Assembly: GCF_025336525.1 (NCBI RefSeq)
Contig: NZ_JAOCZP010000004.1
Location: forward strand, 124,001-188,000
DNA: 64,000 bases
From: Chelativorans salis
Lineage (GTDB): Bacteria; Pseudomonadota; Alphaproteobacteria; Rhizobiales; Rhizobiaceae
Reading direction: 5' to 3'
The notes beneath the pieces are model-generated. The model was not told the DNA's origin. It worked only from the letters and a program-made list of their open reading frames with translations, and searched no databases. The position numbers and the translations under genes were made by a program. The first letter of the stretch is position 1. The number at the start of each line of letters is the position of its first letter. Below are positions 1-64,000 of this stretch, piece after piece.

Positions 1-453
1 GCCGTTGGCAGAAATCCACGCCTCGATATCGCCCGGCGTCACCTGCGCATCCGGGTCCGCCGACGCCTTCTCGCGGATGTCGATGATGGCGAGTGGGCAG
101 ACGAGATCGCCCACCGGGATTTCCGCCACCGACAGGCCATCCTCCGAGAAATGCAGCGGCGCATCCACGTGGGTGCCCGTATGTTCGTTGAGGCGCCACT
201 CGTTGATGTTGAACTTGTGATCCGCGTAGTTGAACTTCTGGTCGATGAAGAGCTGCTGTTCCCCGAAGTAGGTGGGAAAGCCTTCGTGCAACTCATGAGT
301 CATGTCTTCCACCCTGCCCGCGTCCTGCGCAAGCAAAGGCTTCGGCATGGACACCGCTGCAGCGGCGGCTCCTGCGGCGGCGGACGTGCGGAAGAAATCA
401 CGACGGCTGAGCATGCGCGATTTAACGCTCTCGGTGACGCAATGATGACACAT
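1..453 (-). CDS. Cyclase family protein (kynurenine formamidase-like), Tat-exported, C-terminus cut by window edge
   Basis: Only the N-terminal 151 residues are present; the gene runs off the left edge. The protein carries a twin-arginine signal (SRRDFF followed by an alanine-rich hydrophobic stretch, about residues 17-45), so it is probably exported folded with its metal. The motif HTGTHVDAPLHF is the metal-binding HxGTHxDxPxH signature of the cyclase/kynurenine-formamidase family (PF04199), whose members hydrolyse amides or lactones. The start at 453 is chosen because AGGGGA lies about 9 bases upstream; ATG at 462 and at 414 are alternatives, and 414 would still keep the Tat motif. The substrate cannot be told from the sequence. 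Confidence 0.8.
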   Translation of the reverse strand, partial: MCHHCVTESVKSRMLSRRDFFRTSAAAGAAAAAVSMPKPLLAQDAGRVEDMTHELHEGFPTYFGEQQLFIDQKFNYADHKFNINEWRLNEHTGTHVDAPLHFSEDGLSVAEIPVGDLVCPLAIIDIREKASADPDAQVTPGDIEAWISANG

Positions 454-525
454 GGCGCTCATTCCCCTGCTGGCTGTTTGAAGGGAACAGAATGCGCCTG
501 CGCCCAATTCGGTGCAAGGGCTGGG

Positions 526-903
526 TTAGCCGCCGGCGGTGTAGATGTTTTCCACGTGCACCGGCCAGCGCCGCGGAAGCACGGCCACCAGATCATAGCG
601 CAGGCTGAGGCGGGCATGGTGTTGCTGGCGGGCGAGCCACAGGCTTGCGGCAGCGTCGATCCGCCGCTGCGCCATATATCCCACCGCCTCCATCGCCTGT
701 TCCAACGTCGGCCGCGCCTTCACCTCGACGATGGCGATGAGATTGCCGCGCCGAGCTATGAGATCTATCTCGCCAAGAGGCGTGCGAAAACGCCGGGCGA
801 TTATGCGGTAACCCTTCAGCGTCAGGGCAAGGGCTGCCAGCCACTCCCCGCGGTGGCCCTTGCGGTAGGCATGCTGCCGTTTCTTCAGCCCGTCAATCCC
901 CAC
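526..903 (-). CDS. yraN: YraN/UPF0102 family endonuclease-like protein
   Basis: A 125-residue protein of normal length for the YraN family, which has a restriction-endonuclease-like fold. The motif GEIDLIARR followed by IVEVKAR is the family's (D/E)...ExK nuclease core, about residues 44-63. It probably acts in the cytoplasm on DNA or branched intermediates, but no role is settled. It starts with GTG and overlaps the end of rsmI by 11 bases. The rsmI-yraN pair is frequent in Alphaproteobacteria, which supports the call. Confidence 0.88.
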
Positions 904-1804
904 CCCGCCCCTCTTTCAAGTCCAGAAGCCGCTGGTAGAGCTCCGACTTCCTCCCCCCCGTCATGCGCGCGACCTCCCCCGCCGCCTTTGCCGCCGGCAT
1001 CTCGGCAGCGAGCGCCAGAAGCAGCCGATCCGTCTCCTGCGAATCCGCCGGTCCCGCCTCTCCGGGTGGCGCCACGCAGATTACCACTTCGCCCTTCGGC
1101 GCACCGGCTTCCGCATAGTGCGCGGCAAGGGCGTCCAGCGTCCCCCTCCGTACCTCCTCGAAAGCCTTTGTCAGCTCCCGCGCCACCACCGCTTGACGCT
1201 GGCCAAGGACGCTTTCCATAGCTCCCAGGCTCGCTGCCAGCCGCCGCGGTGACTCGAAAAACACGAGTGTCGCCGGCACCGCTATGAGGGCTTCAAGCCG
1301 GTTTTCACGTTGTTTTGACTTGGTAGGAAGAAAGCCGGCGAATAAGAAGGAATCCGTCGGCAGGCCGGAGGCCGTGAGCGCTGTTAGCACAGCCGAAGGA
1401 CCCGGCACCGGCACCACCCGCAGCCCCTTTTCCTGCGCCGCTTGCACCAAACGAAAACCGGGATCGGAGACGAGTGGCGTGCCGGCATCGCTGGCGAGCG
1501 CCACGCTCTTTCCCTCCTCGATCGCCGCGATCAAACGCGGAGTGGCCTCGGCCTCATTGTGCTCATGATAGGCTGTCATGCGCCGGCGGATGCCGTAGCG
1601 CTGCAACAGGATCCGCGTCACCCGCGTGTCCTCGCAGGCAAGCACATCGGCGCCGGAAAGTGTCTCCAGCGCGCGCAGTGTGATGTCGGAGAGATTGCCG
1701 ATGGGCGTAGCGACGAGGTAGAGCGCGGGTTGAAGCGGCGGAGCGGCAATATCCGCTCCGCCGACGATAAAGCTCTTCGGCTTTTCCGCTTCTCTCGGAT
1801 TCAC
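893..1804 (-). CDS. rsmI: 16S rRNA (cytidine1402-2'-O)-methyltransferase
   Basis: RsmI is a SAM-dependent tetrapyrrole-methylase-fold enzyme that methylates the ribose of C1402 in the ribosomal P site. The 303-residue protein has the family N-terminus [19 protein letters not shown] (about residues 28-46), the ACEDTRVT stretch and the glycine-rich GTPLVSDPG segment (about 108-116). The start is GTG at 1804 behind a GGAAGG ribosome-binding site. It is followed by yraN with an 11-base overlap, which suggests coupled translation. The lpoA-like gene often found upstream in proteobacteria is not there. Confidence 0.95.
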
Positions 1805-1948
1805 GCCCGCCCTTCCGTGGCAGCTTTCCCCATACCAAGTTCTTTGGCATGGCTGCCCAGTGGTTGCAAACGTGCCCCTACGGAATGATAGCCGTCAGAT
1901 TGGCCTCAACGGCGCGGAAATAGACGGGAGAGCCGTCACAATGGCAAT

Positions 1949-2206
1949 TCAGTGCAGGCTAACCGGCTGCAGGTCATTCTCGAACGCTCCGGCGAGCGCG
2001 GCGTCGCGGGCGTCTGCCAGGAGAATAGGTTTGCCGTCAGCGGCGAACAGGGCCCACAGCTTGGTGCCCGGCGCCATATCCGGTACGCCCGGGAACTTGC
2101 CCTTCAGGTCCTCGGCGTCCATCTCGCGCATGTAGGCGATTGCGCCTTCGCCGATATGGGCCAATTGCTGCTGGGTCACGGTAATCTTGTGTTCGTTCTC
2201 AGTCAT
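1949..2206 (-). CDS. DUF1150 family protein
   Basis: An 85-residue acidic protein recognised as DUF1150, a family confined largely to Alphaproteobacteria and of unknown function. It contains the typical IGEGAIAYMREM segment near residue 17 and ends with a short tail after NDLQPVSLH. It lies 92 bases downstream of the hsp20 gene on the same strand. DUF1150 genes are often next to small heat-shock genes, so co-expression in heat shock is likely but inferred. The 144 bases between its end and rsmI hold no gene that I can support. Confidence 0.85.
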   Translation of the reverse strand: MTENEHKITVTQQQLAHIGEGAIAYMREMDAEDLKGKFPGVPDMAPGTKLWALFAADGKPILLADARDAALAGAFENDLQPVSLH

Positions 2207-2298
2207 GTCAGCCTCCTATTTTGCGGGCCGTCCATAGTGGCCCAACCCGCCAAGAGCCTCTTTGGTTGCGGCGAAAGCGCCGCTTCGCGCAGACGCGG

Positions 2299-2724
2299 TC
2301 AATCCTTCACCGAAATGTTGATTTTCTGCACCAGCCTTTCTGGCTGGGGCCTGTCGAGATCGATGGCCAGAAGCCCGTTTTTTAGCTCTGCGTTCAGGAC
2401 TCGCATGCCATCGGCCAACACGAAGACGCGCTGGAACTGGCGCGCAGCGATGCCGCGGTGCAGATATTCGCGCTCGGCATCGTCGTTCTGACGACCGCGC
2501 ACGACGAGCTGGTTTTCCTCGGTCGTGACCTCCAGGTCCTGTTCGGCGAAGCCAGCTACCGCCAGTGTTATGCGTAGGCGCTCGCTCCGCCCTTCCGAAT
2601 TGCGGATGCGCTCAATATTGTACGGAGGATAGCTGTCGCCCGACTTGGCGATCCGCTCGAGCGTCTTTTCCATACTGTCGAACCCCAAAAGAAGCGGGTT
2701 CGAGAAAGGCGTCATGCGCGTCAT
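2299..2724 (-). CDS. Hsp20 small heat-shock protein (IbpA-like)
   Basis: A 141-residue alpha-crystallin-domain chaperone, which binds unfolding proteins without ATP. The domain spans about residues 35-130 and includes LRITLAVAGF and the C-terminal strand NGLLAIDLDRP, characteristic of class A rhizobial sHsps and E. coli IbpA. ATG at 2724 is taken as start, with AGGA at 2729-2732; a second ATG lies three codons in. The 5' leader contains a ROSE-like thermometer and a heat-shock-type promoter, listed separately. DUF1150 follows on the same strand. Confidence 0.93.
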   Translation of the reverse strand: MTRMTPFSNPLLLGFDSMEKTLERIAKSGDSYPPYNIERIRNSEGRSERLRITLAVAGFAEQDLEVTTEENQLVVRGRQNDDAEREYLHRGIAARQFQRVFVLADGMRVLNAELKNGLLAIDLDRPQPERLVQKINISVKD

Positions 2725-2785
2725 CTGTTCCTGTCCTCAAAGAGCGACGTGGACAAGCAAAAACCCGAATGGCGTTTTTGCCCTT
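2725..2785 (-). promoter_or_regulatory. ROSE-like RNA thermometer in the hsp20 5' leader
   Basis: In the minus-strand transcript UUGCUUGUCC (plus 2760-2751) can pair with GGACAGGAA (2736-2728), which holds the Shine-Dalgarno AGGA. With one U bulged, UUGCU lies opposite AGGAA and leaves a central G-G opposition, the hallmark of ROSE elements of rhizobial small heat-shock genes. A preceding stem, CAAAAAC with GTTTTTG around a nine-base loop, overlaps the first U/G residues and could be an alternative or upstream hairpin. The element should hide the ribosome-binding site at low temperature and open on heating. Confidence 0.72.
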
Positions 2786-2792
2786 GGCCTTG

Positions 2793-2821
2793 ATATGGTT
2801 GATTACTTTTGCGGATTCAAG
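2793..2821 (-). promoter_or_regulatory. RpoH-type heat-shock promoter for hsp20
   Basis: On the minus strand CTTGAA (plus 2821-2816) is separated by 17 bases from CCATAT (2798-2793), close to the CTTGAA/CCCCATAT pattern and spacing of sigma-32-type promoters. Transcription would start about 60 bases before the hsp20 start codon, leaving room for the ROSE-like leader. The -35 end overlaps the region just before the divergent nucleoside hydrolase start. I judged this by eye only. Confidence 0.55.
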
Positions 2822-2837
2822 AAGGATTGGAGGACCT

Positions 2838-3779
2838 GTGGGGCAGGCACGAAAGATCATTGTCGATACCGATCCCGGCCAGGACGACGCCGTGGCGATC
2901 CTGCTGGCGCTGGCGAGCCCGGAACTCGACGTACTGGGAGTAACGGCGGTGGCCGGCAACGTGCCGTTGGCGCTGACGGAGAAGAACGCACGCAAGATTT
3001 GCGAGCTGGCCGGACGACCGGAAATAAAAGTCTATGCCGGCGCCATCCGCCCCATGGTGCGCAAACTGGTGACGGCCGAGGAGGTGCACGGCAAGACCGG
3101 ACTGGACGGACCGGATCTGCCGGAGCCTCAAATGCCGCTGATGGAGGCGCACGCGGTCGACTTTCTCGTCGATACGCTGATGGCGCACGAGGCGGGCGAA
3201 ATCACGCTCTGCACGCTGGGGCCGCTCACCAACGTCGCGCTGGCGCTGGTGCGCGAGCCGAAGATCGCGCCGCGCATCAAGGAGATCGTCATGATGGGCG
3301 GCGGCTTCTTCGAGGGCGGCAATGTCACGCCGACGGCCGAGTTCAACATTTATGTTGATCCGCACGCGGCCGATGTCGTGTTCCGCTCAGGCATTCCCAT
3401 CGTCATGATGCCGCTCGACGTCACCCACAAGGCTTTGACCACGGAAAAGCGCGTCGCCGCCATCCGCAATCTCGGCACGCGGGCGGGCATTGCCACGGCC
3501 GAAATGCTCGAATTCTTCGAACGCTTCGACGAGGTGAAGTACGGTGTCGACGGTGGCCCGCTGCACGACCCCTGCGTGATCGCCTATCTGCTTGAGCCGA
3601 ATCTCTTCCAGGGACGCACATGCAATGTGAGTGTGGAGACGGGCTCGGAACTTACCATGGGCATGACGGTGATTGATTGGTGGGGCGTGACGGACCGGCC
3701 GAAAAACGCCCTTGTCATGCGCGACGTTAATCATGACGGCTTCTTCGCGCTGCTGACGGAGCGGCTGGGGCGGCTTTAG
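2838..3779 (+). CDS. Inosine-uridine preferring nucleoside hydrolase
   Basis: A 313-residue cytoplasmic enzyme that cleaves the N-glycosidic bond of nucleosides to ribose plus base. The N-terminal calcium-binding motif DTDPGQDDA, the MMGGGFFEGGN loop and the HDPCVIAYL segment are all present. GTG at 2838 is chosen because GGAGGA sits just before it and the protein then begins at the family's usual point; the open frame extends farther upstream through the hsp20 promoter without any family similarity. Its end is four bases from the convergent LysE-type gene. A ribokinase gene 0.7 kb away could use the released ribose. Confidence 0.93.
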   Translation: MGQARKIIVDTDPGQDDAVAILLALASPELDVLGVTAVAGNVPLALTEKNARKICELAGRPEIKVYAGAIRPMVRKLVTAEEVHGKTGLDGPDLPEPQMPLMEAHAVDFLVDTLMAHEAGEITLCTLGPLTNVALALVREPKIAPRIKEIVMMGGGFFEGGNVTPTAEFNIYVDPHAADVVFRSGIPIVMMPLDVTHKALTTEKRVAAIRNLGTRAGIATAEMLEFFERFDEVKYGVDGGPLHDPCVIAYLLEPNLFQGRTCNVSVETGSELTMGMTVIDWWGVTDRPKNALVMRDVNHDGFFALLTERLGRL

Positions 3780-3783
3780 CGGT

Positions 3784-4398
3784 CTAACGCGCCCGCGCGA
3801 AGGCGAGCCACAGACCGCCCCCGATAAGGAAGGTGCCACCGATGCGCCCGATGCGGCTCATGGCGCTTGCACCGAGCCTGCGGCCGATGCTGCCGGAGGC
3901 AATGGCGTAGCTGCCGTCGGAAACCAGGGAGAACAGCAATGCAGTGCCGCCGAGGACGGCGATCTGCAGCACATGATTGCCGGCCGGATCGATGAATTGC
4001 GGCAACAGCGCGCCGAAGAAGAGGAGTTGCTTGGGATTGCCCAGGGAAACGAGGAGGCCCTGCAGGAAAAAGCCGCGACGCGGCTTTGCCACCGCGGTGT
4101 TACTTGTCGGCTCGCCACTCGTGCGGATCATCTTCCAGCCGATCCAGCACAGATAGCCTGCACCAGCCAGCTTAACCCAGGTGAACCAGTGACCGGCCAG
4201 CTCGATGAGCGACGTCAGCCCAATGCCGGCTACGGTGATCATGACCGTAAGGCCGGCCAATGTGCCGCCGACATTCAGGAGGCCTGCGCCGACGCCGTGG
4301 CGCATGCCGTTGGCGACGATCAGCATGTTCGTTGGACCGGGGATGACGGTGGCAACGAGGCAGACGATGACGTAGGCGGTGTAGGTTTCGAGCGACAT
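3784..4398 (-). CDS. LysE/RhtB family amino-acid exporter
   Basis: A 204-residue inner-membrane protein with about six hydrophobic segments, matching the length of the LysE/RhtB family. The early motif IPGPTNMLIVANGMRHG and the QGLLVSLGNPKQLLFFGALLPQF segment are the family signatures. Members export amino acids or related small molecules using the proton gradient. Nothing in the context fixes the substrate. It is convergent with the nucleoside hydrolase, with only four bases between the two stops. Confidence 0.92.
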   Translation of the reverse strand: MSLETYTAYVIVCLVATVIPGPTNMLIVANGMRHGVGAGLLNVGGTLAGLTVMITVAGIGLTSLIELAGHWFTWVKLAGAGYLCWIGWKMIRTSGEPTSNTAVAKPRRGFFLQGLLVSLGNPKQLLFFGALLPQFIDPAGNHVLQIAVLGGTALLFSLVSDGSYAIASGSIGRRLGASAMSRIGRIGGTFLIGGGLWLAFARAR

Positions 4399-4451
4399 CC
4401 GAGGCGCCTCCCTTTCCGCACAGGATGCATAGCGGCGGCAAGTTGTCCAGC

Positions 4452-5351
4452 TTACCGCGCCGCTGCCGCATCTACATCAGCGCGGATGGGAATGGCCGGT
4501 TGGGCACCGGGCTGCAGGCAGGCAAGCGCACCGGCCACGGCGGCCCGGCGCAATGCCTCCTTGAGCGTCAGACCCTCGGCAAGGCCTGCCGCCAGATAGC
4601 CACAAAAGGTATCGCCCGCGCCCACCGTATCGACAGGGGTGATGGAAAGGGTGGGAACGCGAAGAAAGTCTTCCGGGGTGGCCGCCACGACGCCATCCTT
4701 GCCAAGGGTGACGACGATTGTGCGGCCGGTATCCTTGGCGAAGGCATGCATCCGCGCCTCCCGGTTCTCACCGTCGAGCGCCAGGGCTTCCGCGTAGAGC
4801 TCGAACTCCGTCTCGTTGGCGACGACATAGTCGGCAAGTGCGAGAAAACCAGCCGCCTCGGCATGAAAAGGGGCCGTGTTGAGGAGCGAGACGGCACCCA
4901 CCGCACGCGCGGCCTCAAGGGTGGCTTTCACCGTTTCAAGGGGCACTTCATGCTGTAGGAGCACGAATTCGCTCGGCCGGAAGGTTGCCTGCTCCACGTC
5001 CTTGGGCAGAACCTGCCCATTGGCGCCCGGGATGACGGCGATCATGTTCTCGCCATCGCCGCCAACGAGGATGACGGCCGTACCCGTGGCGGTGTCGCGT
5101 TCCTTCACCGTAGAGAGGTCGACGCCAGCCTCCTTAAGGAGTGCTGTGGCCTCGCCGGCAAAGGCATCGCTGCCGACCGCGCCAACCATGCGCACGGACG
5201 CCCCGGCGCGGCGGGCGGCGAGCGCTTGGTTGGCGCCCTTGCCGCCGGGAGCGGTGGAGAACTCGTCTCCCGGCACCGTCTCGCCGGGTCCGGGCAGCCT
5301 TTTTACGCGGGCGATGAGATCGAGATTGATGGAACCGACGATGGTGATCAC
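4452..5351 (-). CDS. rbsK: Ribokinase
   Basis: A 299-residue PfkB-family kinase that phosphorylates D-ribose to ribose-5-phosphate. It shows the N-terminal GSINLDLI and PGGKGANQALAARR motif (about residues 33-46) and the C-terminal DTVGAGDTFCGYLAAG signature with the catalytic aspartate (about 240-255). No ribose ABC transporter lies nearby, so ribose may come from nucleoside hydrolase action at 2838-3779. Another PfkB-family sugar kinase could look alike, but the motif spacing fits ribokinase best. Confidence 0.9.
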   Translation of the reverse strand: MITIVGSINLDLIARVKRLPGPGETVPGDEFSTAPGGKGANQALAARRAGASVRMVGAVGSDAFAGEATALLKEAGVDLSTVKERDTATGTAVILVGGDGENMIAVIPGANGQVLPKDVEQATFRPSEFVLLQHEVPLETVKATLEAARAVGAVSLLNTAPFHAEAAGFLALADYVVANETEFELYAEALALDGENREARMHAFAKDTGRTIVVTLGKDGVVAATPEDFLRVPTLSITPVDTVGAGDTFCGYLAAGLAEGLTLKEALRRAAVAGALACLQPGAQPAIPIRADVDAAAAR

Positions 5352-5414
5352 GCTTGAGCCTCCGGCGAATGTGCGCCGGAAGCTAACCGCTTTGCGGTGA
5401 AGGTCAATCTCCGT

Positions 5415-6299
5415 TCACGCAACCGCCTGAAGCTGGCAGGCTTCCCAGCCGAGGATAGCGCGCTTGCGCGTTAGGCCCCAGTGATAGCCGGTCAGCGCAC
5501 CGGACTTGCCGAGCGCGCGATGGCAGGGCACGACGAAAGACAGGGGGTTGGCGCCAACGGCAGCGCCCACGGCGCGGGAAGCGCTGGGCTTGCCGATCTC
5601 GGCGGCAATCTCCGAATAGGCGCGGGCGCGACCCAAGGGGATCTTCAAGAGCGCCTCCCACACGCGCACCTGGAAGTCGGTGCCGATCAGGACGACGCGC
5701 AACGGCTCCTCCGCGCGCCAGCGCGCCGGGTCGAAGACGCGGGCGGCATAGGGAGCGGTGGCGGAGATATCCTCAACATAAGCGGCGTTCGGCCAGCGGG
5801 AACTCATGTCCTTGAAGGCCGCCTGCTCTTCGCCGGGATCGGCGAAAGCGAGGCCTGCCAGGCCGCGGTCCGTCGCCATCACGAGGGCCAGACCGAAGGG
5901 GGAGAGGTGATAGCCGTAGCGGATGACCAACCCCTCGCCGCGCGCCTTGTATTCGCCCGGCGAGATGGCCTCGTGGGTAACGAACAGGTCGTGCAGGCGG
6001 CCCGGGCCGGACATGCCGAGCTCCAGCGACGCCTCCAGAAGCGGCATGCCGTCGTCGAGCAGGCGACGGGCATGGTCGAGGGTGACGGCCTGTAGGAATG
6101 TTTTCGGGGAAAGCCCCGCCCATCGGGTGAAGAGCTTCTGCAGGCCCGTCGGTGTCTCACCGACATCGGCGGCAAGCGCTTCCAGCGAGGGTTGGTCGCG
6201 GTAATCGAGGCTAATCTTCTCGATCACGCGGCGGACGATCTCATAGTCGTTGCCGACCGGCGTGACATCGCGTTCAAGAATGGCAAGTTCTGCGTTCAT
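5415..6299 (-). CDS. AraC-type HTH / methylated-DNA-protein cysteine methyltransferase (Ada-like without N-terminal Ada domain)
   Basis: A 294-residue two-part protein. The first third is an AraC-type helix-turn-helix (LEALAADVGETPTGLQKLF, then LELGMSGPGRLHDLF). The C-terminal part is an O6-alkylguanine-DNA alkyltransferase with the active-site VVPCHRALG (Cys about residue 259). Unlike E. coli Ada it lacks the N-terminal zinc domain that repairs methylphosphotriesters, so activation by that signal seems impossible; this two-domain form is common in Rhizobiales. The start at 6299 is supported by AAGGAG eight bases upstream. It removes alkyl groups from guanine or thymine by self-methylation. 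Confidence 0.92.
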   Translation of the reverse strand: MNAELAILERDVTPVGNDYEIVRRVIEKISLDYRDQPSLEALAADVGETPTGLQKLFTRWAGLSPKTFLQAVTLDHARRLLDDGMPLLEASLELGMSGPGRLHDLFVTHEAISPGEYKARGEGLVIRYGYHLSPFGLALVMATDRGLAGLAFADPGEEQAAFKDMSSRWPNAAYVEDISATAPYAARVFDPARWRAEEPLRVVLIGTDFQVRVWEALLKIPLGRARAYSEIAAEIGKPSASRAVGAAVGANPLSFVVPCHRALGKSGALTGYHWGLTRKRAILGWEACQLQAVA

Positions 6300-6365
6300 G
6301 GCATCTACTCCTTGAACGCCAATGTGCGAGGAAGGCATGCGCGGCTCCACCCGATTCTTGCCTGT

Positions 6366-6854
6366 TTAACGGCCCTTTGCAGTGGCGAGGGCGTGGCTGA
6401 AGGCCTGGGCGAAGCTCTCGCGCTCTTCCGGATTCAGGAAACTGCCCAGTAGCACCCGCTTTTCCCGCGCCTCGACGGCCATGCCGGTGATGCCGATCTC
6501 GGTATGCCTCTGCACATTGAAGCGGGCCCAGAAGGGGTTGAATCTGTGCTCTTCGGAGCGGCCGGACGGCAGCACCTTGCGGATATCGAGGCTCACCCGC
6601 GACAAGGACACCTCCTCGCGCGCACGTGCTGCGCGGTAATTGATACGGAAGGCGATGTAGAGAGCCAGGATATCGAGGCCGAAGAAACCGAAGACGGGCC
6701 AGGCACCGATGCTCAGGAAAAGTGCGCCGACGGTGACCCAGATAAGGACCAGAGCGGCCATCAGGACGGTAAATCCCGTATGACCCAGCGAACGATGGGG
6801 AACGAGCAGTGCCTTGAAGAAAGGCTGATCGGCGGCATTCTTTTCGTCCATCAT
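6366..6854 (-). CDS. DUF2244 domain-containing membrane protein
   Basis: A 162-residue protein with two closely spaced transmembrane segments (about residues 28-70, FTVLMAALVLIWVTVGALF and the following stretch) and a soluble C-terminal part with NPFWARF. This is the pattern of DUF2244, an alphaproteobacterial inner-membrane family of unknown function. The start at 6854 begins MMDEKN; no good Shine-Dalgarno precedes it, so the next ATG is equally possible. It is divergent from nth with only 18 bases between the two start codons. Confidence 0.85.
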   Translation of the reverse strand: MMDEKNAADQPFFKALLVPHRSLGHTGFTVLMAALVLIWVTVGALFLSIGAWPVFGFFGLDILALYIAFRINYRAARAREEVSLSRVSLDIRKVLPSGRSEEHRFNPFWARFNVQRHTEIGITGMAVEAREKRVLLGSFLNPEERESFAQAFSHALATAKGR

Positions 6855-6872
6855 TCGAATTATAGAGGCAGG

Positions 6873-7652
6873 ATGCAAAAGCCCAAGCTCGAAAATTCCG
6901 CGCCCGCGAAGCCGAAGGCATCCCGAAAAGCCGCAAGCAAGAAGGCGCTCACCGCCTACAGCCGCCAGCAGATCGAAGAGATATTCCGTCGCTTTCGTGT
7001 GCAGCGCCCGGAGCCGAAGGGGGAACTGGAGCATGTGAACCCGTTTACGCTGCTCGTGGCGGTCGTTCTGTCGGCGCAGGCGACCGATGCGGGGGTGAAC
7101 AAGGCGACCCGACCGCTCTTCAAGATCGCCGACACGCCTGAAAAGATGCTTGCCTTGGGCGAAGAGAAGCTGAGCGGCTATATCCGCACCATCGGGCTAT
7201 GGCGCAATAAGGCGAAGAACGTGATCGCGCTTTGCGAAGCGCTGATCCACGACCACGGCGGCGAAGTGCCGGGCGACCGCGAGGCGCTGACGAAGCTGCC
7301 CGGCGTTGGGCGTAAAACGGCCAACGTGGTGCTCAACATGGCCTTCGGCCAGCCGACGATGGCGGTTGACACGCACATCTTCCGCATCGCCAACCGCATT
7401 GAGCTGGCGCCGGGAAAGACACCGGACGCAGTAGAGCGGAACCTGCTCACTGTCGTCCCGGGCGAGTTCCTGCGCCACGCTCATCACTGGCTCATCCTGC
7501 ACGGGCGCTACGTCTGCAAGGCGCGCAAACCGGACTGTCCGGCCTGTGTGATCGCCGACATCTGCAAGGCGCCCGAAAAGACGACCGCCGTGCCGGCGCC
7601 GCTGCAGCCCTGGGCGCCGATTGAGGCGAAGCATGCGGCAGAAGAGGCTTAG
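6873..7652 (+). CDS. nth: Endonuclease III (DNA glycosylase/AP lyase)
   Basis: Nth removes oxidised pyrimidines and nicks the abasic site in base-excision repair. The 259-residue protein has the helix-hairpin-helix LPGVGRKTANVVL, with the catalytic lysine in the sequence just before it, the catalytic aspartate in VDTHIFRIANR, and the C-terminal four-cysteine iron-sulfur ligand set (C-x6-C-x2-C-x5-C, CKARKPDCPACVIADIC). It is about 45 residues longer than the E. coli enzyme because of a lysine-rich N-terminal extension. Its stop overlaps the end of the convergent DUF2214 gene by four bases. Confidence 0.97.
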   Translation: MQKPKLENSAPAKPKASRKAASKKALTAYSRQQIEEIFRRFRVQRPEPKGELEHVNPFTLLVAVVLSAQATDAGVNKATRPLFKIADTPEKMLALGEEKLSGYIRTIGLWRNKAKNVIALCEALIHDHGGEVPGDREALTKLPGVGRKTANVVLNMAFGQPTMAVDTHIFRIANRIELAPGKTPDAVERNLLTVVPGEFLRHAHHWLILHGRYVCKARKPDCPACVIADICKAPEKTTAVPAPLQPWAPIEAKHAAEEA

Positions 7653-8089
7653 CCACGCGCCATCATGGCCGCGAAGATGGGGATGAGGGCAAAGACAGCC
7701 ACCTCTGCCTTGAGAAATCGGCGCATGGCAACGATTTCCACATCGGGCACTGTGTGGTCGCCACCGGCGTTTGCGCGGCTCCATTTCAAGATGCGCATGG
7801 TGGGCCTGATGGAAAGGATGCCGACGCCTGCGAAGGCTGCCATCTTGGCCCAGAATGCGCCGTTGGTGACGTAGTACTCCCAACCCTTCAACCCGAAGAT
7901 GACGCGGCCGACGCCGATCGCGATAATCGCGAGTGCCAGCAAACCATACATGCGGTCGATATGAGCGAGCACCTTCAGATTGCGGCCTGAAAGGCCATTG
8001 CGCATCAGCACGAATTCCCCAGCGAGCACACCGGCAAGCTGAAAAACGAGCAGATGGTGCAGGATGGCCAGCAGAAGATCCGTCAGCAT
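7649..8089 (-). CDS. DUF2214 family inner-membrane protein
   Basis: A 146-residue protein with four hydrophobic segments (LLLAILHHLLVFQLAGVLAG; LLALAIIAIGVGRVIFGL; about residues 80-95; and the C-terminal VAVFALIPIFAAMMARG). This arrangement and the N-terminal LLAILHHLLVF match DUF2214, a family of predicted membrane proteins of unknown role, sometimes found by haem or copper genes. The start at 8089 is preceded by AAGGGA. Four bases overlap the convergent nth end. Confidence 0.83.
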   Translation of the reverse strand: MLTDLLLAILHHLLVFQLAGVLAGEFVLMRNGLSGRNLKVLAHIDRMYGLLALAIIAIGVGRVIFGLKGWEYYVTNGAFWAKMAAFAGVGILSIRPTMRILKWSRANAGGDHTVPDVEIVAMRRFLKAEVAVFALIPIFAAMMARG

Positions 8090-8207
8090 GCTTTTTCCCT
8101 TTGCCAGCAGGAGTTCGACGTCATCGATGAGGAACGGGCGAACGCCCGGCGCGCAGTCATGCACCCTTTCGATTGCACCACAAGACCGGATTTGCCAATC
8201 TCCCGCC

Positions 8208-8435
8208 ATGGCGCTGCAACGTCCACTCAACCCCATGCCTGACGACGTGCGGGCTTCCCTCGAAGCCAGAGGCCTGACAACGGCTTATGAGGCGCGGCCA
8301 GCTTACCAGCGCAACGACTATCTGGACTGGATCGCCCGCGCCAAGCGGCTGGAGACGCGGCAGAAGCGGCTCGACCAGATGCTGGACGAGCTGGAGCGCG
8401 GCGGCGTCTATATGCGGATGCGGTGGTCGGGCTAA
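8208..8435 (+). CDS. Short YdeI/OmpD-associated-type protein
   Basis: A 75-residue protein whose core (PDDVRASLEARG, then YQRNDYLDWIARAKR and ETRQKRLDQMLDELERG) resembles the C-terminal helical part of the YdeI/OmpD-associated family. It lacks the N-terminal domain of longer members, though free-standing short forms occur in Rhizobiales. ATG at 8208 is chosen; ATG at 8235 would remove the first nine residues. No Shine-Dalgarno is obvious. It is divergent from the DUF2214 gene with a gap of 118 bases. Function unknown. Confidence 0.7.
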   Translation: MALQRPLNPMPDDVRASLEARGLTTAYEARPAYQRNDYLDWIARAKRLETRQKRLDQMLDELERGGVYMRMRWSG

Positions 8436-8436
8436 A

Positions 8437-8530
8437 GCATCGGCCCGAAAATCGGAATCGATTTTCGGAAAGCACGATGCGTAGATTCAAAGACTTAGAG
8501 CGTCCTTTGTGCGCCCGAACGGCGCTCTAA
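8437..8530. repeat. Rhizobial intergenic palindromic repeat (two nested hairpins)
   Basis: The gap holds a nested hairpin: GCATCG (8437-8442) pairs with CGATGC (8475-8480), and inside CCGAAAATCG (8445-8454) pairs with CGATTTTCGG (8459-8468) around GAAT. A second stem, TTAGAGCG (8495-8502) with CGCTCTAA (8523-8530), follows at once. The sequence resembles intergenic elements repeated many times in Mesorhizobium-type genomes. It could also act as a bidirectional terminator between the flanking convergent genes. Confidence 0.7.
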
Positions 8531-8533
8531 GCG

Positions 8534-9241
8534 TCAGGCTGTGCTCTGCCGCGCCGAGATCATCTTGTGGAGATGCACCATCATCGCCGCCGCAAAAAGC
8601 GGCGTCAGCAGGTTCAGGAGCGGTACTGCCAGGAAGGCGGCAATCAGAAAGCCGGCGAGGAATATCGTGCCGGCATGGTGGCGGCGGAGCGCCTTCGCTT
8701 CGGCTTCACTGCGGAAGCGCATGGCAGCGAACTCGAAGAACTCGCGGCCCAGCAAGTAGGCGTTGACGACGAAGAAGATGACGAGGTTCACTCCCGGCAC
8801 AAGTAAGAGCAGAAGGGCGGCGAGATTGGCCAGCACGACAACGCCGAAGAATTTAAGCGACATCCAGATGGCGGGCACCAGGGGCACCGCCTCACCCGGC
8901 GGGTCCTGAGGGTAGCTCACCGTCTCCACCGCCTCGGCGACATCATCGAGGAAGAGGCCGGCAACAACGGCGGTGATGGGGGCAATGAGGAGCGCCAGGG
9001 CAAGCGCGAGGCCTATGCCCGCCGTTACCGCCGCCAGCACGCCGAGCCAGCCTGCCCAGGCCGGCAGCCCCGGCAGCAGCGCGTCGAGCCAGGGCATGGC
9101 GAAGACCTCGAACAATTCCTTGAAGGCAATCCACAGGCCAGCAAGGAGGAGGAGCGTGAGGCCGAGCGACTTGAAAAACGCGCCGCGGAAGGCAGGGGTG
9201 AAAAGCTGGCTGGCGGCAGCACGCGCGGCATCGAAAATCAT
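8534..9241 (-). CDS. EI24/CysZ-family membrane protein
   Basis: A 235-residue inner-membrane protein with about four long hydrophobic regions (residues 25-45, 65-100, 135-165 and 195-225) and the internal LLLLLVPGVNLVIFFVVNAYLLGREFFE pattern, here seen as LVPGVNLVIFF and NAYLLGREFFE. This is typical of the EI24/CysZ family (PF07264). CysZ proteins take up sulfate, but no cys genes are near, so sulfate transport is only a possibility. It ends three bases after the palindromic repeat. Confidence 0.85.
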   Translation of the reverse strand: MIFDAARAAASQLFTPAFRGAFFKSLGLTLLLLAGLWIAFKELFEVFAMPWLDALLPGLPAWAGWLGVLAAVTAGIGLALALALLIAPITAVVAGLFLDDVAEAVETVSYPQDPPGEAVPLVPAIWMSLKFFGVVVLANLAALLLLLVPGVNLVIFFVVNAYLLGREFFEFAAMRFRSEAEAKALRRHHAGTIFLAGFLIAAFLAVPLLNLLTPLFAAAMMVHLHKMISARQSTA

Positions 9242-9401
9242 GAAGAAGCCTTCATCGAAACGCGAGGTGAGCCCGCGAGATAGGCGGCAACGGCGGCTGG
9301 CGCAAGCGGCACATGCATATATGCCGGTCTTGCAAATCTCAGTCGAGACGATAAACCCGCCGAAACCTCCCGCCGTTCAGGCTTGAATCTTGGAGATCTA
9401 G

Positions 9402-10394
9402 ATGAGTTCGTTTGACGTTTTGTGCATCGGCAATGCCATCGTGGACATCATTGCCCGGTGCGACGAGCGGTTTCTGATTGAGAACGACATCATCAGGGGC
9501 GCCATGAACCTGATCGACGTCGAACGCTCGGCGCTGCTTTACGAGCGCATGGGGCCGGCCATCGAGACGTCGGGGGGAAGTGCGGGCAATACGGCGGCGG
9601 CCGTAGCCGGACTAGGAGGCCAGGCCGCCTTTTTCGGCAAGGTTTCGAGCGACCAGCTTGGCGAGATCTACACGCACGACATCCGCGCCCAGGGCGTGTC
9701 CTTCGATACGCGGCCGCTTCCGGGCCATCCGCCGACGGCCCGCTCCATGATTTTCGTCACGCCGGACGGCGAGCGCTCCATGAATACCTATCTCGGTGCT
9801 TGCCTCGAACTGGGGCCGGACGACGTGGAGGAAGATAAGGCGAAGGGCGCCAAGGTCAGCTATTTCGAAGGCTACCTGTGGGATCCTCCACGCGCCAAGG
9901 AGGCGATCCGCATGACGGCGGAGATCGCTCACGCGGCCGGCCGCGAAGTGGCCATGTCGCTCTCTGATCCCTTCTGCGTCGACCGCTACCGGGGAGAGTT
10001 CCTGGAGTTGATGCGCTCGGGCAGCGTCGATATCGTCTTTGCCAACGAGCATGAGCTGATGTCGCTCTACCAGACGGCATCCTTCGAGGCAGCGCTGGAC
10101 GCCATCCGCGCCGATTGCCGGCTGGCTATCGTCACGCGTTCGGAGCGCGGCTCGATCGCCATGACGCGGGAAGAGAACGTGGCGGTGGACGCGGTCCCCG
10201 TGGAAAATGTGGTGGACACGACCGGCGCGGGGGATCTTTACGCCGCCGGTTTTCTGTTCGGCTATACGCGCGGCCGCAACCTCACCGACTGCGCCCGGCT
10301 CGGCTCGCTGGCGGCGGCTATGGTGATCCAGCAAATCGGACCACGCCTGCAGGTGAACCTGAAGGAGAAGGCGCAGGAGGCGGGGCTGCTCTAG
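9402..10394 (+). CDS. Adenosine kinase (PfkB family)
   Basis: A 330-residue PfkB-family kinase of the adenosine-kinase type: the N-terminal CIGNAIVDIIA, the SGGSAGNTAAAVAGLGG substrate loop (about residues 56-73) and the catalytic DTTGAGDLYAAGF (about 267-279). It should convert adenosine to AMP with ATP in the cytoplasm. The family is regular in Alphaproteobacteria. arfB follows 37 bases downstream and may share its transcript. No operon partner points to another sugar substrate. Confidence 0.88.
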   Translation: MSSFDVLCIGNAIVDIIARCDERFLIENDIIRGAMNLIDVERSALLYERMGPAIETSGGSAGNTAAAVAGLGGQAAFFGKVSSDQLGEIYTHDIRAQGVSFDTRPLPGHPPTARSMIFVTPDGERSMNTYLGACLELGPDDVEEDKAKGAKVSYFEGYLWDPPRAKEAIRMTAEIAHAAGREVAMSLSDPFCVDRYRGEFLELMRSGSVDIVFANEHELMSLYQTASFEAALDAIRADCRLAIVTRSERGSIAMTREENVAVDAVPVENVVDTTGAGDLYAAGFLFGYTRGRNLTDCARLGSLAAAMVIQQIGPRLQVNLKEKAQEAGLL

Positions 10395-10431
10395 AAGTGC
10401 CGCCGTTGGGGAGGAACGAGGACCCAGGACA

Positions 10432-10866
10432 ATGGCCGAAGGCGGTCTTACCATTCAGCCGGGTGTCTATGTCGCTGAGGACGAGCTGGAAGAGCAATTC
10501 ATCCGCTCCTCCGGGCCTGGCGGGCAGAACGTCAACAAGGTAGCGACGGCGGTACAACTGCGCTTCGACGCCGCTCATGCACGCCACCTGCCGGAGCGCG
10601 TGCGGGTGCGGGCGCTGAAGCTTGCGGGTAGCCGGGCGACCAAGGAAGGCCAAATCGTCATTGAGGCGGGGCGCTACCGCACGCAGGAGCAGAACCGCGC
10701 CGATGCGCGAGCGCGCCTCACCGAACTCCTGAAAAAGGCAGCCGAGCCGCCGCCGAAGCCGCGTAAGAAGACAAAGCCCTCGAAAGGGGCGGTCGAGCGA
10801 CGGCTAAAGGCGAAGGCGGGACGGGCGCAGGTGAAGAAGATGCGCGGCAAGATTCCGCCGGAGTGA
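10432..10866 (+). CDS. arfB: Alternative ribosome-rescue factor ArfB (YaeJ), peptidyl-tRNA hydrolase
   Basis: ArfB frees ribosomes stalled at mRNA ends by hydrolysing the peptidyl-tRNA. The 144-residue protein carries the catalytic GGQ motif in RSSGPGGQNVNKVATAV (about residues 25-41) and a lysine/arginine-rich C-terminal tail (from about residue 108) that enters the empty mRNA channel. Length and tail are normal for the family. It follows the adenosine kinase gene by 37 bases. Confidence 0.95.
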   Translation: MAEGGLTIQPGVYVAEDELEEQFIRSSGPGGQNVNKVATAVQLRFDAAHARHLPERVRVRALKLAGSRATKEGQIVIEAGRYRTQEQNRADARARLTELLKKAAEPPPKPRKKTKPSKGAVERRLKAKAGRAQVKKMRGKIPPE

Positions 10867-10873
10867 ATACCAC

Positions 10874-10895
10874 GCCGCCAACCCGGCATTTTTTT
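10874..10895 (+). terminator. Weak candidate intrinsic terminator after arfB
   Basis: GCCG (10874-10877) and CGGC (10884-10887) can form a short four-base stem, followed by a run of seven T (10889-10895). The stem is short, so this may be only a partial terminator. Confidence 0.35.
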
Positions 10896-10907
10896 CTTCC
10901 GAGAGTT

Positions 10908-10936
10908 TTGCGATTGAAATATTGGTCGGTTAAATA
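10908..10936 (+). promoter_or_regulatory. Candidate sigma-70 promoter of kbp
   Basis: TTGCGA (10908-10913) and TAAATA (10931-10936) are 17 bases apart in an unusually AT-rich stretch before the LysM-protein gene, whose start is 36 bases farther on. Judged by eye only. Confidence 0.4.
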
Positions 10937-10971
10937 TCTCTCGGGGGCGCAGTTTCAACCGGAGAATTTCA

Positions 10972-11418
10972 ATGGGCATTTTCGATTTCGTGAAATCGGT
11001 CGGCACCAAGCTGGGTGTCGTGGAGGAGGAACCGCCGGCAGCGAACGCCGTGAAAAAGGAACTCGACTCCCATAAGCTCGGCACCGACAAGGTGGACGTC
11101 GAACTACAGGGCGACAAGGTCGTGCTGAAGGGCGAGGTGAAAGATCAGTCGGCGTTCGAGAAGGCGGTGATTGCCGTCGGCAACACGCTGGGCATCTCCA
11201 AGGTGGAAGCCACCGAGTTGAAGGTGGGCGGCGCGGCGGCAAAGGATCCGGTCTTCCATACGGTGAAGAAAGGCGACAACCTTTGGAAGATCGCCGAGGC
11301 GCATTACGGCAAGGGCAACGGCGCCAAGCACACGGTCATCTTCGAAGCCAACACGCCGATGCTCAAGCACCCCGACAAGATCTATCCTGGCCAGGTTCTT
11401 CGCATTCCCGAGCTTTAA
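10972..11418 (+). CDS. kbp: BON- and LysM-domain protein (Kbp/YgaU-like potassium-binding protein)
   Basis: A 148-residue cytoplasmic protein with an N-terminal MGIFDFVKSVGTKLG helix, a BON domain (about residues 35-85) and a C-terminal LysM domain (HTVKKGDNLWKIAEAHYG, about 93-147) ending VLRIPEL. This is the exact arrangement and length of E. coli Kbp (YgaU), a potassium sensor induced by osmotic stress; no signal peptide is visible, as in Kbp. Function here is inferred by family. Confidence 0.92.
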   Translation: MGIFDFVKSVGTKLGVVEEEPPAANAVKKELDSHKLGTDKVDVELQGDKVVLKGEVKDQSAFEKAVIAVGNTLGISKVEATELKVGGAAAKDPVFHTVKKGDNLWKIAEAHYGKGNGAKHTVIFEANTPMLKHPDKIYPGQVLRIPEL

Positions 11419-11508
11419 GAAAGCGCGCGCAGGCGCCATATTGGCATCGCGATGAAACGTCCTGGCGTGGCCTTTTTCGTCTGCGCCGGGCACGCTTAGA
11501 GAGAGGCC

Positions 11509-12132
11509 ATGCTCGTTCTTCCAAACGGCGTGCGGCATTTCCCGGGGTTCCTCGACAGTGACGAACAGGAAGCGCTGCTTGCCGACATCCGCGCCGTCGT
11601 GACCGCGGCACCCCTTTATGTGCCGACTATGCCGAAGACCGGCAAGCCGATGAGCGTGCGCATGACCAATTGCGGGCCGCTCGGCTGGGTGACGGACAAG
11701 GAGCGCGGCTACCGCTATCAGGACACCCACCCCGAGATCGGCAATCCGTGGCCGCCAATGCCCGAGCGTTTGCTCGCCCTGTGGGAGGCGGTGGCGGAGT
11801 ATCCGCATCCGCCGGAAGCCTGCCTGGTCAACTACTACACGGATACGGCGAAGATGGGTCTGCACCAGGACCGTGATGAGAAGGATTTCGCGGCCCCCGT
11901 CGTGTCAGTCTCGCTGGGGAATGCCTGCCTGTTCCGCGTCGGCGGCACCAGCCGTTCGGCCAAGACGGTCTCCTTCCGGCTGGAAAGCGGCGATGTGGTC
12001 GTGCTCGGCGGTGAGGAACGGCTTTGCTACCACGGGGTGGACCGGATCTATCCCGACACCTCGCCGCTTCTGAGAAACAGTGGGCGCATTAACCTGACGC
12101 TGAGGCGCGTAAATCCGCCTACAGCTTCCTGA
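11509..12132 (+). CDS. alkB: AlkB-like Fe(II)/2-oxoglutarate-dependent dioxygenase
   Basis: A 207-residue protein of the AlkB family, which oxidatively demethylates alkylated bases. The iron-binding HQDRDEKDF (His and Asp, about residues 122-130), the distal histidine in CYHGVDRI and the 2-oxoglutarate arginine pair in RINLTLRRV near the C-terminus are all visible. The start at 11509 lacks a strong Shine-Dalgarno, though GAGAGAGG precedes it. Its last 14 bases overlap the end of the convergent coaA gene. Together with the Ada-like protein it suggests alkylation repair by two routes. Confidence 0.93.
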
Positions 12133-13078
12133 GCGCCACCTCCTCGACCAGGTGGTTCGTCCCCTTGCGCAGGATCAAGTCTGCGCGTGGGCGGGTGGGC
12201 AGGATGTTCTCCCGCAGGTTCTTCAGGTTGATGTTCGCCCACAGCTGCTCGGCTATCGCCCGGGCCGAATTTTCCGTCAGCTTGGAATAGCGGTGAAAGA
12301 AGGACTGCGGGTCCCGGAACGCCGTCTCGCGCAGACGCATGAAACGGTCGACATACCACTGGTGGATCAGCTCTTCCGGAGCGTCGATATAGATCGAGAA
12401 ATCGAAGAAGTCGGACACGAAAGGCACCGCCTTGCCGTCTTCCGGCAGGTCGCGCGTCTGCAGGACGTTGATGCCCTCGAAGATAAGGATGTCCGGGCGG
12501 TCGATGGTGACAAACTCGCCGGGCAGGACATCGTAGGTAAAGTGCGAATAAAGCGGTGCCCGCACATTGGGCAGGCCCGCCTTGATGGCCGACAGAAACC
12601 GCAGGATGGCGCGGATGTCGTAGCTTTCGGGGAAGCCCTTGCGGTCCATCAGGTTCTCACGCCGCAGGGTCTCGTTGGGATAGAGGAAGCCGTCGGTGGT
12701 CACCAGGTCGACCTTGGGGCTCGACGGCCAGCGGGCGAGGAGCTCCTTCAATACGCGCGCGGTCGTCGATTTTCCGACGGCGACCGACCCGGCGATGCCG
12801 ATGACGAAAGGCGCCTTCACCGCGTCGTCGGCGTCAAAGAAGATCTGGCGTTGGCGAAACAGAAGCTGGTTGGCCTCCACATGCGCCGAAAGCAGCCGCG
12901 ACATGGAGAGGTAGACGCGCCGCACCTCCTCCAGATCCACCGGATCGTTGAGGGAGCGCAGGCGACGCACCTCGTCTTCCGTCAAGGTCAACGGCGTGTC
13001 GTCGCGGAAAGCCGCCCATTCCTCTGCGGTGAAGATGCGATAGGGAGAGTAGCGTTCGCCCGATACAAGCTGATCCAT
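12119..13078 (-). CDS. coaA: Type I pantothenate kinase
   Basis: CoaA makes 4'-phosphopantothenate, the first step of coenzyme A synthesis. The 319-residue protein has the P-loop [17 protein letters not shown] (about residues 95-111), the [10 protein letters not shown] substrate segment and the C-terminal [20 protein letters not shown] at 13078, starting [13 protein letters not shown], gives the usual family length; the open frame extends farther but only into sequence unlike the family. It is next to hisE on the same strand. coaE, the last enzyme of the pathway, is at 31,666. Confidence 0.95.
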
Positions 13079-13106
13079 CAGAGCCTTTTCCGTTCCACGG
13101 GCAAGG

Positions 13107-13448
13107 TCAGCCACGCCGCTTGTCCGGCGATTTTCCGCGGGCGGTCTTTTCGGCAACGCCGGAGCGCCCGGTGCGGCTTTCAAGCTCCGCGGTCACCTCT
13201 TCCAGCGGGATGCCGGCGAGGGCAAGTACGACGAGCCAATGATACAAAAGATCGGCGCTTTCCGAAACGATCGCCTTGCGGTCGCCGGAGACGGCGGCGA
13301 TGACCGTTTCCACCGCCTCTTCGCCCAGCTTCTGCGCCGCCTTCTCCATGCCGCTTGAGAAAAGACGCGCCGTCCAGGAATCCGGATCGTCCGAGCGCGC
13401 CCGCTCGGCGATGATGGCCTCGAGAGTGGAAATATCGAACCGGCTCAT
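13107..13448 (-). CDS. hisE: Phosphoribosyl-ATP pyrophosphatase
   Basis: HisE hydrolyses phosphoribosyl-ATP to phosphoribosyl-AMP, the second step of histidine synthesis. The 113-residue protein has the MazG-like motif [11 protein letters not shown]...[13 protein letters not shown], with the metal-binding acidic residues. It is separate from HisI, as usual in Alphaproteobacteria. Its ATGA start overlaps the hisF stop by four bases, so translation is probably coupled; it is the last gene of the his operon. Confidence 0.96.
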
Positions 13449-14245
13449 GTGCGCGCCTCCCGGCCTGCAGGGTCAAGCCGCATGGGAATTCCCGCACTGG
13501 CCATATGCTGCTTTGCCTGGCCGATCGTATAGGTTCCGAAGTGGAAGATCGAGGCGGCGAGCACGGCCGTCGCGTGGCCGTCGCGAATACCTTCGACCAG
13601 GTGATCCAGCGTGCCGACGCCGCCCGAGGCGATCACCGGCGCGCGCACGGCGTCGGCGACCGCGCGCGTCAGCGCGACGTCGTAGCCGGCTTTGGTGCCG
13701 TCGCGGTCCATCGAGGTGAGCAGGATTTCGCCTGCTCCCAGCGCCACCACACGCTCGGCGAAGGCGACGGCGTCGATGCCGGTGGCGTTGCGCCCGCCAT
13801 GGGTGAAGATCTCCCAGCGGTCTGCCTCGTCCTCGCCCGATACCTTCTTGGCGTCGATGGCCACGACGATACATTGATTGCCGAACTTGTCGGCTGCGCG
13901 GGCAACGAACTCGGGATCGTTTACCGCAGCGGTGTTGATCGACACCTTGTCGGCGCCAGCCAAGAGCAGTTTGCGGATGTCGGCAACCTGCCGCACGCCA
14001 CCGCCCACCGTCAGCGGCATGAAGCACTGCTCCGCAGTACGCGCCACCACATCGAAGATAGTCTCGCGGTTCTCGTGGCTCGCCGTGATGTCGAGGAAGC
14101 AGAGTTCGTCGGCACCGGCCGCATCATAGGCCTTCGCCGCCTCCACCGGATCGCCGGCATCGATGAGGTCGACGAAGTTGACGCCCTTGACGACGCGGCC
14201 ATCCTTGACGTCGAGGCAGGGGATGACGCGGGCTTTGAGGGTCAT
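13445..14245 (-). CDS. hisF: Imidazole glycerol phosphate synthase, cyclase subunit
   Basis: HisF is the TIM-barrel subunit that joins ammonia from HisH to PRFAR, giving imidazole glycerol phosphate and AICAR. The 266-residue protein begins [19 protein letters not shown], with the first catalytic aspartate, and has [12 protein letters not shown] with the second. Start overlaps the hisA stop and end overlaps the hisE start by four bases each. Confidence 0.97.
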
Positions 14246-14985
14246 GTGCGCACCTCCCGCAACACCTTCAGCGCTTCCCTCGGATCGATGCGCCCGTCAT
14301 AAAGCGCTCGGCCGGAGATTGCGCCTTCCAATTTGGCCGCATCAGGCCGCGTAATGCGCTCGATATCGGCCATGGAGGCCAGCCCGCCGGAGGCGATAAC
14401 GGGGATGGAAACGGCGTCGGCCAGCGCGATGGTCGCATCCCAGTTGATGCCAGTCAGCACGCCATCGCGGTCGATGTCCGTATAGATGATGGCGGCCACG
14501 CCGGCGCCCTCGAAACGCCTTGCAAGCTCGACCGCCGACAGATCCGACGTCTCGGCCCACCCTTCCACCGCCACCTTGCCCCCCCGGGCATCGATGCCGA
14601 CGGCGATCTTGTCGGAAAATTTTTGGCATGCCTCGCGCACCAGAGCCGGGTCGCGCACGGCCACCGTGCCGAGGATGACGCGAGCGAGGCCTTTTTCGAG
14701 CCAGGCTTCGATCTGCTCCAGCGAGCGGATGCCGCCACCGAGTTGCACCGGGTTCTTCGTTGCCCCGAGGATGGCTTCGACGGCAGTGCCGTTGATGCTC
14801 GTTCCGGCGAAGGCGCCATTGAGATCGACCACGTGCAGCCATTCGAAGCCTTCGTCTTCGAAGGCCTTCGCCTGGGCGGCCGGGTCGGCATTGTAGACCG
14901 TCGCCTCGCTCATCTCGCCGAGCTTCAGGCGCACACACTGGCCGTCCTTCAAATCAACGGCGGGGAAAAGGATTTTCTTTCTCAT
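14242..14985 (-). CDS. hisA: ProFAR isomerase
   Basis: HisA, a TIM-barrel isomerase, opens the ribose ring of ProFAR to make the HisF substrate. The 247-residue protein has [14 protein letters not shown] at the N-terminus (catalytic Asp about residue 10) and [13 protein letters not shown] with the second catalytic Asp (about 130). It lies two bases after the VOC gene and overlaps hisF by four. Confidence 0.97.
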
Positions 14986-14987
14986 CG

Positions 14988-15425
14988 CTATACGGACTGC
15001 CTCTGGCCCAACGGTGCGGCCAGCCTCAGCAGGTAGCCATCCGGATCCTGCACGAGAAACTGCCGCACACCTATTTCAACGTCGCCCGTCTGATACCAAT
15101 TTTCCTCCGCCTCCATGAAAAGCGGCCATCCGGCCTGCTTTAAGCTCTGCAGCGGTTGGCCTAGATGAGGAACGTCGATCTGAAAGTTCACGCCGCGGCC
15201 CAATGGTGGTGTGAGATCTCCCGTAATCCAATGCCGCTCGTCGGTGCCATACTCTTCGAGCGTGACCTGTGCACCGTCGAGAGCGAGATACGTGAAACGC
15301 TCGGCACTTCGCTCATAGGCAACCGTGAAGCCGATCAACCCGCACCAAAAGGACAGACTGGCATCGAGGTTCGAAACGAGAAGTTCCGGCACCAAGGATG
15401 CCTGACGGAAATCCTCGCGGATCAT
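14988..15425 (-). CDS. VOC-family (glyoxalase/bleomycin-resistance-like) protein in the his operon
   Basis: A 145-residue protein with the paired beta-alpha-beta fold of the vicinal-oxygen-chelate superfamily: [20 protein letters not shown] at the N-terminus and [17 protein letters not shown] near the end. The length and tandem strands resemble bleomycin-binding proteins, but the true ligand is unknown. ATG at 15,425 is preferred because it overlaps the hisH stop as ATGA; GTG at 15,434 is possible. It sits between hisH and hisA and so should be co-transcribed with histidine synthesis, to which it has no known link. Confidence 0.85.
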
Positions 15426-16072
15426 GGCCTCCACCTCAGGAAATTCGCGATCAGCGCAAGCCCCAGCGTCTGGCTCTTTTCCGGGTGGAACTGGGTGCCG
15501 GCAAGGTTGTCGCGCGCGACGGCCGCGGTGACCGCGCCGCCGTAATCCGCCACCGCCAAAATGTCCTCGGCGCGCGTGGCGTCGAGATGGTAGGAGTGCA
15601 CGAAATAGGCGTGCAGGCCGTCCGGGCCCGTGCGGATGTCCTCGAAGAGCGGGTGGGGTCGGTTCAGGCGGATCGTGTTCCAGCCGATCTGCGGGATCTT
15701 CAGTGCGGAGTCGGCGGGCGCCATCTCCTTCACGTCGCCGGAGATCCAGCCGAAGCCTTTGGTCGCGGTCTTTTCCAGGCCGCGGTCGGACATGAGCTGC
15801 ATGCCGACGCAGATGCCGAGGAAGGGGCGTGCCTTGGCGATAGCAACTTCCTCGACGGCCTCGGTCATGCCAGGCACCGCGTCGAGGCCGGCGCGGCAGT
15901 CGGCATAGGCGCCAACGCCGGGCAGCACGATGTGGTCGGCCGTGCGCACGCGCTCGGCGTCGGCGGTGAGATCGATCTCGGCGGCGATGCCCGCCTCACG
16001 GGCGGCGCGCTCGAAGGCCTTAGTGGCCGAGCGCAGGTTGCCGGAGCCGTAGTCGATGATGGCGACGCGCAT
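15422..16072 (-). CDS. hisH: Imidazole glycerol phosphate synthase, glutaminase subunit
   Basis: HisH is a class I glutamine amidotransferase that feeds ammonia to HisF. The 216-residue protein starts [15 protein letters not shown] and shows the nucleophile elbow [11 protein letters not shown] (Cys about residue 86) and the catalytic FHPEKSQ (His-x-Glu) near the C-terminus. Its start is two bases after the DUF2628 stop. Confidence 0.97.
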
Positions 16073-16074
16073 GC

Positions 16075-16557
16075 TCAACCTCCGCGCGGATAGTCGAGAA
16101 GGTCGAAGGAGGAGCCCCGTGCCAGGCCGGTGCCGGCGCTCAGTGCCGCCGGCACGGTGGGCGGCGCGGCGGGCGGTCTGTCGGCGAGCGGAGCAACGTC
16201 GGCCGCGTAGCGCATCTCCGCCTCGTTGTGGTTCCCCGCCTCCACGACGCCCCACACGGACCAGCCGCGCCTGCGCAGGGCGGCGACGCGCAAGTTCTGC
16301 GCCTCCAGCCCGATGAGGACGGACAGGAGCAGCCCGATGAGCGGCGCCACGAGGGAGAACCCCAGCAGGGTGCCCAACGCACCCAGCATCAGGCCGAGCA
16401 CCAGCGCAGCCAACGCCTCCAGCCACATGCGGTGCCACAGGAACCAGAAGAACGGCACGAGGAAGGCCAGGGCGGCGAAGCCGTCGCGCACGAAGACGGC
16501 CTTCTCCGCCTTTTCCTGCGCCGCGCCGCCAGGCTCCAGAACGAGATAACTTGCCAT
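16075..16557 (-). CDS. DUF2628 membrane protein in the his operon
   Basis: A 160-residue protein with a short cytoplasmic N-terminus and three hydrophobic segments ([32 protein letters not shown] and [18 protein letters not shown]), then a hydrophilic proline-rich tail. [14 protein letters not shown] is the pattern of DUF2628, an alphaproteobacterial family placed regularly between hisB and hisH. Function unknown. It is eight bases from hisB and two from hisH. Confidence 0.87.
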
Positions 16558-16565
16558 CGCCGACC

Positions 16566-17174
16566 TCAGCCCTTGAGCGTGCCCTTGGTGGAGGGTACGG
16601 CCTCCGGCTGGCGCGGATCGGGCTCGCACGCCGCGCGCAGAACCCGCGCCACCGCCTTGAAGCAGGTCTCGGCGATGTGGTGGCTGTTGGCGCCGTAATG
16701 GTTCGTCACATGCAGGGTGATGCCGGCGTTCTGGGCAAGCGCCTGGAAGAATTCGCGCACTAGTTCGGTGTCGAAGGTGCCGATCTTGGGCGAAGGGAAA
16801 GCCGCCTGCCAGACGAGGAAGGGCCTGCCGGAAACGTCGATCGCAGCGCGCGTCACCGTCTCGTCCATCGCGAGATCCAACGAGGCGTAGCGTGTGATGC
16901 CGCGCCGCTCGCCAAGGGCGGCGGCGATGGCCTGGCCGATGGCGATGCCGCAATCCTCCACTGTGTGGTGATCGTCGATGTGCAGGTCGCCCTTCGCCTT
17001 CACCGTTAGGTCGATGAGGGAATGACGCGAAAGCTGCTCCAGCATGTGGTCGAAGAAACCAACGCCGGTGGCGACGTCGAAACGGCCTTCGCCGTCGAGG
17101 TCGACGGTCACGGCGATCTCGGTCTCGTTCGTCTTGCGGCCGATCTCCGCGCGGCGCGGTTTGCTGGCAGCCAT
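16566..17174 (-). CDS. hisB: Imidazoleglycerol-phosphate dehydratase
   Basis: HisB dehydrates imidazole glycerol phosphate, sixth step of histidine synthesis. The 202-residue monofunctional protein has the manganese-binding sets [27 protein letters not shown] and [14 protein letters not shown] at 17174 is chosen because GAAGGA lies eight bases before it and the length is then normal; an upstream ATG at 17219 would add 15 residues. It is the first gene of the operon, which continues through hisE. Confidence 0.97.
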
Positions 17175-17326
17175 GGGATTTTCCTTCGCGAGGTCAGAAG
17201 GCCAGCCTTCTAGCAGCATGTCCGGGGGAACGCCAGACGGCGGCTGGCTGTCGGGTGGCTGGCATGGGACTGATGGTCATCGGTGCGGATCTGTGCTTCT
17301 TCTTTGATCTTTCGGCAAGCTCACCG

Positions 17327-17356
17327 ACCCTTCGACAGGCCCACCCTTCGACAGGC
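17327..17356. repeat. Two-copy direct repeat
   Basis: The 14-base unit ACCCTTCGACAGGC occurs at 17,327-17,340 and again at 17,343-17,356, and the second copy runs on into CTCAGGGTGAGG. This CCTTCGACAGGCTCAGG string is a widespread intergenic repeat in GC-rich proteobacteria. Confidence 0.65.
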
Positions 17357-17891
17357 TCAGGGTGAGGGCGGACGCGCGTCCTCGTCGCCACGCCCGGCTG
17401 CACCGTCTGGCCTTTGTGATTGGGTGGGAAGCGGGGCGCGTTGTCCGAGCCACTCAATTCATTTTAAGGCGCGAGCAACGCGCCCCGCCGGCCGCTGTCC
17501 CGACATTCGACCGGTCTAAGGGCTCTTTCTGGCTCCGGACGGTCACACGCAGTAAAGCGCCTTTGCCGAAGCCCGCGGCTTTTCCGCATCCGGTATCGCC
17601 CATCTTGCGATGGGCCTGCCGGACTCCGGCCTGTTCGCGGGCCCTCACATGCCTCCAGGTACCGTTCCTGAAGGGGGAGGCTGCCGCCGCTCTCCCTGAT
17701 CTCCGGTCCGGACCCGATTCCCGCGAGAGCGATGGGGCTATGATAGGGGCGGCTTGGGCAGGGGGCGAATTTTCCTGCGAGAGAAGTTGCAGGTTGTGGG
17801 GGATCAATGGGTTAGTGGGAAAGAGCGGTAAAATCTATCCCCGCTTTGGATCACATCATTGGGCCAGCTGGTATCCATGGTCAGTGTTCTG

Positions 17892-18016
17892 GCATGGATC
17901 CTCGGGTCAAGCCCGAGGATGATGAATAGAGGACAAGTGGCGGCAAGACGCCAACGTTGGTGATTAGCGCAGCATCTCCCCCTTCGTCATCGTCGGGCTT
18001 GACCCGAGGAACCATG
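17892..18016. repeat. Inverted pair of REP-like palindromic elements
   Basis: The element at 17,892-17,923 contains ATCCTCGGG (17,898-17,906) and CCCGAGGAT (17,912-17,920), a nine-base stem. A near-complete reverse copy lies at 17,987-18,016 (CGGGCTTGACCCGAGGA within it). The two copies could pair with each other over about 30 bases. Decayed relatives occur at 41,607 and 46,041, so the family is repeated in this chromosome. Confidence 0.7.
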
Positions 18017-18414
18017 CCGTGACTCGTCCACATTCCGGAATGGGGGCCGGACAGCCGCAGCTCACGCTCCGGCGTCCAGGATGACGCGCGTGTTGGGGTG
18101 GAGGAACCGCGGCGGAGTGAGGGAGCAGCGCTCGCCGGGATGGCTGACGAAAGGGGCGCGCTAGTTTGCGGGCCGCACTTGGGCAGGCGGCGGTGGAGAA
18201 TTATGGCGGGCTCGTCCGGTCTCCCTCCCCTACGCTGTTGGAAGTAGGAGTTGGCGAAGCAGGCAGCAGCTCATCCCGTGTCGGCGGTCTTGGGCCCATT
18301 TGCATTCTCGCCCCCGGGTCTTACATATGCGCTCTGAACGGCACCCCTAGATCGATCGTCGTTTCACGGAATCGATGATCCGATCTAACCCCCTGCTTGG
18401 TCGCAATTCAGGAC

Positions 18415-18437
18415 GGAAAAGCGGTTCCCACTTTTCC
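18415..18437. repeat. Hairpin element upstream of hslV
   Basis: GGAAAAG (18,415-18,421) pairs with CTTTTCC (18,431-18,437) around a nine-base loop, followed by TGGAAATTGCTCT. The whole string resembles another Mesorhizobium-type intergenic repeat. It ends about 45 bases before the hslV start, so it lies in or next to the hslV leader. Confidence 0.55.
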
Positions 18438-18480
18438 TGGAAATTGCTCTAGGGGCGGGGTGCGCCAAAGGAGTGCACCG

Positions 18481-19029
18481 ATGAGCGAAATGGAATCCAT
18501 GCACGCCACGACCATCGTGACCGTGCGCAAGGGCGGGAAGGTGGTGGTCGCCGGCGACGGCCAGGTGAGCTTTGGCCAGACCGTCATGAAGGGTAACGCC
18601 CGGAAGGTGCGCCGCCTCGGCAAGGGTAACGTGATTGCCGGCTTCGCGGGTGCGACAGCCGATGCCTTCACGCTGCTCGAACGCCTGGAGGCCAAGCTGG
18701 AGCAATATCCGGACCAACTCATGCGCGCATGCGTGGAGTTGGCCAAGGACTGGCGCACGGACCGCTATCTGCGCCGGCTGGAGGCCATGATGCTGGTGGC
18801 CGACCAGCGCATCACTCTGGCCTTGACCGGCAATGGCGACGTGCTGGAGCCGGAACAGGGTGTGATGGCTATCGGCTCCGGCGGCAACTATGCGCTGGCC
18901 GCCGCGCGCGCCCTTCTCGACACGGACAAAAGTGCAGAAGAGATCGCCCGGCGCTCCATGGAGATCGCTGCCAGCATCTGCATCTACACGAACGACAACG
19001 TCATTCTGGAATCCCTGGATGAAGGCTGA
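18481..19029 (+). CDS. hslV: ATP-dependent protease HslV, peptidase subunit
   Basis: HslV forms the proteolytic double hexamer of the HslUV protease, which removes damaged and regulatory proteins in the cytoplasm. The 182-residue protein begins with a nine-residue leader (MSEMESMHA) that would be removed to expose the nucleophile threonine of [26 protein letters not shown] seven bases upstream supports the start at 18,481. The stop overlaps the GNAT gene start by 11 bases; hslU follows that gene. Confidence 0.97.
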
Positions 19030-19579
19030 GAGCGCAACGCTGCGTTTCGAGCCGGTCGCGGAGAGGCATTTTCCACTGCTGCGCCGCTGGCTGGAAATGC
19101 CGCATATGCGCGAATGGTGGGGAGAGCCGGAGAAGGAGCTGGGCCATATTCGCGAAATGGTGGCAGGGCGGGATACGACGCTGCCATTTCTCATCGTGCT
19201 CGACGAGGAGCCGGTGGGCTATATCCAATGCTGGTTCATCGGCCATCACCAGAACACGGAATGGGTGGATGATAACCCGTGGCTCACGGAGCTGCCGGCC
19301 GAAACCGTCGGCGTAGACCTGTCCATAGGTGATCCCGAAAAGCTGTCGAAGGGGATTGGCACCGCCGCACTCGGCGCTTTTGTACGAAAGCTACTGGATG
19401 AAGGGCATACCACCATCATCATCGATCCCGACCCGCGGAACACGCGCGCTGTGCGTGCCTATATGAAGGCCGGATTCCGCCCCATCCCGCATCTGGAAGG
19501 GCGGACGGGCGATTCACTGATCATGCAATACCAGACACCCGCACACGAGATACAATATGACCAATTTTTCGCCGCGTGA
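19019..19579 (+). CDS. GNAT N-acetyltransferase embedded between hslV and hslU
   Basis: A 186-residue acetyl-CoA-dependent N-acetyltransferase of the type related to aminoglycoside 6'-acetyltransferases: [20 protein letters not shown] near the start, then the acetyl-CoA-binding [11 protein letters not shown] and [18 protein letters not shown] near the end. Its start lies inside the hslV end (11-base overlap) and its end overlaps the hslU start by 23 bases, so it is translated within the protease operon. The substrate is unknown; a drug-resistance role should not be assumed. Confidence 0.88.
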
Positions 19580-20867
19580 GATCGTTTCCGAGCTCGACCG
19601 CTACATCATCGGCCAGAAGGACGCCAAGCGTGCCGTGGCCATCGCCCTCCGCAACCGCTGGCGGCGCCAGCAACTCGAGCCTGAGCTGCGCGAGGAAGTG
19701 ATGCCGAAGAACATCCTGATGATCGGACCCACCGGCGTCGGCAAGACCGAGATCTCGCGCCGCCTCGCCAAGCTGGCGGGCGCGCCCTTCATGAAGGTGG
19801 AGGCGACGAAGTTCACCGAGGTGGGCTATGTCGGCCGCGATGTGGAGCAGATCATCCGTGATCTTGTGGAAGTGTCGATCGGGCTTACGCGCGAAAAGAT
19901 GCGCGAGGACGTGAAGGCGCGCGCGCATATGAACGCGGAGGAGCGTGTGCTGGAGGCGCTGGTGGGCAAGACGGCGAGCCCCGCCACGCGTGACAGCTTC
20001 CGGCAGAAGCTTCGAGCCGGCGATCTCGATGACAAGGAGATCGAGATCGAGGTTGCCGACACGGGCGGCGGCATGCCCGGCTTCGAGATTCCCGGCATGC
20101 CGGGCGCCAATATCGGGGTGCTCAACATCAACGACATGCTGCAGAAGGCCATGGGCGGCGGGCGCACCAAGATGCGCAAGACCACGGTCAAGGAGTCCTA
20201 CAAGCACCTGATCAACGACGAGTCGGACAAGCTGCTCGATCAGGAAGAGGTGGTGCAGCGGGCGATGGCGGCGGCGGAGAACGACGGCATCGTCTTCCTC
20301 GACGAGGTGGACAAGATCGCCACGCGCGAGGGTGGCATGGGCGCCGGCGTTTCCCGCGAGGGCGTGCAGCGCGACCTCCTGCCGCTGGTTGAGGGCACGA
20401 CGGTGGCCACCAAATACGGGCCTATGAAGACGGACCACATTCTGTTCATCGCTTCCGGCGCGTTCCATGTATCGAAGCCGTCGGACCTCCTGCCGGAGCT
20501 GCAGGGTCGCCTGCCGATCCGCGTCGAGCTCAGAGCGCTGGAGAAGGAGGACTTCCGCCGCATCCTGACGGAGACGGAGGCGAGCCTCATCAAGCAGTAT
20601 GTGGCGCTGATGCAGACGGAGGGTGTGGATCTGGAGTTCACCGACGACGCCATCGACCGCCTTGCGGCGATCGCCGTCGATCTGAACGCCAGCGTCGAAA
20701 ATATCGGTGCCCGGCGGCTGCAGACAGTGATGGAGCGCGTCTTGGACGATATCTCGTACAATGCGCCGGACCGCTCGGGCTCGAAGATGACCATCGATGC
20801 GGCCTATGTGGACGAGAATGTCGGCGATATGGCAAAGAACACGGACCTGTCGCGCTTCATCCTGTGA
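19557..20867 (+). CDS. hslU: ATP-dependent protease HslU, unfoldase subunit
   Basis: HslU is the AAA+ hexamer that unfolds substrates and threads them into HslV. The 436-residue protein has Walker [18 protein letters not shown] (about residues 57-73), the pore loop region [11 protein letters not shown], an I-domain in the middle, and Walker [12 protein letters not shown] (about 244-254). It ends [10 protein letters not shown], the conserved C-terminus that docks into HslV. Its start overlaps the GNAT gene. Confidence 0.97.
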
Positions 20868-20980
20868 GGTTACGGCCACACCCGGCGGACAACCGCTCCA
20901 GCGCCCCGAGGATTTCCCTCGACTTGAACGGGGGCTCCCCATAGGTTGCCGCCAATCAGAAAAAACGTTCGGGTTGGCGG

Positions 20981-21949
20981 ATGGCGCTGAGGCACAGCAT
21001 CCTCTTGGGCATATTCATGGGCATGACGGCGGCTTCTTCGGGAGCCGCCGAACTTGTGCCGCCGGGCAATCGCAGCGCCGAGCAGCCGCCGGTTCCTGGC
21101 GCCTCCACGCGACGCACAGGTGCCGGCAGAACGACCTTCGAAGCCAAATACGCGAAGGTCTACCAGCTTCTGAAGAACGATGCGGCGCTACGCGTGAAGA
21201 TTCGCGAAGCGGCGGCGGCCTACGGCATCGCACCGATCCATATCCTCGGCGCCATCGTCGGCGAGCACACCTACAACGTGGATGCCTATGACCACCTGCA
21301 GACTTATTACGTGAAGGCGGTGTCGTACCTGAAAAGCTCCTTCTCCTTCTCCCATGCGGGGGAAAGCCTGGAGGCGTTTCTCGAGCGGCCGCAATTCGCC
21401 GGGTGCGAAGAAGAGAAGGGCAGCTACGAGGTGTGGAGCTGCCGCGAGAAGGTGTGGGACACGGTATTCCGCGGGCGCCGCATTGACGGCCAGCGCTTTC
21501 CTGACGACCGCTTCAGCGCCGTCTTCTTCCAGCCGTTCTATGCCGGACAGACCTTCGGCATCGGCCAGCTTAACCCGCTGACGGCGCTGCAGATGACGGA
21601 TTTTGTGAATGAGGTCTCGGGGCTGGAGAAGCTCGATTACCGCGACCCGCAGAGGGTCTACCGGACCATCATGAACCCGGACATCACGCTTGCCTATGTA
21701 GCGGCGACGCTGAGGAAATCCATCGACGCTTATGCGGATATCGCCGGCTTCGACATCAGCAGGAATCCGGGGATCACGGCCACCCTCTACAATCTCGGGA
21801 ACGCCGAGACCCGCGCCGCCAAGCTCGCCGCTGAGAACCACCTGCGCCGCAAGCAGGGCCGTGCGCCCAGGTTGCCGACGGAGAACTACTACGGTTGGCT
21901 GGTGAACGAGAAGCTGGAGGAGCTGGAGGCGTTAATCGCGGAATCGTGA
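20981..21949 (+). CDS. DUF1402 family exported protein
   Basis: A 322-residue protein with an N-terminal signal peptide (SILLGIFMGMTAASSGAAEL, about residues 5-24) and the long conserved DUF1402 region: IAPIHILGAIVGEHTYNVD, FFQPFYAGQTFGIGQLNPL and ITATLYNLGN. The G-E-H and GxGQLNPL blocks recall lysozyme/transglycosylase-like folds, so a peptidoglycan role is plausible but inferred. It stands 113 bases after hslU, and the family often follows hslUV in Phyllobacteriaceae. Confidence 0.88.
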   Translation: MALRHSILLGIFMGMTAASSGAAELVPPGNRSAEQPPVPGASTRRTGAGRTTFEAKYAKVYQLLKNDAALRVKIREAAAAYGIAPIHILGAIVGEHTYNVDAYDHLQTYYVKAVSYLKSSFSFSHAGESLEAFLERPQFAGCEEEKGSYEVWSCREKVWDTVFRGRRIDGQRFPDDRFSAVFFQPFYAGQTFGIGQLNPLTALQMTDFVNEVSGLEKLDYRDPQRVYRTIMNPDITLAYVAATLRKSIDAYADIAGFDISRNPGITATLYNLGNAETRAAKLAAENHLRRKQGRAPRLPTENYYGWLVNEKLEELEALIAES

Positions 21950-21976
21950 TCCGGCTCGCCCGGCGCCTTCGGCCGT

Positions 21977-22357
21977 TCAGCTCTTTCTCCCCTTCCTTCC
22001 CTCCAAGATGTCGCGCAGGGCGCATTCGAGACGCGCCAGCTCTTCGTCATTGAATTCGCCGATATGACGGGCAATCAGATTGGCGAGGGCGGTGGCCTTG
22101 TCGGACAGGCCAGCGGTGTCGACCACTACACGGGGATGCGAGAGCGTGGCCAGGTGCTGCAGCTCGTCCGCCTCGTCCCATATGACGTTGAAATAGCCGA
22201 TGATCTTCTGAACCATGGCCCAGTTAGGCGGGCTGCGCCGGCCGTGCTCGAGAGCGGATAGGTAGGCCGGGCTCACGCCGAGAGCGGTCGCCATCTCCTT
22301 CTGGGTGAGGCCGCGCTCGCGGCGCATCTGACGTATTCTTGCAGCGAAAGGCGTCAT
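21977..22357 (-). CDS. XRE-family helix-turn-helix regulator
   Basis: A 126-residue DNA-binding protein with an N-terminal Cro/C1-type HTH (RIRQMRRERGLTQKEMATAL, then SPAYLSALEHGRRSPP, about residues 6-45) and a C-terminal helical part with an EFNDEELARLECALRDIL segment. The start overlaps the smr stop as ATGA, so it is the last gene of the mltA-smr operon in this window. The regulated genes are unknown. Confidence 0.9.
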   Translation of the reverse strand: MTPFAARIRQMRRERGLTQKEMATALGVSPAYLSALEHGRRSPPNWAMVQKIIGYFNVIWDEADELQHLATLSHPRVVVDTAGLSDKATALANLIARHIGEFNDEELARLECALRDILEGRKGRKS

Positions 22358-22884
22358 CGGCCGCCTCCCCGGCGGCGCAGGCGGACATAAAGCGCGCCGC
22401 CGCCGCCATGATGCCTCGCCGCTTCTTCGTAGCCGCCGACGATGGCGCGGAAGGGCGGCGTGGCGAGCCATTGCGGCACGGCACGGCGCAGCACACCCTC
22501 GCCGGACGTGCCCTTTCCGGTGATGACCAGCACGTAGCGGCGGTCGGCCTCATAGGCGCGGCGCAGGAAGGACAGGAGAAGGATATGCGCCTCCTCCTGT
22601 GTCATGCCGTGCAGGTCGACGCGGCCGCCGATGTCGAGGCGGCCCTTGGCCAGCTTTTCGCGCGTCGGCTCATCCAGCTTGCGCGGATGTCGTGCCGGGC
22701 GCGCGGAAACGTCCGCACCCGGCACAGCCGCCGGTGCGAGAAGGCGTTTGCGCTTGCCGGCCGGCGTCGTGGGGGGTGGCTCAAGCCCCGCGTCGGGAAA
22801 GGACTTCCCTTTCATAGGGACCGCCGTGCGGGCGACGCGGCTCCACAGGATGCGGTCTTCGGGGGTCAAAAACTTGCGCTTCAT
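22354..22884 (-). CDS. Smr/MutS2-type nuclease-domain protein
   Basis: A 176-residue protein with a C-terminal Smr domain (about residues 88-170): VDLHGMTQEEAHILLLSFL, then YVLVITGKGTSGEG. The DLHG and TGxG motifs belong to the Smr nicking-endonuclease family. The N-terminal 85 residues are basic and proline-rich and probably disordered. It overlaps mltA upstream and the XRE gene downstream by four bases each, so the three are translated in series. Confidence 0.92.
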   Translation of the reverse strand: MKRKFLTPEDRILWSRVARTAVPMKGKSFPDAGLEPPPTTPAGKRKRLLAPAAVPGADVSARPARHPRKLDEPTREKLAKGRLDIGGRVDLHGMTQEEAHILLLSFLRRAYEADRRYVLVITGKGTSGEGVLRRAVPQWLATPPFRAIVGGYEEAARHHGGGGALYVRLRRRGGGR

Positions 22885-23990
22885 GGCGTCCGCCCCCGCG
22901 CAAGGGCGCGCGGCAGAAGGGCGTAGAAATCGGCGGGGTGGCGGATCTTCCCGGCGATTGCGCCGGCGGCCTCGCCAGTGCCGATGAAAAGGTCTCCACG
23001 TGCCGCACCGGTGATGGCTGACCCTGTGTCCTGGGCAATCATCAGCCGGCGGAAAGGCTTGTCGAAACCTTCGTGCAGGCTCGGGGCATCGATGAAGAAG
23101 GGGGTGCCGAAAGTATGCAAAAGACGGTCGACGGCGATAGAACGCCCCGGCTCCAGCTGCACCTTGGCTGCGGCGACGGGCCCGAGGGCGGCGTCTCCCA
23201 GCGGGGTCTCGCGGAAGAAGATGTAGGACCTGTTGTGCCAGAGAATCTCGTCCATGCGATGCGGATTGCCGGCGAGCCAAGCGCGGATCGACTGCATCGT
23301 CACCTCTTCGAGCGGAATTTCGCCGAGATTCGCCAGCACACGGCCGATACCGGTGAAGGGGTGGCCGGTCTTTGCCGCGTAGGTGATGCGTATCCGGCTG
23401 CCGTCGGTCATTTTCAGGCGGGCGGCGCCCTGGACGTGGATGAAGAAAGCTTCCACCCGGTCGGCTAGCCAGCACAGCTCCAGGCCGCGGCCGGCAAGGG
23501 CGCCGCGGTCGATCGACTGGCGGTCGTGATAGGCGATGAGCCTCTCTCCGTCGCGTCGGGCGAAGGCGAAGGACGGGTCGAGGCCTTCAGGCCGGTTTTG
23601 GTCATCGATGTCGACGAGATCGTCCGGCCGGCGATATAGCGGCACGTGGAAACGCTGGGTCCGCACCGGCGAGGCCTCGGTTTCGGGCTCATAATAGCCG
23701 GTGACGAAGCCGCTTTCTGCTTTCTCCGGGCGGATGCGGAAAGGAAGGAAATGCTGCTCGAAGAACGCCCTCGCCGAGGCGTTCGCCGGCGGCGTTCCGG
23801 TGTTGCGGGCCTGGGCATAGGCGTCTGCGAAGGCGTGCGTGCCAACGCCGAGGCTGCCCGTGCGGTAGGGCCGGGTTTCGGCGTGGCGGGCGCAACGCGC
23901 GAAGGCCGCGAATGCGGCCGAGATGTCGTCGTCGCCCCATCCGGGAAGATCGCTATAGGAGACGGGAGAGAATATGGCGGAAAGGCCCAA
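22881..23990 (-). CDS. mltA: Membrane-bound lytic murein transglycosylase A family
   Basis: MltA cleaves peptidoglycan glycan strands to 1,6-anhydro-muropeptides. The 369-residue protein has FVTGYYEPETEAS (about residues 90-105), VQGAARLKMTDGSRIRITYA, the barrel motif HFG-type segment FTGIGRVLANLG and the C-terminal 3D domain with LMIAQDTGSAITGAARGD, where the catalytic aspartate lies. No lipobox or clear signal peptide is visible from this start, so either the true start is upstream or the signal is atypical. Confidence 0.92.
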   Translation of the reverse strand: MGLSAIFSPVSYSDLPGWGDDDISAAFAAFARCARHAETRPYRTGSLGVGTHAFADAYAQARNTGTPPANASARAFFEQHFLPFRIRPEKAESGFVTGYYEPETEASPVRTQRFHVPLYRRPDDLVDIDDQNRPEGLDPSFAFARRDGERLIAYHDRQSIDRGALAGRGLELCWLADRVEAFFIHVQGAARLKMTDGSRIRITYAAKTGHPFTGIGRVLANLGEIPLEEVTMQSIRAWLAGNPHRMDEILWHNRSYIFFRETPLGDAALGPVAAAKVQLEPGRSIAVDRLLHTFGTPFFIDAPSLHEGFDKPFRRLMIAQDTGSAITGAARGDLFIGTGEAAGAIAGKIRHPADFYALLPRALARGRTP

Positions 23991-24034
23991 GAAAACCTCT
24001 CCTCACATCCGCCGCCCGCGCGCTTGCACCCGGC

Positions 24035-24745
24035 TCATTCCTCGGCTTCGGTGGCCACCAGCTTCCAGTTGGGATCGCGCGAGCGGGTGTCGCGGGCAAA
24101 GGTCCACACATCCTTCACCTCGGCCACGGTCTCCGGATCGCCGTCGATGATGGTGCCGGCGCTGTCGCGCGTCGCCGAGATGAGCTCGCTGACGATGCGC
24201 AGCGTGACATGCGCCTCGCTGCCTTTCATCTCGGCGCCGACGAGGGCCGCCTTGTCGATACCGACGAAGGAGGATTCGATCTTTTCCGAGCGCTTCTCCC
24301 GCTCGTCGATGGCCGAGACGAAGCCCTCGTAAACCTCGCGCGACAGAAGGTTCTTCAGCGTGCGCCGGTCGCCGTCGGCATAGGCCATGACGATCATCTC
24401 GTAGGCCATCTTGGCGCCTTCCACGAAGCCGGCCGGATCGAAAGAAGGATCGGCGTCCTTGATGGCGCGCAAACCCTTGTTGAGCGGCGTACCGGGATCG
24501 GCGACGGCATCGACCGCTGCATAGCCGTCCTCGGCCTCCACGCCACCTTTGCGCCGCGGCAGGGAGACCACGTTGTCGGATTTGTCCGCCTTGCTCTCAC
24601 CCGTACGGCGGGCGCGGCCAGCCGTGTAGGGGTCGAAGGGCTGCCGTTCGTTGCCCGTGCGGCGCCCGAGGACGTTGCGCAACTGGAAGAAGATCACGAC
24701 CGCCGCGACCAGGAAGAAAATCGTGCCGAAATCGAAGAATTCCAT
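24035..24745 (-). CDS. Tim44/TimA-like inner-membrane adaptor protein
   Basis: A 236-residue protein with one N-terminal transmembrane segment (FGTIFFLVAAVVIFFQL, about residues 6-22), a charged linker, and a C-terminal Tim44-like domain (about 85-235: FVEGAKMAYEMIVMAYADGD, then VWTFARDTRSRDPNWKLVAT). Alphaproteobacterial TimA proteins are relatives of the mitochondrial import factor Tim44. Role in bacteria is poorly known, perhaps membrane-protein assembly. The gene is upstream of mltA on the same strand and divergent from fxsA. Confidence 0.9.
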   Translation of the reverse strand: MEFFDFGTIFFLVAAVVIFFQLRNVLGRRTGNERQPFDPYTAGRARRTGESKADKSDNVVSLPRRKGGVEAEDGYAAVDAVADPGTPLNKGLRAIKDADPSFDPAGFVEGAKMAYEMIVMAYADGDRRTLKNLLSREVYEGFVSAIDEREKRSEKIESSFVGIDKAALVGAEMKGSEAHVTLRIVSELISATRDSAGTIIDGDPETVAEVKDVWTFARDTRSRDPNWKLVATEAEE

Positions 24746-24939
24746 GTTGTATAGCCAAGCCGCTCTGTCGTCTCGCACCCGCCGCGAGGCGCCGTGCCGG
24801 GAACGGCGGCACATTGCCGCCGCGTTACCGATGCATATAGAACGCGCATGCCGATCATTCAAATCATCGGCGCGCGTTCCTATCTCCGGGGTCGGCGGAC
24901 TTCGCCGCCGACGCCACCTAGAGAGGTTAGACCAAAAAC

Positions 24940-25437
24940 GTGCCCTTCTCCATTGTTCCATTTCTCCTACTTGGCATTCCGCTTCTCGAAATCGCCGTTT
25001 TTGTGGTGATTGGCGGACAAATCGGTGTTTTGCCCACTCTTGGGCTGGTGCTGGCCACGGCGGTGGCCGGCTCCATCCTCCTGCGCATCCAAGGTTTCGG
25101 CGTGCTTTCCCGCGTCCAAAAAACGCTGAACGAAGGCCGTGTGCCTGGCCGGGAGCTGGTGCATGGCGTGATGATCCTCATCGCCGGCATCCTTCTCCTA
25201 ACGCCAGGGTTCGTGACTGATACGCTGGGATTCCTGCTTTTCATCCCCGCCGTGCGCGACCTCGGCTGGGTCTTCCTGCGCGACCGCATCGTCGTCGTGG
25301 GCGCCGGGGCACCGCCGGGAGGCCGTCAGGAGCGCAGACAGCCGCGGGACAAGGTCATCGATCTCGACATGGACGATTATTCCAGTTCCGAACCCGGAAA
25401 GTCGCCCTGGCGCGAACCCGACCGCCCGCAAGACTGA
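24940..25437 (+). CDS. fxsA: FxsA family membrane protein
   Basis: A 165-residue inner-membrane protein with three hydrophobic stretches (IVPFLLLGIPLLEIAVFVVI, TLGLVLATAVAGSILL, and MILIAGILLLTPGFVTDTLG) and a hydrophilic tail. The LLTPGFVTDTLGFLLFIP block is the FxsA signature. In E. coli FxsA relieves exclusion of phage T7 by the F plasmid; its normal job is unknown. The start is GTG. It is next to secB, as in many Rhizobiales. Confidence 0.92.
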   Translation: MPFSIVPFLLLGIPLLEIAVFVVIGGQIGVLPTLGLVLATAVAGSILLRIQGFGVLSRVQKTLNEGRVPGRELVHGVMILIAGILLLTPGFVTDTLGFLLFIPAVRDLGWVFLRDRIVVVGAGAPPGGRQERRQPRDKVIDLDMDDYSSSEPGKSPWREPDRPQD

Positions 25438-25539
25438 CGGTTACGGCCACGCAGCCTTGTTTTGCCGCCATGCCCATGCTAGCAGCGCCGCAATCGATGG
25501 GAACGCGCATGCAGCGCATTTGACAAGGACTTGAAGCGG

Positions 25540-26052
25540 ATGGCCAACAAACCGCAGGAAAAAGAACAAGCCAAGGGAACCGACGCCAAGACGGAAGGCA
25601 ACGGCGCACAGCCCAGCCTGAACGTGCTGACGCAGTATATCAAGGACCTTTCCTTCGAGAGCCCTGGCGCTCCGCGCTCGCTGACCCAGCGTGAGAAGGC
25701 GCCGGCCATCAACATCAACGTCAACGTGAACGCCAATCCGCTGGGTGGCGCCGACTACGACGTCCTTCTGACGCTGACGGCGCGTGCGGAGGCCGACAAG
25801 AACGTGCTGTTCAACGTCGAACTCATCTATGGCGGCGTGTTCCGCATCCAGAACTTCCCGCAGGAGCATATGCTGCCGCTTCTGTTCGTCGAGTGCCCGC
25901 GCCTGCTCTTCCCCTTTGCGCGGCAGGTCATCGCCGACGCCACGCGCGGCGGCGGCTTCCCGCCGCTGATGATCGACCCGATCGACTTCGCGCGCATGTT
26001 CCAGCAGCGCATCGCCGAGGAACAGGCGAAGAGCAAGGTGCAGGTTTCGTAA
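25540..26052 (+). CDS. secB: Protein-export chaperone SecB
   Basis: SecB keeps precursors unfolded and passes them to SecA for export. The 170-residue protein matches the family: [29 protein letters not shown], and [23 protein letters not shown] at 25,540 is preferred, with AAGGA ten bases upstream; TTG at 25,531 would add three residues. A strong terminator follows. Confidence 0.96.
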
Positions 26053-26084
26053 ACCCTTCTGCTCTTACGGCTGGAAAGAAGATC

Positions 26085-26113
26085 GAGCCAGGCGGGCCCC
26101 GCCTGGCTCTTTT
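26085..26113 (+). terminator. Intrinsic terminator of secB
   Basis: A perfect twelve-base stem, GAGCCAGGCGGG (26,085-26,096) with CCCGCCTGGCTC (26,098-26,109), whose inner pairs must open to form a loop, is followed by TTTT. It lies between the convergent secB and ABC-permease genes and could also stop the opposite transcript, though the T-run on that side is poor. Confidence 0.88.
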
Positions 26114-26118
26114 CGTTA

Positions 26119-26970
26119 CTACCCCGGAGACATACCGCGCAGGCGCTCGTTGCGCCGGCGGATCAGTTCCAGCGTGGTCAGAAGGATGATCGAGAGCGCG
26201 ACCAGAAGGCTCGCGAGGGCCAGGATCGTGGGACTGATCTCCTCGCGCAGCCCAGAGAACATGCGGACCGTCATCGGGGTCTGGGCCGGGCCTGCCATGA
26301 AATTGACGATCACCACTTCATCGAGCGAGGTGACGAAGGCGAACAGTGCGCCCGCGATGACACCAGGCAGCAGCAGCGGCAGGATGACCTTGAAGAAGGT
26401 GCGCGACTGATTGGCGCCGAGGCTCTGCGAGGCGCGGATCAGCGTTTCGTCGAAGCCGGCGAGCGAGGCGGTCACCGTGAGGACGACGAACGGTGTGCCG
26501 AGCACCACGTGGCTGAGAATGATCCCCGGAAAGGTGTTTGCCAGCCCGGCGCGCGCAAAAAACGAGAAAAGCGCGGCGGCGGTGATGATGAGCGGGACGA
26601 TCATCGGCGAAATCAGGATCGCCGTGATGATCCCGCGCGCCGGCATGTTGCGCCGGTTGAGGCCGAGGGCGGCCAGCGTGCCGAGGGCGGTGGCGATGAT
26701 GGTGGTCGAGACCGAGATGATGAAGGAATTTCGGATCGAGCCCATCCATTCCGAGGAGCCGAGCAGAGCCCTATACCAGCGAAGCGAGTAACCCTCCGGA
26801 TCGAGCGCCAACATCTCGCGCGTGAAGGTGAAATAGGGTTGCGCGTTGAATGCGAGCGGCACGATGACGATGATCGGCGCGATCAGGAAGAAGAAGATGA
26901 GCCCGCAGATGACGCGGAACGCATAGTACCAGATGCGTTCGGCCGGCGTTGCGTATGATGGCACTGCCAT
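26119..26970 (-). CDS. ABC transporter permease, PotC-like (polyamine/opine type)
   Basis: A 283-residue inner-membrane permease with six transmembrane segments and the cytoplasmic coupling motif DETLIRASQSLGANQSRTFF (about residues 175-195), which meets the ATPase. It matches the PotC family of spermidine/putrescine transporters. It is the last gene of a four-gene operon: ATPase, binding protein, PotB-like and PotC-like permeases. Substrate is inferred only; other small cationic compounds are possible. Confidence 0.9.
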   Translation of the reverse strand: MAVPSYATPAERIWYYAFRVICGLIFFFLIAPIIVIVPLAFNAQPYFTFTREMLALDPEGYSLRWYRALLGSSEWMGSIRNSFIISVSTTIIATALGTLAALGLNRRNMPARGIITAILISPMIVPLIITAAALFSFFARAGLANTFPGIILSHVVLGTPFVVLTVTASLAGFDETLIRASQSLGANQSRTFFKVILPLLLPGVIAGALFAFVTSLDEVVIVNFMAGPAQTPMTVRMFSGLREEISPTILALASLLVALSIILLTTLELIRRRNERLRGMSPG

Positions 26971-26979
26971 TGCCGCCCC

Positions 26980-28245
26980 CTATCCGAATTTCAGCTTGTC
27001 GACGCCGACGAGCTTGTTGAAGACCCAGTATATGATCAGCACGGCGGCCAGGAGGATCGTCGCCAGCGCAGCGGCCAGCTTGAGCTGGGCGCTCGATCCC
27101 TGCATGTTCTGGGCGATCAGATTTGAGATGAATATGCCGCTGTCGCCACCCACCAGCGCCGGCGTGATATAGTAGCCAATGGCCAGGATGAAGACGAGAA
27201 TGCAGCCGGCCGCCAGCCCCGGGATTGTCAGCGGGAAATAGACCCGCCACCAGGCGCGGAAGGGATGGGCACCGAGCGATTTGGCGGCGCGCAGGTAGCT
27301 CGGCGGGATTGTCTTCATCACCGAATAGAGCGGCAGCACCATGAAAGGCAAAAGAATGTGCGTCATGGCGATGATGGTGCCCGTGCGGTTGTAAATCATC
27401 CGCAGCCTGCCCCTCTCATCGATGATGTCGAGGGCGACGAGAAGCTCGTTGACCACCCCTTGCTGCTGCAGGAGGACAATCCAGGCGGAGGTTCTGACCA
27501 GGAGCGAGGTCCAGAACGGCAGCAGCACGAGGATGAGCAGCAAGTTGGCGATGCGGGTCGGCTGCGTAGCCATCAGGTAGGAGATCGGATAGGCGAGCAG
27601 GATGCAGATGCCGGTGATCAGCATACTCATCCAGGCGGTGCGCCAGAACAGGGACTTGTAGATCTGGTATACCTCGGGGCGCGGTCTGATCTCGCCCTCG
27701 GCGGTGTATTCGTAATCGAGTGCCAGCAGGTAGTAGGCCGGAGTTATGAGGCGGGTCTCGCGCTTCAGGAGGCGCCAGAATTCGAGATCGGCCCAGCGCT
27801 CGTCGGCCTCGAGAAACTTCTCGCTGTAGGGGGCCGACCATTCGTCGACCGCCCGCGCCGTGCGCATCATGCGGCTGCGCGCGCCGGGAATCTCGCGGTT
27901 GATGCGGGCTGCGGCGCGGCCGATCGTCCTATTTTCCACTCCGACGATCATGTCGGCGGCCATGGCCTGGAACACCGGTTCCGGCGGCACGTCCTCGCCG
28001 TCCCACTGCTGCAGGGCGGAGGCCGTCTGCGGCAGGAAGTTCCGGACCTCGGGGTTGTACACGGAGCGCCAGATCATGCTGGCGATCGGCACGGCAAAGA
28101 CGATCAGGATGAACAGGAGAAGCGGCGCGACCAGAAAAAAAGCGGCTCTGCGCTCGCGCGCCTGCGAGCGCCGCAGGGCCTGCTTGAGCGGAGTGCCGTC
28201 CGCCGCAAGGATTGGTTCCTTTATCACCCCTTCAGTCGATGCCAT
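26980..28245 (-). CDS. ABC transporter permease, PotB-like, with long periplasmic insertion
   Basis: A 421-residue permease partner of the next gene. The membrane part has the coupling motif YLRAAKSLGAHPFRAWWRVY (about residues 320-340). Between the first transmembrane segment (LLLFILIVFAVPIASMIW) and the second (MLITGICILLAYPISYL) lies a hydrophilic stretch of about 155 residues, which makes it longer than the usual 280-300 residues. This long form recurs in Rhizobiales transporters, but the role of the loop is unknown. Confidence 0.9.
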   Translation of the reverse strand: MASTEGVIKEPILAADGTPLKQALRRSQARERRAAFFLVAPLLLFILIVFAVPIASMIWRSVYNPEVRNFLPQTASALQQWDGEDVPPEPVFQAMAADMIVGVENRTIGRAAARINREIPGARSRMMRTARAVDEWSAPYSEKFLEADERWADLEFWRLLKRETRLITPAYYLLALDYEYTAEGEIRPRPEVYQIYKSLFWRTAWMSMLITGICILLAYPISYLMATQPTRIANLLLILVLLPFWTSLLVRTSAWIVLLQQQGVVNELLVALDIIDERGRLRMIYNRTGTIIAMTHILLPFMVLPLYSVMKTIPPSYLRAAKSLGAHPFRAWWRVYFPLTIPGLAAGCILVFILAIGYYITPALVGGDSGIFISNLIAQNMQGSSAQLKLAAALATILLAAVLIIYWVFNKLVGVDKLKFG

Positions 28246-28318
28246 CGCTGCTATCCGTCTCCCCTCGGTTCGCCGGGAAACGGGCGGAGTGCATCAGCGC
28301 CCCGCCCGATCCTTGTTG

Positions 28319-29410
28319 TCAGCCCGCGACCCAGGCGTTGAAACGCTCTTCGAGCGCGTCGCCATAGTCGGTCCAGAACTGGACATCGAAGTTGACGGCC
28401 GTCTCCAGGTTCTCCGGATTGGTCGGCATGTGCGGCTTCATGTCGATATCCGTATCTTCGAACGTGCCGACGAGCGGCGCCGAGGACGTACGTGCCGGGC
28501 CGTAGGAGATGTACTTGGCCTGGTCGGCGAGGCGCTGCGTGTCGGTGGCGAAGTAGAGATAGTCCCTGATGAGCTCCATCTTGTCTTCATTGCCGACAGG
28601 CACCACCCAGCCGTCGGATTCGAGCATCTGGCGATCCCAGATGATCTCGAACGGCTGATCCTCGTTGACCTGTGCGTTGAAGATACGGCCGTTGTACGCG
28701 GTGGCGATCACCGCCTCCTTGTCGGCCAGCATCTGTGGCGGCTGCGCACCTTCCGACCACCAGATCACATGATCCTTGATCTCGTCGAGCTTGGCGAAGG
28801 CGCGGTCCTGGCCCTCGGGCGTGGCGAGAACCTCGTAGACCTCGTCATCCGGTACGCCGTCGGCGATCAGCGCCCATTCGAGGTTCTTCTGCGGGATCTG
28901 CTGCAGTGCACGCGTGCCGGGGAACTTCTCGACGTCCCAGATGTCCTCGATCGTCTGCGGCTCGCCGTCAGGGAACGCCTCGGTGTTGTAGGCAAACATG
29001 GTCGCGTAGAGGATCTGCGGGACATAGCAGTCGCCGAGCTGGCCTTCGACGAAGTCCTCCGAGGCCGGCGTGCCGTCTGGCGCGGGGGCAAGCCACTCGT
29101 CGTGATCGATGATCTCTAGCAGGCCCTCGTCACAGGCGCGCTGGGCGTCAGCCTGCAACATGTCGACGACGTCCCAGGTCACATTGTCGGCCTCGACCTG
29201 CGCGCGGATGCCCGCGAGCGCGTTGGCGGACTTGTCCTCGTTGACGATCTTGACGCCGGTCTTCTCGGTATAAGGCTCGTGGTAGGCCTTGATCTGGGAG
29301 TTGCTATAGGCACCGCCCCAGGAGACGATCGTCAGCTGCTGGTCCTGCGCCACCGCGCCACCAAGCGCGATTGCGGCGACAGAGCCGGTCAAGATAAGAA
29401 CGCGTTTCAT
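28319..29410 (-). CDS. Periplasmic substrate-binding protein, PotD/PotF-like
   Basis: A 363-residue secreted protein with a signal peptide (LILTGSVAAIALGGAVAQD, probable cleavage after AVA) and a mature start QLTIVSWGGAYSNSQ, typical of family 1 polyamine/opine/iron-type binding proteins. It should deliver the substrate to the two permeases downstream. AAGGAAGG before ATG at 29,410 sets the start. The acidic cleft residues that grip polyamines cannot be placed without a structure. Confidence 0.92.
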   Translation of the reverse strand: MKRVLILTGSVAAIALGGAVAQDQQLTIVSWGGAYSNSQIKAYHEPYTEKTGVKIVNEDKSANALAGIRAQVEADNVTWDVVDMLQADAQRACDEGLLEIIDHDEWLAPAPDGTPASEDFVEGQLGDCYVPQILYATMFAYNTEAFPDGEPQTIEDIWDVEKFPGTRALQQIPQKNLEWALIADGVPDDEVYEVLATPEGQDRAFAKLDEIKDHVIWWSEGAQPPQMLADKEAVIATAYNGRIFNAQVNEDQPFEIIWDRQMLESDGWVVPVGNEDKMELIRDYLYFATDTQRLADQAKYISYGPARTSSAPLVGTFEDTDIDMKPHMPTNPENLETAVNFDVQFWTDYGDALEERFNAWVAG

Positions 29411-29526
29411 ACTGGCACCTTCCTTTTGCAGTTTTTGGTTTTTCCCCGAGGTTCGGAAACACACAGGAAACGTGACCGGCGTTGTTGTTCTTTCGTTAAG
29501 ACCCGCCGGCTGGCCCATTTTGCGCA

Positions 29527-29542
29527 GTGCGCCGTGGCGCAC
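29527..29542 (-). other. Small hairpin between the ATPase and binding-protein genes
   Basis: GTGCGCC (29,527-29,533) and GGCGCAC (29,536-29,542) form a perfect seven-base inverted repeat in the 141-base gap inside the transporter operon. It could stabilise or attenuate the transcript between the two genes. No T-run follows in the transcribed direction, so it is not a clear terminator. Confidence 0.4.
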
Positions 29543-29551
29543 CGCTGGCCG

Positions 29552-30712
29552 TCACTCGTGGTCGAGCGCGCGGCAGTCTTCTGTCGCCCATCCGACCCGG
29601 ACACTCTCGCCGGGCTCGAGGCGGCGGGCGCCCAGCCGGTTGCGGGTCTTGACGACGAAATCGCTGTTGCCGGCCACCGTCATGCGCGTGCGGATGTGGT
29701 CGCCGAGGTAGATCACCTCTTCGACACGCGCCGTCACGGTGTGATCGGAGACGCTTTCGTCCGGGTCGATCTCCACCCGTTCCGGGCGGATCGAAAGCCG
29801 CGTGCGCTCGCCGGGGCCGGTGTTGACGGCCAGGGCCTCGACGGTCTCGCCTTCGGTCAGTTCGACCCGGGCGATGCCCTCATTGATCGCCTTGACCTTG
29901 CCCAGCAGCGTGTTGTTCTCGCCGATGAACTGGGCGACGAAGCTGTTCTCCGGCTTTTCGTAGAGCACCTCGGGGGCGGCAAGTTGCTGGACCACGCCGT
30001 CATTAAAGACGGCGATGCGGTCCGACATGGTCAGCGCTTCGCCCTGGTCATGCGTGACGTAGATGACCGTGACGCCGAGCGATTCGTGGATGTGCTTGAT
30101 CTCCAGCTGCATATGCTCGCGCAGCTGCTTGTCGAGCGCGCCCAGCGGCTCGTCCATCAGCACCAGCTTCGGCTCGAACACCAGCGCGCGGGCAAGGGCC
30201 ACGCGCTGCTGCTGGCCACCCGAAAGCTGTGCCGGCCGGCGGCCGTGAAAGCTACCGTCGCCCATCTGCACCATGTCGAGAGCGCGCTGGACCTTCTTTT
30301 CCGCCTCCGCCTTGCCGATGCCGCGGACATCGAGCGGGAACGCCAGGTTCTCGGCGATGGTCATATGCGGGAACAGGGCGTAGTTCTGAAAGACCATGCC
30401 GATGCCGCGCTTATGCGGCGGCACGCTGTTGATAGGCTGGCCGTCTAGGTAGATCTCGCCGTGCGTCGCCGGCTCGAATCCCGCCACCATCATCAGGCAG
30501 GTCGTTTTGCCGGAGCCGGAAGGGCCGAGCATGGTAAGGAACTCGCCCTTTTGGATCTCCAGGTTGAAGTTCTTCACGACGAGCGTCTCGCCGTCGTAGG
30601 ACTTCTGTACCTTGTCGAAGTGAACCATCGGACGATTAAAATGATTGGAACGCTCGCCGTCCGAAGCTGTGCGCGGCGCGCCCCCCGGCTCCGCGTCTAT
30701 TACATCACTCAA
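29552..30712 (-). CDS. ABC transporter ATPase, PotA-like
   Basis: A 386-residue ATPase with Walker A GPSGSGKTT (about residues 69-77), signature LSGGQQQRVALARAL, Walker B LVLMDEPLGALD, and a C-terminal TOBE domain (from about 290) typical of PotA-type importers. The first 28 residues are an extra hydrophilic tail. It is the first gene of the operon; the 150 bases upstream hold its promoter and separate it from dnaQ. Confidence 0.93.
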   Translation of the reverse strand: MSDVIDAEPGGAPRTASDGERSNHFNRPMVHFDKVQKSYDGETLVVKNFNLEIQKGEFLTMLGPSGSGKTTCLMMVAGFEPATHGEIYLDGQPINSVPPHKRGIGMVFQNYALFPHMTIAENLAFPLDVRGIGKAEAEKKVQRALDMVQMGDGSFHGRRPAQLSGGQQQRVALARALVFEPKLVLMDEPLGALDKQLREHMQLEIKHIHESLGVTVIYVTHDQGEALTMSDRIAVFNDGVVQQLAAPEVLYEKPENSFVAQFIGENNTLLGKVKAINEGIARVELTEGETVEALAVNTGPGERTRLSIRPERVEIDPDESVSDHTVTARVEEVIYLGDHIRTRMTVAGNSDFVVKTRNRLGARRLEPGESVRVGWATEDCRALDHE

Positions 30713-30862
30713 TAGACAACTCTCCCGTGTTCTCCCCTAGTCTTTGTTCATGCGAACTTAGACGCAGTGAGAGCATGGGGCAATGCCAAAGGGTACACCG
30801 TCCCGGCATAGAAGACACAATCGGGATGGCCGTATCGCTCCGCTGTCTCGAAAGCAGGAGGA

Positions 30863-31591
30863 TCAGGCGGATTCGGCCTCAGCGGCAGGCCGTTTTGCCC
30901 CCTTCAGCCACAGTGCCTTCTCGCCCAACTCTGCCACCAGCGCCTCGTGCGCTTCGCGCTCGGCCGCGGTCAGCCGGGGAGCGAGGGGGCGCTCGCGCTT
31001 CAGGGGAAGGACGGATGTGCCGGTTACAAGCGAGCGAGTGGCACCTTCCCGAGCGGCGACTTCCAGGCCGAACGTCGCCTGCTTGCCGCCGACGAGCTCG
31101 ATATAGACCTCAGCCAATAGTTCGGCATCGAGCAGAGCGCCGTGCTTCGTGCGGCGCGAATTGTCGATACCGTAGCGGCGGCACAGGGCGTCGAGCGAGT
31201 TCGGCCCCATCGGGTGCTTACGGCGGGCGATCGCCAGCGTGTCGACGACGCGCCCGGGGTCGACCACGGAGTGGCCCAGACGACCGAATTCGGCGTTGAT
31301 GAAGCCAATGTCGAAATTGGCGTTGTGGGCGACCAGCTTGGCGCCGTCCGCGAACTCCAGGAACGAATCCGCGATTGCGGCGAAGAGGGGCTTATCGGCA
31401 AGATCGGCATCGGAGATGCCGTGCACGGCCTGCGCCTCCGGGTGCACGGAACGCCCATCGGGATTGATGAAGCAATGCAGCGTGCGGCCCGTCGGGAAGC
31501 GGTTTACCAACTCAACGCAGCCGAGCTCGATGATGCGGTCGTCGCGCGGGTCGAGGCCGGTGGTTTCCGTATCAAAAATGATTTCACGCAT
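30863..31591 (-). CDS. dnaQ: DNA polymerase III, epsilon subunit (3'-5' proofreading exonuclease)
   Basis: DnaQ proofreads newly made DNA in the replicative polymerase. The 242-residue protein has the DEDDh exonuclease motifs: FDTETTGLDP (Exo I), LVAHNANFDIGFINAEF (Exo II) and the HGALLDAELLAEVY histidine-aspartate Exo III. The tail after about residue 185 would bind the alpha subunit. ATG at 31,591 with GGGGAG upstream is chosen. It is the leftmost gene of the dnaQ-coaE-aroE-maf-ppsR run, which points away from the likely origin. Confidence 0.95.
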   Translation of the reverse strand: MREIIFDTETTGLDPRDDRIIELGCVELVNRFPTGRTLHCFINPDGRSVHPEAQAVHGISDADLADKPLFAAIADSFLEFADGAKLVAHNANFDIGFINAEFGRLGHSVVDPGRVVDTLAIARRKHPMGPNSLDALCRRYGIDNSRRTKHGALLDAELLAEVYIELVGGKQATFGLEVAAREGATRSLVTGTSVLPLKRERPLAPRLTAAEREAHEALVAELGEKALWLKGAKRPAAEAESA

Positions 31592-31665
31592 AGAATCACT
31601 CCCCGCCCAAGCATGAACAATGGCGGCGGCGGCCGCAAGCATGTGGAGCGGGAAAGCTGTCAACG

Positions 31666-32244
31666 TTACGTCGGTTGAGTGATAATGTCGCGCACGGCCT
31701 GCCGCGCGGCCTCGATGCCATGGCTGGTGTCGACGATGAAATCCGCCCGCCGCCGCTTTTCTGCGTCCGGCACCTGGCGGGCGAGGATGGCGGCGAATTT
31801 TTCCTCTGTCATGCCAGGGCGAGCAAGCACGCGCTGACGCTGCACCTCGTGGGGGGCGGTGACGACGACGATCCGGTCCACGCGATCCGTGCCGCCGGTC
31901 TCGAACAGCAGGGGAATGTCGAGGAGCACCAGTGGTGCACTCTTTTTCCGGTGCTCCTCCACGAAACGGTCGGCATCGCGGCGGACCATGGGGTGGATGA
32001 GTGCTTCCAGCTTCCTGAGCGCCTCTGGCTTGCCGACCACAGCCTCGGCAAGGCGGTCGCGGTCGACCACGCCGCCTACGACCGTGCCGGGGAACTGTGC
32101 TTCCACGGCGGGGGCAGCCTCGCCGGCGTAAAGTCTGTGCACGGCGGCGTCGGAATCGTGAACGGGCACGCCTTCTTCCGCAAACATGCGCGCCGTCGTC
32201 GTCTTGCCCATGCCGATGGAACCCGTGAGGCCGAGGACGATCAC
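31666..32244 (-). CDS. coaE: Dephospho-CoA kinase
   Basis: CoaE phosphorylates the 3'-OH of dephospho-CoA, the last step of coenzyme A synthesis. The 192-residue protein begins [20 protein letters not shown] (P-loop) and contains the DAAVHRLY segment and [12 protein letters not shown]. It overlaps aroE by four bases as ATGA. Confidence 0.96.
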
Positions 32245-33083
32245 GCCTTCGCCTCCAGGTCGGCGACCACTATGTCGCGCAGGGCGGGCGTCACCTGCGG
32301 GCGCACGCCGAACCAGCGCTCGAAGCCGGGCACGGCCTGGTGCAGGAGCATGCCGAGACCATCCGCCGTGCGCAGACCGCGCTGCGACGCGGCGGCCAAA
32401 AGCGGCGTTTCAAGCGGCACGTAGACGATATCGGTGACGACCGCCGGTGCGGGCAACGGCGCCAGGTCGAGCGCCAGCGGTGCCGCGCCCGCCATGCCGA
32501 GCGATGTCGTGTTGACGAGAAGTGTCGTATCGGCAAGCAGGTCGGGAAGTGCTTCCCAACCGTGGGCGCTGGTGGGGCCAGCGAAGCGGTGGGCGAGTTC
32601 CTCGGCGCGGGCGACAGTGCGGTTGACGATGCGAATGTCCCGCATGCTGCGCTCCCTGAGGGCGTGCACCACGGCCCGGCCCGCACCACCGGCGCCGAGC
32701 ACGGTGGCGACACCGCCTTCCGCCCAGCCGGGGGCGGTGGCGTCGAGATTGGCGGCGAAGCCGTAGGCGTCCGTATTGCCGCCGCACAGGCGGCCGTTCT
32801 CGAACCACAGCGTGTTCACCGCGCCGATGATCTCCGCCGCTTCGTCGCGCCGGTCGACCAGCCGGTGAGCGGTTTGCTTGTGCGGGATAGTGACATTGCC
32901 GCCGACATAGGGACCATCGGCGAGGTTGCGCAGGAAAGTTTCGAACGCCTCCGGTGCTACGTCCTGGCGCTCATAGATGCCGGCAATGCCGTGCTCCTGC
33001 AGCCAATAGCCGTGGATGAGCGGGGAGCGGGAGTGGGCGACGGGATGGCCGCAGACGAAGGCGCGTGCGGTATCCTCAGCCAT
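32241..33083 (-). CDS. aroE: Shikimate dehydrogenase
   Basis: AroE reduces 3-dehydroshikimate to shikimate with NADPH in aromatic amino-acid synthesis. The 280-residue protein has the substrate site [22 protein letters not shown] (catalytic lysine), GAVNTL and [11 protein letters not shown], and the nucleotide loop [14 protein letters not shown]. It starts inside the maf end (eight-base overlap) and overlaps coaE. Confidence 0.96.
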
Positions 33084-33684
33084 CGATCGCTCCGATTTCG
33101 CGCAGCTTTGCAAGGAGCGGCAGGAGGGGCACGCCGACGATGGTGAAATAGTCGCCTTCGATCTTTTCGAAGAGCTGGATTCCCTCACCCTCGACCTGAT
33201 AGGCGCCGACGCTAGAGAGCGCTTTGTCGCCGACGCGCGAAAGATACCGACCGATGAAGCCGGGGTCGAGCGGGCGCATGGTCATGCGCGCTACGGCGAC
33301 ATGACGCCACACCACCCCGCCTCCACGCGACAGGACGACGGCGCTGTTGAGCTGATGCGTCCTGCCCGAAAGCGCCAGCAGATGGCGGCGGGCGCCTCCC
33401 ATGTCCTGCGGCTTGTGGAACATGCGGTCCTCGAGCGATAGCGTCTGGTCGCCGCCGACCACCCATTCTTCAGGATAACGCTCCGAAACGTCGACCGCTT
33501 TCGCTTCGGCAAGGATGAGGGCGACGTCCTCTGCGCTGGCCCCGGAACCTTCCAGCGGCGCCTCCAACGCGCGCTCGTCCACCTCTGGCGCAACAGGATT
33601 TACCGCCAGCCCGGCATTCTCCAGAAGCTGTCGGCGAAAGGGGCTGGTCGATGCGAGGACGATTGTCGGGTTTTGGTTGGGCAT
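33076..33684 (-). CDS. maf: Maf-family nucleoside triphosphate pyrophosphatase
   Basis: Maf proteins hydrolyse non-standard or modified nucleoside triphosphates and guard the nucleotide pool. The 202-residue protein has the Maf start [19 protein letters not shown], the [19 protein letters not shown] block and the C-terminal [16 protein letters not shown]. Which base it prefers cannot be told. It is placed between ppsR and aroE, as in most Rhizobiales. Confidence 0.94.
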
Positions 33685-33702
33685 ATCTTTGGCTTTCCAT
33701 GT

Positions 33703-34542
33703 TCACCACGGCTTTCCACGCAACGCCAGGATGGCGGCGGCGGTTTCCTCTATCGAGCGGCGCGTGACGTCGATCAGCGGCCAGTTGTGCCGGCTGCAGA
33801 GCCGTCGCGCATAGGCGAGCTCGCGGGCGATGGTGGAGCGGTCCGCATAGGTGTCGAAATCACCGGCCGCGGCAGCACTCGACAAGAGGCGGTTCTGCCG
33901 TACCTGGGCGATACGCTCGGCGGAAGCCACGAGGCCGACGATGAGCGGACGCTTGGCCCGCGCCAGGCTCTCCGGCAAAGGCACGTCGAGGACGATCGGG
34001 ACGTTCGCGGTCTTGATGCCGCGGTTTGCCAGATAGATGCTGGTTGGCGTTTTCGAGGTGCGCGAGACGCCGACCAGCACGATATCCGCTTCATCTACGT
34101 CGTGCGGAAGCTGCCCGTCATCATGCTCCATCGTAAAGTTCAGCGCGTCGATGCGGCGGAAATAGTCTGCATCCAGGACGTGCTGTGCACCCACCCGCCG
34201 GCCGGCCGGCGTGCCGAGATAGGACTGGAAGACCGTAAGCACCGGCTCCAGCACGGAGACGCTGGGTAGGCCCATGGCCGCGCAGCGCTCCTCGATCTGA
34301 CGCGCCACCTTCTGGTCGACGATGGTATAGAGGACGATGCCCGGCTCCTCATCGATCTCCGCGAACACCTTCTCGAGCTGTTTTTCGGTGCGGATCAAGG
34401 GATAGATGTGCTCGATGGCGCTCGCATCCTTGTACTGCGCGGCCGCGGCGCGGCCCGCCGCGAGCAGCGTCTCGCCTGTGGCGTCAGAGATCAGGTGCAG
34501 GTGAAAGAAGCTCTGGGTTTTTTGCACACGACGGTCCCGCAT
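33703..34542 (-). CDS. ppsR: Pyruvate, phosphate dikinase regulatory protein (kinase-pyrophosphorylase)
   Basis: The 279-residue DUF299-family protein has the start [20 protein letters not shown] and the P-loop-like [19 protein letters not shown] (about residues 152-170). Family members switch PEP synthase or pyruvate phosphate dikinase off and on by ADP-dependent phosphorylation and Pi-dependent removal. ATG at 34,542 is one possible start; GTG at 34,527 would give a more usual N-terminus (VQKTQSFFH). It marks the left border of the likely oriC. Confidence 0.93.
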
Positions 34543-34923
34543 CTGTGGAGATGTGTTGATAGCGCGGAAGATTTTCGAAGGCGAGGAGCGAGGGCGGTAA
34601 AAACCCGCCGATCATCCACAATTCGCATGGCTGCGGATTTCATTTTGCGCCTGTAGAAAACTGCGTGAAGAGAAAATACTGTCCACACGAGGGCGGTATC
34701 GGCCAGATTCCTCCCTCCGATGCATCCTTTTGATTCCATTACTAAAATTAAAAATCCTCCTGAAGATATCCCCATGGTATCATCCTCCGGCGCGGCAAAA
34801 TGCGCACCCTTTCGGGCGCTGGAAACGTGGACAGGTTTTAATCCACACTCCAAACAGACTCATAGAATTAGAAGAATCTAAATCTTGGATTCTTTATTTT
34901 TTGAATCTTTGGAGGCCTCTCAC
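34543..34923. other. oriC: Probable chromosomal replication origin (oriC)
   Basis: This 381-base gap between ppsR and hemE is AT-rich, especially 34,741-34,760 and 34,858-34,910. It contains five GANTC sites (34,706; 34,732; 34,874; 34,888; 34,903). DnaA-box-like sequences are TCATCCACA (34,612-34,620) and TAATCCACA (34,839-34,847), each one mismatch from TTATCCACA, and weaker ones at 34,544-34,552 (reverse) and 34,679-34,687. In Caulobacter and Rickettsiales the origin lies at the hemE border, and nearby genes here point away on both sides. The 3' part also carries the hemE promoter and ribosome-binding site (GGAGG, 34,911-34,915). Confidence 0.8.
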
Positions 34924-35952
34924 GTGACGGAGCGGAAATTCCTTGAAGCGCTGAGCGGGCAAACCGCCTTCCCGCCCCCAATCTGGATGATGCGCCAGGC
35001 CGGGCGCTATCTGCCGGAGTACCGGGATATCCGGAAGAAGGCCGGAAGCTTCCTCGACCTTTGCTACAATCCCGATTTCGCCGTTGAGGTGACGTTGCAG
35101 CCCATCCGGCGTTTCGGCTTCGATGCGGCGATCCTCTTTTCCGACATACTCGTCGTGCCGCATGCGCTCGGCCGCGATCTGCGCTTCGAAGAGGGCGTAG
35201 GCCCTTTGATGACGCCGCTTGGCAAGGAAGATATCAGTGCCTTGGAAATAACCGGCGTTCACGAAAGGCTGGCGCCGGTCTACGAGACGGTGAGGCGGCT
35301 GCGCAGAGAATTGCCCCGCGAGACGGCGCTTATCGGCTTTTGCGGTGCGCCGTGGACCGTCGCAACCTATATGATCGCCGGGCGCGGCACGCCGGACCAG
35401 GCGCCGGCGCGGCTGTTCGGGCATTCTTCGCCGGAAGCTTTCGCTCACCTTCTCGACCGGCTTGCTGCCTGCTCGGCCGAGTATCTCATCCGCCAGATCG
35501 ATGCTGGCGCCGACGCGGTGCAGATATTCGATTCCTGGGCCGGCGTCCTGGACGAGGCAAGTTTTCATGCGTGGTGCGAGCGACCGGTGGCGGAAATCGT
35601 GCGCCGGGTGCGTGAACGGCGTCCGACGGTGCCGATCATCGGCTTTCCCAAGGGCGCCGGCATGCTTTATGCGGGGTACCGCCAAACCACCGGCGTGACG
35701 GCGCTCGGGCTCGATTGGACCCTGCCGCTGGCGGAAGCGCGGCGTCTGCAGGCGGAAGGCCCGATTCAGGGTAATCTCGATCCGATGCGCCTTCTTGCTG
35801 GCGGACGGGCGCTCGAGGAAGGTGTCGACGCGATTCTTGCCACGCTCGGGGGCGGGCCGCTGATCTTCAATCTCGGGCATGGTGTGACGCCGGAGACGCC
35901 TGTGGAGCACGTAGAAGCCATGGTAAGGCGGGTGCGGGAGGCCGTGCGATGA
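34924..35952 (+). CDS. hemE: Uroporphyrinogen decarboxylase
   Basis: HemE removes four carboxyl groups from uroporphyrinogen III to give coproporphyrinogen III. The 342-residue protein has the substrate loop [28 protein letters not shown] with the catalytic aspartate, and [14 protein letters not shown] at 34,924 is chosen because GGAGG lies eight bases upstream and the protein starts [10 protein letters not shown]; the frame is open farther up into the origin region. Its stop overlaps hemJ. Confidence 0.96.
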
Positions 35953-36482
35953 CGGTGGAGGCACAAATGGACGGAAAGGGTGCTGCACGGCGCGCTGTCG
36001 TCTCGCTGGCGATCTTGGCCGTGCTGACGGCATTGCTTTTCCTGGCGGTGCCGGATGCCTTCTATCCGTGGATAAAGGCGTTCCACGTAATCGCCGTCAT
36101 CTCCTGGATGGCGGGCATGCTCTATCTGCCGAGGCTTTTCGTCTATCATTCGCAGGCGAGCGCGGGTTCGGCCGAGAACGAGACCTTCAAGGTGATGGAG
36201 CGACGTCTTCTCCGCCTCATTATCAATCCGGCCATGCTCGCCACTTGGATGTTCGGTCTATGGCTTGCGTGGAGGGGTTTCGGGTTTTCCGGCGGATGGC
36301 TGCACGCGAAGATTGCGGCGGTTATCGTGTTGTCCGGCGTCCATGGTTATTTTTCCAGGGCTGTGCGGCTGTTCGCGGCAGACAGCAACGTGAAGCCGGC
36401 GCGGCACTGGCGTATGGTTAACGAAGTGCCAACGGTGCTGATGATCGCCATTGTCATCCTGGTGATTGTGAAGCCGTTCTGA
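35949..36482 (+). CDS. hemJ: Protoporphyrinogen IX oxidase HemJ
   Basis: HemJ oxidises protoporphyrinogen IX in the membrane, the next-to-last step of haem synthesis in bacteria lacking HemG/HemY. The 177-residue protein has four to five transmembrane segments, [20 protein letters not shown] with the conserved histidine, and [18 protein letters not shown]. It overlaps hemE by four bases as ATGA, so haem synthesis genes are coupled here. Confidence 0.93.
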
Positions 36483-36704
36483 GGGCGCGCGCCCGACGGC
36501 GCGGCGTTCACTTTTTCGCCACGAAAGAGAAGAATCGCGGGAACGAAAAAGGCGCCTTGCTCTTTGTCCAACAGGGCGATAAAAGGGCATTCCTTCCCTC
36601 CACACGTCCGGTCCGTTCTCTTCCGATGTTCCGGACGCTGCCGGTGCCCCAGGCGCCCCAGCCATTCCTCAGGCTTCCCCATGATCTATCCAGAGTCCGC
36701 CACT

Positions 36705-37970
36705 ATGCAGGAAATGAAACTACAGGAGCTGAAGAGCAAGTCGCCGACCGACCTGATCGCGTTCGCCGAATCGCTCGAGGTCGAGAACGCCAGCATCATG
36801 CGCAAGCAGGAGCTGATGTTCGCGATCCTCAAGAAGCTCTCGACCCAGGACATCGAGATCATCGGCGATGGCGTGGTCGAGGTTCTCCAGGACGGTTTCG
36901 GCTTCCTGCGCTCGGCGACGGCAAATTACCTGCCGGGCCCGGACGACATCTACATTTCGCCATCGCAGATCCGCCGCTTTTCGCTGAAAACGGGCGACAC
37001 GGTGGAAGGGCCGATCCGCAGCCCCAAGGAGGGCGAGCGCTATTTCGCGCTGCTCAAGGTCAATACGATCAATTTCGAGGATCCCGAGAAGATCCGCCAC
37101 AAGATCCACTTCGATAACCTGACGCCACTCTACCCCGACGAACGGCTCAACATGGAAATCGAAAACCCGACCACGAAGGATCTGTCTGCGCGGGTGATCG
37201 ATCTCGTGGCGCCGCTCGGCAAGGGCCAGCGTGGGCTGATCGTGGCGCCGCCGCGTACCGGCAAGACCGTGATCCTGCAGAACATCGCTCACTCCGTGAC
37301 CACAAACCACCCCGAGTGCTACCTGATCGTGCTCCTCATCGATGAGCGGCCGGAGGAAGTGACGGACATGCAGCGCTCAGTGAAAGGCGAGGTGGTCTCC
37401 TCGACCTTCGACGAGCCAGCCTCGCGCCACGTGCAGGTGGCCGAGATGGTGATCGAGAAGGCCAAGCGCTTGGTCGAGCACGGCCGGGACGTGGTCATCC
37501 TGCTCGATTCGATCACCCGGCTCGGGCGCGCCTACAACACCGTGGTGCCTTCCTCGGGCAAGGTTCTGACGGGTGGCGTTGATGCCAATGCGCTGCAGCG
37601 GCCGAAGCGCTTCTTCGGTGCGGCGCGCAATATCGAGGAAGGCGGCTCGCTGACGATCATCGCCACGGCGTTGATCGATACCGGTAGCCGTATGGACGAG
37701 GTGATCTTCGAGGAGTTCAAGGGTACGGGCAACTCGGAAATCGTGCTCGACCGCAAGGTGGCCGACAAGCGCATCTATCCCGCCATGGACATTCTCAAAT
37801 CCGGCACGCGCAAGGAGGACCTCCTGGTGCCGCGCCAGGATCTTCAGAAGATCTTCGTCCTGCGCCGCATCCTGGCGCCCATGGGCACGACGGATGCCAT
37901 CGAGTTCCTCAACGACAAGCTGCGGCAGACCAAGAGCAACGCCGAGTTCTTCGATTCCATGAACACCTGA
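36705..37970 (+). CDS. rho: Transcription termination factor Rho
   Basis: Rho is the hexameric RNA helicase that ends transcription of untranslated RNA. The 421-residue protein has an N-terminal helical domain ([20 protein letters not shown]), a cold-shock-like RNA-binding domain, and an ATPase with Walker [15 protein letters not shown] and Walker [20 protein letters not shown] at 36,705 gives the family length; ATG at 36,681 would add eight residues. No clear ribosome-binding site precedes either. It is downstream of haem genes with a gap of 222 bases. Confidence 0.96.
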
Positions 37971-37986
37971 GCTGGGATTGGGGCGC

Positions 37987-40008
<2,022 letters not shown>

Positions 40009-40054
40009 GATCTCGTCTCCATGTTCGGACTGAAAGAAAGGTAGAGCGCCGGCC

Positions 40055-41386
40055 ATGGCGGATCAAACGCTAGTTCGTGACACCATCTTCGCCCTGTCGA
40101 GCGGTGCCTTGCCCTCCGGCGTCGCCATCGTGCGCCTTTCGGGGCCGGCAACGGGCGCCGTGATCGAAGCGATGACCGGAAGACTCCCCGCACCACGCAA
40201 TGCCAGGCTGGCGGCGATCCGGGACCGCCAAGGCACCCTTCTGGACCGTGGGCTGTGTCTTTTCTTTCCCGGTCCGGAGAGCTTTACGGGTGAGGATTGC
40301 GGTGAACTGCACCTGCATGGTGGACGCGCGGTGGTGAGTGCGGTGTTGGAGGCGCTGGCGTCCATTCCCACTTTGCGCGGGGCGGAGGCCGGTGAGTTTA
40401 CCAAGCGGGCCTTTCTCAACGGCAAGATCGACCTCACCGGCGCCGAGGCCCTGTCCGACCTGATCACCGCAGAGACCGAAGCGCAGCGGCGCTTCGCACT
40501 TGCCAACAGCGACGAGCGGCATCGCCGGCTTTACGAGAAGTGGCGGCGGCAACTCATCCACGCTCGGGCGATGATCGAGGCGGCGCTGGATTTCGCCGAT
40601 GAATCGGATGTGCCTGGTTCGGTGGCGGATACGACCTGGAGAGAGATTGCCGCGCTACGCAGCGCGATCGCCACCCATGCCGCCGCGTATCGCGATGCCG
40701 AGATTATCCGCGACGGCCTCCGGGTGGTGATACTGGGTGCGCCCAATGCCGGCAAATCGAGCCTGCTCAATGTGCTTGCGCGCCGCGACGTCGCCATCGT
40801 GACGGAGGAACCGGGCACGACACGCGACGTGCTCGAGGTGAATATGGATATCGGGGGGATGAAGGTGGTGCTCACGGACACCGCCGGCATTCGCGAGGCC
40901 GAAGGGCGTGTCGAAGCAATCGGCATCGAACGATCTCTACAACGGGCGCGCGAGGCCGACTTGGTGATCCTCCTGGAAGATGCTGCCGCGCCCGTGCCGT
41001 TCGAAGGCGTCTCGGACAAACGGCTGATTCGGGTCGGCAGCAAAAGCGACCTCGTTGAAGGCGAGATGCCGGAGGGGCGGTACGCGTGTCTTCTTTCTAC
41101 GAAGATCGGCGAGGGAATCGATCACCTGCTGCAGCTTTTGCGCGACGCCTGTGCGGGCTATGGCGCGCGCGCCGGCGATCTTCTGCCGTTCCGCTCCCGA
41201 CATGTAGCGTTGCTGCGGGAGGCGGTGGAGGCTTTGGATGCCGCGCTCGGGGGTGAGGATGATGCGCTGGAGTTGAGAGCGGAATGCCTTCGCCTCGCTT
41301 CCACTGCGCTGGGCCGCATATGCGGGGAGATTGATGTTGAGGATTTGCTCGACACGATCTTCTCGACCTTCTGCATTGGGAAATGA
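40055..41386 (+). CDS. mnmE: tRNA uridine-5-carboxymethylaminomethyl modification GTPase MnmE
   Basis: MnmE, with MnmG, adds the cmnm5 group to the wobble uridine of some tRNAs. The 443-residue protein has the tetrahydrofolate-binding N-terminal domain, the G domain inserted at about 215-365 (P-loop GAPNAGKSSLLN, G3 DTAG) and the C-terminal CIGK, which holds the essential cysteine. The stop codon TGA is also the first three bases of a parS site at 41,384. mnmG follows after 385 bases that hold two more parS sites. Confidence 0.96.
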   Translation: MADQTLVRDTIFALSSGALPSGVAIVRLSGPATGAVIEAMTGRLPAPRNARLAAIRDRQGTLLDRGLCLFFPGPESFTGEDCGELHLHGGRAVVSAVLEALASIPTLRGAEAGEFTKRAFLNGKIDLTGAEALSDLITAETEAQRRFALANSDERHRRLYEKWRRQLIHARAMIEAALDFADESDVPGSVADTTWREIAALRSAIATHAAAYRDAEIIRDGLRVVILGAPNAGKSSLLNVLARRDVAIVTEEPGTTRDVLEVNMDIGGMKVVLTDTAGIREAEGRVEAIGIERSLQRAREADLVILLEDAAAPVPFEGVSDKRLIRVGSKSDLVEGEMPEGRYACLLSTKIGEGIDHLLQLLRDACAGYGARAGDLLPFRSRHVALLREAVEALDAALGGEDDALELRAECLRLASTALGRICGEIDVEDLLDTIFSTFCIGK

Positions 41387-41399
41387 TTCACGTGAAACA
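41384..41399. promoter_or_regulatory. parS: parS site 1 (ParB binding site)
   Basis: TGATTCACGTGAAACA differs at one half-site from the perfect palindrome TGTTTCACGTGAAACA. It overlaps the mnmE stop codon and contains GATTC, a GANTC methylation site. Confidence 0.88.
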
Positions 41400-41422
41400 T
41401 GAGGACGCCGGAAGGGGCGGCA

Positions 41423-41438
41423 TGATTCACGTGAAACA
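41423..41438. promoter_or_regulatory. parS: parS site 2
   Basis: An exact copy of site 1, TGATTCACGTGAAACA, starts 39 bases after it; 17 bases including the preceding A are identical. It also contains a GANTC site. Confidence 0.9.
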
Positions 41439-41606
41439 CCCGTGGAGCGGAGTGTTAGCAACGGTGTCCGGGGCAAGCGGGCGCGCTGGCGATGATGGTC
41501 AGTCACGGTTGGATATGTGGTATGCTCGGAACAAGTTGGAGGACGATGAAGCGGAGATCTATGCAGCTTCTTTTATACCTTCGATTGGCTAACCACCCCT
41601 GCCCTC

Positions 41607-41638
41607 GTCATTCTAGAGCTTGTCCCAGGATTCATGCC
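41607..41638. repeat. Decayed REP-like element
   Basis: TCATTCTAGAGCTTGTCCCAGGATTCATGCC-like sequence (quoted in parts: AGAGCTTGTCCCAGGATTCA) aligns with the reverse copy of the palindrome at 17,892-18,016 with several changes. The hairpin is largely lost. Confidence 0.5.
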
Positions 41639-41686
41639 TAGACGACGGTCCATCGAGTAGAGGGAATGTTGGAGATGGAGCCATAC

Positions 41687-41702
41687 CGTTTCACGTGAAA
41701 CA
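41687..41702. promoter_or_regulatory. parS: parS site 3
   Basis: CGTTTCACGTGAAACA has the full 14-base palindrome core GTTTCACGTGAAAC. It lies 70 bases before the mnmG start codon. Confidence 0.92.
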
Positions 41703-41771
41703 TTTGCTTCCCTCACGGGCTTGACTGTCGATTCCGTTGTGCGCATCTGGTGCACTCGAGAAGGAGCAATT

Positions 41772-43637
41772 ATGGGCGAGATTTTCGATGTCGTGGTGAT
41801 CGGTGGCGGCCACGCTGGGTGCGAGGCGGCCGCGGCGGCTGCGCGCATGGGTGCAAAGACGGCGCTCGTCACGCTGCGGCGGGACACGATCGGCGTGATG
41901 TCCTGCAACCCCGCCATCGGCGGGATCGGCAAGGGACAGCTCGTGCGCGAGGTGGATGCGCTGGACGGGCTGATGGGCCGCTTGGCGGACGCGGCAGGCA
42001 TCCAGTTTCGCCTCCTGAACAGGCGCAAGGGACCGGCGGTGCGTGGCCCGCGCACTCAGGCGGACCGGCGGCTCTATCGCGAAGCCATGCAGGCGGCAAT
42101 CGCCCGCCAGGAGAACCTCCAGGTGGTGGAGGCGGAGGCGCATGCGCTAGGCATCGAGAATGGCCGGATCAGCCATGTGATCGTTTCCGATGAGCGCCGG
42201 ATCGATTGCGGAGCGGTGGTTCTGACCACCGGTACGTTCCTGCGCGGGCTCATTCACATCGGCGAGAAGACGATCCCCGCAGGGCGGGTGAATGAGCCGG
42301 CGGCGAAGCGGCTTTCGGCTTCCATGGAGCAGGCCGGGTTCGCACTGGGGCGGCTGAAGACGGGAACGCCGCCGCGTCTCGACGGACGCACTATCGACTG
42401 GAGTGGACTTGGCTGGCAGGAGGCGGACGAGGCACCGATACCCTTCTCCTTGCTCACCGACTGGATCGTCAACCCGCAGATCGCCTGCGGCATCACCCGC
42501 ACTACGGCGGAGACGCATGCGATTATTCAGGAGAGCATCACGCGCTCGGCCATGTATTCCGGCGCGATCGGTGGCGTCGGGCCGCGCTATTGCCCGTCAA
42601 TCGAGGATAAGATAGTTAAGTTTGGCGAACGCGACGGCCATCAGATATTCCTGGAGCCCGAGGGGCTGGACGACGACACGGTCTATCCAAACGGCATCTC
42701 CACCTCGCTTCCTGAAGAGGTGCAGCACGCCTTCCTGAAGACCATCCCCGGACTTGCCGGGGCGCGCATGCTGCAGCCGGGTTACGCCATCGAATATGAC
42801 CATGTCGACCCACGCGAGCTGGAGCCTTCGCTGGAGACCCGGCGCGTCGGCGGACTTTTTCTGGCCGGGCAGATCAACGGGACGACCGGCTACGAAGAGG
42901 CCGCCGCGCAGGGCGTCCTCGCCGGACTCAATGCGGCGCGGGTGGCTTCGGGGGCTGCATCCGTCGTCTTCAGCCGGGCGGACGCTTATATTGGCGTGAT
43001 GGTGGACGACCTTGTGACACGGGGGGTGAGTGAGCCCTACCGCATGTTTACCTCGCGTGCCGAGTTCCGCCTGTCACTGCGCGCGGACAATGCGGACACA
43101 CGGCTGACGCCCCTGGCGATGGAATGGGGTATTGCCTCGGCGGAGCGTCGGGCGCGGTTCCAGCAGGCGGAGAAGGCGTTGGCTGAGGCGCGCGACGCTG
43201 CCCGGAGCCATGACCTGACGCCGAATGAGGCGATGCGTCACGGCATTTCACTCAACCATGACGGGATTCGTCGCAGCGCCTACGACCTTTTGTCCTACCC
43301 CGATGTGACGCTTGCGCAATTGGTGCGGATTTGGCCGGAACTGGGTGATATACCACCGAAGACGGCCGAGCGGCTGGAGACCGAGGCGCGCTATGCAGTC
43401 TATCTGGAGCGGCAGGCGGCGGATGCGAATCGGCTCCGGCAGGACGAGAGTAGGGCCATCCCCGCGGATGCGAATTTCGATTCGGTGTCGGGTCTTTCCA
43501 ATGAGCTGAAGGACAAGCTGCGGCTGCTAAGACCGCGCACGCTGGCCGAGGCGCAGCGGATCGACGGGATGACGCCGGCTGCGCTTGCGCTGATCCTGAT
43601 GGCCCTGCGCCAAGATGAAACGCGGGGTGCCGCGTGA
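41772..43637 (+). CDS. mnmG: tRNA uridine-5-carboxymethylaminomethyl modification enzyme MnmG
   Basis: MnmG is the FAD-dependent partner of MnmE. The 621-residue protein starts with the dinucleotide fold [20 protein letters not shown] and has the family signatures [20 protein letters not shown] and [15 protein letters not shown]; the C-terminal helical domain binds tRNA. AAGGAG five bases upstream fixes the start. Its last four bases overlap the rsmG start codon. Confidence 0.97.
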
Positions 43638-44272
43638 CGGAAGGACGTTTTGCGGCGCTGCAGGAGGTCGCCGGCCCCGTTTCACGTGAAACATTTGTCC
43701 GTTTGGAGGCTTTTGAGGCCGCGTTCCGGCGCTGGTCTGCACGCATCAACCTTGCCGCCCCTTCCACGCTTCCGCATCTGTGGGAACGGCATATTCTCGA
43801 CAGCGCCCAGCTCGTTTGCATAGCTCCAGAGGTGAGGCGATGGCTGGACCTCGGTTCCGGCGGTGGCTTTCCCGGCGCAGTGGTCGCCATTCTGCTCACC
43901 GATCGGGCCGAAGCGCACATTGATCTGCTGGAAAGCAACCGCAAGAAGGCGGCGTTTCTGCAGACGACGCTGGCGGGTCTCGGCGCCCCAGCCACAGTTC
44001 ATGCGCGGCGGATCGAGGACTGCTATGCGACGGTTCCAACACCGGAAATCGTCACCGCGCGCGCATTGGCGCCATTGGGGCGTCTGCTGGAGCTTGCCGA
44101 ACCCTGGCTCATCCAAGGCGCAAGGGCCCTCTTTCATAAAGGTCGGGATTACCGGCGTGAAGTGGAAGAAAGCGGTGACGCCTGGCAGTTCGATCTGGTA
44201 GAACACAGCGAGTCGACCGGTGACGGCGTGATTCTGGAGATCAACGATCTCCGCCGCTTCTCGCGCCGGTGA
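43634..44272 (+). CDS. rsmG: 16S rRNA (guanine527-N7)-methyltransferase RsmG
   Basis: RsmG methylates G527 of 16S rRNA; its loss gives low-level streptomycin resistance. The 212-residue protein has [10 protein letters not shown], the SAM loop [19 protein letters not shown], and [20 protein letters not shown]. It starts with GTG overlapping the mnmG stop. The codons for PVSRETF at residues 15-21 are formed by a parS site, so this stretch serves two purposes. Confidence 0.96.
43678..43693. promoter_or_regulatory. parS: parS site 4, inside rsmG
   Basis: CGTTTCACGTGAAACA is identical to site 3 and lies within the rsmG reading frame, where it codes for Val-Ser-Arg-Glu-Thr. It is about 0.6 kb upstream of parA. 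Confidence 0.92.
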
Positions 44273-44306
44273 CGGTGATGTTGGAAGAATCTGGCTGCAG
44301 GGGCCC

Positions 44307-45101
44307 ATGAGCACGCCATCGCGCATCATTACAGTGGCAAATCAGAAAGGCGGAGTCGGCAAGACGACCACGGCCATCAACCTAGCCACCGCTCTTGCGG
44401 CCATCGGCGAACGGGTGTTGATCGTCGATATCGACCCACAGGGTAACGCCAGCACCGGTCTCGGCATCGACCGGCAGGCACGCATGGTCTCGTCTTACGA
44501 CGTTCTGACCGGCGCTGCTGATGTCCGGGGGGCTGCGATGGAAACGGCGGTGCCGGGTCTGGCCGTCATTCCCTCGACGCTTGACTTGCTCGGCATAGAA
44601 ATGGAGATCGCGGATGCGCCGGACCGGGTCCTGAAGCTGCGCCGGGCGCTGCGGGAGGCGCCGAACGGCGTGCCCTACTCCTACGTGCTGATCGATTGCC
44701 CTCCCTCGCTCAATCTCCTGACGTTGAACGCCATGGCGGCGGCCGATTCGGTGCTCGTGCCGCTGCAGTGCGAGTTTTTTGCGCTCGAGGGGCTGAGCCA
44801 GCTTCTCGAAACAGTGGAGCAGATCCGCAGCACCATTAACCAACGCCTAACCATACAGGGCATCGTGCTGACCATGTTCGACCGGCGTAACAATCTGGCC
44901 AACCAGGTGGTCGAGGACGTGCGCGCCCATATGGGCGACACAGTCTACGACACGGTGATCCCGCGCAATGTGCGCGTCTCGGAAGCGCCTTCCTATGGCA
45001 AACCGGCGATCCTCTATGACCTGAAATGCTCCGGCAGCCAGGCCTATCTACAGCTGGCCTCCGAGGTGATCCGGCGCGAGCGGCGCCTGCGGGCGGCATG
45101 A
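44307..45101 (+). CDS. parA: Chromosome partitioning ATPase ParA
   Basis: ParA is a DNA-binding ATPase that pulls ParB-parS complexes to the cell poles. The 264-residue protein has the deviant Walker A ANQKGGVGKTTTAINLATAL (about residues 12-31), VDIDPQGNASTGLG, and VLIDCPPSLNLLTLNA. It has the short chromosomal form without a plasmid-type N-terminal HTH. It lies 34 bases after rsmG and 34 before parB. Confidence 0.97.
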   Translation: MSTPSRIITVANQKGGVGKTTTAINLATALAAIGERVLIVDIDPQGNASTGLGIDRQARMVSSYDVLTGAADVRGAAMETAVPGLAVIPSTLDLLGIEMEIADAPDRVLKLRRALREAPNGVPYSYVLIDCPPSLNLLTLNAMAAADSVLVPLQCEFFALEGLSQLLETVEQIRSTINQRLTIQGIVLTMFDRRNNLANQVVEDVRAHMGDTVYDTVIPRNVRVSEAPSYGKPAILYDLKCSGSQAYLQLASEVIRRERRLRAA

Positions 45102-45135
45102 GTTTCTCGCATAGTCTCCAGGGTGTGGAACCGAC

Positions 45136-46005
45136 ATGAACGAAGATGCCTCGCGTAAACGTCTCGGCCGCGGCCTGGCCGCTCTGATCGGCGAAATGGA
45201 TAATCCTTCGGCGAGCGAGCAGGAGGTGGTGCGCGCCGACCGGGTGGTGCCGATAGAGTTCATTTCGCCTAACCCGCGCAACCCACGGCGTAGCTTTGCG
45301 GAGGACGAACTCGGCGATCTTGCCCAATCGATCCGCGAGCACGGTATCGTGCAGCCGGTGGTGGTGCGGCCAGCGGCAGCGGACGGTCGCTTCGAGATCA
45401 TCGCCGGCGAGCGCCGCTGGCGTGCCGCTCAGCGGGCCGGCCTGACGGAGATTCCCGTCATCGTCCGCGATGTCGACGACAAGGCGGCGCTTGAGCTTGC
45501 AATCATTGAGAACGTGCAGCGCTCGGATCTCAATCCGATCGAGGAGGCGCGCGGCTATCAGCAGCTTATGGACGAGCATAGCTACACCCAGGCCGATCTC
45601 GGTCAGGTCATTGGCAAGAGCCGCAGCCACGTGGCGAACACGCTGCGGCTGCTCAAGCTGCCGTCCGCCGTGAGCGATCTTATTGTCGACGGTTCGCTGA
45701 CAGCCGGTCACGCGCGTACGCTGGTCAATGCCACTGATGCGGCAAGCCTTGCCAAGCGTATCGTCGAGCAGGGGCTCTCCGTGCGCCAGGCGGAGGCGCT
45801 CGCTGCCGCACCGGATGCGGAGCCAACACCGGGTAGCGCGGCGCGCAAGGAGAAGGATGCCGACACGCTGTCGCTGGAAAAGCTCCTGGGCGACCATATC
45901 GGCATGAAGGTGACGATCAGTCATAAGGAAAAGGGCGGTGAGTTGCGCATCGCTTACCGCACGCTTGAGCAGCTCGACGAGCTCTGTCGGCTACTGCAGC
46001 GGTAG
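45136..46005 (+). CDS. parB: Chromosome partitioning protein ParB
   Basis: ParB binds parS, spreads along DNA using CTP and recruits ParA and SMC. The 289-residue protein starts with RLGRGLAALIGEMD, a ParA-contacting segment, then the CTP-binding GERRWRAAQRAG (about residues 94-105), the HTH YTQADLGQVIGKSRSHVANT and a C-terminal dimerisation domain ending RTLEQLDELCRLLQR. Four sites it should bind lie within 5 kb upstream. Confidence 0.97.
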   Translation: MNEDASRKRLGRGLAALIGEMDNPSASEQEVVRADRVVPIEFISPNPRNPRRSFAEDELGDLAQSIREHGIVQPVVVRPAAADGRFEIIAGERRWRAAQRAGLTEIPVIVRDVDDKAALELAIIENVQRSDLNPIEEARGYQQLMDEHSYTQADLGQVIGKSRSHVANTLRLLKLPSAVSDLIVDGSLTAGHARTLVNATDAASLAKRIVEQGLSVRQAEALAAAPDAEPTPGSAARKEKDADTLSLEKLLGDHIGMKVTISHKEKGGELRIAYRTLEQLDELCRLLQR

Positions 46006-46040
46006 CGTTCCACTGGGTGCGCGCAACTGCAACCTCAACA

Positions 46041-46078
46041 CATCCCGTCTTCGCCAGCTTGACCCGAGGGTTCACGGC
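46041..46078. repeat. Decayed REP-like element after parB
   Basis: The stretch with CAGCTTGACCCGAGGGTTCA (about 46,055-46,074) aligns with the reverse copy of the palindrome at 17,987-18,016. It lies between the convergent parB and holA genes. Confidence 0.5.
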
Positions 46079-46109
46079 TACCTGTGGTTATTTTAGCCGG
46101 CAAAGTTCC

Positions 46110-47147
46110 TTATCGTGCAGCTCGCGCACCTTCGATCGCCAGCGCAAGAAGGGCCTGGCGGCTGAGGGGTTCGGCCACGGCCGGATGCTGGCGGGATTTC
46201 AGGATGGCGCCTTGCAGGCGGTTTGCTGCGGCTTGGAGCATGGCTTGGTTCCAGCGTTGCAGAGCCTGCTCGACCGCGCGTCGGCGAGTGAAGAAAACGG
46301 GCGGCCGGGTGGACGCGACGGCGGCGGCCGGCGTCTTGCCCTGACGGTCCACCTGCTCACGCATCAGCTGCAGCGCCTGTACCTGGCGCAGGGCAGCGGA
46401 AAGGACCATGAAGGGTGGGTTACCGCTGGCGAGATGGCGCGTGAAGAGCGTGTCGAACGCGGCGATGCGGCCGCCGAGCACGGCGTCCACCGCATCGTCG
46501 GCGGAGAGGCGGGAGACGTCGCCGATGACCGCACGCACGTCCTCGGCCGTAACCTCGTCGGCGTCGGCGCAGTAGAGCGCCAGCTTCTCCAATTCGCCAC
46601 GCGAGGCGAGCCGGTCACCGCCCAGATTGGCCTTCAGAAGCTGCCGCGCTTCGAGCGCGATCGACAGACCGGCGGCGGCAAGAACCTCATCGATCACCGC
46701 GTCGATGCCGCGCCCGTCGTCGGCGTAGCAGGGAAGAGCCATGGCGGAATGGCCACGTTCGACAGCAGTGCGCAGCGCGGCGCTCTTCTTTAGATCACCG
46801 GCCTCGATCAACACCACGCTGTCGGCCGGCGGATCGGCGATAAGGGCGGCCACATCGGCGGCTAACGCGCTGTGGTTGGCGGCGCCGCGAACCCATACGA
46901 GGCGGCGCTCTGCAAACATCGGAACCGTGCGCGCCTCGTCCAGCAGGCGCCCCTGCTGATCCATGTCGGTGGCGTCGATCCTGACCACGGTGAAGGGGTC
47001 ATCGAGCGGCAGGCCGGTCTTCTGAGCGAACATCCGCGCCCGCTCCGACACCAGCCCTCGGTCGGGCCCATAGATCAGAACAACCGGTATGTCGTGGTCG
47101 GGTCGGGCGAGCCAAGCGTCGACTTCATGCGCTTTCTTCTGTGCCAT
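46110..47147 (-). CDS. holA: DNA polymerase III, delta subunit
   Basis: HolA is the wrench subunit of the clamp loader; it opens the sliding clamp. The 345-residue protein has PVVLIYGPDRGLVSERARMF near the N-terminus and LYCADADEVTAEDVRAVIGD in the middle, typical of the delta family, which is otherwise poorly conserved. It is convergent with parB. The lptE and leuS genes commonly found upstream are absent from the adjacent 430 bases. Confidence 0.92.
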   Translation of the reverse strand: MAQKKAHEVDAWLARPDHDIPVVLIYGPDRGLVSERARMFAQKTGLPLDDPFTVVRIDATDMDQQGRLLDEARTVPMFAERRLVWVRGAANHSALAADVAALIADPPADSVVLIEAGDLKKSAALRTAVERGHSAMALPCYADDGRGIDAVIDEVLAAAGLSIALEARQLLKANLGGDRLASRGELEKLALYCADADEVTAEDVRAVIGDVSRLSADDAVDAVLGGRIAAFDTLFTRHLASGNPPFMVLSAALRQVQALQLMREQVDRQGKTPAAAVASTRPPVFFTRRRAVEQALQRWNQAMLQAAANRLQGAILKSRQHPAVAEPLSRQALLALAIEGARAAR

Positions 47148-47574
47148 GGTCCCAAACTAGGCGAGCGGCCGGTCGATGTGAAGCGGCGCAAGTGTGGATG
47201 CGCAGGCAAATGACGCGGCGTCGGTGAGCAGCGGGAGGCTGCACCGGGTCCGTACCCGGATCTCTCCCAAAGTCAATCAGAATAAATGCGCCTCCGAAAA
47301 TGTCGGGATCCTTCGCCTCCTTCGTCCTCCGGCCGGGTGGTGGAGGCAGAACAGGAGGTTCCCGTGGAATCGCTCGCTCTCACGCAATGCGCGATGGAGG
47401 CCTCCGGGCGGCGTGCCGTAGAAGCGCTCGCCCAAGGGCGGCTTTCCAGGGAGGGGGTGGTCGACCTTCTCACAGCTCTTGCCCTCATAGGTCTTTTCGT
47501 GAGTGCGCTTGAGATTGCGTCGGCGCTGGCCGGCCCTTAGCGCGCAGTGCGTGCAGGGCGAGAATGCTCCGCCT
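47148..47574. other. Intergenic region between holA and the Lrp gene
   Basis: This 427-base stretch lies between the holA start and the lrp stop, both on the minus strand. The only supported coding content is the small plus-strand frame at 47,364-47,540. The holA promoter should lie at 47,148-47,250. No hairpin or repeat stands out. Confidence 0.6.
47364..47540 (+). CDS. Candidate 58-residue small membrane protein
   Basis: A short frame begins with GTG at 47,364, five bases after a perfect AGGAGG (47,353-47,358), and encodes a charged N-terminal part (MESLALTQCAMEASGRRAV) and one predicted transmembrane helix (LLTALALIGLFVSALEIASA). I know no family for it. The strong ribosome-binding site and the hydrophobic helix are the only support; the frame could also be chance in GC-rich DNA. 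Confidence 0.45.
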   Translation: MESLALTQCAMEASGRRAVEALAQGRLSREGVVDLLTALALIGLFVSALEIASALAGP

Positions 47575-48048
47575 TTAGATCGGCAGTTCCGTCGTCGACT
47601 TGAGTTCTCGCAGCACAAAGCTCGACACGACCGTGCGTACGTGCGGGTTGCGCATCAGGTATCGCGTCATGAATAGCTCGTAGCTTTCGACGTCCGCCGC
47701 GCGGATCTTCAGCATATAGTCGAAGGTGCCCGACAGCGCATAACACTCCATGATCTCCGGTCGGTCCCTGACGACGGCCGAAAAGGAGGCGAGCGCCTCG
47801 TCGTGGTGATCCTCCAGCGTCACATGCGCGATGATGCAGAGTTTCAGGTCGAGCCTGGCCGGATCGAGCAATGCGACACGCTTTCGGATCACGCCCTCGG
47901 CTTCCAGCTCCTGAAGCCGGCGCCAGGCAGAGCTTTGCGACATGCCGGCCTTTTCCGCCAGTTCCCCAAGCGATTGGCCGCTGTCGGCTTGCAGCAGGCG
48001 CAGTAACCGGCGACGTGACTGAAATTTTTCTTTCAGATCTGACGGCAT
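47575..48048 (-). CDS. Lrp/AsnC family transcriptional regulator
   Basis: A 157-residue regulator with an N-terminal winged HTH (LRLLQADSGQSLGELAEKAG, then SQSSAWRRLQELEAEGVI) and a C-terminal RAM ligand-binding domain (FSAVVRDRPEIMECYALSG, then SFDY-type DYMLKI and FVLRELK). It is divergent from phhA with a 112-base gap, so it probably senses an aromatic amino acid and controls phhA and itself, by analogy with PhhR- or Lrp-controlled cases. Confidence 0.93.
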   Translation of the reverse strand: MPSDLKEKFQSRRRLLRLLQADSGQSLGELAEKAGMSQSSAWRRLQELEAEGVIRKRVALLDPARLDLKLCIIAHVTLEDHHDEALASFSAVVRDRPEIMECYALSGTFDYMLKIRAADVESYELFMTRYLMRNPHVRTVVSSFVLRELKSTTELPI

Positions 48049-48117
48049 CTTGAAAACTCCTCCCGCCAGTTAGCCGATACCCGGCAATTGTGAAACAAAT
48101 ACTCAGCCCGTTCGAGG

Positions 48118-48134
48118 TATAATTGCAACAGCAA
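48118..48134 (+). promoter_or_regulatory. Candidate -10 element and inverted repeat before phhA
   Basis: TATAAT (48,118-48,123) overlaps the small inverted repeat TTGC/GCAA (48,123-48,126 and 48,131-48,134) between the lrp and phhA starts. No good -35 is seen. The repeat could be part of an operator for the divergent Lrp-type protein. Confidence 0.35.
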
Positions 48135-48160
48135 TCTGTCCTGACGAACGAGGAGGCGTC

Positions 48161-48952
48161 ATGACCAAGGAAAGCACCTATACCGCCAAGCTGCCGGAGC
48201 CGGACGGCACCTATCTCTACACGCCCGACGAAGATGCGATCTGGGGCGAGCTCTATCGGCGGCAGATGAAGCTGCTGGCCGACAAGGCCTGCAACGAATA
48301 TCTCGAAGGGGTTCGCACACTCGGTTTGAAACCGGACAAGGTTCCCCAGCTCAAGGACGTCAACGGGCGGCTCAACGAGAGTACTGGCTTCGGCGTCGAA
48401 GGCGTGCCGGCCCTTATCCCGCCGTCACGCTTCTATGAGCTGTTATCACAGGGCAAGTTCCCGCTCGCCACCTTCATGCGCCGGCGCGAGCATATCGACT
48501 ATATCGAAGAGCCCGACCTCTTCCATGAGGTCTTCGGCCATTGCCCGCTTCTTACGAACCAGAGCTACGCTAACTTTGTCCGCCGCTTCGGAGAAAAGGC
48601 CGCGGACCTCGGCAAGGGCTATTCCTGGCACCTTTTCCGCATCTTCTGGTTTACAGTGGAGTTCGGCCTGATCGACACGCCGCAAGGTCGGCGCTGCTAC
48701 GGTGCGGGTATCGTGTCGTCGCCGAGCGAGACGTGCAATGCTATGGAATCGACAGACGTCGAGTTCCGGCCCTTCGATCTGATGACTGTGCTGCGCACGC
48801 CCTACCGGATCGATATCGTCCAGCCGATCTACTACGTCATCGACGGCTTTGCGCAGCTCGAGTCCATTATCGAGGAGGATATTGCAGCGCGGATAAACGA
48901 AGCGAAGGCGTTTGGCGATTTCCCGCCGGCGTTCGAAGCGAAAGCGTCCTGA
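48161..48952 (+). CDS. phhA: Phenylalanine 4-monooxygenase
   Basis: PhhA hydroxylates phenylalanine to tyrosine with tetrahydrobiopterin and a non-haem iron. The 263-residue protein has the iron-binding HEVFGHCPLL (two histidines, about residues 126-131), with the glutamate in FWFTVEFGL, and GVEGVPALIPPSRFYELL. AGGAGG four bases upstream sets the start. The pathway for tyrosine breakdown is not in the window. It is the last gene before the polysaccharide locus. Confidence 0.95.
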   Translation: MTKESTYTAKLPEPDGTYLYTPDEDAIWGELYRRQMKLLADKACNEYLEGVRTLGLKPDKVPQLKDVNGRLNESTGFGVEGVPALIPPSRFYELLSQGKFPLATFMRRREHIDYIEEPDLFHEVFGHCPLLTNQSYANFVRRFGEKAADLGKGYSWHLFRIFWFTVEFGLIDTPQGRRCYGAGIVSSPSETCNAMESTDVEFRPFDLMTVLRTPYRIDIVQPIYYVIDGFAQLESIIEEDIAARINEAKAFGDFPPAFEAKAS

Positions 48953-48992
48953 CCGATACACGGCCCCGCCATCGCTTCGATGAGGGGAGCTT

Positions 48993-49991
48993 TCATGCTT
49001 CGTCGCCCAGCCTGCGGCTTTCAATCCAGGCTTGGGGATCGACGCGTGTGCGTAGAAAGCCCATGGGAAGAGCAGCCGCGTGAAACAGCCACGCGACCAC
49101 GGAGTAGGTCCCCATGACTAAACCACCTTTGCGCAGCGACATGGCAAGCACGACGAAGGCGAACAACCCCAAGACGATGGCCAGCGACAGCAGCTTCCCG
49201 GGAAGGAAGAGGAGGAGCGACAGCGAAAGGACGATCCACGCCAAGACCAGCGCCCAAAGCCTGAGTTCCGGCAATTCGCTCAGCATCTGCCGGAAGTAGG
49301 GCTTGCCCACCGCCCCGCGCAGCACCTCGCCGATGCCGAAGAGATATTTGCTCTTCCAGCGTCTCAAGAGGAGCCGAAAGGAGTTTTCGACATGGCCGTA
49401 GTGGCGCACGAAACGCCTGTCCAGACGGATCAACCGCCAGCCAGCGCTCCGTAGGCGAATGCCGAGGTCGAATTCCTCGTAGCCATGCAAGTTGCGGTCG
49501 GTAAGATAGCCGACGCTTTCTATGGCTTCGCGGCGATAGACCCCGCCGCCGTTCATCCGGTCGACCTCGCCGATCCGGTTTTCCGGCGCATTGCGGGTGA
49601 CGCGGCGCGTGAACTCCAGGTTGACAAGGTTGATCTCCTCCACGTGCCCGGTCACGCCCGCCACGTCCGGGTGTGCACGTAAATATTCCACTGCCTCGGT
49701 GAGAAAGGTCGGATCCAGATCCATGTCGCCGTCGAGGAGGCAAATGAAATCGTGTTGGGCGTATTGGAAGCCGAGTTGGCCGCCGATGCCGCAACTGGGC
49801 TGCGCCGGTTCGACAATCTGGACCATGGTGGCGGGATAGTGAAAGACGATCTCGGCCGTCCGGTCGGTGGAGCCGCTGTCGGAGACGATCACCTCCCCCT
49901 CTCCGCCCGCCAGGCCGGCAAGCGCGTGCTCGACGGTCGAAGCGATGTGCTTTTCTTCGTTTAGCGTCTTAATGATGATGCTGACGGCCAA
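48993..49991 (-). CDS. Family 2 glycosyltransferase with C-terminal membrane segments
   Basis: A 332-residue GT-A-fold glycosyltransferase: VSIIIKTLNEEKHI at the N-terminus, SDSGSTDRTAEI, the DxD motif in FICLLDGDMDLDP (about residues 93-105) and RNLHGYEEFDLGIRLR. Two or three hydrophobic segments (from about residue 240) anchor it. TTG at 49,991, after GAGGGGGC, gives the usual GT2 start; ATG at 50,051 is possible. It adds a sugar to a lipid-linked chain in the inner leaflet. Donor and acceptor are unknown. Confidence 0.9.
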   Translation of the reverse strand: MAVSIIIKTLNEEKHIASTVEHALAGLAGGEGEVIVSDSGSTDRTAEIVFHYPATMVQIVEPAQPSCGIGGQLGFQYAQHDFICLLDGDMDLDPTFLTEAVEYLRAHPDVAGVTGHVEEINLVNLEFTRRVTRNAPENRIGEVDRMNGGGVYRREAIESVGYLTDRNLHGYEEFDLGIRLRSAGWRLIRLDRRFVRHYGHVENSFRLLLRRWKSKYLFGIGEVLRGAVGKPYFRQMLSELPELRLWALVLAWIVLSLSLLLFLPGKLLSLAIVLGLFAFVVLAMSLRKGGLVMGTYSVVAWLFHAAALPMGFLRTRVDPQAWIESRRLGDEA

Positions 49992-50082
49992 AATCGCCCC
50001 CTCTGCCGACTGCTTACACGCCCGCTCGTGGATGATGATTCCTGCGTGCATGCCGGGACATTCGGGTTCCTCGAACGCGCGT

Positions 50083-51357
50083 TCAGGCCAGCAATGAGCT
50101 GTAGACGGCGGCCGTCCGCTCGGCGATCGAGGCCCAACCATAGCGATCCTCGATCTGCTGGATCTTGCGGCGCCGTTCATCTGGTGAAGAGGCGGCAGAG
50201 AGCTTGCGCTCAATCGCGGCGGCCAGGGCATCGACGTCGCCGAGGGGGAAGTGATCTTCCATCGGTAGGCCCACCTCCAGATTGGCGGGGATATCACTCG
50301 CAAGAACCGGCAGGCCATGCCCGAGCGCCTCCAGGAGCGCTATAGGCATCCCCTCGTGGCTGGACGGCAGGACGAAGAGCGCAGCGTTCGCGAAGAGCGC
50401 TGCCAGGCTATTCCCCGTCTGGAAGCCGGTCATGACGACGCCCGGCACCTCGCGTGCTTTTTCCGCGAGCTGGCGGGAATAGGAGGTTTCAAACTCGCTG
50501 CCGCCGACAATCACCAGCTTGTGGACTGGGTTCTTCAGCTTAGCGAAGGCGTCGATCAGGTCTGTCTGGCGCTTCTCCGGCACAAGGCGCGCCACCGTCA
50601 GGATATAGCCTTGCGGGGACAGGTCGGAGTGCTCGAGCACCTTCCCTCCATCCTCGGCAATATCGATTGCGACACCGTTTGGAATAAAGTTGACGGGAAC
50701 GCCATAGCGGGCCCGCATCGCCTCGGCGATGCCGCCGGCGATTGCGATACGCCCGTTGGCGAATCGCATGCCAAGCGCCTCACCGAGTTTCAGGATTCTC
50801 TTGGCGGCGGGGCCCCATTTTTGCCGGTTATAGTCGAAGCCATGATGGGTCACGACGACCTTCAGGCCGAGGAGTCGGGCGAGCGGCACCATCAGCGAAG
50901 GGCCGATCGCGTGAATGTGCAGAATATCCGGTCGGTGGAGACCCGAATAAAGCACACCGAGAAGCGTGTGGATGGCCGCCTCCAGCGCCACCTTCCGTGG
51001 CGACCAGATCGGCACCACATCGACTCCGTTCCAGCTCGTTGCCGTCCTTTCAGGCAGGTATGACCGGCGTCCGATCACGGTGACCTGCCAGCCGAGGCGG
51101 GTCAGTTCGCGGCTGAGCATTTCGACATGCCGCTCCACCCCGCCCTGGACGTTCGGGATGCCGCGCAGGCCGAGCATGGTGACGCGTCCCGTTTGGAAGT
51201 CCGTGGCCGAGGCTGGTGAAGAGAGGTGAACGGTGTTCGCGGTGCGCACTGCTTCCGCAGGCATGGACTGCTCGGACGTATGGAGAAGTCCGTCAGACGG
51301 CCTTCGCGGCTCAGCGCCAAGGCTCTCGCAGGCGGCTGCTGTGTTGACGTCAGACAT
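50083..51357 (-). CDS. Family 4 glycosyltransferase
   Basis: A 424-residue GT-B-fold enzyme with an extra 60-residue N-terminal segment before GRVTMLGLRGIPNVQGGVER. The C-terminal Rossmann part carries LTVARLVPEKRQTDLIDAF and HEGMPIALLEALGHGLPVLA (about residues 335-354), the GT4 donor site with the E-x7-E pattern. It follows the GT4 gene at 51,434 in the same direction. Substrate unknown. Confidence 0.9.
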   Translation of the reverse strand: MSDVNTAAACESLGAEPRRPSDGLLHTSEQSMPAEAVRTANTVHLSSPASATDFQTGRVTMLGLRGIPNVQGGVERHVEMLSRELTRLGWQVTVIGRRSYLPERTATSWNGVDVVPIWSPRKVALEAAIHTLLGVLYSGLHRPDILHIHAIGPSLMVPLARLLGLKVVVTHHGFDYNRQKWGPAAKRILKLGEALGMRFANGRIAIAGGIAEAMRARYGVPVNFIPNGVAIDIAEDGGKVLEHSDLSPQGYILTVARLVPEKRQTDLIDAFAKLKNPVHKLVIVGGSEFETSYSRQLAEKAREVPGVVMTGFQTGNSLAALFANAALFVLPSSHEGMPIALLEALGHGLPVLASDIPANLEVGLPMEDHFPLGDVDALAAAIERKLSAASSPDERRRKIQQIEDRYGWASIAERTAAVYSSLLA

Positions 51358-51433
51358 CACCTCTCCAGGAATGATGCCGGACGATAGCCGCGATCTCTAA
51401 AAGAAGCGTGAATCGGGCCGGCAAGTCGCGCAA

Positions 51434-52699
51434 CTACGTCTCGTGCCGCCGTATACCGCCGACGTCGGACGAAGTAAGTGCGGCATAAAGGTCGAGCGTG
51501 CGTTGCCGGTAGCGAAGGGCCGAAAACTCGGTCAAAACCCACTCTCTGCCGCGCATTCCCATCGCGGCGCGCTCGGCGATCGACAGGGACGCGACTCTAA
51601 GCATGGAATGGGCGAGGCTTTCAGGCGATCCGGCTTCAGCCGTATGGCCCGTTTCACCTTCCTTGATCATCTCGGGGATGCCGCCGATGGCGGAGCCGAT
51701 GACCGGCCGTCCGAGCGCGTACGCCTCCAGAACGCTGATCGGCGCGTTCTCGTACCATTCCGAAGGAAGGATCAGGGCCTTCGCCTCGCCAATCAGGCGG
51801 TGCAGGTTTTCGCCTGACACATATCCGGCAAAGGTGATGTCGGCGCCGCTATCACGCGCCAGAGCGTGCAGCGCCGCCTCTTCCGGGCCAGTGCCCGCGA
51901 TGACGAGCTTCTGACCGGACAAGGCCGCAGCGCGGATGAGCGTGGTAATGCCCTTCTCCGGCGCCAGCCTTCCAGCGTAGACGAAATGGTCCCGCTCGGT
52001 CCAATCCGTCCTCAGATGCGACGCGTTGACGAAATTCGGGATGTAGACAAGCTTTTCGGCCGGCCAGCCCCATTCGATGAGCTTCTCACGATAGAAGCGG
52101 CTCGGCACGACGAAGCGGTCGACCTTGTCGCGATAGAGCCCGAGCAGCCGGTGCACGATCGTCTCGACGAAGACTATGCCGCTGACGGCAAACGAATCCT
52201 TCACGCAGCGGTTCAGGACCACGTTGTGAACGCGGCCTCCCTTGCACTTCTCGCACACGACGCCATGGCGCAGCATCTTATAGGCGGGGCAGCCAAGTTT
52301 CAGATCGTGTGCGGTCATGACCACCGGAACTCCCGCCGCCTTGAGCGTTGAGAAGATGGCCGGCGAGAGGTGGTGATAGACGTTGTGCGCGTGCGCGATC
52401 GTCGGCGGCGCGGCTTCTATCAGCCTTGAAAGCTTGTGTTGGGCCTCAAATGAATAGATGACCTTGGCAGCGTGCATCGCCTTGGTGAGCGCACCGTGCT
52501 GGTTGCCGTACTCGATCTCGGAGATGAAGTAGTCGGACCACGCGGAGGGCTCGTTCCGTTCGTGCTGCATGGCAAAAGGCACAACGTCCCAGCCGATCCC
52601 GGCAAACAGCGCCATGTGATCGAAGAAAACCGCTTCGGCCCCTCCCCGTCGGTAGAAGTAGTTGTTGATGGCAAGCAGCCGCGGGGCATCTGTCGTCAT
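51434..52699 (-). CDS. Family 4 glycosyltransferase
   Basis: A 421-residue GT-B enzyme: LLAINNYFYRRGGAEAVFFD at the N-terminus, a cysteine pair in VVCEKCKGG, FVYAGRLAPEKGITTLIRAA and SEWYENAPISVLEAYALGRP in the donor domain. Four bases separate it from the deacetylase gene. The CxxC type motif followed by CVKDSFAVS recalls GT4 enzymes of O-antigen and EPS clusters. Confidence 0.9.
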   Translation of the reverse strand: MTTDAPRLLAINNYFYRRGGAEAVFFDHMALFAGIGWDVVPFAMQHERNEPSAWSDYFISEIEYGNQHGALTKAMHAAKVIYSFEAQHKLSRLIEAAPPTIAHAHNVYHHLSPAIFSTLKAAGVPVVMTAHDLKLGCPAYKMLRHGVVCEKCKGGRVHNVVLNRCVKDSFAVSGIVFVETIVHRLLGLYRDKVDRFVVPSRFYREKLIEWGWPAEKLVYIPNFVNASHLRTDWTERDHFVYAGRLAPEKGITTLIRAAALSGQKLVIAGTGPEEAALHALARDSGADITFAGYVSGENLHRLIGEAKALILPSEWYENAPISVLEAYALGRPVIGSAIGGIPEMIKEGETGHTAEAGSPESLAHSMLRVASLSIAERAAMGMRGREWVLTEFSALRYRQRTLDLYAALTSSDVGGIRRHET

Positions 52700-52703
52700 C
52701 GGC

Positions 52704-53465
52704 CTACCCTTCCCAGCCGAGTTGCGCGACGGCTTCGCCTATCGTCACGATCCTGCAGTTCTTTGCCGCATAGGCGACCAGATGCTCGAACGTCCCTGGG
52801 GTGCAGCCGAATTGGGTTGGTGTATCGGCGATGTCGTGCGTGAAGAAGATCAGCCATCCCGGCATTGCCGCCACATCGTCGATCCAGCGGGTGAGCGAGC
52901 GTGAGTGGTCGTCCGGCTGGCGGATCTCCACACCCTTGAGCATCAGATGATCCACCTTGCCGCGATTGATCGCCTCGCCCGCCCCTCTGCAGGTGGCGTA
53001 GAGGGAGCGGAGCGTTCGACGAGCGGGGGGCCAAGCGGCGTTATACGGAAAGGCGAAGTTGCGGACGGGCTGCTCGACGCCTGCCGCCTTCAGATAGGCC
53101 GCATTCTTCGTCAAATCCGCACTCAGGCTTGCATCAAGGGAGCGGAGCTTGCGATGGGCGAAGGTATGGCAGCCGATCTCGTGTCCGCGCTGGAAGAGTT
53201 CGCGGCAGCCCTCGCCCGAGATCAGCGTGCGATCGGGCTCGACGCGCGAAGCGATACCGCCTGAAATATAGAAGGTGCCGCGGCCGCCGTATTTCTCGAG
53301 GATTGCCGCGCCGTTTGTCAGCGCCGTGTCCGGCACGTCATCGAAGGTGAAGGTGACGAGCGGGGTGTCGGTCAGCACCTCCCGCTCCCGCGCAGCCATT
53401 TTCCATACCAGACGATTGATCGCGCGGTCGATCAGTTCGTCGGCTCTTCCTTCAAAACCCCGCAT
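52704..53465 (-). CDS. Polysaccharide deacetylase (NodB/CE4 domain)
   Basis: A 253-residue protein with the CE4 signature: FTFDDVPDTALTNGAAILEK (metal-binding aspartates), EIGCHTFAHRKL (two histidines, H-x3-H) and FAFPYNAAW. No signal peptide is visible, so it may act in the cytoplasm on a lipid-linked intermediate. It overlaps the ligase gene end by 14 bases and is followed by a GT4 gene. Confidence 0.9.
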   Translation of the reverse strand: MRGFEGRADELIDRAINRLVWKMAAREREVLTDTPLVTFTFDDVPDTALTNGAAILEKYGGRGTFYISGGIASRVEPDRTLISGEGCRELFQRGHEIGCHTFAHRKLRSLDASLSADLTKNAAYLKAAGVEQPVRNFAFPYNAAWPPARRTLRSLYATCRGAGEAINRGKVDHLMLKGVEIRQPDDHSRSLTRWIDDVAAMPGWLIFFTHDIADTPTQFGCTPGTFEHLVAYAAKNCRIVTIGEAVAQLGWEG

Positions 53466-54786
53466 TGCCCCTAGGCTGTCGCCCTCCCCGTGAATGAATC
53501 GTCCGAGCCGACGCCTGGAACCGGAAGCCATAAAGCGCCAGCATGAAGGTGAACCAGAGCATGTTGCCGCCTTCATAGAACAGGCTTTCGAGACCGGCGT
53601 TGAACAGCGTGTAGAGCCAGATCCGCGTGTAAAGCCGGGTGAGCGGCGAATGCTGTTCCTCCGGTCCCATGCGCGAAATGTCGCGAAGCGGCAGAAAGAG
53701 AACCCAGATCAGCGTCAGCACCAGCCCGGGGATGCCGGTGGTGAGCGCGATGTCGAGATAGGAATTGTGTCCGTTTGCGGCAGCTACGGCCCAGGTTTCG
53801 ATCGTGCCACCGCTATAGACCAGCTCTTCCGTCTGCCAGAATGCCTTGAAGCCATGTCCGAGGATTGGATTGTCAGAGATGGCGGAAAAGGCGAAGCGCC
53901 AGATATCGGCGCGGTTCGTGAAGGTCGCATCGATGCCGAGCTGCGTGAGAAACTCGCCGAACGGCTTTATCACGGCAGAACCGACCGCGAGGAGGTTGAA
54001 CAGCGCGATGCCACCGACCGCTATGGGTATCCGCAGGAAGCGGAAGCGCTCGAAGGTCCAGGCTACGATGATGGTGGCCGGTAGCATGGCACTGGATGTC
54101 TTGCCGCCGGTTTGAAGCAGGAAGAATACCGCTAGCACGACAATGACCGCCCCGAGGAAGCGCGACCAAACGCTCATGACGAAAAGACCAAAGAAAGTGG
54201 CGACGACCATTGCGGCGGCGGCGCTGTTCTTGTGCGGGAAGTGCCCACGCCACAGTCCGGCGTTCATCGGCTCGCGCAACTCGGAAGCCTGATGGATCGA
54301 GATCGCCGGGTTGAAGACGATGCCGTAGTAGGAAAGCGCCAGCGCTGCGAGCGTCCCGAAGGCCAGCATCTTGGCGAAATGACGCTCGGAAACGGGGAGA
54401 AGCAGATAGAAGCTGGCATTGACGGTCATCAGGATCGCCAGCACCACGCCTTTGATGCCAAGCATCGGATAGTTGGACAGGAGGGAAACGAACAGAAACC
54501 AGGAGAACAGCGGGATGAGCAAGGCACGCGGCTGAAGGATCGTATTGCGCAGCGTGTGTAGCATGCCGAAAAGCAGGATGGAGCCCGATAGCCCTAGGGA
54601 GATGAGCTGGTTGAGCCGATTGGAAACGCCTGCGGAGGGATCAAGAACCGCCGCGCCCGTCAGATCCACGAAGGGATTGAGCGAAATCCAGAAAAAGAAG
54701 AAGAGCGCCATGAACAGCACGGTCCGCGCTGCCGTACCGAGCCCTTTCTCCGGCAGGTCGACGGCCGTCAGCTGCGCCGTCTGCAT
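53452..54786 (-). CDS. O-antigen ligase/polymerase-like membrane protein
   Basis: A 444-residue inner-membrane protein with about ten to twelve transmembrane segments and a large periplasmic loop. GHGFKAFWQTEEL and AVAAANGHNSYLDIALTTGI (about residues 320-350) form the Wzy_C region shared by O-antigen ligases (WaaL) and some polymerases (Wzy/ExoQ). It should join or polymerise lipid-linked glycan in the periplasm. AGGGAG eight bases before ATG at 54,786 sets the start. Confidence 0.88.
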   Translation of the reverse strand: MQTAQLTAVDLPEKGLGTAARTVLFMALFFFFWISLNPFVDLTGAAVLDPSAGVSNRLNQLISLGLSGSILLFGMLHTLRNTILQPRALLIPLFSWFLFVSLLSNYPMLGIKGVVLAILMTVNASFYLLLPVSERHFAKMLAFGTLAALALSYYGIVFNPAISIHQASELREPMNAGLWRGHFPHKNSAAAAMVVATFFGLFVMSVWSRFLGAVIVVLAVFFLLQTGGKTSSAMLPATIIVAWTFERFRFLRIPIAVGGIALFNLLAVGSAVIKPFGEFLTQLGIDATFTNRADIWRFAFSAISDNPILGHGFKAFWQTEELVYSGGTIETWAVAAANGHNSYLDIALTTGIPGLVLTLIWVLFLPLRDISRMGPEEQHSPLTRLYTRIWLYTLFNAGLESLFYEGGNMLWFTFMLALYGFRFQASARTIHSRGGRQPRGNAGF

Positions 54787-54799
54787 CTCGGGCGCTCCC

Positions 54800-56362
54800 T
54801 CATCGCGCGGCGGCTTGCGGCTGGCTGGAATATCTGAACAGGCCAAGCAACAGCGCCGCGCCGAGGCCGAGGAGGAGCCCTATAAAAACGCCGGCGGCCA
54901 GAATGATAATCGTGCGGGGTGGCCAGCTTCGCGACTTGGGCGGCGCGGCGTGCGAAATGACGCGGATGTTGCTCGTATTGATCTGTTGCCGCTCGGTGAT
55001 CTCCTGACTGCGGGACAGGAAGGTTTCGTAGAGTGCGGCCTTGGCCCTCGCATCGCGCGTCAGTTCGCGGAGCATCACCAGGGCGCTGTTGTCGTTGTAG
55101 ACCTCGGCCTGCTCGGCAAGCCCCTTCTGGCGCAACTCTTCAACCACCGACTGCGCCTGCTCCGCGTCGATTCTGGCAGCATCGACGATACGGCGAGCCT
55201 CTGTCTCGATCGCGCGCCCCACGGCAGTGATCTCGGTCCTGATTGTTTGCAAGCGCGGATGCCGGTCGAGATAAGTCAGTGAAAGCGCCTGCAACTGCTG
55301 CTGCAGACGGTCGTACTGGGCACGCAGTTCGATGAGCGCTTCGGATTGGAACGCAGGAAGAGTGGCAGAGCGTCTTTCTTCCAGCGCCCGATTAAGTTGG
55401 TTGTAACGCATCTCAAGCTGGATCTGGCGTTCCTGGGCCCGCAGGAGCTGCTCGTCCAGCTCGGTGGAGCGACGCTCGCTGACAAGCTCCTCGCCGTTCG
55501 ACTGGAGGCCGTTGTTGCGCTTGAATTCCTCCACACGCGCCTCGGCCTCGCTTACGTTGGCGCGCAACTCGTCGAGCCGTTCGCTGATGCTGGCCACAAC
55601 CCGACCCGCGCTCAGCGAAGCGGCCTCGAACAGTTCCGCCTCGAATGCATCCACGATGGCGTTGGAAAGCTCAACCGACTTCAACGGGTCTTCCGTCCAC
55701 ACGCTGAGCACGACCACATAGGAGCGCTCCTCCCTCTGTGCAGTGACGCGCTCAGAAAGGGCACGCAGGACACCCAAATTGTGGTCGGCCGTCGTGGGGG
55801 TGCCGGAAATCATCCGCCTGAGCGGATCGAACAGGCTGGGCTTGACGAACTCCGGATCCTCCGTGAGGTTCATCTTGTCGATTACGCGCTCCAGCACGTT
55901 GCGTGATGTCAACACCCTCAGCTTGCTTTCCACCTCGAGCAGTTGCGTATCTCGCTGCTGGTTGTTTGCGAACACGTCGTCGTTGACGACCTGCAGATTG
56001 GCCGGGTCCACAACGATATCCGTGTAGGCGGTATAGCGCGGAGTGGCGGTGAGTGCGTAGACCAGCGCTATAGCCACACAGACAAATGTAATGGAGGCGA
56101 TCAGAACTTTTCCCTGGTCGATCCAGGAGATGATGTCGTCCGGGGAAAGGTCGCGCAGCCTCTCCAGACGGTCGGAAACGCTGAAGCGCGTGGAGGGGGC
56201 CGGCGCGACGACCTGCGCGGACGGTTCCGCCCGTTCCGCTTTGGCCTGATCCTCCGCGGCGGCGGCAAACATGTTCAGGAGAGAACCCTGCCCTTGGGGG
56301 TTTTTGGCCGGGATTTGACGGCTGCCAAGGCGTCCGCGACGCGGTTCAGCTACTTCATACAT
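54800..56362 (-). CDS. Wzz/GumC-type polysaccharide co-polymerase
   Basis: A 520-residue chain-length regulator with two transmembrane segments (VLIASITFVCVAIALVYALT at about 100 and IIILAAGVFIGLLLGLGAAL near 490) around a long periplasmic part with coiled-coil features (LDELRANVSEAEARVEEFKR). It lacks the C-terminal tyrosine kinase of ExoP-like proteins. The first 95 residues are cytoplasmic and proline-rich. It sets the length of the chain together with the preceding polymerase-like gene. Confidence 0.92.
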   Translation of the reverse strand: MYEVAEPRRGRLGSRQIPAKNPQGQGSLLNMFAAAAEDQAKAERAEPSAQVVAPAPSTRFSVSDRLERLRDLSPDDIISWIDQGKVLIASITFVCVAIALVYALTATPRYTAYTDIVVDPANLQVVNDDVFANNQQRDTQLLEVESKLRVLTSRNVLERVIDKMNLTEDPEFVKPSLFDPLRRMISGTPTTADHNLGVLRALSERVTAQREERSYVVVLSVWTEDPLKSVELSNAIVDAFEAELFEAASLSAGRVVASISERLDELRANVSEAEARVEEFKRNNGLQSNGEELVSERRSTELDEQLLRAQERQIQLEMRYNQLNRALEERRSATLPAFQSEALIELRAQYDRLQQQLQALSLTYLDRHPRLQTIRTEITAVGRAIETEARRIVDAARIDAEQAQSVVEELRQKGLAEQAEVYNDNSALVMLRELTRDARAKAALYETFLSRSQEITERQQINTSNIRVISHAAPPKSRSWPPRTIIILAAGVFIGLLLGLGAALLLGLFRYSSQPQAAAR

Positions 56363-56437
56363 GCCAGTCTCGCCCGCCTCTGGTCAGCCCGACACCACGA
56401 CCTCATTACACTTAAGGGGACCCTAAAGCGCTATGGT

Positions 56438-56451
56438 TTAACATATCTTAA
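56438..56451 (-). promoter_or_regulatory. CtrA-box-like sequence upstream of the Wzz/GumC gene
   Basis: TTAA (56,438-56,441) and TTAA (56,448-56,451) are six bases apart; the CtrA consensus is TTAA-N7-TTAA. On the minus strand TTAAGATATGTTAAAC also reads as TTAA-N7-TAAAC, one mismatch away. It lies 76 bases before the gene start in an AT-rich spot. Confidence 0.3.
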
Positions 56452-56497
56452 TCCGTGGGAAAGCGGGCCCTTCCCCGCCCTAAGCGCCGCCAGTGCC

Positions 56498-57673
56498 TCA
56501 GAATGCGACGAGCAGGTTGCTCCAGCTTTCCGATGCAAGTCCGCCGATATACATGTTGTCGTCGAGAACTGCATCTACAATCTCGGGATGGCGGCTGGCC
56601 ATACAGAAATAGCCGGAATGCCTGAAGGTGAGTTGCCGTTGCCGCATAATCGCCTTCATGAGGAAGGGCTGAGCCATGCCCCTTGCATCGCAATATCCTT
56701 CGGCATCGAAAAAGGCACATAGCTGTTCGATGACTTCCCGCTCCCTTCCTTGCGCGCAAATGAGATTGAGCACGCGGGCGATGCCGTTCGCCTCGCCGAA
56801 GTAGAGCACAAAGCCTGCGGTTTCGCCTTTCGGGTCGAGAATTTTGCGGCAGTTCAGCGGACCGCATGCCGTGTTCTGGCTTGCCAGGCCGATAAGCCAG
56901 GAGAATTCCTCGCGCGACCATGCAGGTCGCACGTAAAAGCGCTTGAGCACAGTGCACGCATACTCCCTGAACTCCTCGTAACCTGCCGGTGCAATGCGAT
57001 ATCCGGGGCCGGCAGCCGGCTTGAAGGAGGGTAACAGCCGCCGCGCTAAACGGTCGAGCGGGACGGTGATGACGCGCAGCGGGAGCTTCCGCAAAGCCGG
57101 AGCGGCAGCGAAAAGCCGCTGGAGAAAGCTCGTGAAAGGACGGAAGACGCGCTGCCACTCCAGGCTCTGAACAGGAAGAACACGCCCGCCGCCGGCCTCC
57201 CAATGATCGGCGCTGCGCGGCGATGCATTGTCGGAGAAGCAGAAATCCTGGTGCTTCGCCCGAAGCGTTCTCGCCAGATGGGCTGCGCCAAGGGCGCCGG
57301 ACTTGTCTTTTGCCATGAAGGCGCAAAGAAGCCTTGCCGTGAGCGTTCTTTTGCCCACCCGCAACTGCATGGGAACTGACAGAATGGCACTGTCGATCTC
57401 CCCTTGGGCATTCTCGTGGACAATGCTTCCGTTTTCCGGTGTGTAGAGGGGGCTGGAGAAGGTTACTGTCTCCAAGTAGCGGTGGAGCTCCGGGCTTCCC
57501 TCCGCCTCGTTTTTCCTGAAGATGCAGTTGAACAGCTTAGCGACGGAGGCGATGTCGCCTTTTTCCATCGGGCGTGTACGTCCCCGACGCCACGCGGCGA
57601 TCGGATCAGCCGCCATGTCTTTGCTGTCCGGCACGGCCATAACGCCGGTATCGCGCATCTCTATAGCCTTCAT
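56498..57673 (-). CDS. Large GNAT-fold acyltransferase-like protein A
   Basis: A 391-residue protein without a close family name that I recognise, but clearly paralogous to the protein at 59,885. Shared blocks are DIASVAKLFNCIFRKN, FCFSDNASPRSADHWEAGG, QSLEWQRVFRPFTSFLQRLF and a C-terminal GLASESWSNLLVAF. The N-terminal block is GNAT-like (residues about 38-130), and a second alpha/beta part follows (about 240-370), as in FemAB or tandem-GNAT proteins. Its start overlaps the flippase stop by four bases, so the two are coupled. A role in modifying a glycan unit is inferred. Confidence 0.75.
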   Translation of the reverse strand: MKAIEMRDTGVMAVPDSKDMAADPIAAWRRGRTRPMEKGDIASVAKLFNCIFRKNEAEGSPELHRYLETVTFSSPLYTPENGSIVHENAQGEIDSAILSVPMQLRVGKRTLTARLLCAFMAKDKSGALGAAHLARTLRAKHQDFCFSDNASPRSADHWEAGGGRVLPVQSLEWQRVFRPFTSFLQRLFAAAPALRKLPLRVITVPLDRLARRLLPSFKPAAGPGYRIAPAGYEEFREYACTVLKRFYVRPAWSREEFSWLIGLASQNTACGPLNCRKILDPKGETAGFVLYFGEANGIARVLNLICAQGREREVIEQLCAFFDAEGYCDARGMAQPFLMKAIMRQRQLTFRHSGYFCMASRHPEIVDAVLDDNMYIGGLASESWSNLLVAF

Positions 57674-58983
57674 GGCCGAGCCTCCCTCAGAAGACGCGCC
57701 TCGGCAGCCGAGCCCTTGCTTTTGCGGATGACGTGCACGAGGACGAGCCATGACGCCACCACCATCGCGAACTCAACGACATAGAGGGAGACGATTGTGC
57801 CTGTCGGCGGCGCATACCAGCTGGCCCAGGCGGTCAGGACTGCGCCGAAGAGACTGCCCAGCGACATCACGGTGCCGCGATAGGCGTGATTGCCGGATGC
57901 CCCCAACGCCTCCACCGCAACCGACCAGATCGCGAGCAATATGACGATCCAGCACATAAGGCGCACGAAGGAGACGAGCGAAACGTAATCGTGGCCGAAC
58001 AGATAGGGCAGGAGCGGCGCGATGATGAAAACGCCAATGGCGGCAGCGATAGAGATCAACGTCGCCGCGGCAAGCACCTTTTTGACCCGCTCGACCATCT
58101 GGTGCAGTCCTCCCGCGCTGGCTCTCGCCGAGCCGGGATAGATGAGGCGGTTGAGCGCCTCGACCGAGAGATAGCTGCTTTCCAGCATCCTGCGCGCAAC
58201 GCTGTAGCTCGACACGATCTCTGCAGTCGAAACGAGGCTCAGGACCAGGAGATCGACATTCTGGCGTGCGGCCCGGAGGATGAAGGGAACGCTGAAGTAG
58301 ATCCCGTTCATGATCTCCTCCCGCACGATCCTGAATTCGGGCCGGCCCAGCCGCATGAGAATGCGGAAGCAGACGAGCGCAACCAGGATATGGCAGGCGA
58401 GCTGCCAGACCGCCCATTGTCCCGTCGTCGACACGTCAAATATGACGCACGCCAAGACCGCGGCGGCCGTCCTTGCGACCGCGAAGCCCACGACCACCTT
58501 GTTGGCCGTGCCGAACTCGCTGCGCCCGATGAATATCTGCTCCGTCAGCACAATCAGCCGGACGAGCACGATATTCGTGACGAGCATGGCCACGATGAAG
58601 ACGAGGTTGAGGACCGGGTTGTCTGAAAGCTTGAACAGGAAGGGCAGCACAACCGCCCCTGCGGCCACTAGGATCACTCCGCTTATGCCCGTCAGGATAA
58701 GATTGTGACCAAGCATAACGGGATAGGCGGAAGTGTCTCGCGCCACCCGTCGTACCAAGGTCTCCATGGCACCGAGCCCGCACAGATGCAGCGCGACGCT
58801 GCAGATCGCGGTGATTGCCACGAACAGGCTGAACTCATCGACGCCAAGCCACCGGGCGAGGATTGCGAACGTCGCCAGTTGCGCGGCGGAGCTGATGAGA
58901 AGGCTGCCGCTCGACGCCACATAGGTGAAGACCGTCCCAAGGAAGGACCTGAAGTCGCCTGTGATGTGCTTGCCCCCGAACAT
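57670..58983 (-). CDS. Polysaccharide flippase (Wzx/MVF-type)
   Basis: A 437-residue membrane protein with about twelve to fourteen transmembrane segments, of the polysaccharide-transporter family: an early VASSGSLLISSAAQLATFAI, a middle REEIMNGIYFSVPFILRAAR and the SVEALNRLIYPGSARA segment. It would turn lipid-linked repeat units to the periplasm for the polymerase/ligase at 53,452. ATG at 58,983 is chosen; the codon before it is TTG. Confidence 0.88.
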   Translation of the reverse strand: MFGGKHITGDFRSFLGTVFTYVASSGSLLISSAAQLATFAILARWLGVDEFSLFVAITAICSVALHLCGLGAMETLVRRVARDTSAYPVMLGHNLILTGISGVILVAAGAVVLPFLFKLSDNPVLNLVFIVAMLVTNIVLVRLIVLTEQIFIGRSEFGTANKVVVGFAVARTAAAVLACVIFDVSTTGQWAVWQLACHILVALVCFRILMRLGRPEFRIVREEIMNGIYFSVPFILRAARQNVDLLVLSLVSTAEIVSSYSVARRMLESSYLSVEALNRLIYPGSARASAGGLHQMVERVKKVLAAATLISIAAAIGVFIIAPLLPYLFGHDYVSLVSFVRLMCWIVILLAIWSVAVEALGASGNHAYRGTVMSLGSLFGAVLTAWASWYAPPTGTIVSLYVVEFAMVVASWLVLVHVIRKSKGSAAEARLLREARP

Positions 58984-59186
58984 CAAATTCCAAGCCCTGC
59001 CGCGCGCTGTCCCCCGCGCCGGCGAAGGAAACCTATCACCGCTCGTCGTTTTATCCTATTTCGAGCGTTAATACGCGGCGGGAATGATCTTGCGGTTAAC
59101 ACGCGGTCAGAGGCTTCGCAATCGGCTTCAAGCTCCATTTACCTGTGTCGACTATACAGGCATTTCGGCTTGAAAAGGGGCGTGGG

Positions 59187-59888
59187 ATGGCGAAGCAAGA
59201 ACCAATCGAAATTTCCGTGAAGGGGCTGTCTTCGGCACCGACGGTGCGTTTCATGGGCATCGAGTTGGAAATGGCTCCCGGCGTTCTGGTGCCGCGCGAG
59301 GAGACGGAGCTTCTGGGCCGCAGCGCGGTGGAACTGCTGCAGGGGATGTCCGGTGAAGCAATCGTGATCGACATGTGCTGCGGCTCGGGCAACCTTGCAC
59401 TGGCTATCGCTGCCGCGGTCCCAACGGCAAGGGTTTGGGCGTCCGACCTCACTGACGATACGGTGGCTCTTGCCCGGCGGAATGCCGAGCGCTGCGGCCT
59501 CGCCGGCTCCGTCAAGGTCGTGCAGGGCGACCTCTTCTCCGGGCTTCAGGATGAGGGGTTGGAGGGCAAGGCCGATCTCGTCGTCTGCAATCCTCCCTAT
59601 ATCTCGACCCTTCGCCTGGAAGGCGATCGCGCCGCTCTGCTCGAAAACGAGCCGAGGGAGGCCTTCGATGGGGGGCCTTACGGTCTTTCGATCCACCAGC
59701 GCCTCGTGCGTGAAGCAGCGGCCTTTCTCAAGCCCGGTGGATGGCTCGCCTTCGAATTCGGCGAAGGGCAGGACCGCCAGGTCAAGATCCTGCTTACCCG
59801 AGCCGGTTTTTACGAGCCGGCCCGCTTCGCCGCGGACGCCGCCGGCACGCCGCGTGTCGCCATTGCCCGCAAGAAGCAAGAGCAATGA
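59187..59888 (+). CDS. Class I SAM-dependent methyltransferase, PrmC/HemK-like
   Basis: A 233-residue methyltransferase with the N5-glutamine-methyltransferase motifs of PrmC: VLVPREETELLGRSAVELLQ, the SAM loop IDMCCGSGNLALAIAAAVP (about residues 65-83) and the catalytic VVCNPPYIS (about 133-141). It lacks the N-terminal helical domain that PrmC uses to hold release factors, so it may methylate another amide or amine substrate. ATG at 59,187 with AAGGGG upstream is chosen. It overlaps the next GNAT-like gene by four bases. Confidence 0.85.
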   Translation: MAKQEPIEISVKGLSSAPTVRFMGIELEMAPGVLVPREETELLGRSAVELLQGMSGEAIVIDMCCGSGNLALAIAAAVPTARVWASDLTDDTVALARRNAERCGLAGSVKVVQGDLFSGLQDEGLEGKADLVVCNPPYISTLRLEGDRAALLENEPREAFDGGPYGLSIHQRLVREAAAFLKPGGWLAFEFGEGQDRQVKILLTRAGFYEPARFAADAAGTPRVAIARKKQEQ

Positions 59889-61000
59889 CTGCCGTTCGGC
59901 CGCTACAGGAAGACGATATAGCCGCCGTCGCGGGGCTGTTTCAGCGCATCTTCAGGGATCAACGCCAGCCCCCGCCCGAAGCGCTCGCCGTCTATCTGCG
60001 GCGGCTTTACCTGGAATTTCCGGGGCACGATCCGGAGATTGCCTCGCTCGTGCATCTGAGGGAGGACGGCGGCATTTCAGGCTTCATCGGCGTGACGACG
60101 CTGCCGATGACGTTTGAGGGACGGCCGCTGCGCGCCGCCGTCTGCGGGTCGCTCATGGTGGAAGACCGTGAGAGCGATCCCATGGCGGGCGCACGGCTTC
60201 TGAAAGCATTCCTCGCCGGGCCGCAGGACCTCTCCTTCAGCGAGACGGCGAGCGAGGTGTCGGCCGCAATGTGGACGCGGCTGCGCGGCGTGCAGCTGCC
60301 GCAATACAGCCTCGACTGGGTCCGCATGATCCGGCCCTTTTCCTTCCTTGCGCAAGCGGCTTCCGGGAAGATGCGTGCTCTAGCTATGCTGTCGCCGCTG
60401 GCGGGCACGATCGATACGCTCGCCCGTAGGCGCATGTCGGCGGATGCCTTGCGCTGGTCCGGCATACCGGAAAACTGGAAGGGCGTGGGTACCTGCAGCG
60501 CGGTTGAAATCACCCCAAACGAGTTTGCCGGACTGGTAGCGCCATTCACCGCTCACTTCCAGCTTCGACCGGACTGGGCGCCGGGGCAGCTTGAGCAAAT
60601 CCTCGCTGACGCGCAAAGCAAGGCGAAATATGGGCCCGCCATGTTCTGCAAGGTCGTTTCGCGAACCGGCAAGACGGTCGGCGGCTTCTTCTACCACGGC
60701 GGGCGGGGCCGGATCGGCCGTGTACTGCAGACGCTTACCCTTCCAGGCCAAGCAGGCGCTGTGATCGATGCCATGTTTGCTCACGCCGCGGAGCAAGGTC
60801 TTGCCGGCCTGCGCGGACGCACCCAACCGGCCCTGCTGGAAGCCATGCTCGGGCGACGCGTCGCCTTCACGCATCTTGCCTCGACCGTCGTGCACGCACG
60901 TGACGCCGGAATCGTCCAAGTGCTTCAGGAGGGCAAAGGATTCCTGAACGGCATTGCCGGCGAGCATTGGAGCCGGCTGATTGGCGACCGGTTCGACTGA
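59885..61000 (+). CDS. Large GNAT-fold acyltransferase-like protein B
   Basis: A 371-residue paralogue of the protein at 56,498. Blocks in common: DIAAVAGLFQRIFRDQ, LSFSETASEVSAAMWTRLRG, YSLDWVRMIRPFSFLAQ and GIAGEHWSRLIGDRF at the end. The first domain (about residues 1-115) has a GNAT-type VCGSLMVEDR core, and the second (about 210-350) includes FFYHGGRGRIGRVLQTL. It starts within the methyltransferase stop codon (ATGA), so the two are one operon. Substrate unknown; acyl or aminoacyl transfer to a sugar is an inference from context. Confidence 0.75.
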   Translation: MTAVRPLQEDDIAAVAGLFQRIFRDQRQPPPEALAVYLRRLYLEFPGHDPEIASLVHLREDGGISGFIGVTTLPMTFEGRPLRAAVCGSLMVEDRESDPMAGARLLKAFLAGPQDLSFSETASEVSAAMWTRLRGVQLPQYSLDWVRMIRPFSFLAQAASGKMRALAMLSPLAGTIDTLARRRMSADALRWSGIPENWKGVGTCSAVEITPNEFAGLVAPFTAHFQLRPDWAPGQLEQILADAQSKAKYGPAMFCKVVSRTGKTVGGFFYHGGRGRIGRVLQTLTLPGQAGAVIDAMFAHAAEQGLAGLRGRTQPALLEAMLGRRVAFTHLASTVVHARDAGIVQVLQEGKGFLNGIAGEHWSRLIGDRFD

Positions 61001-61029
61001 CGGATAGGGTCCGTCTGCGCTGAACCTCC

Positions 61030-62028
61030 TCAGGAGGCGATTTCAGCTACGGTTTCGATCAGTTGAGGCTCCAGGTGGAGATAGCGGGTCGTCTTGCGCT
61101 TGGTAGCGATATCGGCCCACACACGCTGGACCTGCTCCTGGGTGAGCGCGGCGGCCGCCGCAACGGCGGATGCCGGCAGGCCGTGGTTGAGGCCGTAGAG
61201 ACACAGGTCCATCCGGTCATAGGGGAGCGAGAAGTAGAATTCCTCCTGTGTCTGCTGCAGCGAGTAGGTATCCGTTGTCGGCGGCCTGCGCCGGATCTCT
61301 TCCGGTACGCCGAGATAGGCGGCAAGATCGTAGACCTGCGACTTGTAGAGATGAGCTATCGGCTTCACGTCGGCCGCTCCATCGCCGTTCTTGACGAAGA
61401 AGCCCTGGTCGTATTCGAGCCGGTTGGGCGTGCCGAGGACGGCGAAGTTCAGCCTGTCGGCGTGATAGTACTCGATCTGTTTGCGGGTGCGCTGCTTCAT
61501 GTTTGTTGCTGCGACGATGCCCAGATAGACATCCGGCGTCATCCGCAGCTTCGTCTGCTTTCCTTGCGGATCCTGCACCACGAGGAAGGAGATGTTGTAG
61601 CCGTCCCCCTCCAGCGCGTTGGCGATGACGATCTTCGATGCCCAACCGGGACCGTACTCGGGAACGAGCTTGCGGATGAAGCTGTCGCGCCGCTCATAGC
61701 AGCCCATTGCCTGAAGGGTCGGGCCGATGTCCTCCACAACGCCATCATCGATGCCGAAGGTCTGCACGACCTCCCGGCCGAGCCGCAGGCTCTCCGGATC
61801 GGAGTCATTTTCCGGCATGAAGAGACAGAGGACGTTCTTTGCGCCCGCCGCCCGGACCGCAAGCGCCGTGCACACGCTCGAATCCACGCCGCCGGAGACG
61901 CCCAGCACAAGGCCGCGCTTGCGCAGCGCACGCAGCTGGGCCCTGAGGCCGGTCACGATCCGCTCCGTCTCGGCAGCGGGATCGATGGCGAGCGTGGCGG
62001 AGGAGAAGGAAGCGGCGTCTTGTTTCAT
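61030..62028 (-). CDS. nadE: NadE-like ammonia-dependent NAD+ synthetase / ATP-pyrophosphatase
   Basis: A 332-residue PP-loop enzyme with SGGVDSSVCTALAVRAAGAK (about residues 44-63), KNGDGAADVKPIAHLYKSQ and QIEYYHADRLNFAVLGTPNR, the NadE pattern. NadE makes NAD+ from deamido-NAD+ and ammonia with ATP. It lacks the glutaminase domain, so it depends on ammonia. The gene is coupled by a four-base overlap to an acyl-AMP ligase in the polysaccharide locus, so it could instead form an amide on a surface-glycan precursor; the sequence alone does not decide. Confidence 0.82.
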   Translation of the reverse strand: MKQDAASFSSATLAIDPAAETERIVTGLRAQLRALRKRGLVLGVSGGVDSSVCTALAVRAAGAKNVLCLFMPENDSDPESLRLGREVVQTFGIDDGVVEDIGPTLQAMGCYERRDSFIRKLVPEYGPGWASKIVIANALEGDGYNISFLVVQDPQGKQTKLRMTPDVYLGIVAATNMKQRTRKQIEYYHADRLNFAVLGTPNRLEYDQGFFVKNGDGAADVKPIAHLYKSQVYDLAAYLGVPEEIRRRPPTTDTYSLQQTQEEFYFSLPYDRMDLCLYGLNHGLPASAVAAAAALTQEQVQRVWADIATKRKTTRYLHLEPQLIETVAEIAS

Positions 62029-63569
62029 TCTGCTGGCTCTATCGTTTCGGCCGCAAGCCTGCGGCTGACCTTGCCCGTGTCCGTCTTCGGCAGCTCGCTG
62101 ACGAACCGCACGAGTTTCGGGACCATGAAGTCTTCCAGGTGTTTGGCGCAGTGGCGGATGACGTCGCGCTCGGAAAGTACGGGATCGGTCGCCACCACTA
62201 TGGCCGCGATGGCATGGCCCAGCACCGGATCGGCCACCCCCGTCACCACGGCTTCGGCGATCGCCGGATGGGCGTGGAGGACCGCCTCCACCTCCTTGGG
62301 CGCCACCTTCTCGCCGCGCGTCTTGATGATGTCATCCTTGCGGCCGACGAAATAGAGGAAGCCGTCGGCGTCGGTGCGGAAGAGGTCTCCGGTGTAGAGC
62401 ACCTTCTCCCACGGATTGAGGCCCGGGCGCAGCATTCTGGCCGTCGCCTCCTCGTTGCGCCAGTAGCCCTGCATGACGTGCGGACCGCGGATCACCAGTT
62501 CCCCGACCGTGCTAGGGGGAACGGGTTTGCCTTCGTCGTCCACCACGAAGGCTTCCGTGTTCGGGATCGCGATGCCGACGGAGTCCGGCCGATTGTCGAG
62601 TTCCTCAGGCGGCAGGTACGTGCAACGCTTGCATTCGGTGAGCCCGTACATGGAGTAGAGTTCGACACCGGGGCACAGCTCGCGCAGCCGGGCGATATGG
62701 GGCGGCGGCAGGGCTGCAGCGGTGTTGGAAAAGTAGCGCAGGCTCGGCAGGAACCCGGGCTGGAGATCGCGCATCTGCAGGATCATCGCTGCCATCGTGG
62801 GGACCAGCGGGAAACCGGTCACCTTTTCCTTGCGCATCAGCTCGAAGGTCGCCTGCGGGAAAGCGAAGGACTTCTCCAGCACCAGTGTCGCGCCGAGCTT
62901 GATCGACATCAGGAGCTGATAGAGCCCGTAGTCGAAGGCGAGTGGCAGGGCATTCAGGATGATGTCATCCGGCGTGTTGCGCAGGTAGGTTGTGATGGAC
63001 GTGGCGGCCGCTTCCACGTTGCGGTGCGTCATCATTACGCCCTTGGGCCGGCCTGTGGAGCCGGAGGTATAAATGAGCATGGCGAGGTCGACATCGATGC
63101 CGCCATGCGGAACGGGAGCGGGCTTCGTCTCCAGAGCGTCCGCAAAGGAGAAGGCGCCTTCCGGTACGGCTTCACCGGGCCTCTGCGTGGAGAAGAGAAC
63201 AAACGGCCGGCCGCACAACGCGCGTGCCTCGGCGGCGGCGGGCAGGAGCTTGGCCTGTGTCAGCACCGCTGCGGCCTCGCAATCCCCCACCACATAGGCC
63301 AGTTTCTCGGCCTTGGTGGAGGCGTTGATCGGGCTGAAGGTGGCGCCGGCCTTCAGCACGGCGAAAATGGAGACCGCCGCTTCCCAGGAATTGTCAATGA
63401 AGACCAGGACACGGTCGTTGCGGCGCACGCCGCTGGCCGCCAAAGCCGCCGCCAGGCGGTCGGACAGCACATCCAACTCGTCGTAGGAAAGCCGCCGGGA
63501 GCCGCAGATCAGAGCCGTCTTGGCCCCATCGGCAAGGACGCTGCGTTTCAGAAACTCTTCGACACGCAT
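62025..63569 (-). CDS. Acyl-AMP ligase / acyl-CoA synthetase
   Basis: A 514-residue ANL-superfamily enzyme that activates a carboxylic acid with ATP. It has the A3 loop YTSGSTGRPKGVMMTHRN (about residues 164-181), A5 YGLTECKR, A7 TGDLFRTDADGFLYF, A8 GRKDDIIKTRGEKV and the A10 lysine in PKTDTGKVSRR. The carrier-protein gene 22 bases upstream suggests loading of that carrier rather than free CoA. The start at 63,569 has GGAGA upstream. The acid is unknown. Confidence 0.9.
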   Translation of the reverse strand: MRVEEFLKRSVLADGAKTALICGSRRLSYDELDVLSDRLAAALAASGVRRNDRVLVFIDNSWEAAVSIFAVLKAGATFSPINASTKAEKLAYVVGDCEAAAVLTQAKLLPAAAEARALCGRPFVLFSTQRPGEAVPEGAFSFADALETKPAPVPHGGIDVDLAMLIYTSGSTGRPKGVMMTHRNVEAAATSITTYLRNTPDDIILNALPLAFDYGLYQLLMSIKLGATLVLEKSFAFPQATFELMRKEKVTGFPLVPTMAAMILQMRDLQPGFLPSLRYFSNTAAALPPPHIARLRELCPGVELYSMYGLTECKRCTYLPPEELDNRPDSVGIAIPNTEAFVVDDEGKPVPPSTVGELVIRGPHVMQGYWRNEEATARMLRPGLNPWEKVLYTGDLFRTDADGFLYFVGRKDDIIKTRGEKVAPKEVEAVLHAHPAIAEAVVTGVADPVLGHAIAAIVVATDPVLSERDVIRHCAKHLEDFMVPKLVRFVSELPKTDTGKVSRRLAAETIEPAE

Positions 63570-63591
63570 ACGGGGTCTCCAGCCTCGCCGC

Positions 63592-63864
63592 TCATGCGGA
63601 CTGAGACGCCTTCGCGCCGACTCTGGCGCTGACAAAAGCGGCGATCCGGTCGAGCGAGTCGAGATTCGCCGGAACGATGTCGGCATCGGCCATGGTCACT
63701 CCGAACTGCTCCTCGATGAAAGCGACGAGCTCCAGCACGCCGGTCGAATCGATGATGTCGTTCTCAATGAGCGACGCGTCTCCTTCGAGTGCGAAGGACG
63801 TGTCGCCGAACAGGAAATTCTCAACGATGAACGCACGCACGCTATCCTTGATGTTGTTTGTCAT
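63592..63864 (-). CDS. Acyl carrier protein (phosphopantetheine-binding)
   Basis: A 90-residue acidic four-helix carrier protein. ENDIIDSTGVLELVAFIEEQ (about residues 34-53) contains the attachment serine, Ser40, in an IDST context close to the usual DSL. ATG at 63,864 is chosen because AAGGAG lies six bases before it; an ATG two codons upstream is less well placed. It heads the carrier-ligase-NadE operon and is presumably the acyl carrier for the ligase. Confidence 0.93.
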   Translation of the reverse strand: MTNNIKDSVRAFIVENFLFGDTSFALEGDASLIENDIIDSTGVLELVAFIEEQFGVTMADADIVPANLDSLDRIAAFVSARVGAKASQSA

Positions 63865-63883
63865 TCCCATCTCCTTACAAAGC

Positions 63884-64000
63884 TTACGCGGCTTTTGAGG
63901 CCCGGAAGCGCGAACCCGTGAACGTCTCAAGCCAGAGCTGAGACGAAAGAATACCGACAAAGGCGGCGTTGTCGCGAAACCCGGTGAGCGGCTGCTGACG
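63884..64000 (-). CDS. 3' end of an unidentified gene cut by the window edge
   Basis: The last 38 codons of a minus-strand reading frame end with TAA at 63,884. The translation includes GFRDNAAFVGILSSQLWLET and ends RASKAA. The hydrophobic ILSSQLW stretch recalls the C-terminus of asparagine-synthetase-like enzymes in biosynthetic clusters, but 38 residues are too few for a call. Its stop is 20 bases before the carrier-protein start, so it is probably in the same operon. Confidence 0.5.
   Translation of the reverse strand, partial: RQQPLTGFRDNAAFVGILSSQLWLETFTGSRFRASKAA

Follow-up and report, generated by a model that had tools for sequence, protein, structure and literature searches.

A very probable hemE-type chromosomal replication origin in the ppsR-hemE gap of Chelativorans salis

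We analyzed a 64-kb stretch of DNA (64,000 nucleotides, hereafter the window; positions 124001-188000 of contig NZ_JAOCZP010000004.1 of RefSeq assembly GCF_025336525.1) from Chelativorans salis, which belongs to a genus of Hyphomicrobiales. The genome is a 5.66-Mb draft of 19 contigs, and the contig scans reported below covered the first 448 of 552 kb of the contig. The analysis centred on the gap between two divergent genes, which an earlier note on this DNA had proposed to be the chromosome origin:

33703..34542, minus strand: ppsR (COG1806/DUF299, PF03618; Pfam PF03618 E = 4.5e-91), left neighbour of the proposed oriC
34543..34923, no strand: proposed oriC, the 381-bp ppsR-hemE gap, flanking genes divergent
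34860..34911, no strand: AT-rich probable DNA-unwinding element (50-mer, G+C 0.22)
34910..34914, plus strand: GGAGG, probable hemE ribosome-binding site, called from the sequence
34924..35952, plus strand: hemE, uroporphyrinogen decarboxylase (PF01208 E = 4.2e-113), GTG start

The start codon of ppsR is unsettled, as many relatives align from residue 6. The top named match of HemE is 78% identical and comes from a Chelativorans species, with congeners reaching up to 93%. To the right of hemE follow, in order, a hemJ-like gene (UPF0093), rho, trmE, gidA, parA and parB; a 689-aa minus-strand frame lies between rho and trmE (window 37987-40056). An Rfam search of the 64-kb window gave no match, and a tRNA scan of the window found none.

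The gap has a G+C content of 0.47 versus 0.61 for the surrounding 4-kb locus, and its 50-mer at 34860 (G+C 0.22) is the joint lowest in 448 kb of the contig. Thus, the AT-rich gap and the unwinding stretch that the earlier note had put at 34,858-34,910 were both recovered, the G+C minimum lying at 34860-34911. The same note had also placed the hemE promoter and ribosome-binding site inside the origin; a promoter there is plausible, but a scan of 34400-35000 for sigma-70-type promoters returned no site.

To place the gap among its relatives, we compared 110 hemE loci, namely the best 80 of 589 (the named records) and 30 more, with our own genome included. A divergent ppsR-hemE gap, that is, the hemE/COG1806 neighbourhood, was present in 94 of these 110 loci (best 80 of 589 plus 30), and the Ensifer, Rhizobium and Mesorhizobium loci had the same gap; the 16 loci without it include two that were both cut by contig ends (L109 and L110). 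Apart from two identical pairs (L002/L090 and L003/L093), the gaps were distinct (92 of 94), and in this set (best 80 of 589 plus 30) the distinct gaps had a median length of 391 bp, 87 of them falling within 365-445 bp. One locus titled Bacillus subtilis SK6B4 (L053) has an alphaproteobacterial ppsR-hemE origin region, and its record is probably mislabelled or contaminated. Chromosomal origins of rhizobia, such as that of Sinorhizobium meliloti, lie near hemE, in the same gene neighbourhood as here. For column counts we aligned 90 gaps of 360-445 bp, our own included and the longer gaps of L030, L042, L056 and L104 omitted, which gave 88 distinct rows.

This place is the published one for the Caulobacter origin, as the earlier note had stated: Cori, of 404 bp, lies between hemE and COG1806, and four Rickettsia origins occupy the same gap with lengths of 383-396 bp (PMC1914354). 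In Ori-Finder, hemE serves as an indicator gene (PMC2275245).

Within the gap, we located the following DnaA-related elements:

34554..34562, minus strand: degenerate DnaA-box position TGTTGATAG, commonest aligned form TGTGGATAA
34612..34620, plus strand: DnaA box TCATCCACA, one mismatch to TTATCCACA
34839..34847, plus strand: DnaA box TAATCCACA, anchor of the unwinding module, one mismatch to TTATCCACA
34863..34877, plus strand: DnaA-trios TAG AAT TAG AAG AAT, the first four conserved

The two 9-mers one mismatch from TTATCCACA that had been noticed before are indeed present (TCATCCACA at 34612 and TAATCCACA at 34839), together with other, weaker sites. The gap thus shares several boxes and a raised A+T with alphaproteobacterial origins of the hemE type. 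One-mismatch boxes show no excess in the whole window (three found, 4.0 expected). Two of them per 381-bp gap appeared in 4 of 1000 shuffles of the gap, and two TNATCCACA in none of 1000. A second place with two one-mismatch boxes within 381 bp occurs on the 448 kb, at window coordinate 212195, and two ATCCACA cores occur at two further places besides the gap. Thus, since other places reach two boxes or cores, the boxes alone are not unique to the gap. They are nevertheless widely kept among the relatives (best 80 of 589 plus 30): at least two boxes with at most one mismatch were found in 85 of the 92 distinct gaps, and the box position at 34612 had 0-1 mismatch in 72 of 88 distinct rows. In the same set (best 80 of 589 plus 30), the 34554 position was exact in 21 of 88 distinct rows, with one mismatch in 21 and two in 24.

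The second box opens a block (34839-34877) composed of the DnaA box, a 15-nt spacer and the DnaA-trios. According to PMC8287927, an unwinding module (BUS) consists of a DnaA box, a spacer of up to 16 nt and at least three trios of the form.A.; the block has one mismatch in its box, a spacer of 15 nt and five trios. In the aligned relatives (best 80 of 589 plus 30), each of trios one to four had its middle A in 87 of 88 distinct rows, and 86 rows had it in all four, whereas the fifth trio was not conserved, with its middle A in 29 of 88. Among the eight first and third positions of the four trios, three were nearly fixed (82-86 of 88 rows), and the remaining five were variable, the commonest base occurring in 46-66 of 88 (again the best 80 of 589 plus 30). 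As judged from these aligned sequences, the middle A is conserved in the phase expected of DnaA-trios under the published rule (PMC8287927).

On the 448 kb, both strands considered, the block is the only place that combines a box with at most one mismatch, a spacer of at most 16 nt and at least five trios. Four trios under the same box rule occur at one other place, and four places on the contig pass when boxes with two mismatches and five trios are allowed. When 151 family genomes were searched for the block with at most two mismatches, 51 (own genome included) were matched, each with a single copy, and it was not found within two mismatches in the other 100; a reversed control matched 1 genome. 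An automatic BUS finder applied to 54 further loci was discarded, as it returned chance-like hits (codon-like CAC/AAC runs, with those at L273 and L277 near GANTC), and its hit at L230 lies at another site.

The gap also carries a cluster of GANTC sites:

34706..34710, no strand: GANTC site
34732..34736, no strand: GANTC site
34857..34861, no strand: GANTC site (GACTC), in the linker between DnaA box and trios
34874..34878, no strand: GANTC site
34888..34892, no strand: GANTC site
34903..34907, no strand: GANTC site

The earlier note had counted five sites within 202 bases; the cluster exists, but the number is six (34706-34907). GANTC is avoided in the window (107 observed versus 315 expected from shuffles), and across 448 kb of the contig it reaches its highest density per 202 bp in the six-site cluster, with a Poisson P of about 4.5e-6 for a single 202-bp window at the non-coding rate. 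However, six sites were reached by 28 of 1000 dinucleotide shuffles of the gap, so that the cluster is only moderately unusual given the gap's own AT-rich composition. Among the 92 distinct gaps (from the best 80 of 589 named records plus 30), 77 had at least four GANTC sites, and the mean was 4.87 per gap versus 1.11 expected at each locus's own rate.

Further features of the chromosomal context lie to the right of the gap:

41384..41399, no strand: parS-like site, one mismatch to the 16-mer that we take to be parS
41423..41438, no strand: parS-like site
41687..41702, no strand: parS-like site
43678..43693, no strand: parS-like site
44307..45101, plus strand: parA (PF13614 E = 6.1e-60)
45136..46005, plus strand: parB (ParB_N E = 1.2e-36, HTH_ParB E = 1.7e-33)

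These four sites, 6.5-8.8 kb from the gap, are the genome's only full matches to the degenerate parS pattern (window 41385-43692), which with one mismatch occurs at five other places in the genome; the assumed 16-mer, with up to three mismatches, was found nowhere else on the 448 kb. In the class, parS and parAB usually lie near oriC, as they do here. One point against the proposed origin is that the dnaA gene is on another contig (C9:1226920). In contig C1 of the congener G004, seven places gave 260-aa matches of equal score to the DnaA-type AAA family, which we presume may be transposon helper ATPases of the IstB kind.

Taken together, the hemE/COG1806 place, the kept gap length, the block of box and trios, the AT-rich stretch and the parS cluster fit oriC and support the origin proposed in the earlier note. 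What the computation establishes is which sequence elements are present, how well they are conserved, how rare they are on the contig and in what genome context they lie; on this sequence evidence the gap at 34543-34923 is very probably the chromosomal oriC, of the hemE-COG1806 type of Caulobacter and Rickettsia.

Could the gap serve solely as divergent promoter DNA for ppsR and hemE, with GANTC as promoter marks of CcrM/GcrA and the boxes regulating transcription? In orders that have CcrM, intergenic regions are on average enriched in GANTC (PMC3973325), the genome encodes GcrA and a protein with a RAMA domain as in CcrM, and the block ends 47 bp before hemE, all of which would suit such a role. 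Relatives that have parted with hemE at this site speak against it. In both Mesorhizobium ephedrae 6GN-30 (G298; L005/L284) and Pseudaminobacter soli HC19 (G299; L007/L285), the site reads ppsR-block-hemJ-rho with no hemE there; a hemE sits elsewhere without the block, and the block at the site has three mismatches to the pattern. In these two cases, where block and hemE part, it is the element that appears to keep the chromosomal place, not hemE. Since the block stays in the ppsR-hemJ gap without hemE, it is not simply a hemE promoter, although hemJ could use the block, which makes this argument strong rather than absolute. The longer gaps of L030, L042 and L056 have the block further from hemE; in G302 (L042), block and hemE occur together but spaced further apart. 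A promoter role also leaves the trio phasing and the parS cluster unexplained, and we consider it very unlikely to be the whole function of the gap. Two other genomes showed different arrangements: the Rhizobiales bacterium 65-79 MAG (G301; L018, L287) has one hemE at the site and a second (L018) elsewhere, and in the L013 genome no block was found within three mismatches.

The origin could also lie nearby but outside the gap, for instance near window 2.7 kb, where GC skew turns. The earlier note had expected a cumulative GC-skew minimum close to the gap, and this failed on the own contig: the minimum lies 32 kb left of the gap, at about position 2686 of the window, and skew corrected for gene strand also turns near window 2.7 kb, not at the gap. 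Strand-corrected skew at fourfold sites is -0.03 left of the window, +0.10 at window 2.7-34.5 kb, +0.15 at 34.9-47.1 kb, about 0 at 47-64 kb and +0.08 beyond. However, GC skew is insufficient in several Alphaproteobacteria (PMC1914354), and in three congeners it was weak or inconsistent (positive on both sides of hemE in G001, without a turn in G011); in G004, sampled in 20-kb pieces, it fell on to about 3.16 Mb with no turn at hemE. Thus, the failed check weakens the skew test more than it weakens oriC in the gap. None of the top GANTC clusters, box pairs, G+C minima or five-trio modules from the contig scans fell near 2.7 kb. The longest block colinear with G004 and G011 is window 10.4-47.1 kb (10430-47149), which spans the gap; the rest of the fetched stretches is heavily shuffled, and order is not kept left of the block. 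Such shuffling may explain the unreliable skew, and a local rearrangement could have shifted its turn. An origin nearby but outside the gap seems very unlikely. G001 is colinear over window 26.1-66.0 kb, adjoined by a 7.7-kb inversion.

Polarity of GGGNAGGG, which we take to be KOPS, was counted in G004, where hemE lies at 2.088 Mb of a 4.22-Mb contig. There were 8 plus and 71 minus copies in 20 samples over 0-1.83 Mb, 22 plus and 29 minus in 20 stretches of 1.9-2.3 Mb, and 54 plus and 17 minus in 20 samples over 2.3-4.14 Mb, which locates the flip around hemE within about 0.4 Mb. At a finer scale, no turn of KOPS-like GGGNAGGG was found within about 0.2 Mb of the gap in the own contig, G001, G011 or G004.

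With the gap read as oriC, its likenesses and differences to known systems can be stated. Neither the CtrA (TTAA-N7-TTA type) nor the IHF (WATCAANNNNTTR) consensus, both in the form that we assume, matched anywhere in the gap. In this it differs from Cori of Caulobacter crescentus, which has five CtrA sites (PMC1914354), but it resembles Cori in the hemE/COG1806 (ppsR) gap, AT-richness, weak DnaA boxes and GANTC (PMC1914354, PMC4468827, PMC3973325). The origin of Rickettsia prowazekii occupies the same gap, there of 384 bp (PMC1914354), whereas Rickettsiales are excepted from the GANTC methylation by CcrM (PMC11514494) and GANTC is clustered here. Similar to the BUS first found in Bacillus subtilis, the module has a box, a spacer of at most 16 nt and at least three trios with a middle A, and its box-proximal trio is TAG (3'-GAT-5') (PMC8287927). 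Unlike that BUS, its trio-adjacent stretch appears to be GANTC instead of a short GC-rich linker, and its trio-proximal second box seems to be degenerate. Overall, the proposed oriC is ordinary in kind and lies in the same place as in many relatives; the modest new detail is the linker GANTC.

This site starts 9 nt from the box at 34839 and was present in 81 of 88 distinct rows (83 of all 90; best 80 of 589 plus 30). Variation that keeps GANTC falls at N (69 GACTC, 11 GAGTC and 1 GATTC). Five of the seven rows without the site come from the order's other families (L101, L105, L106, L108 and L111); the other two are L065 and L096, the latter from the same genus. Judged by eye, L065 and L096 share the outgroup layout, in which a second box-like 9-mer and a short linker precede the trios. 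This column count is our main measure of conservation. Regular-expression motif tests were rough: L018 is miscounted by the loose motif, and true blocks, L058 among them, escape the strict one. The loose motif occurred near hemE in 75 of the 80 named records (the best 80 of 589) and 19 of 20 family loci. Of the loci from the order's other families, 6 of 36 had it (two of the 36 lacking usable upstream sequence), as did 1 of 28 from other orders. The corresponding counts for the strict motif were 63 of 80 (best 80 of 589), 17 of 20, 4 of 34 and 0 of 28, and the few outgroup matches include sequences other than the family block. A pattern of two boxes in tandem, a 3-nt linker and four or more trios matched upstream of hemE in 6 of 36 order outgroups, in 0 of 28 loci from other orders and in none of 100 family or named loci (named being the best 80 of 589). 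These patterns suggest that the AACAGACTC block took the place of the second box and short linker in the family. Because the whole block is conserved, the conservation of GANTC is inseparable from that of its neighbours on these data.

We infer DnaA binding, melting, the start of replication and any role of methylation from these elements. DnaA-ATP would bind the boxes at 34612 and 34839 and the weaker sites, and a DnaA filament from the 34839 box would cross the linker and engage the trios at 34863-34877. The AT-rich stretch at 34860-34911 would then open, with the helicase loaded there, and segregation of the copies would fall to ParB bound at the parS cluster, 6.5-8.8 kb away. Firing would leave the GANTC sites hemimethylated, which could feed the state of the cell cycle back to the origin and/or the hemE promoter. 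In Ensifer, GANTC passes from fully methylated to hemimethylated as replication proceeds (PMC8725594), and according to a modelling paper, Cori cannot re-initiate until it is fully methylated (PMC2217572). Gating of initiation by origin methylation has already been proposed for Caulobacter, and such a methylation check is an old, disputed idea. What would be new is a GANTC placed inside the unwinding module with a direct action there; in the open-access papers searched, we did not find DnaA-trios and GANTC together. That the linker was turned into a CcrM site whose methylation state acts directly on strand opening by DnaA is a speculative and rather unlikely proposal. The RAMA domain was found in 30 of 31 genomes, the sole exception (G014) belonging to the same genus, so that absence of CcrM cannot serve as a contrast.

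Our results provide a base-level map of a very probable origin for a little-studied genus, where relying on the GC skew of the contig would put the origin about 32 kb off. Relatives without hemE at the site offer a setting in which origin function is separable from hemE expression. If the linker proposal is true, the origin would have a built-in once-per-cycle check at the melting site, for which a SeqA-like protein is unneeded. Finally, the conserved CcrM site in the module makes whether GANTC methylation acts on the origin itself a one-base-pair question in rhizobia.
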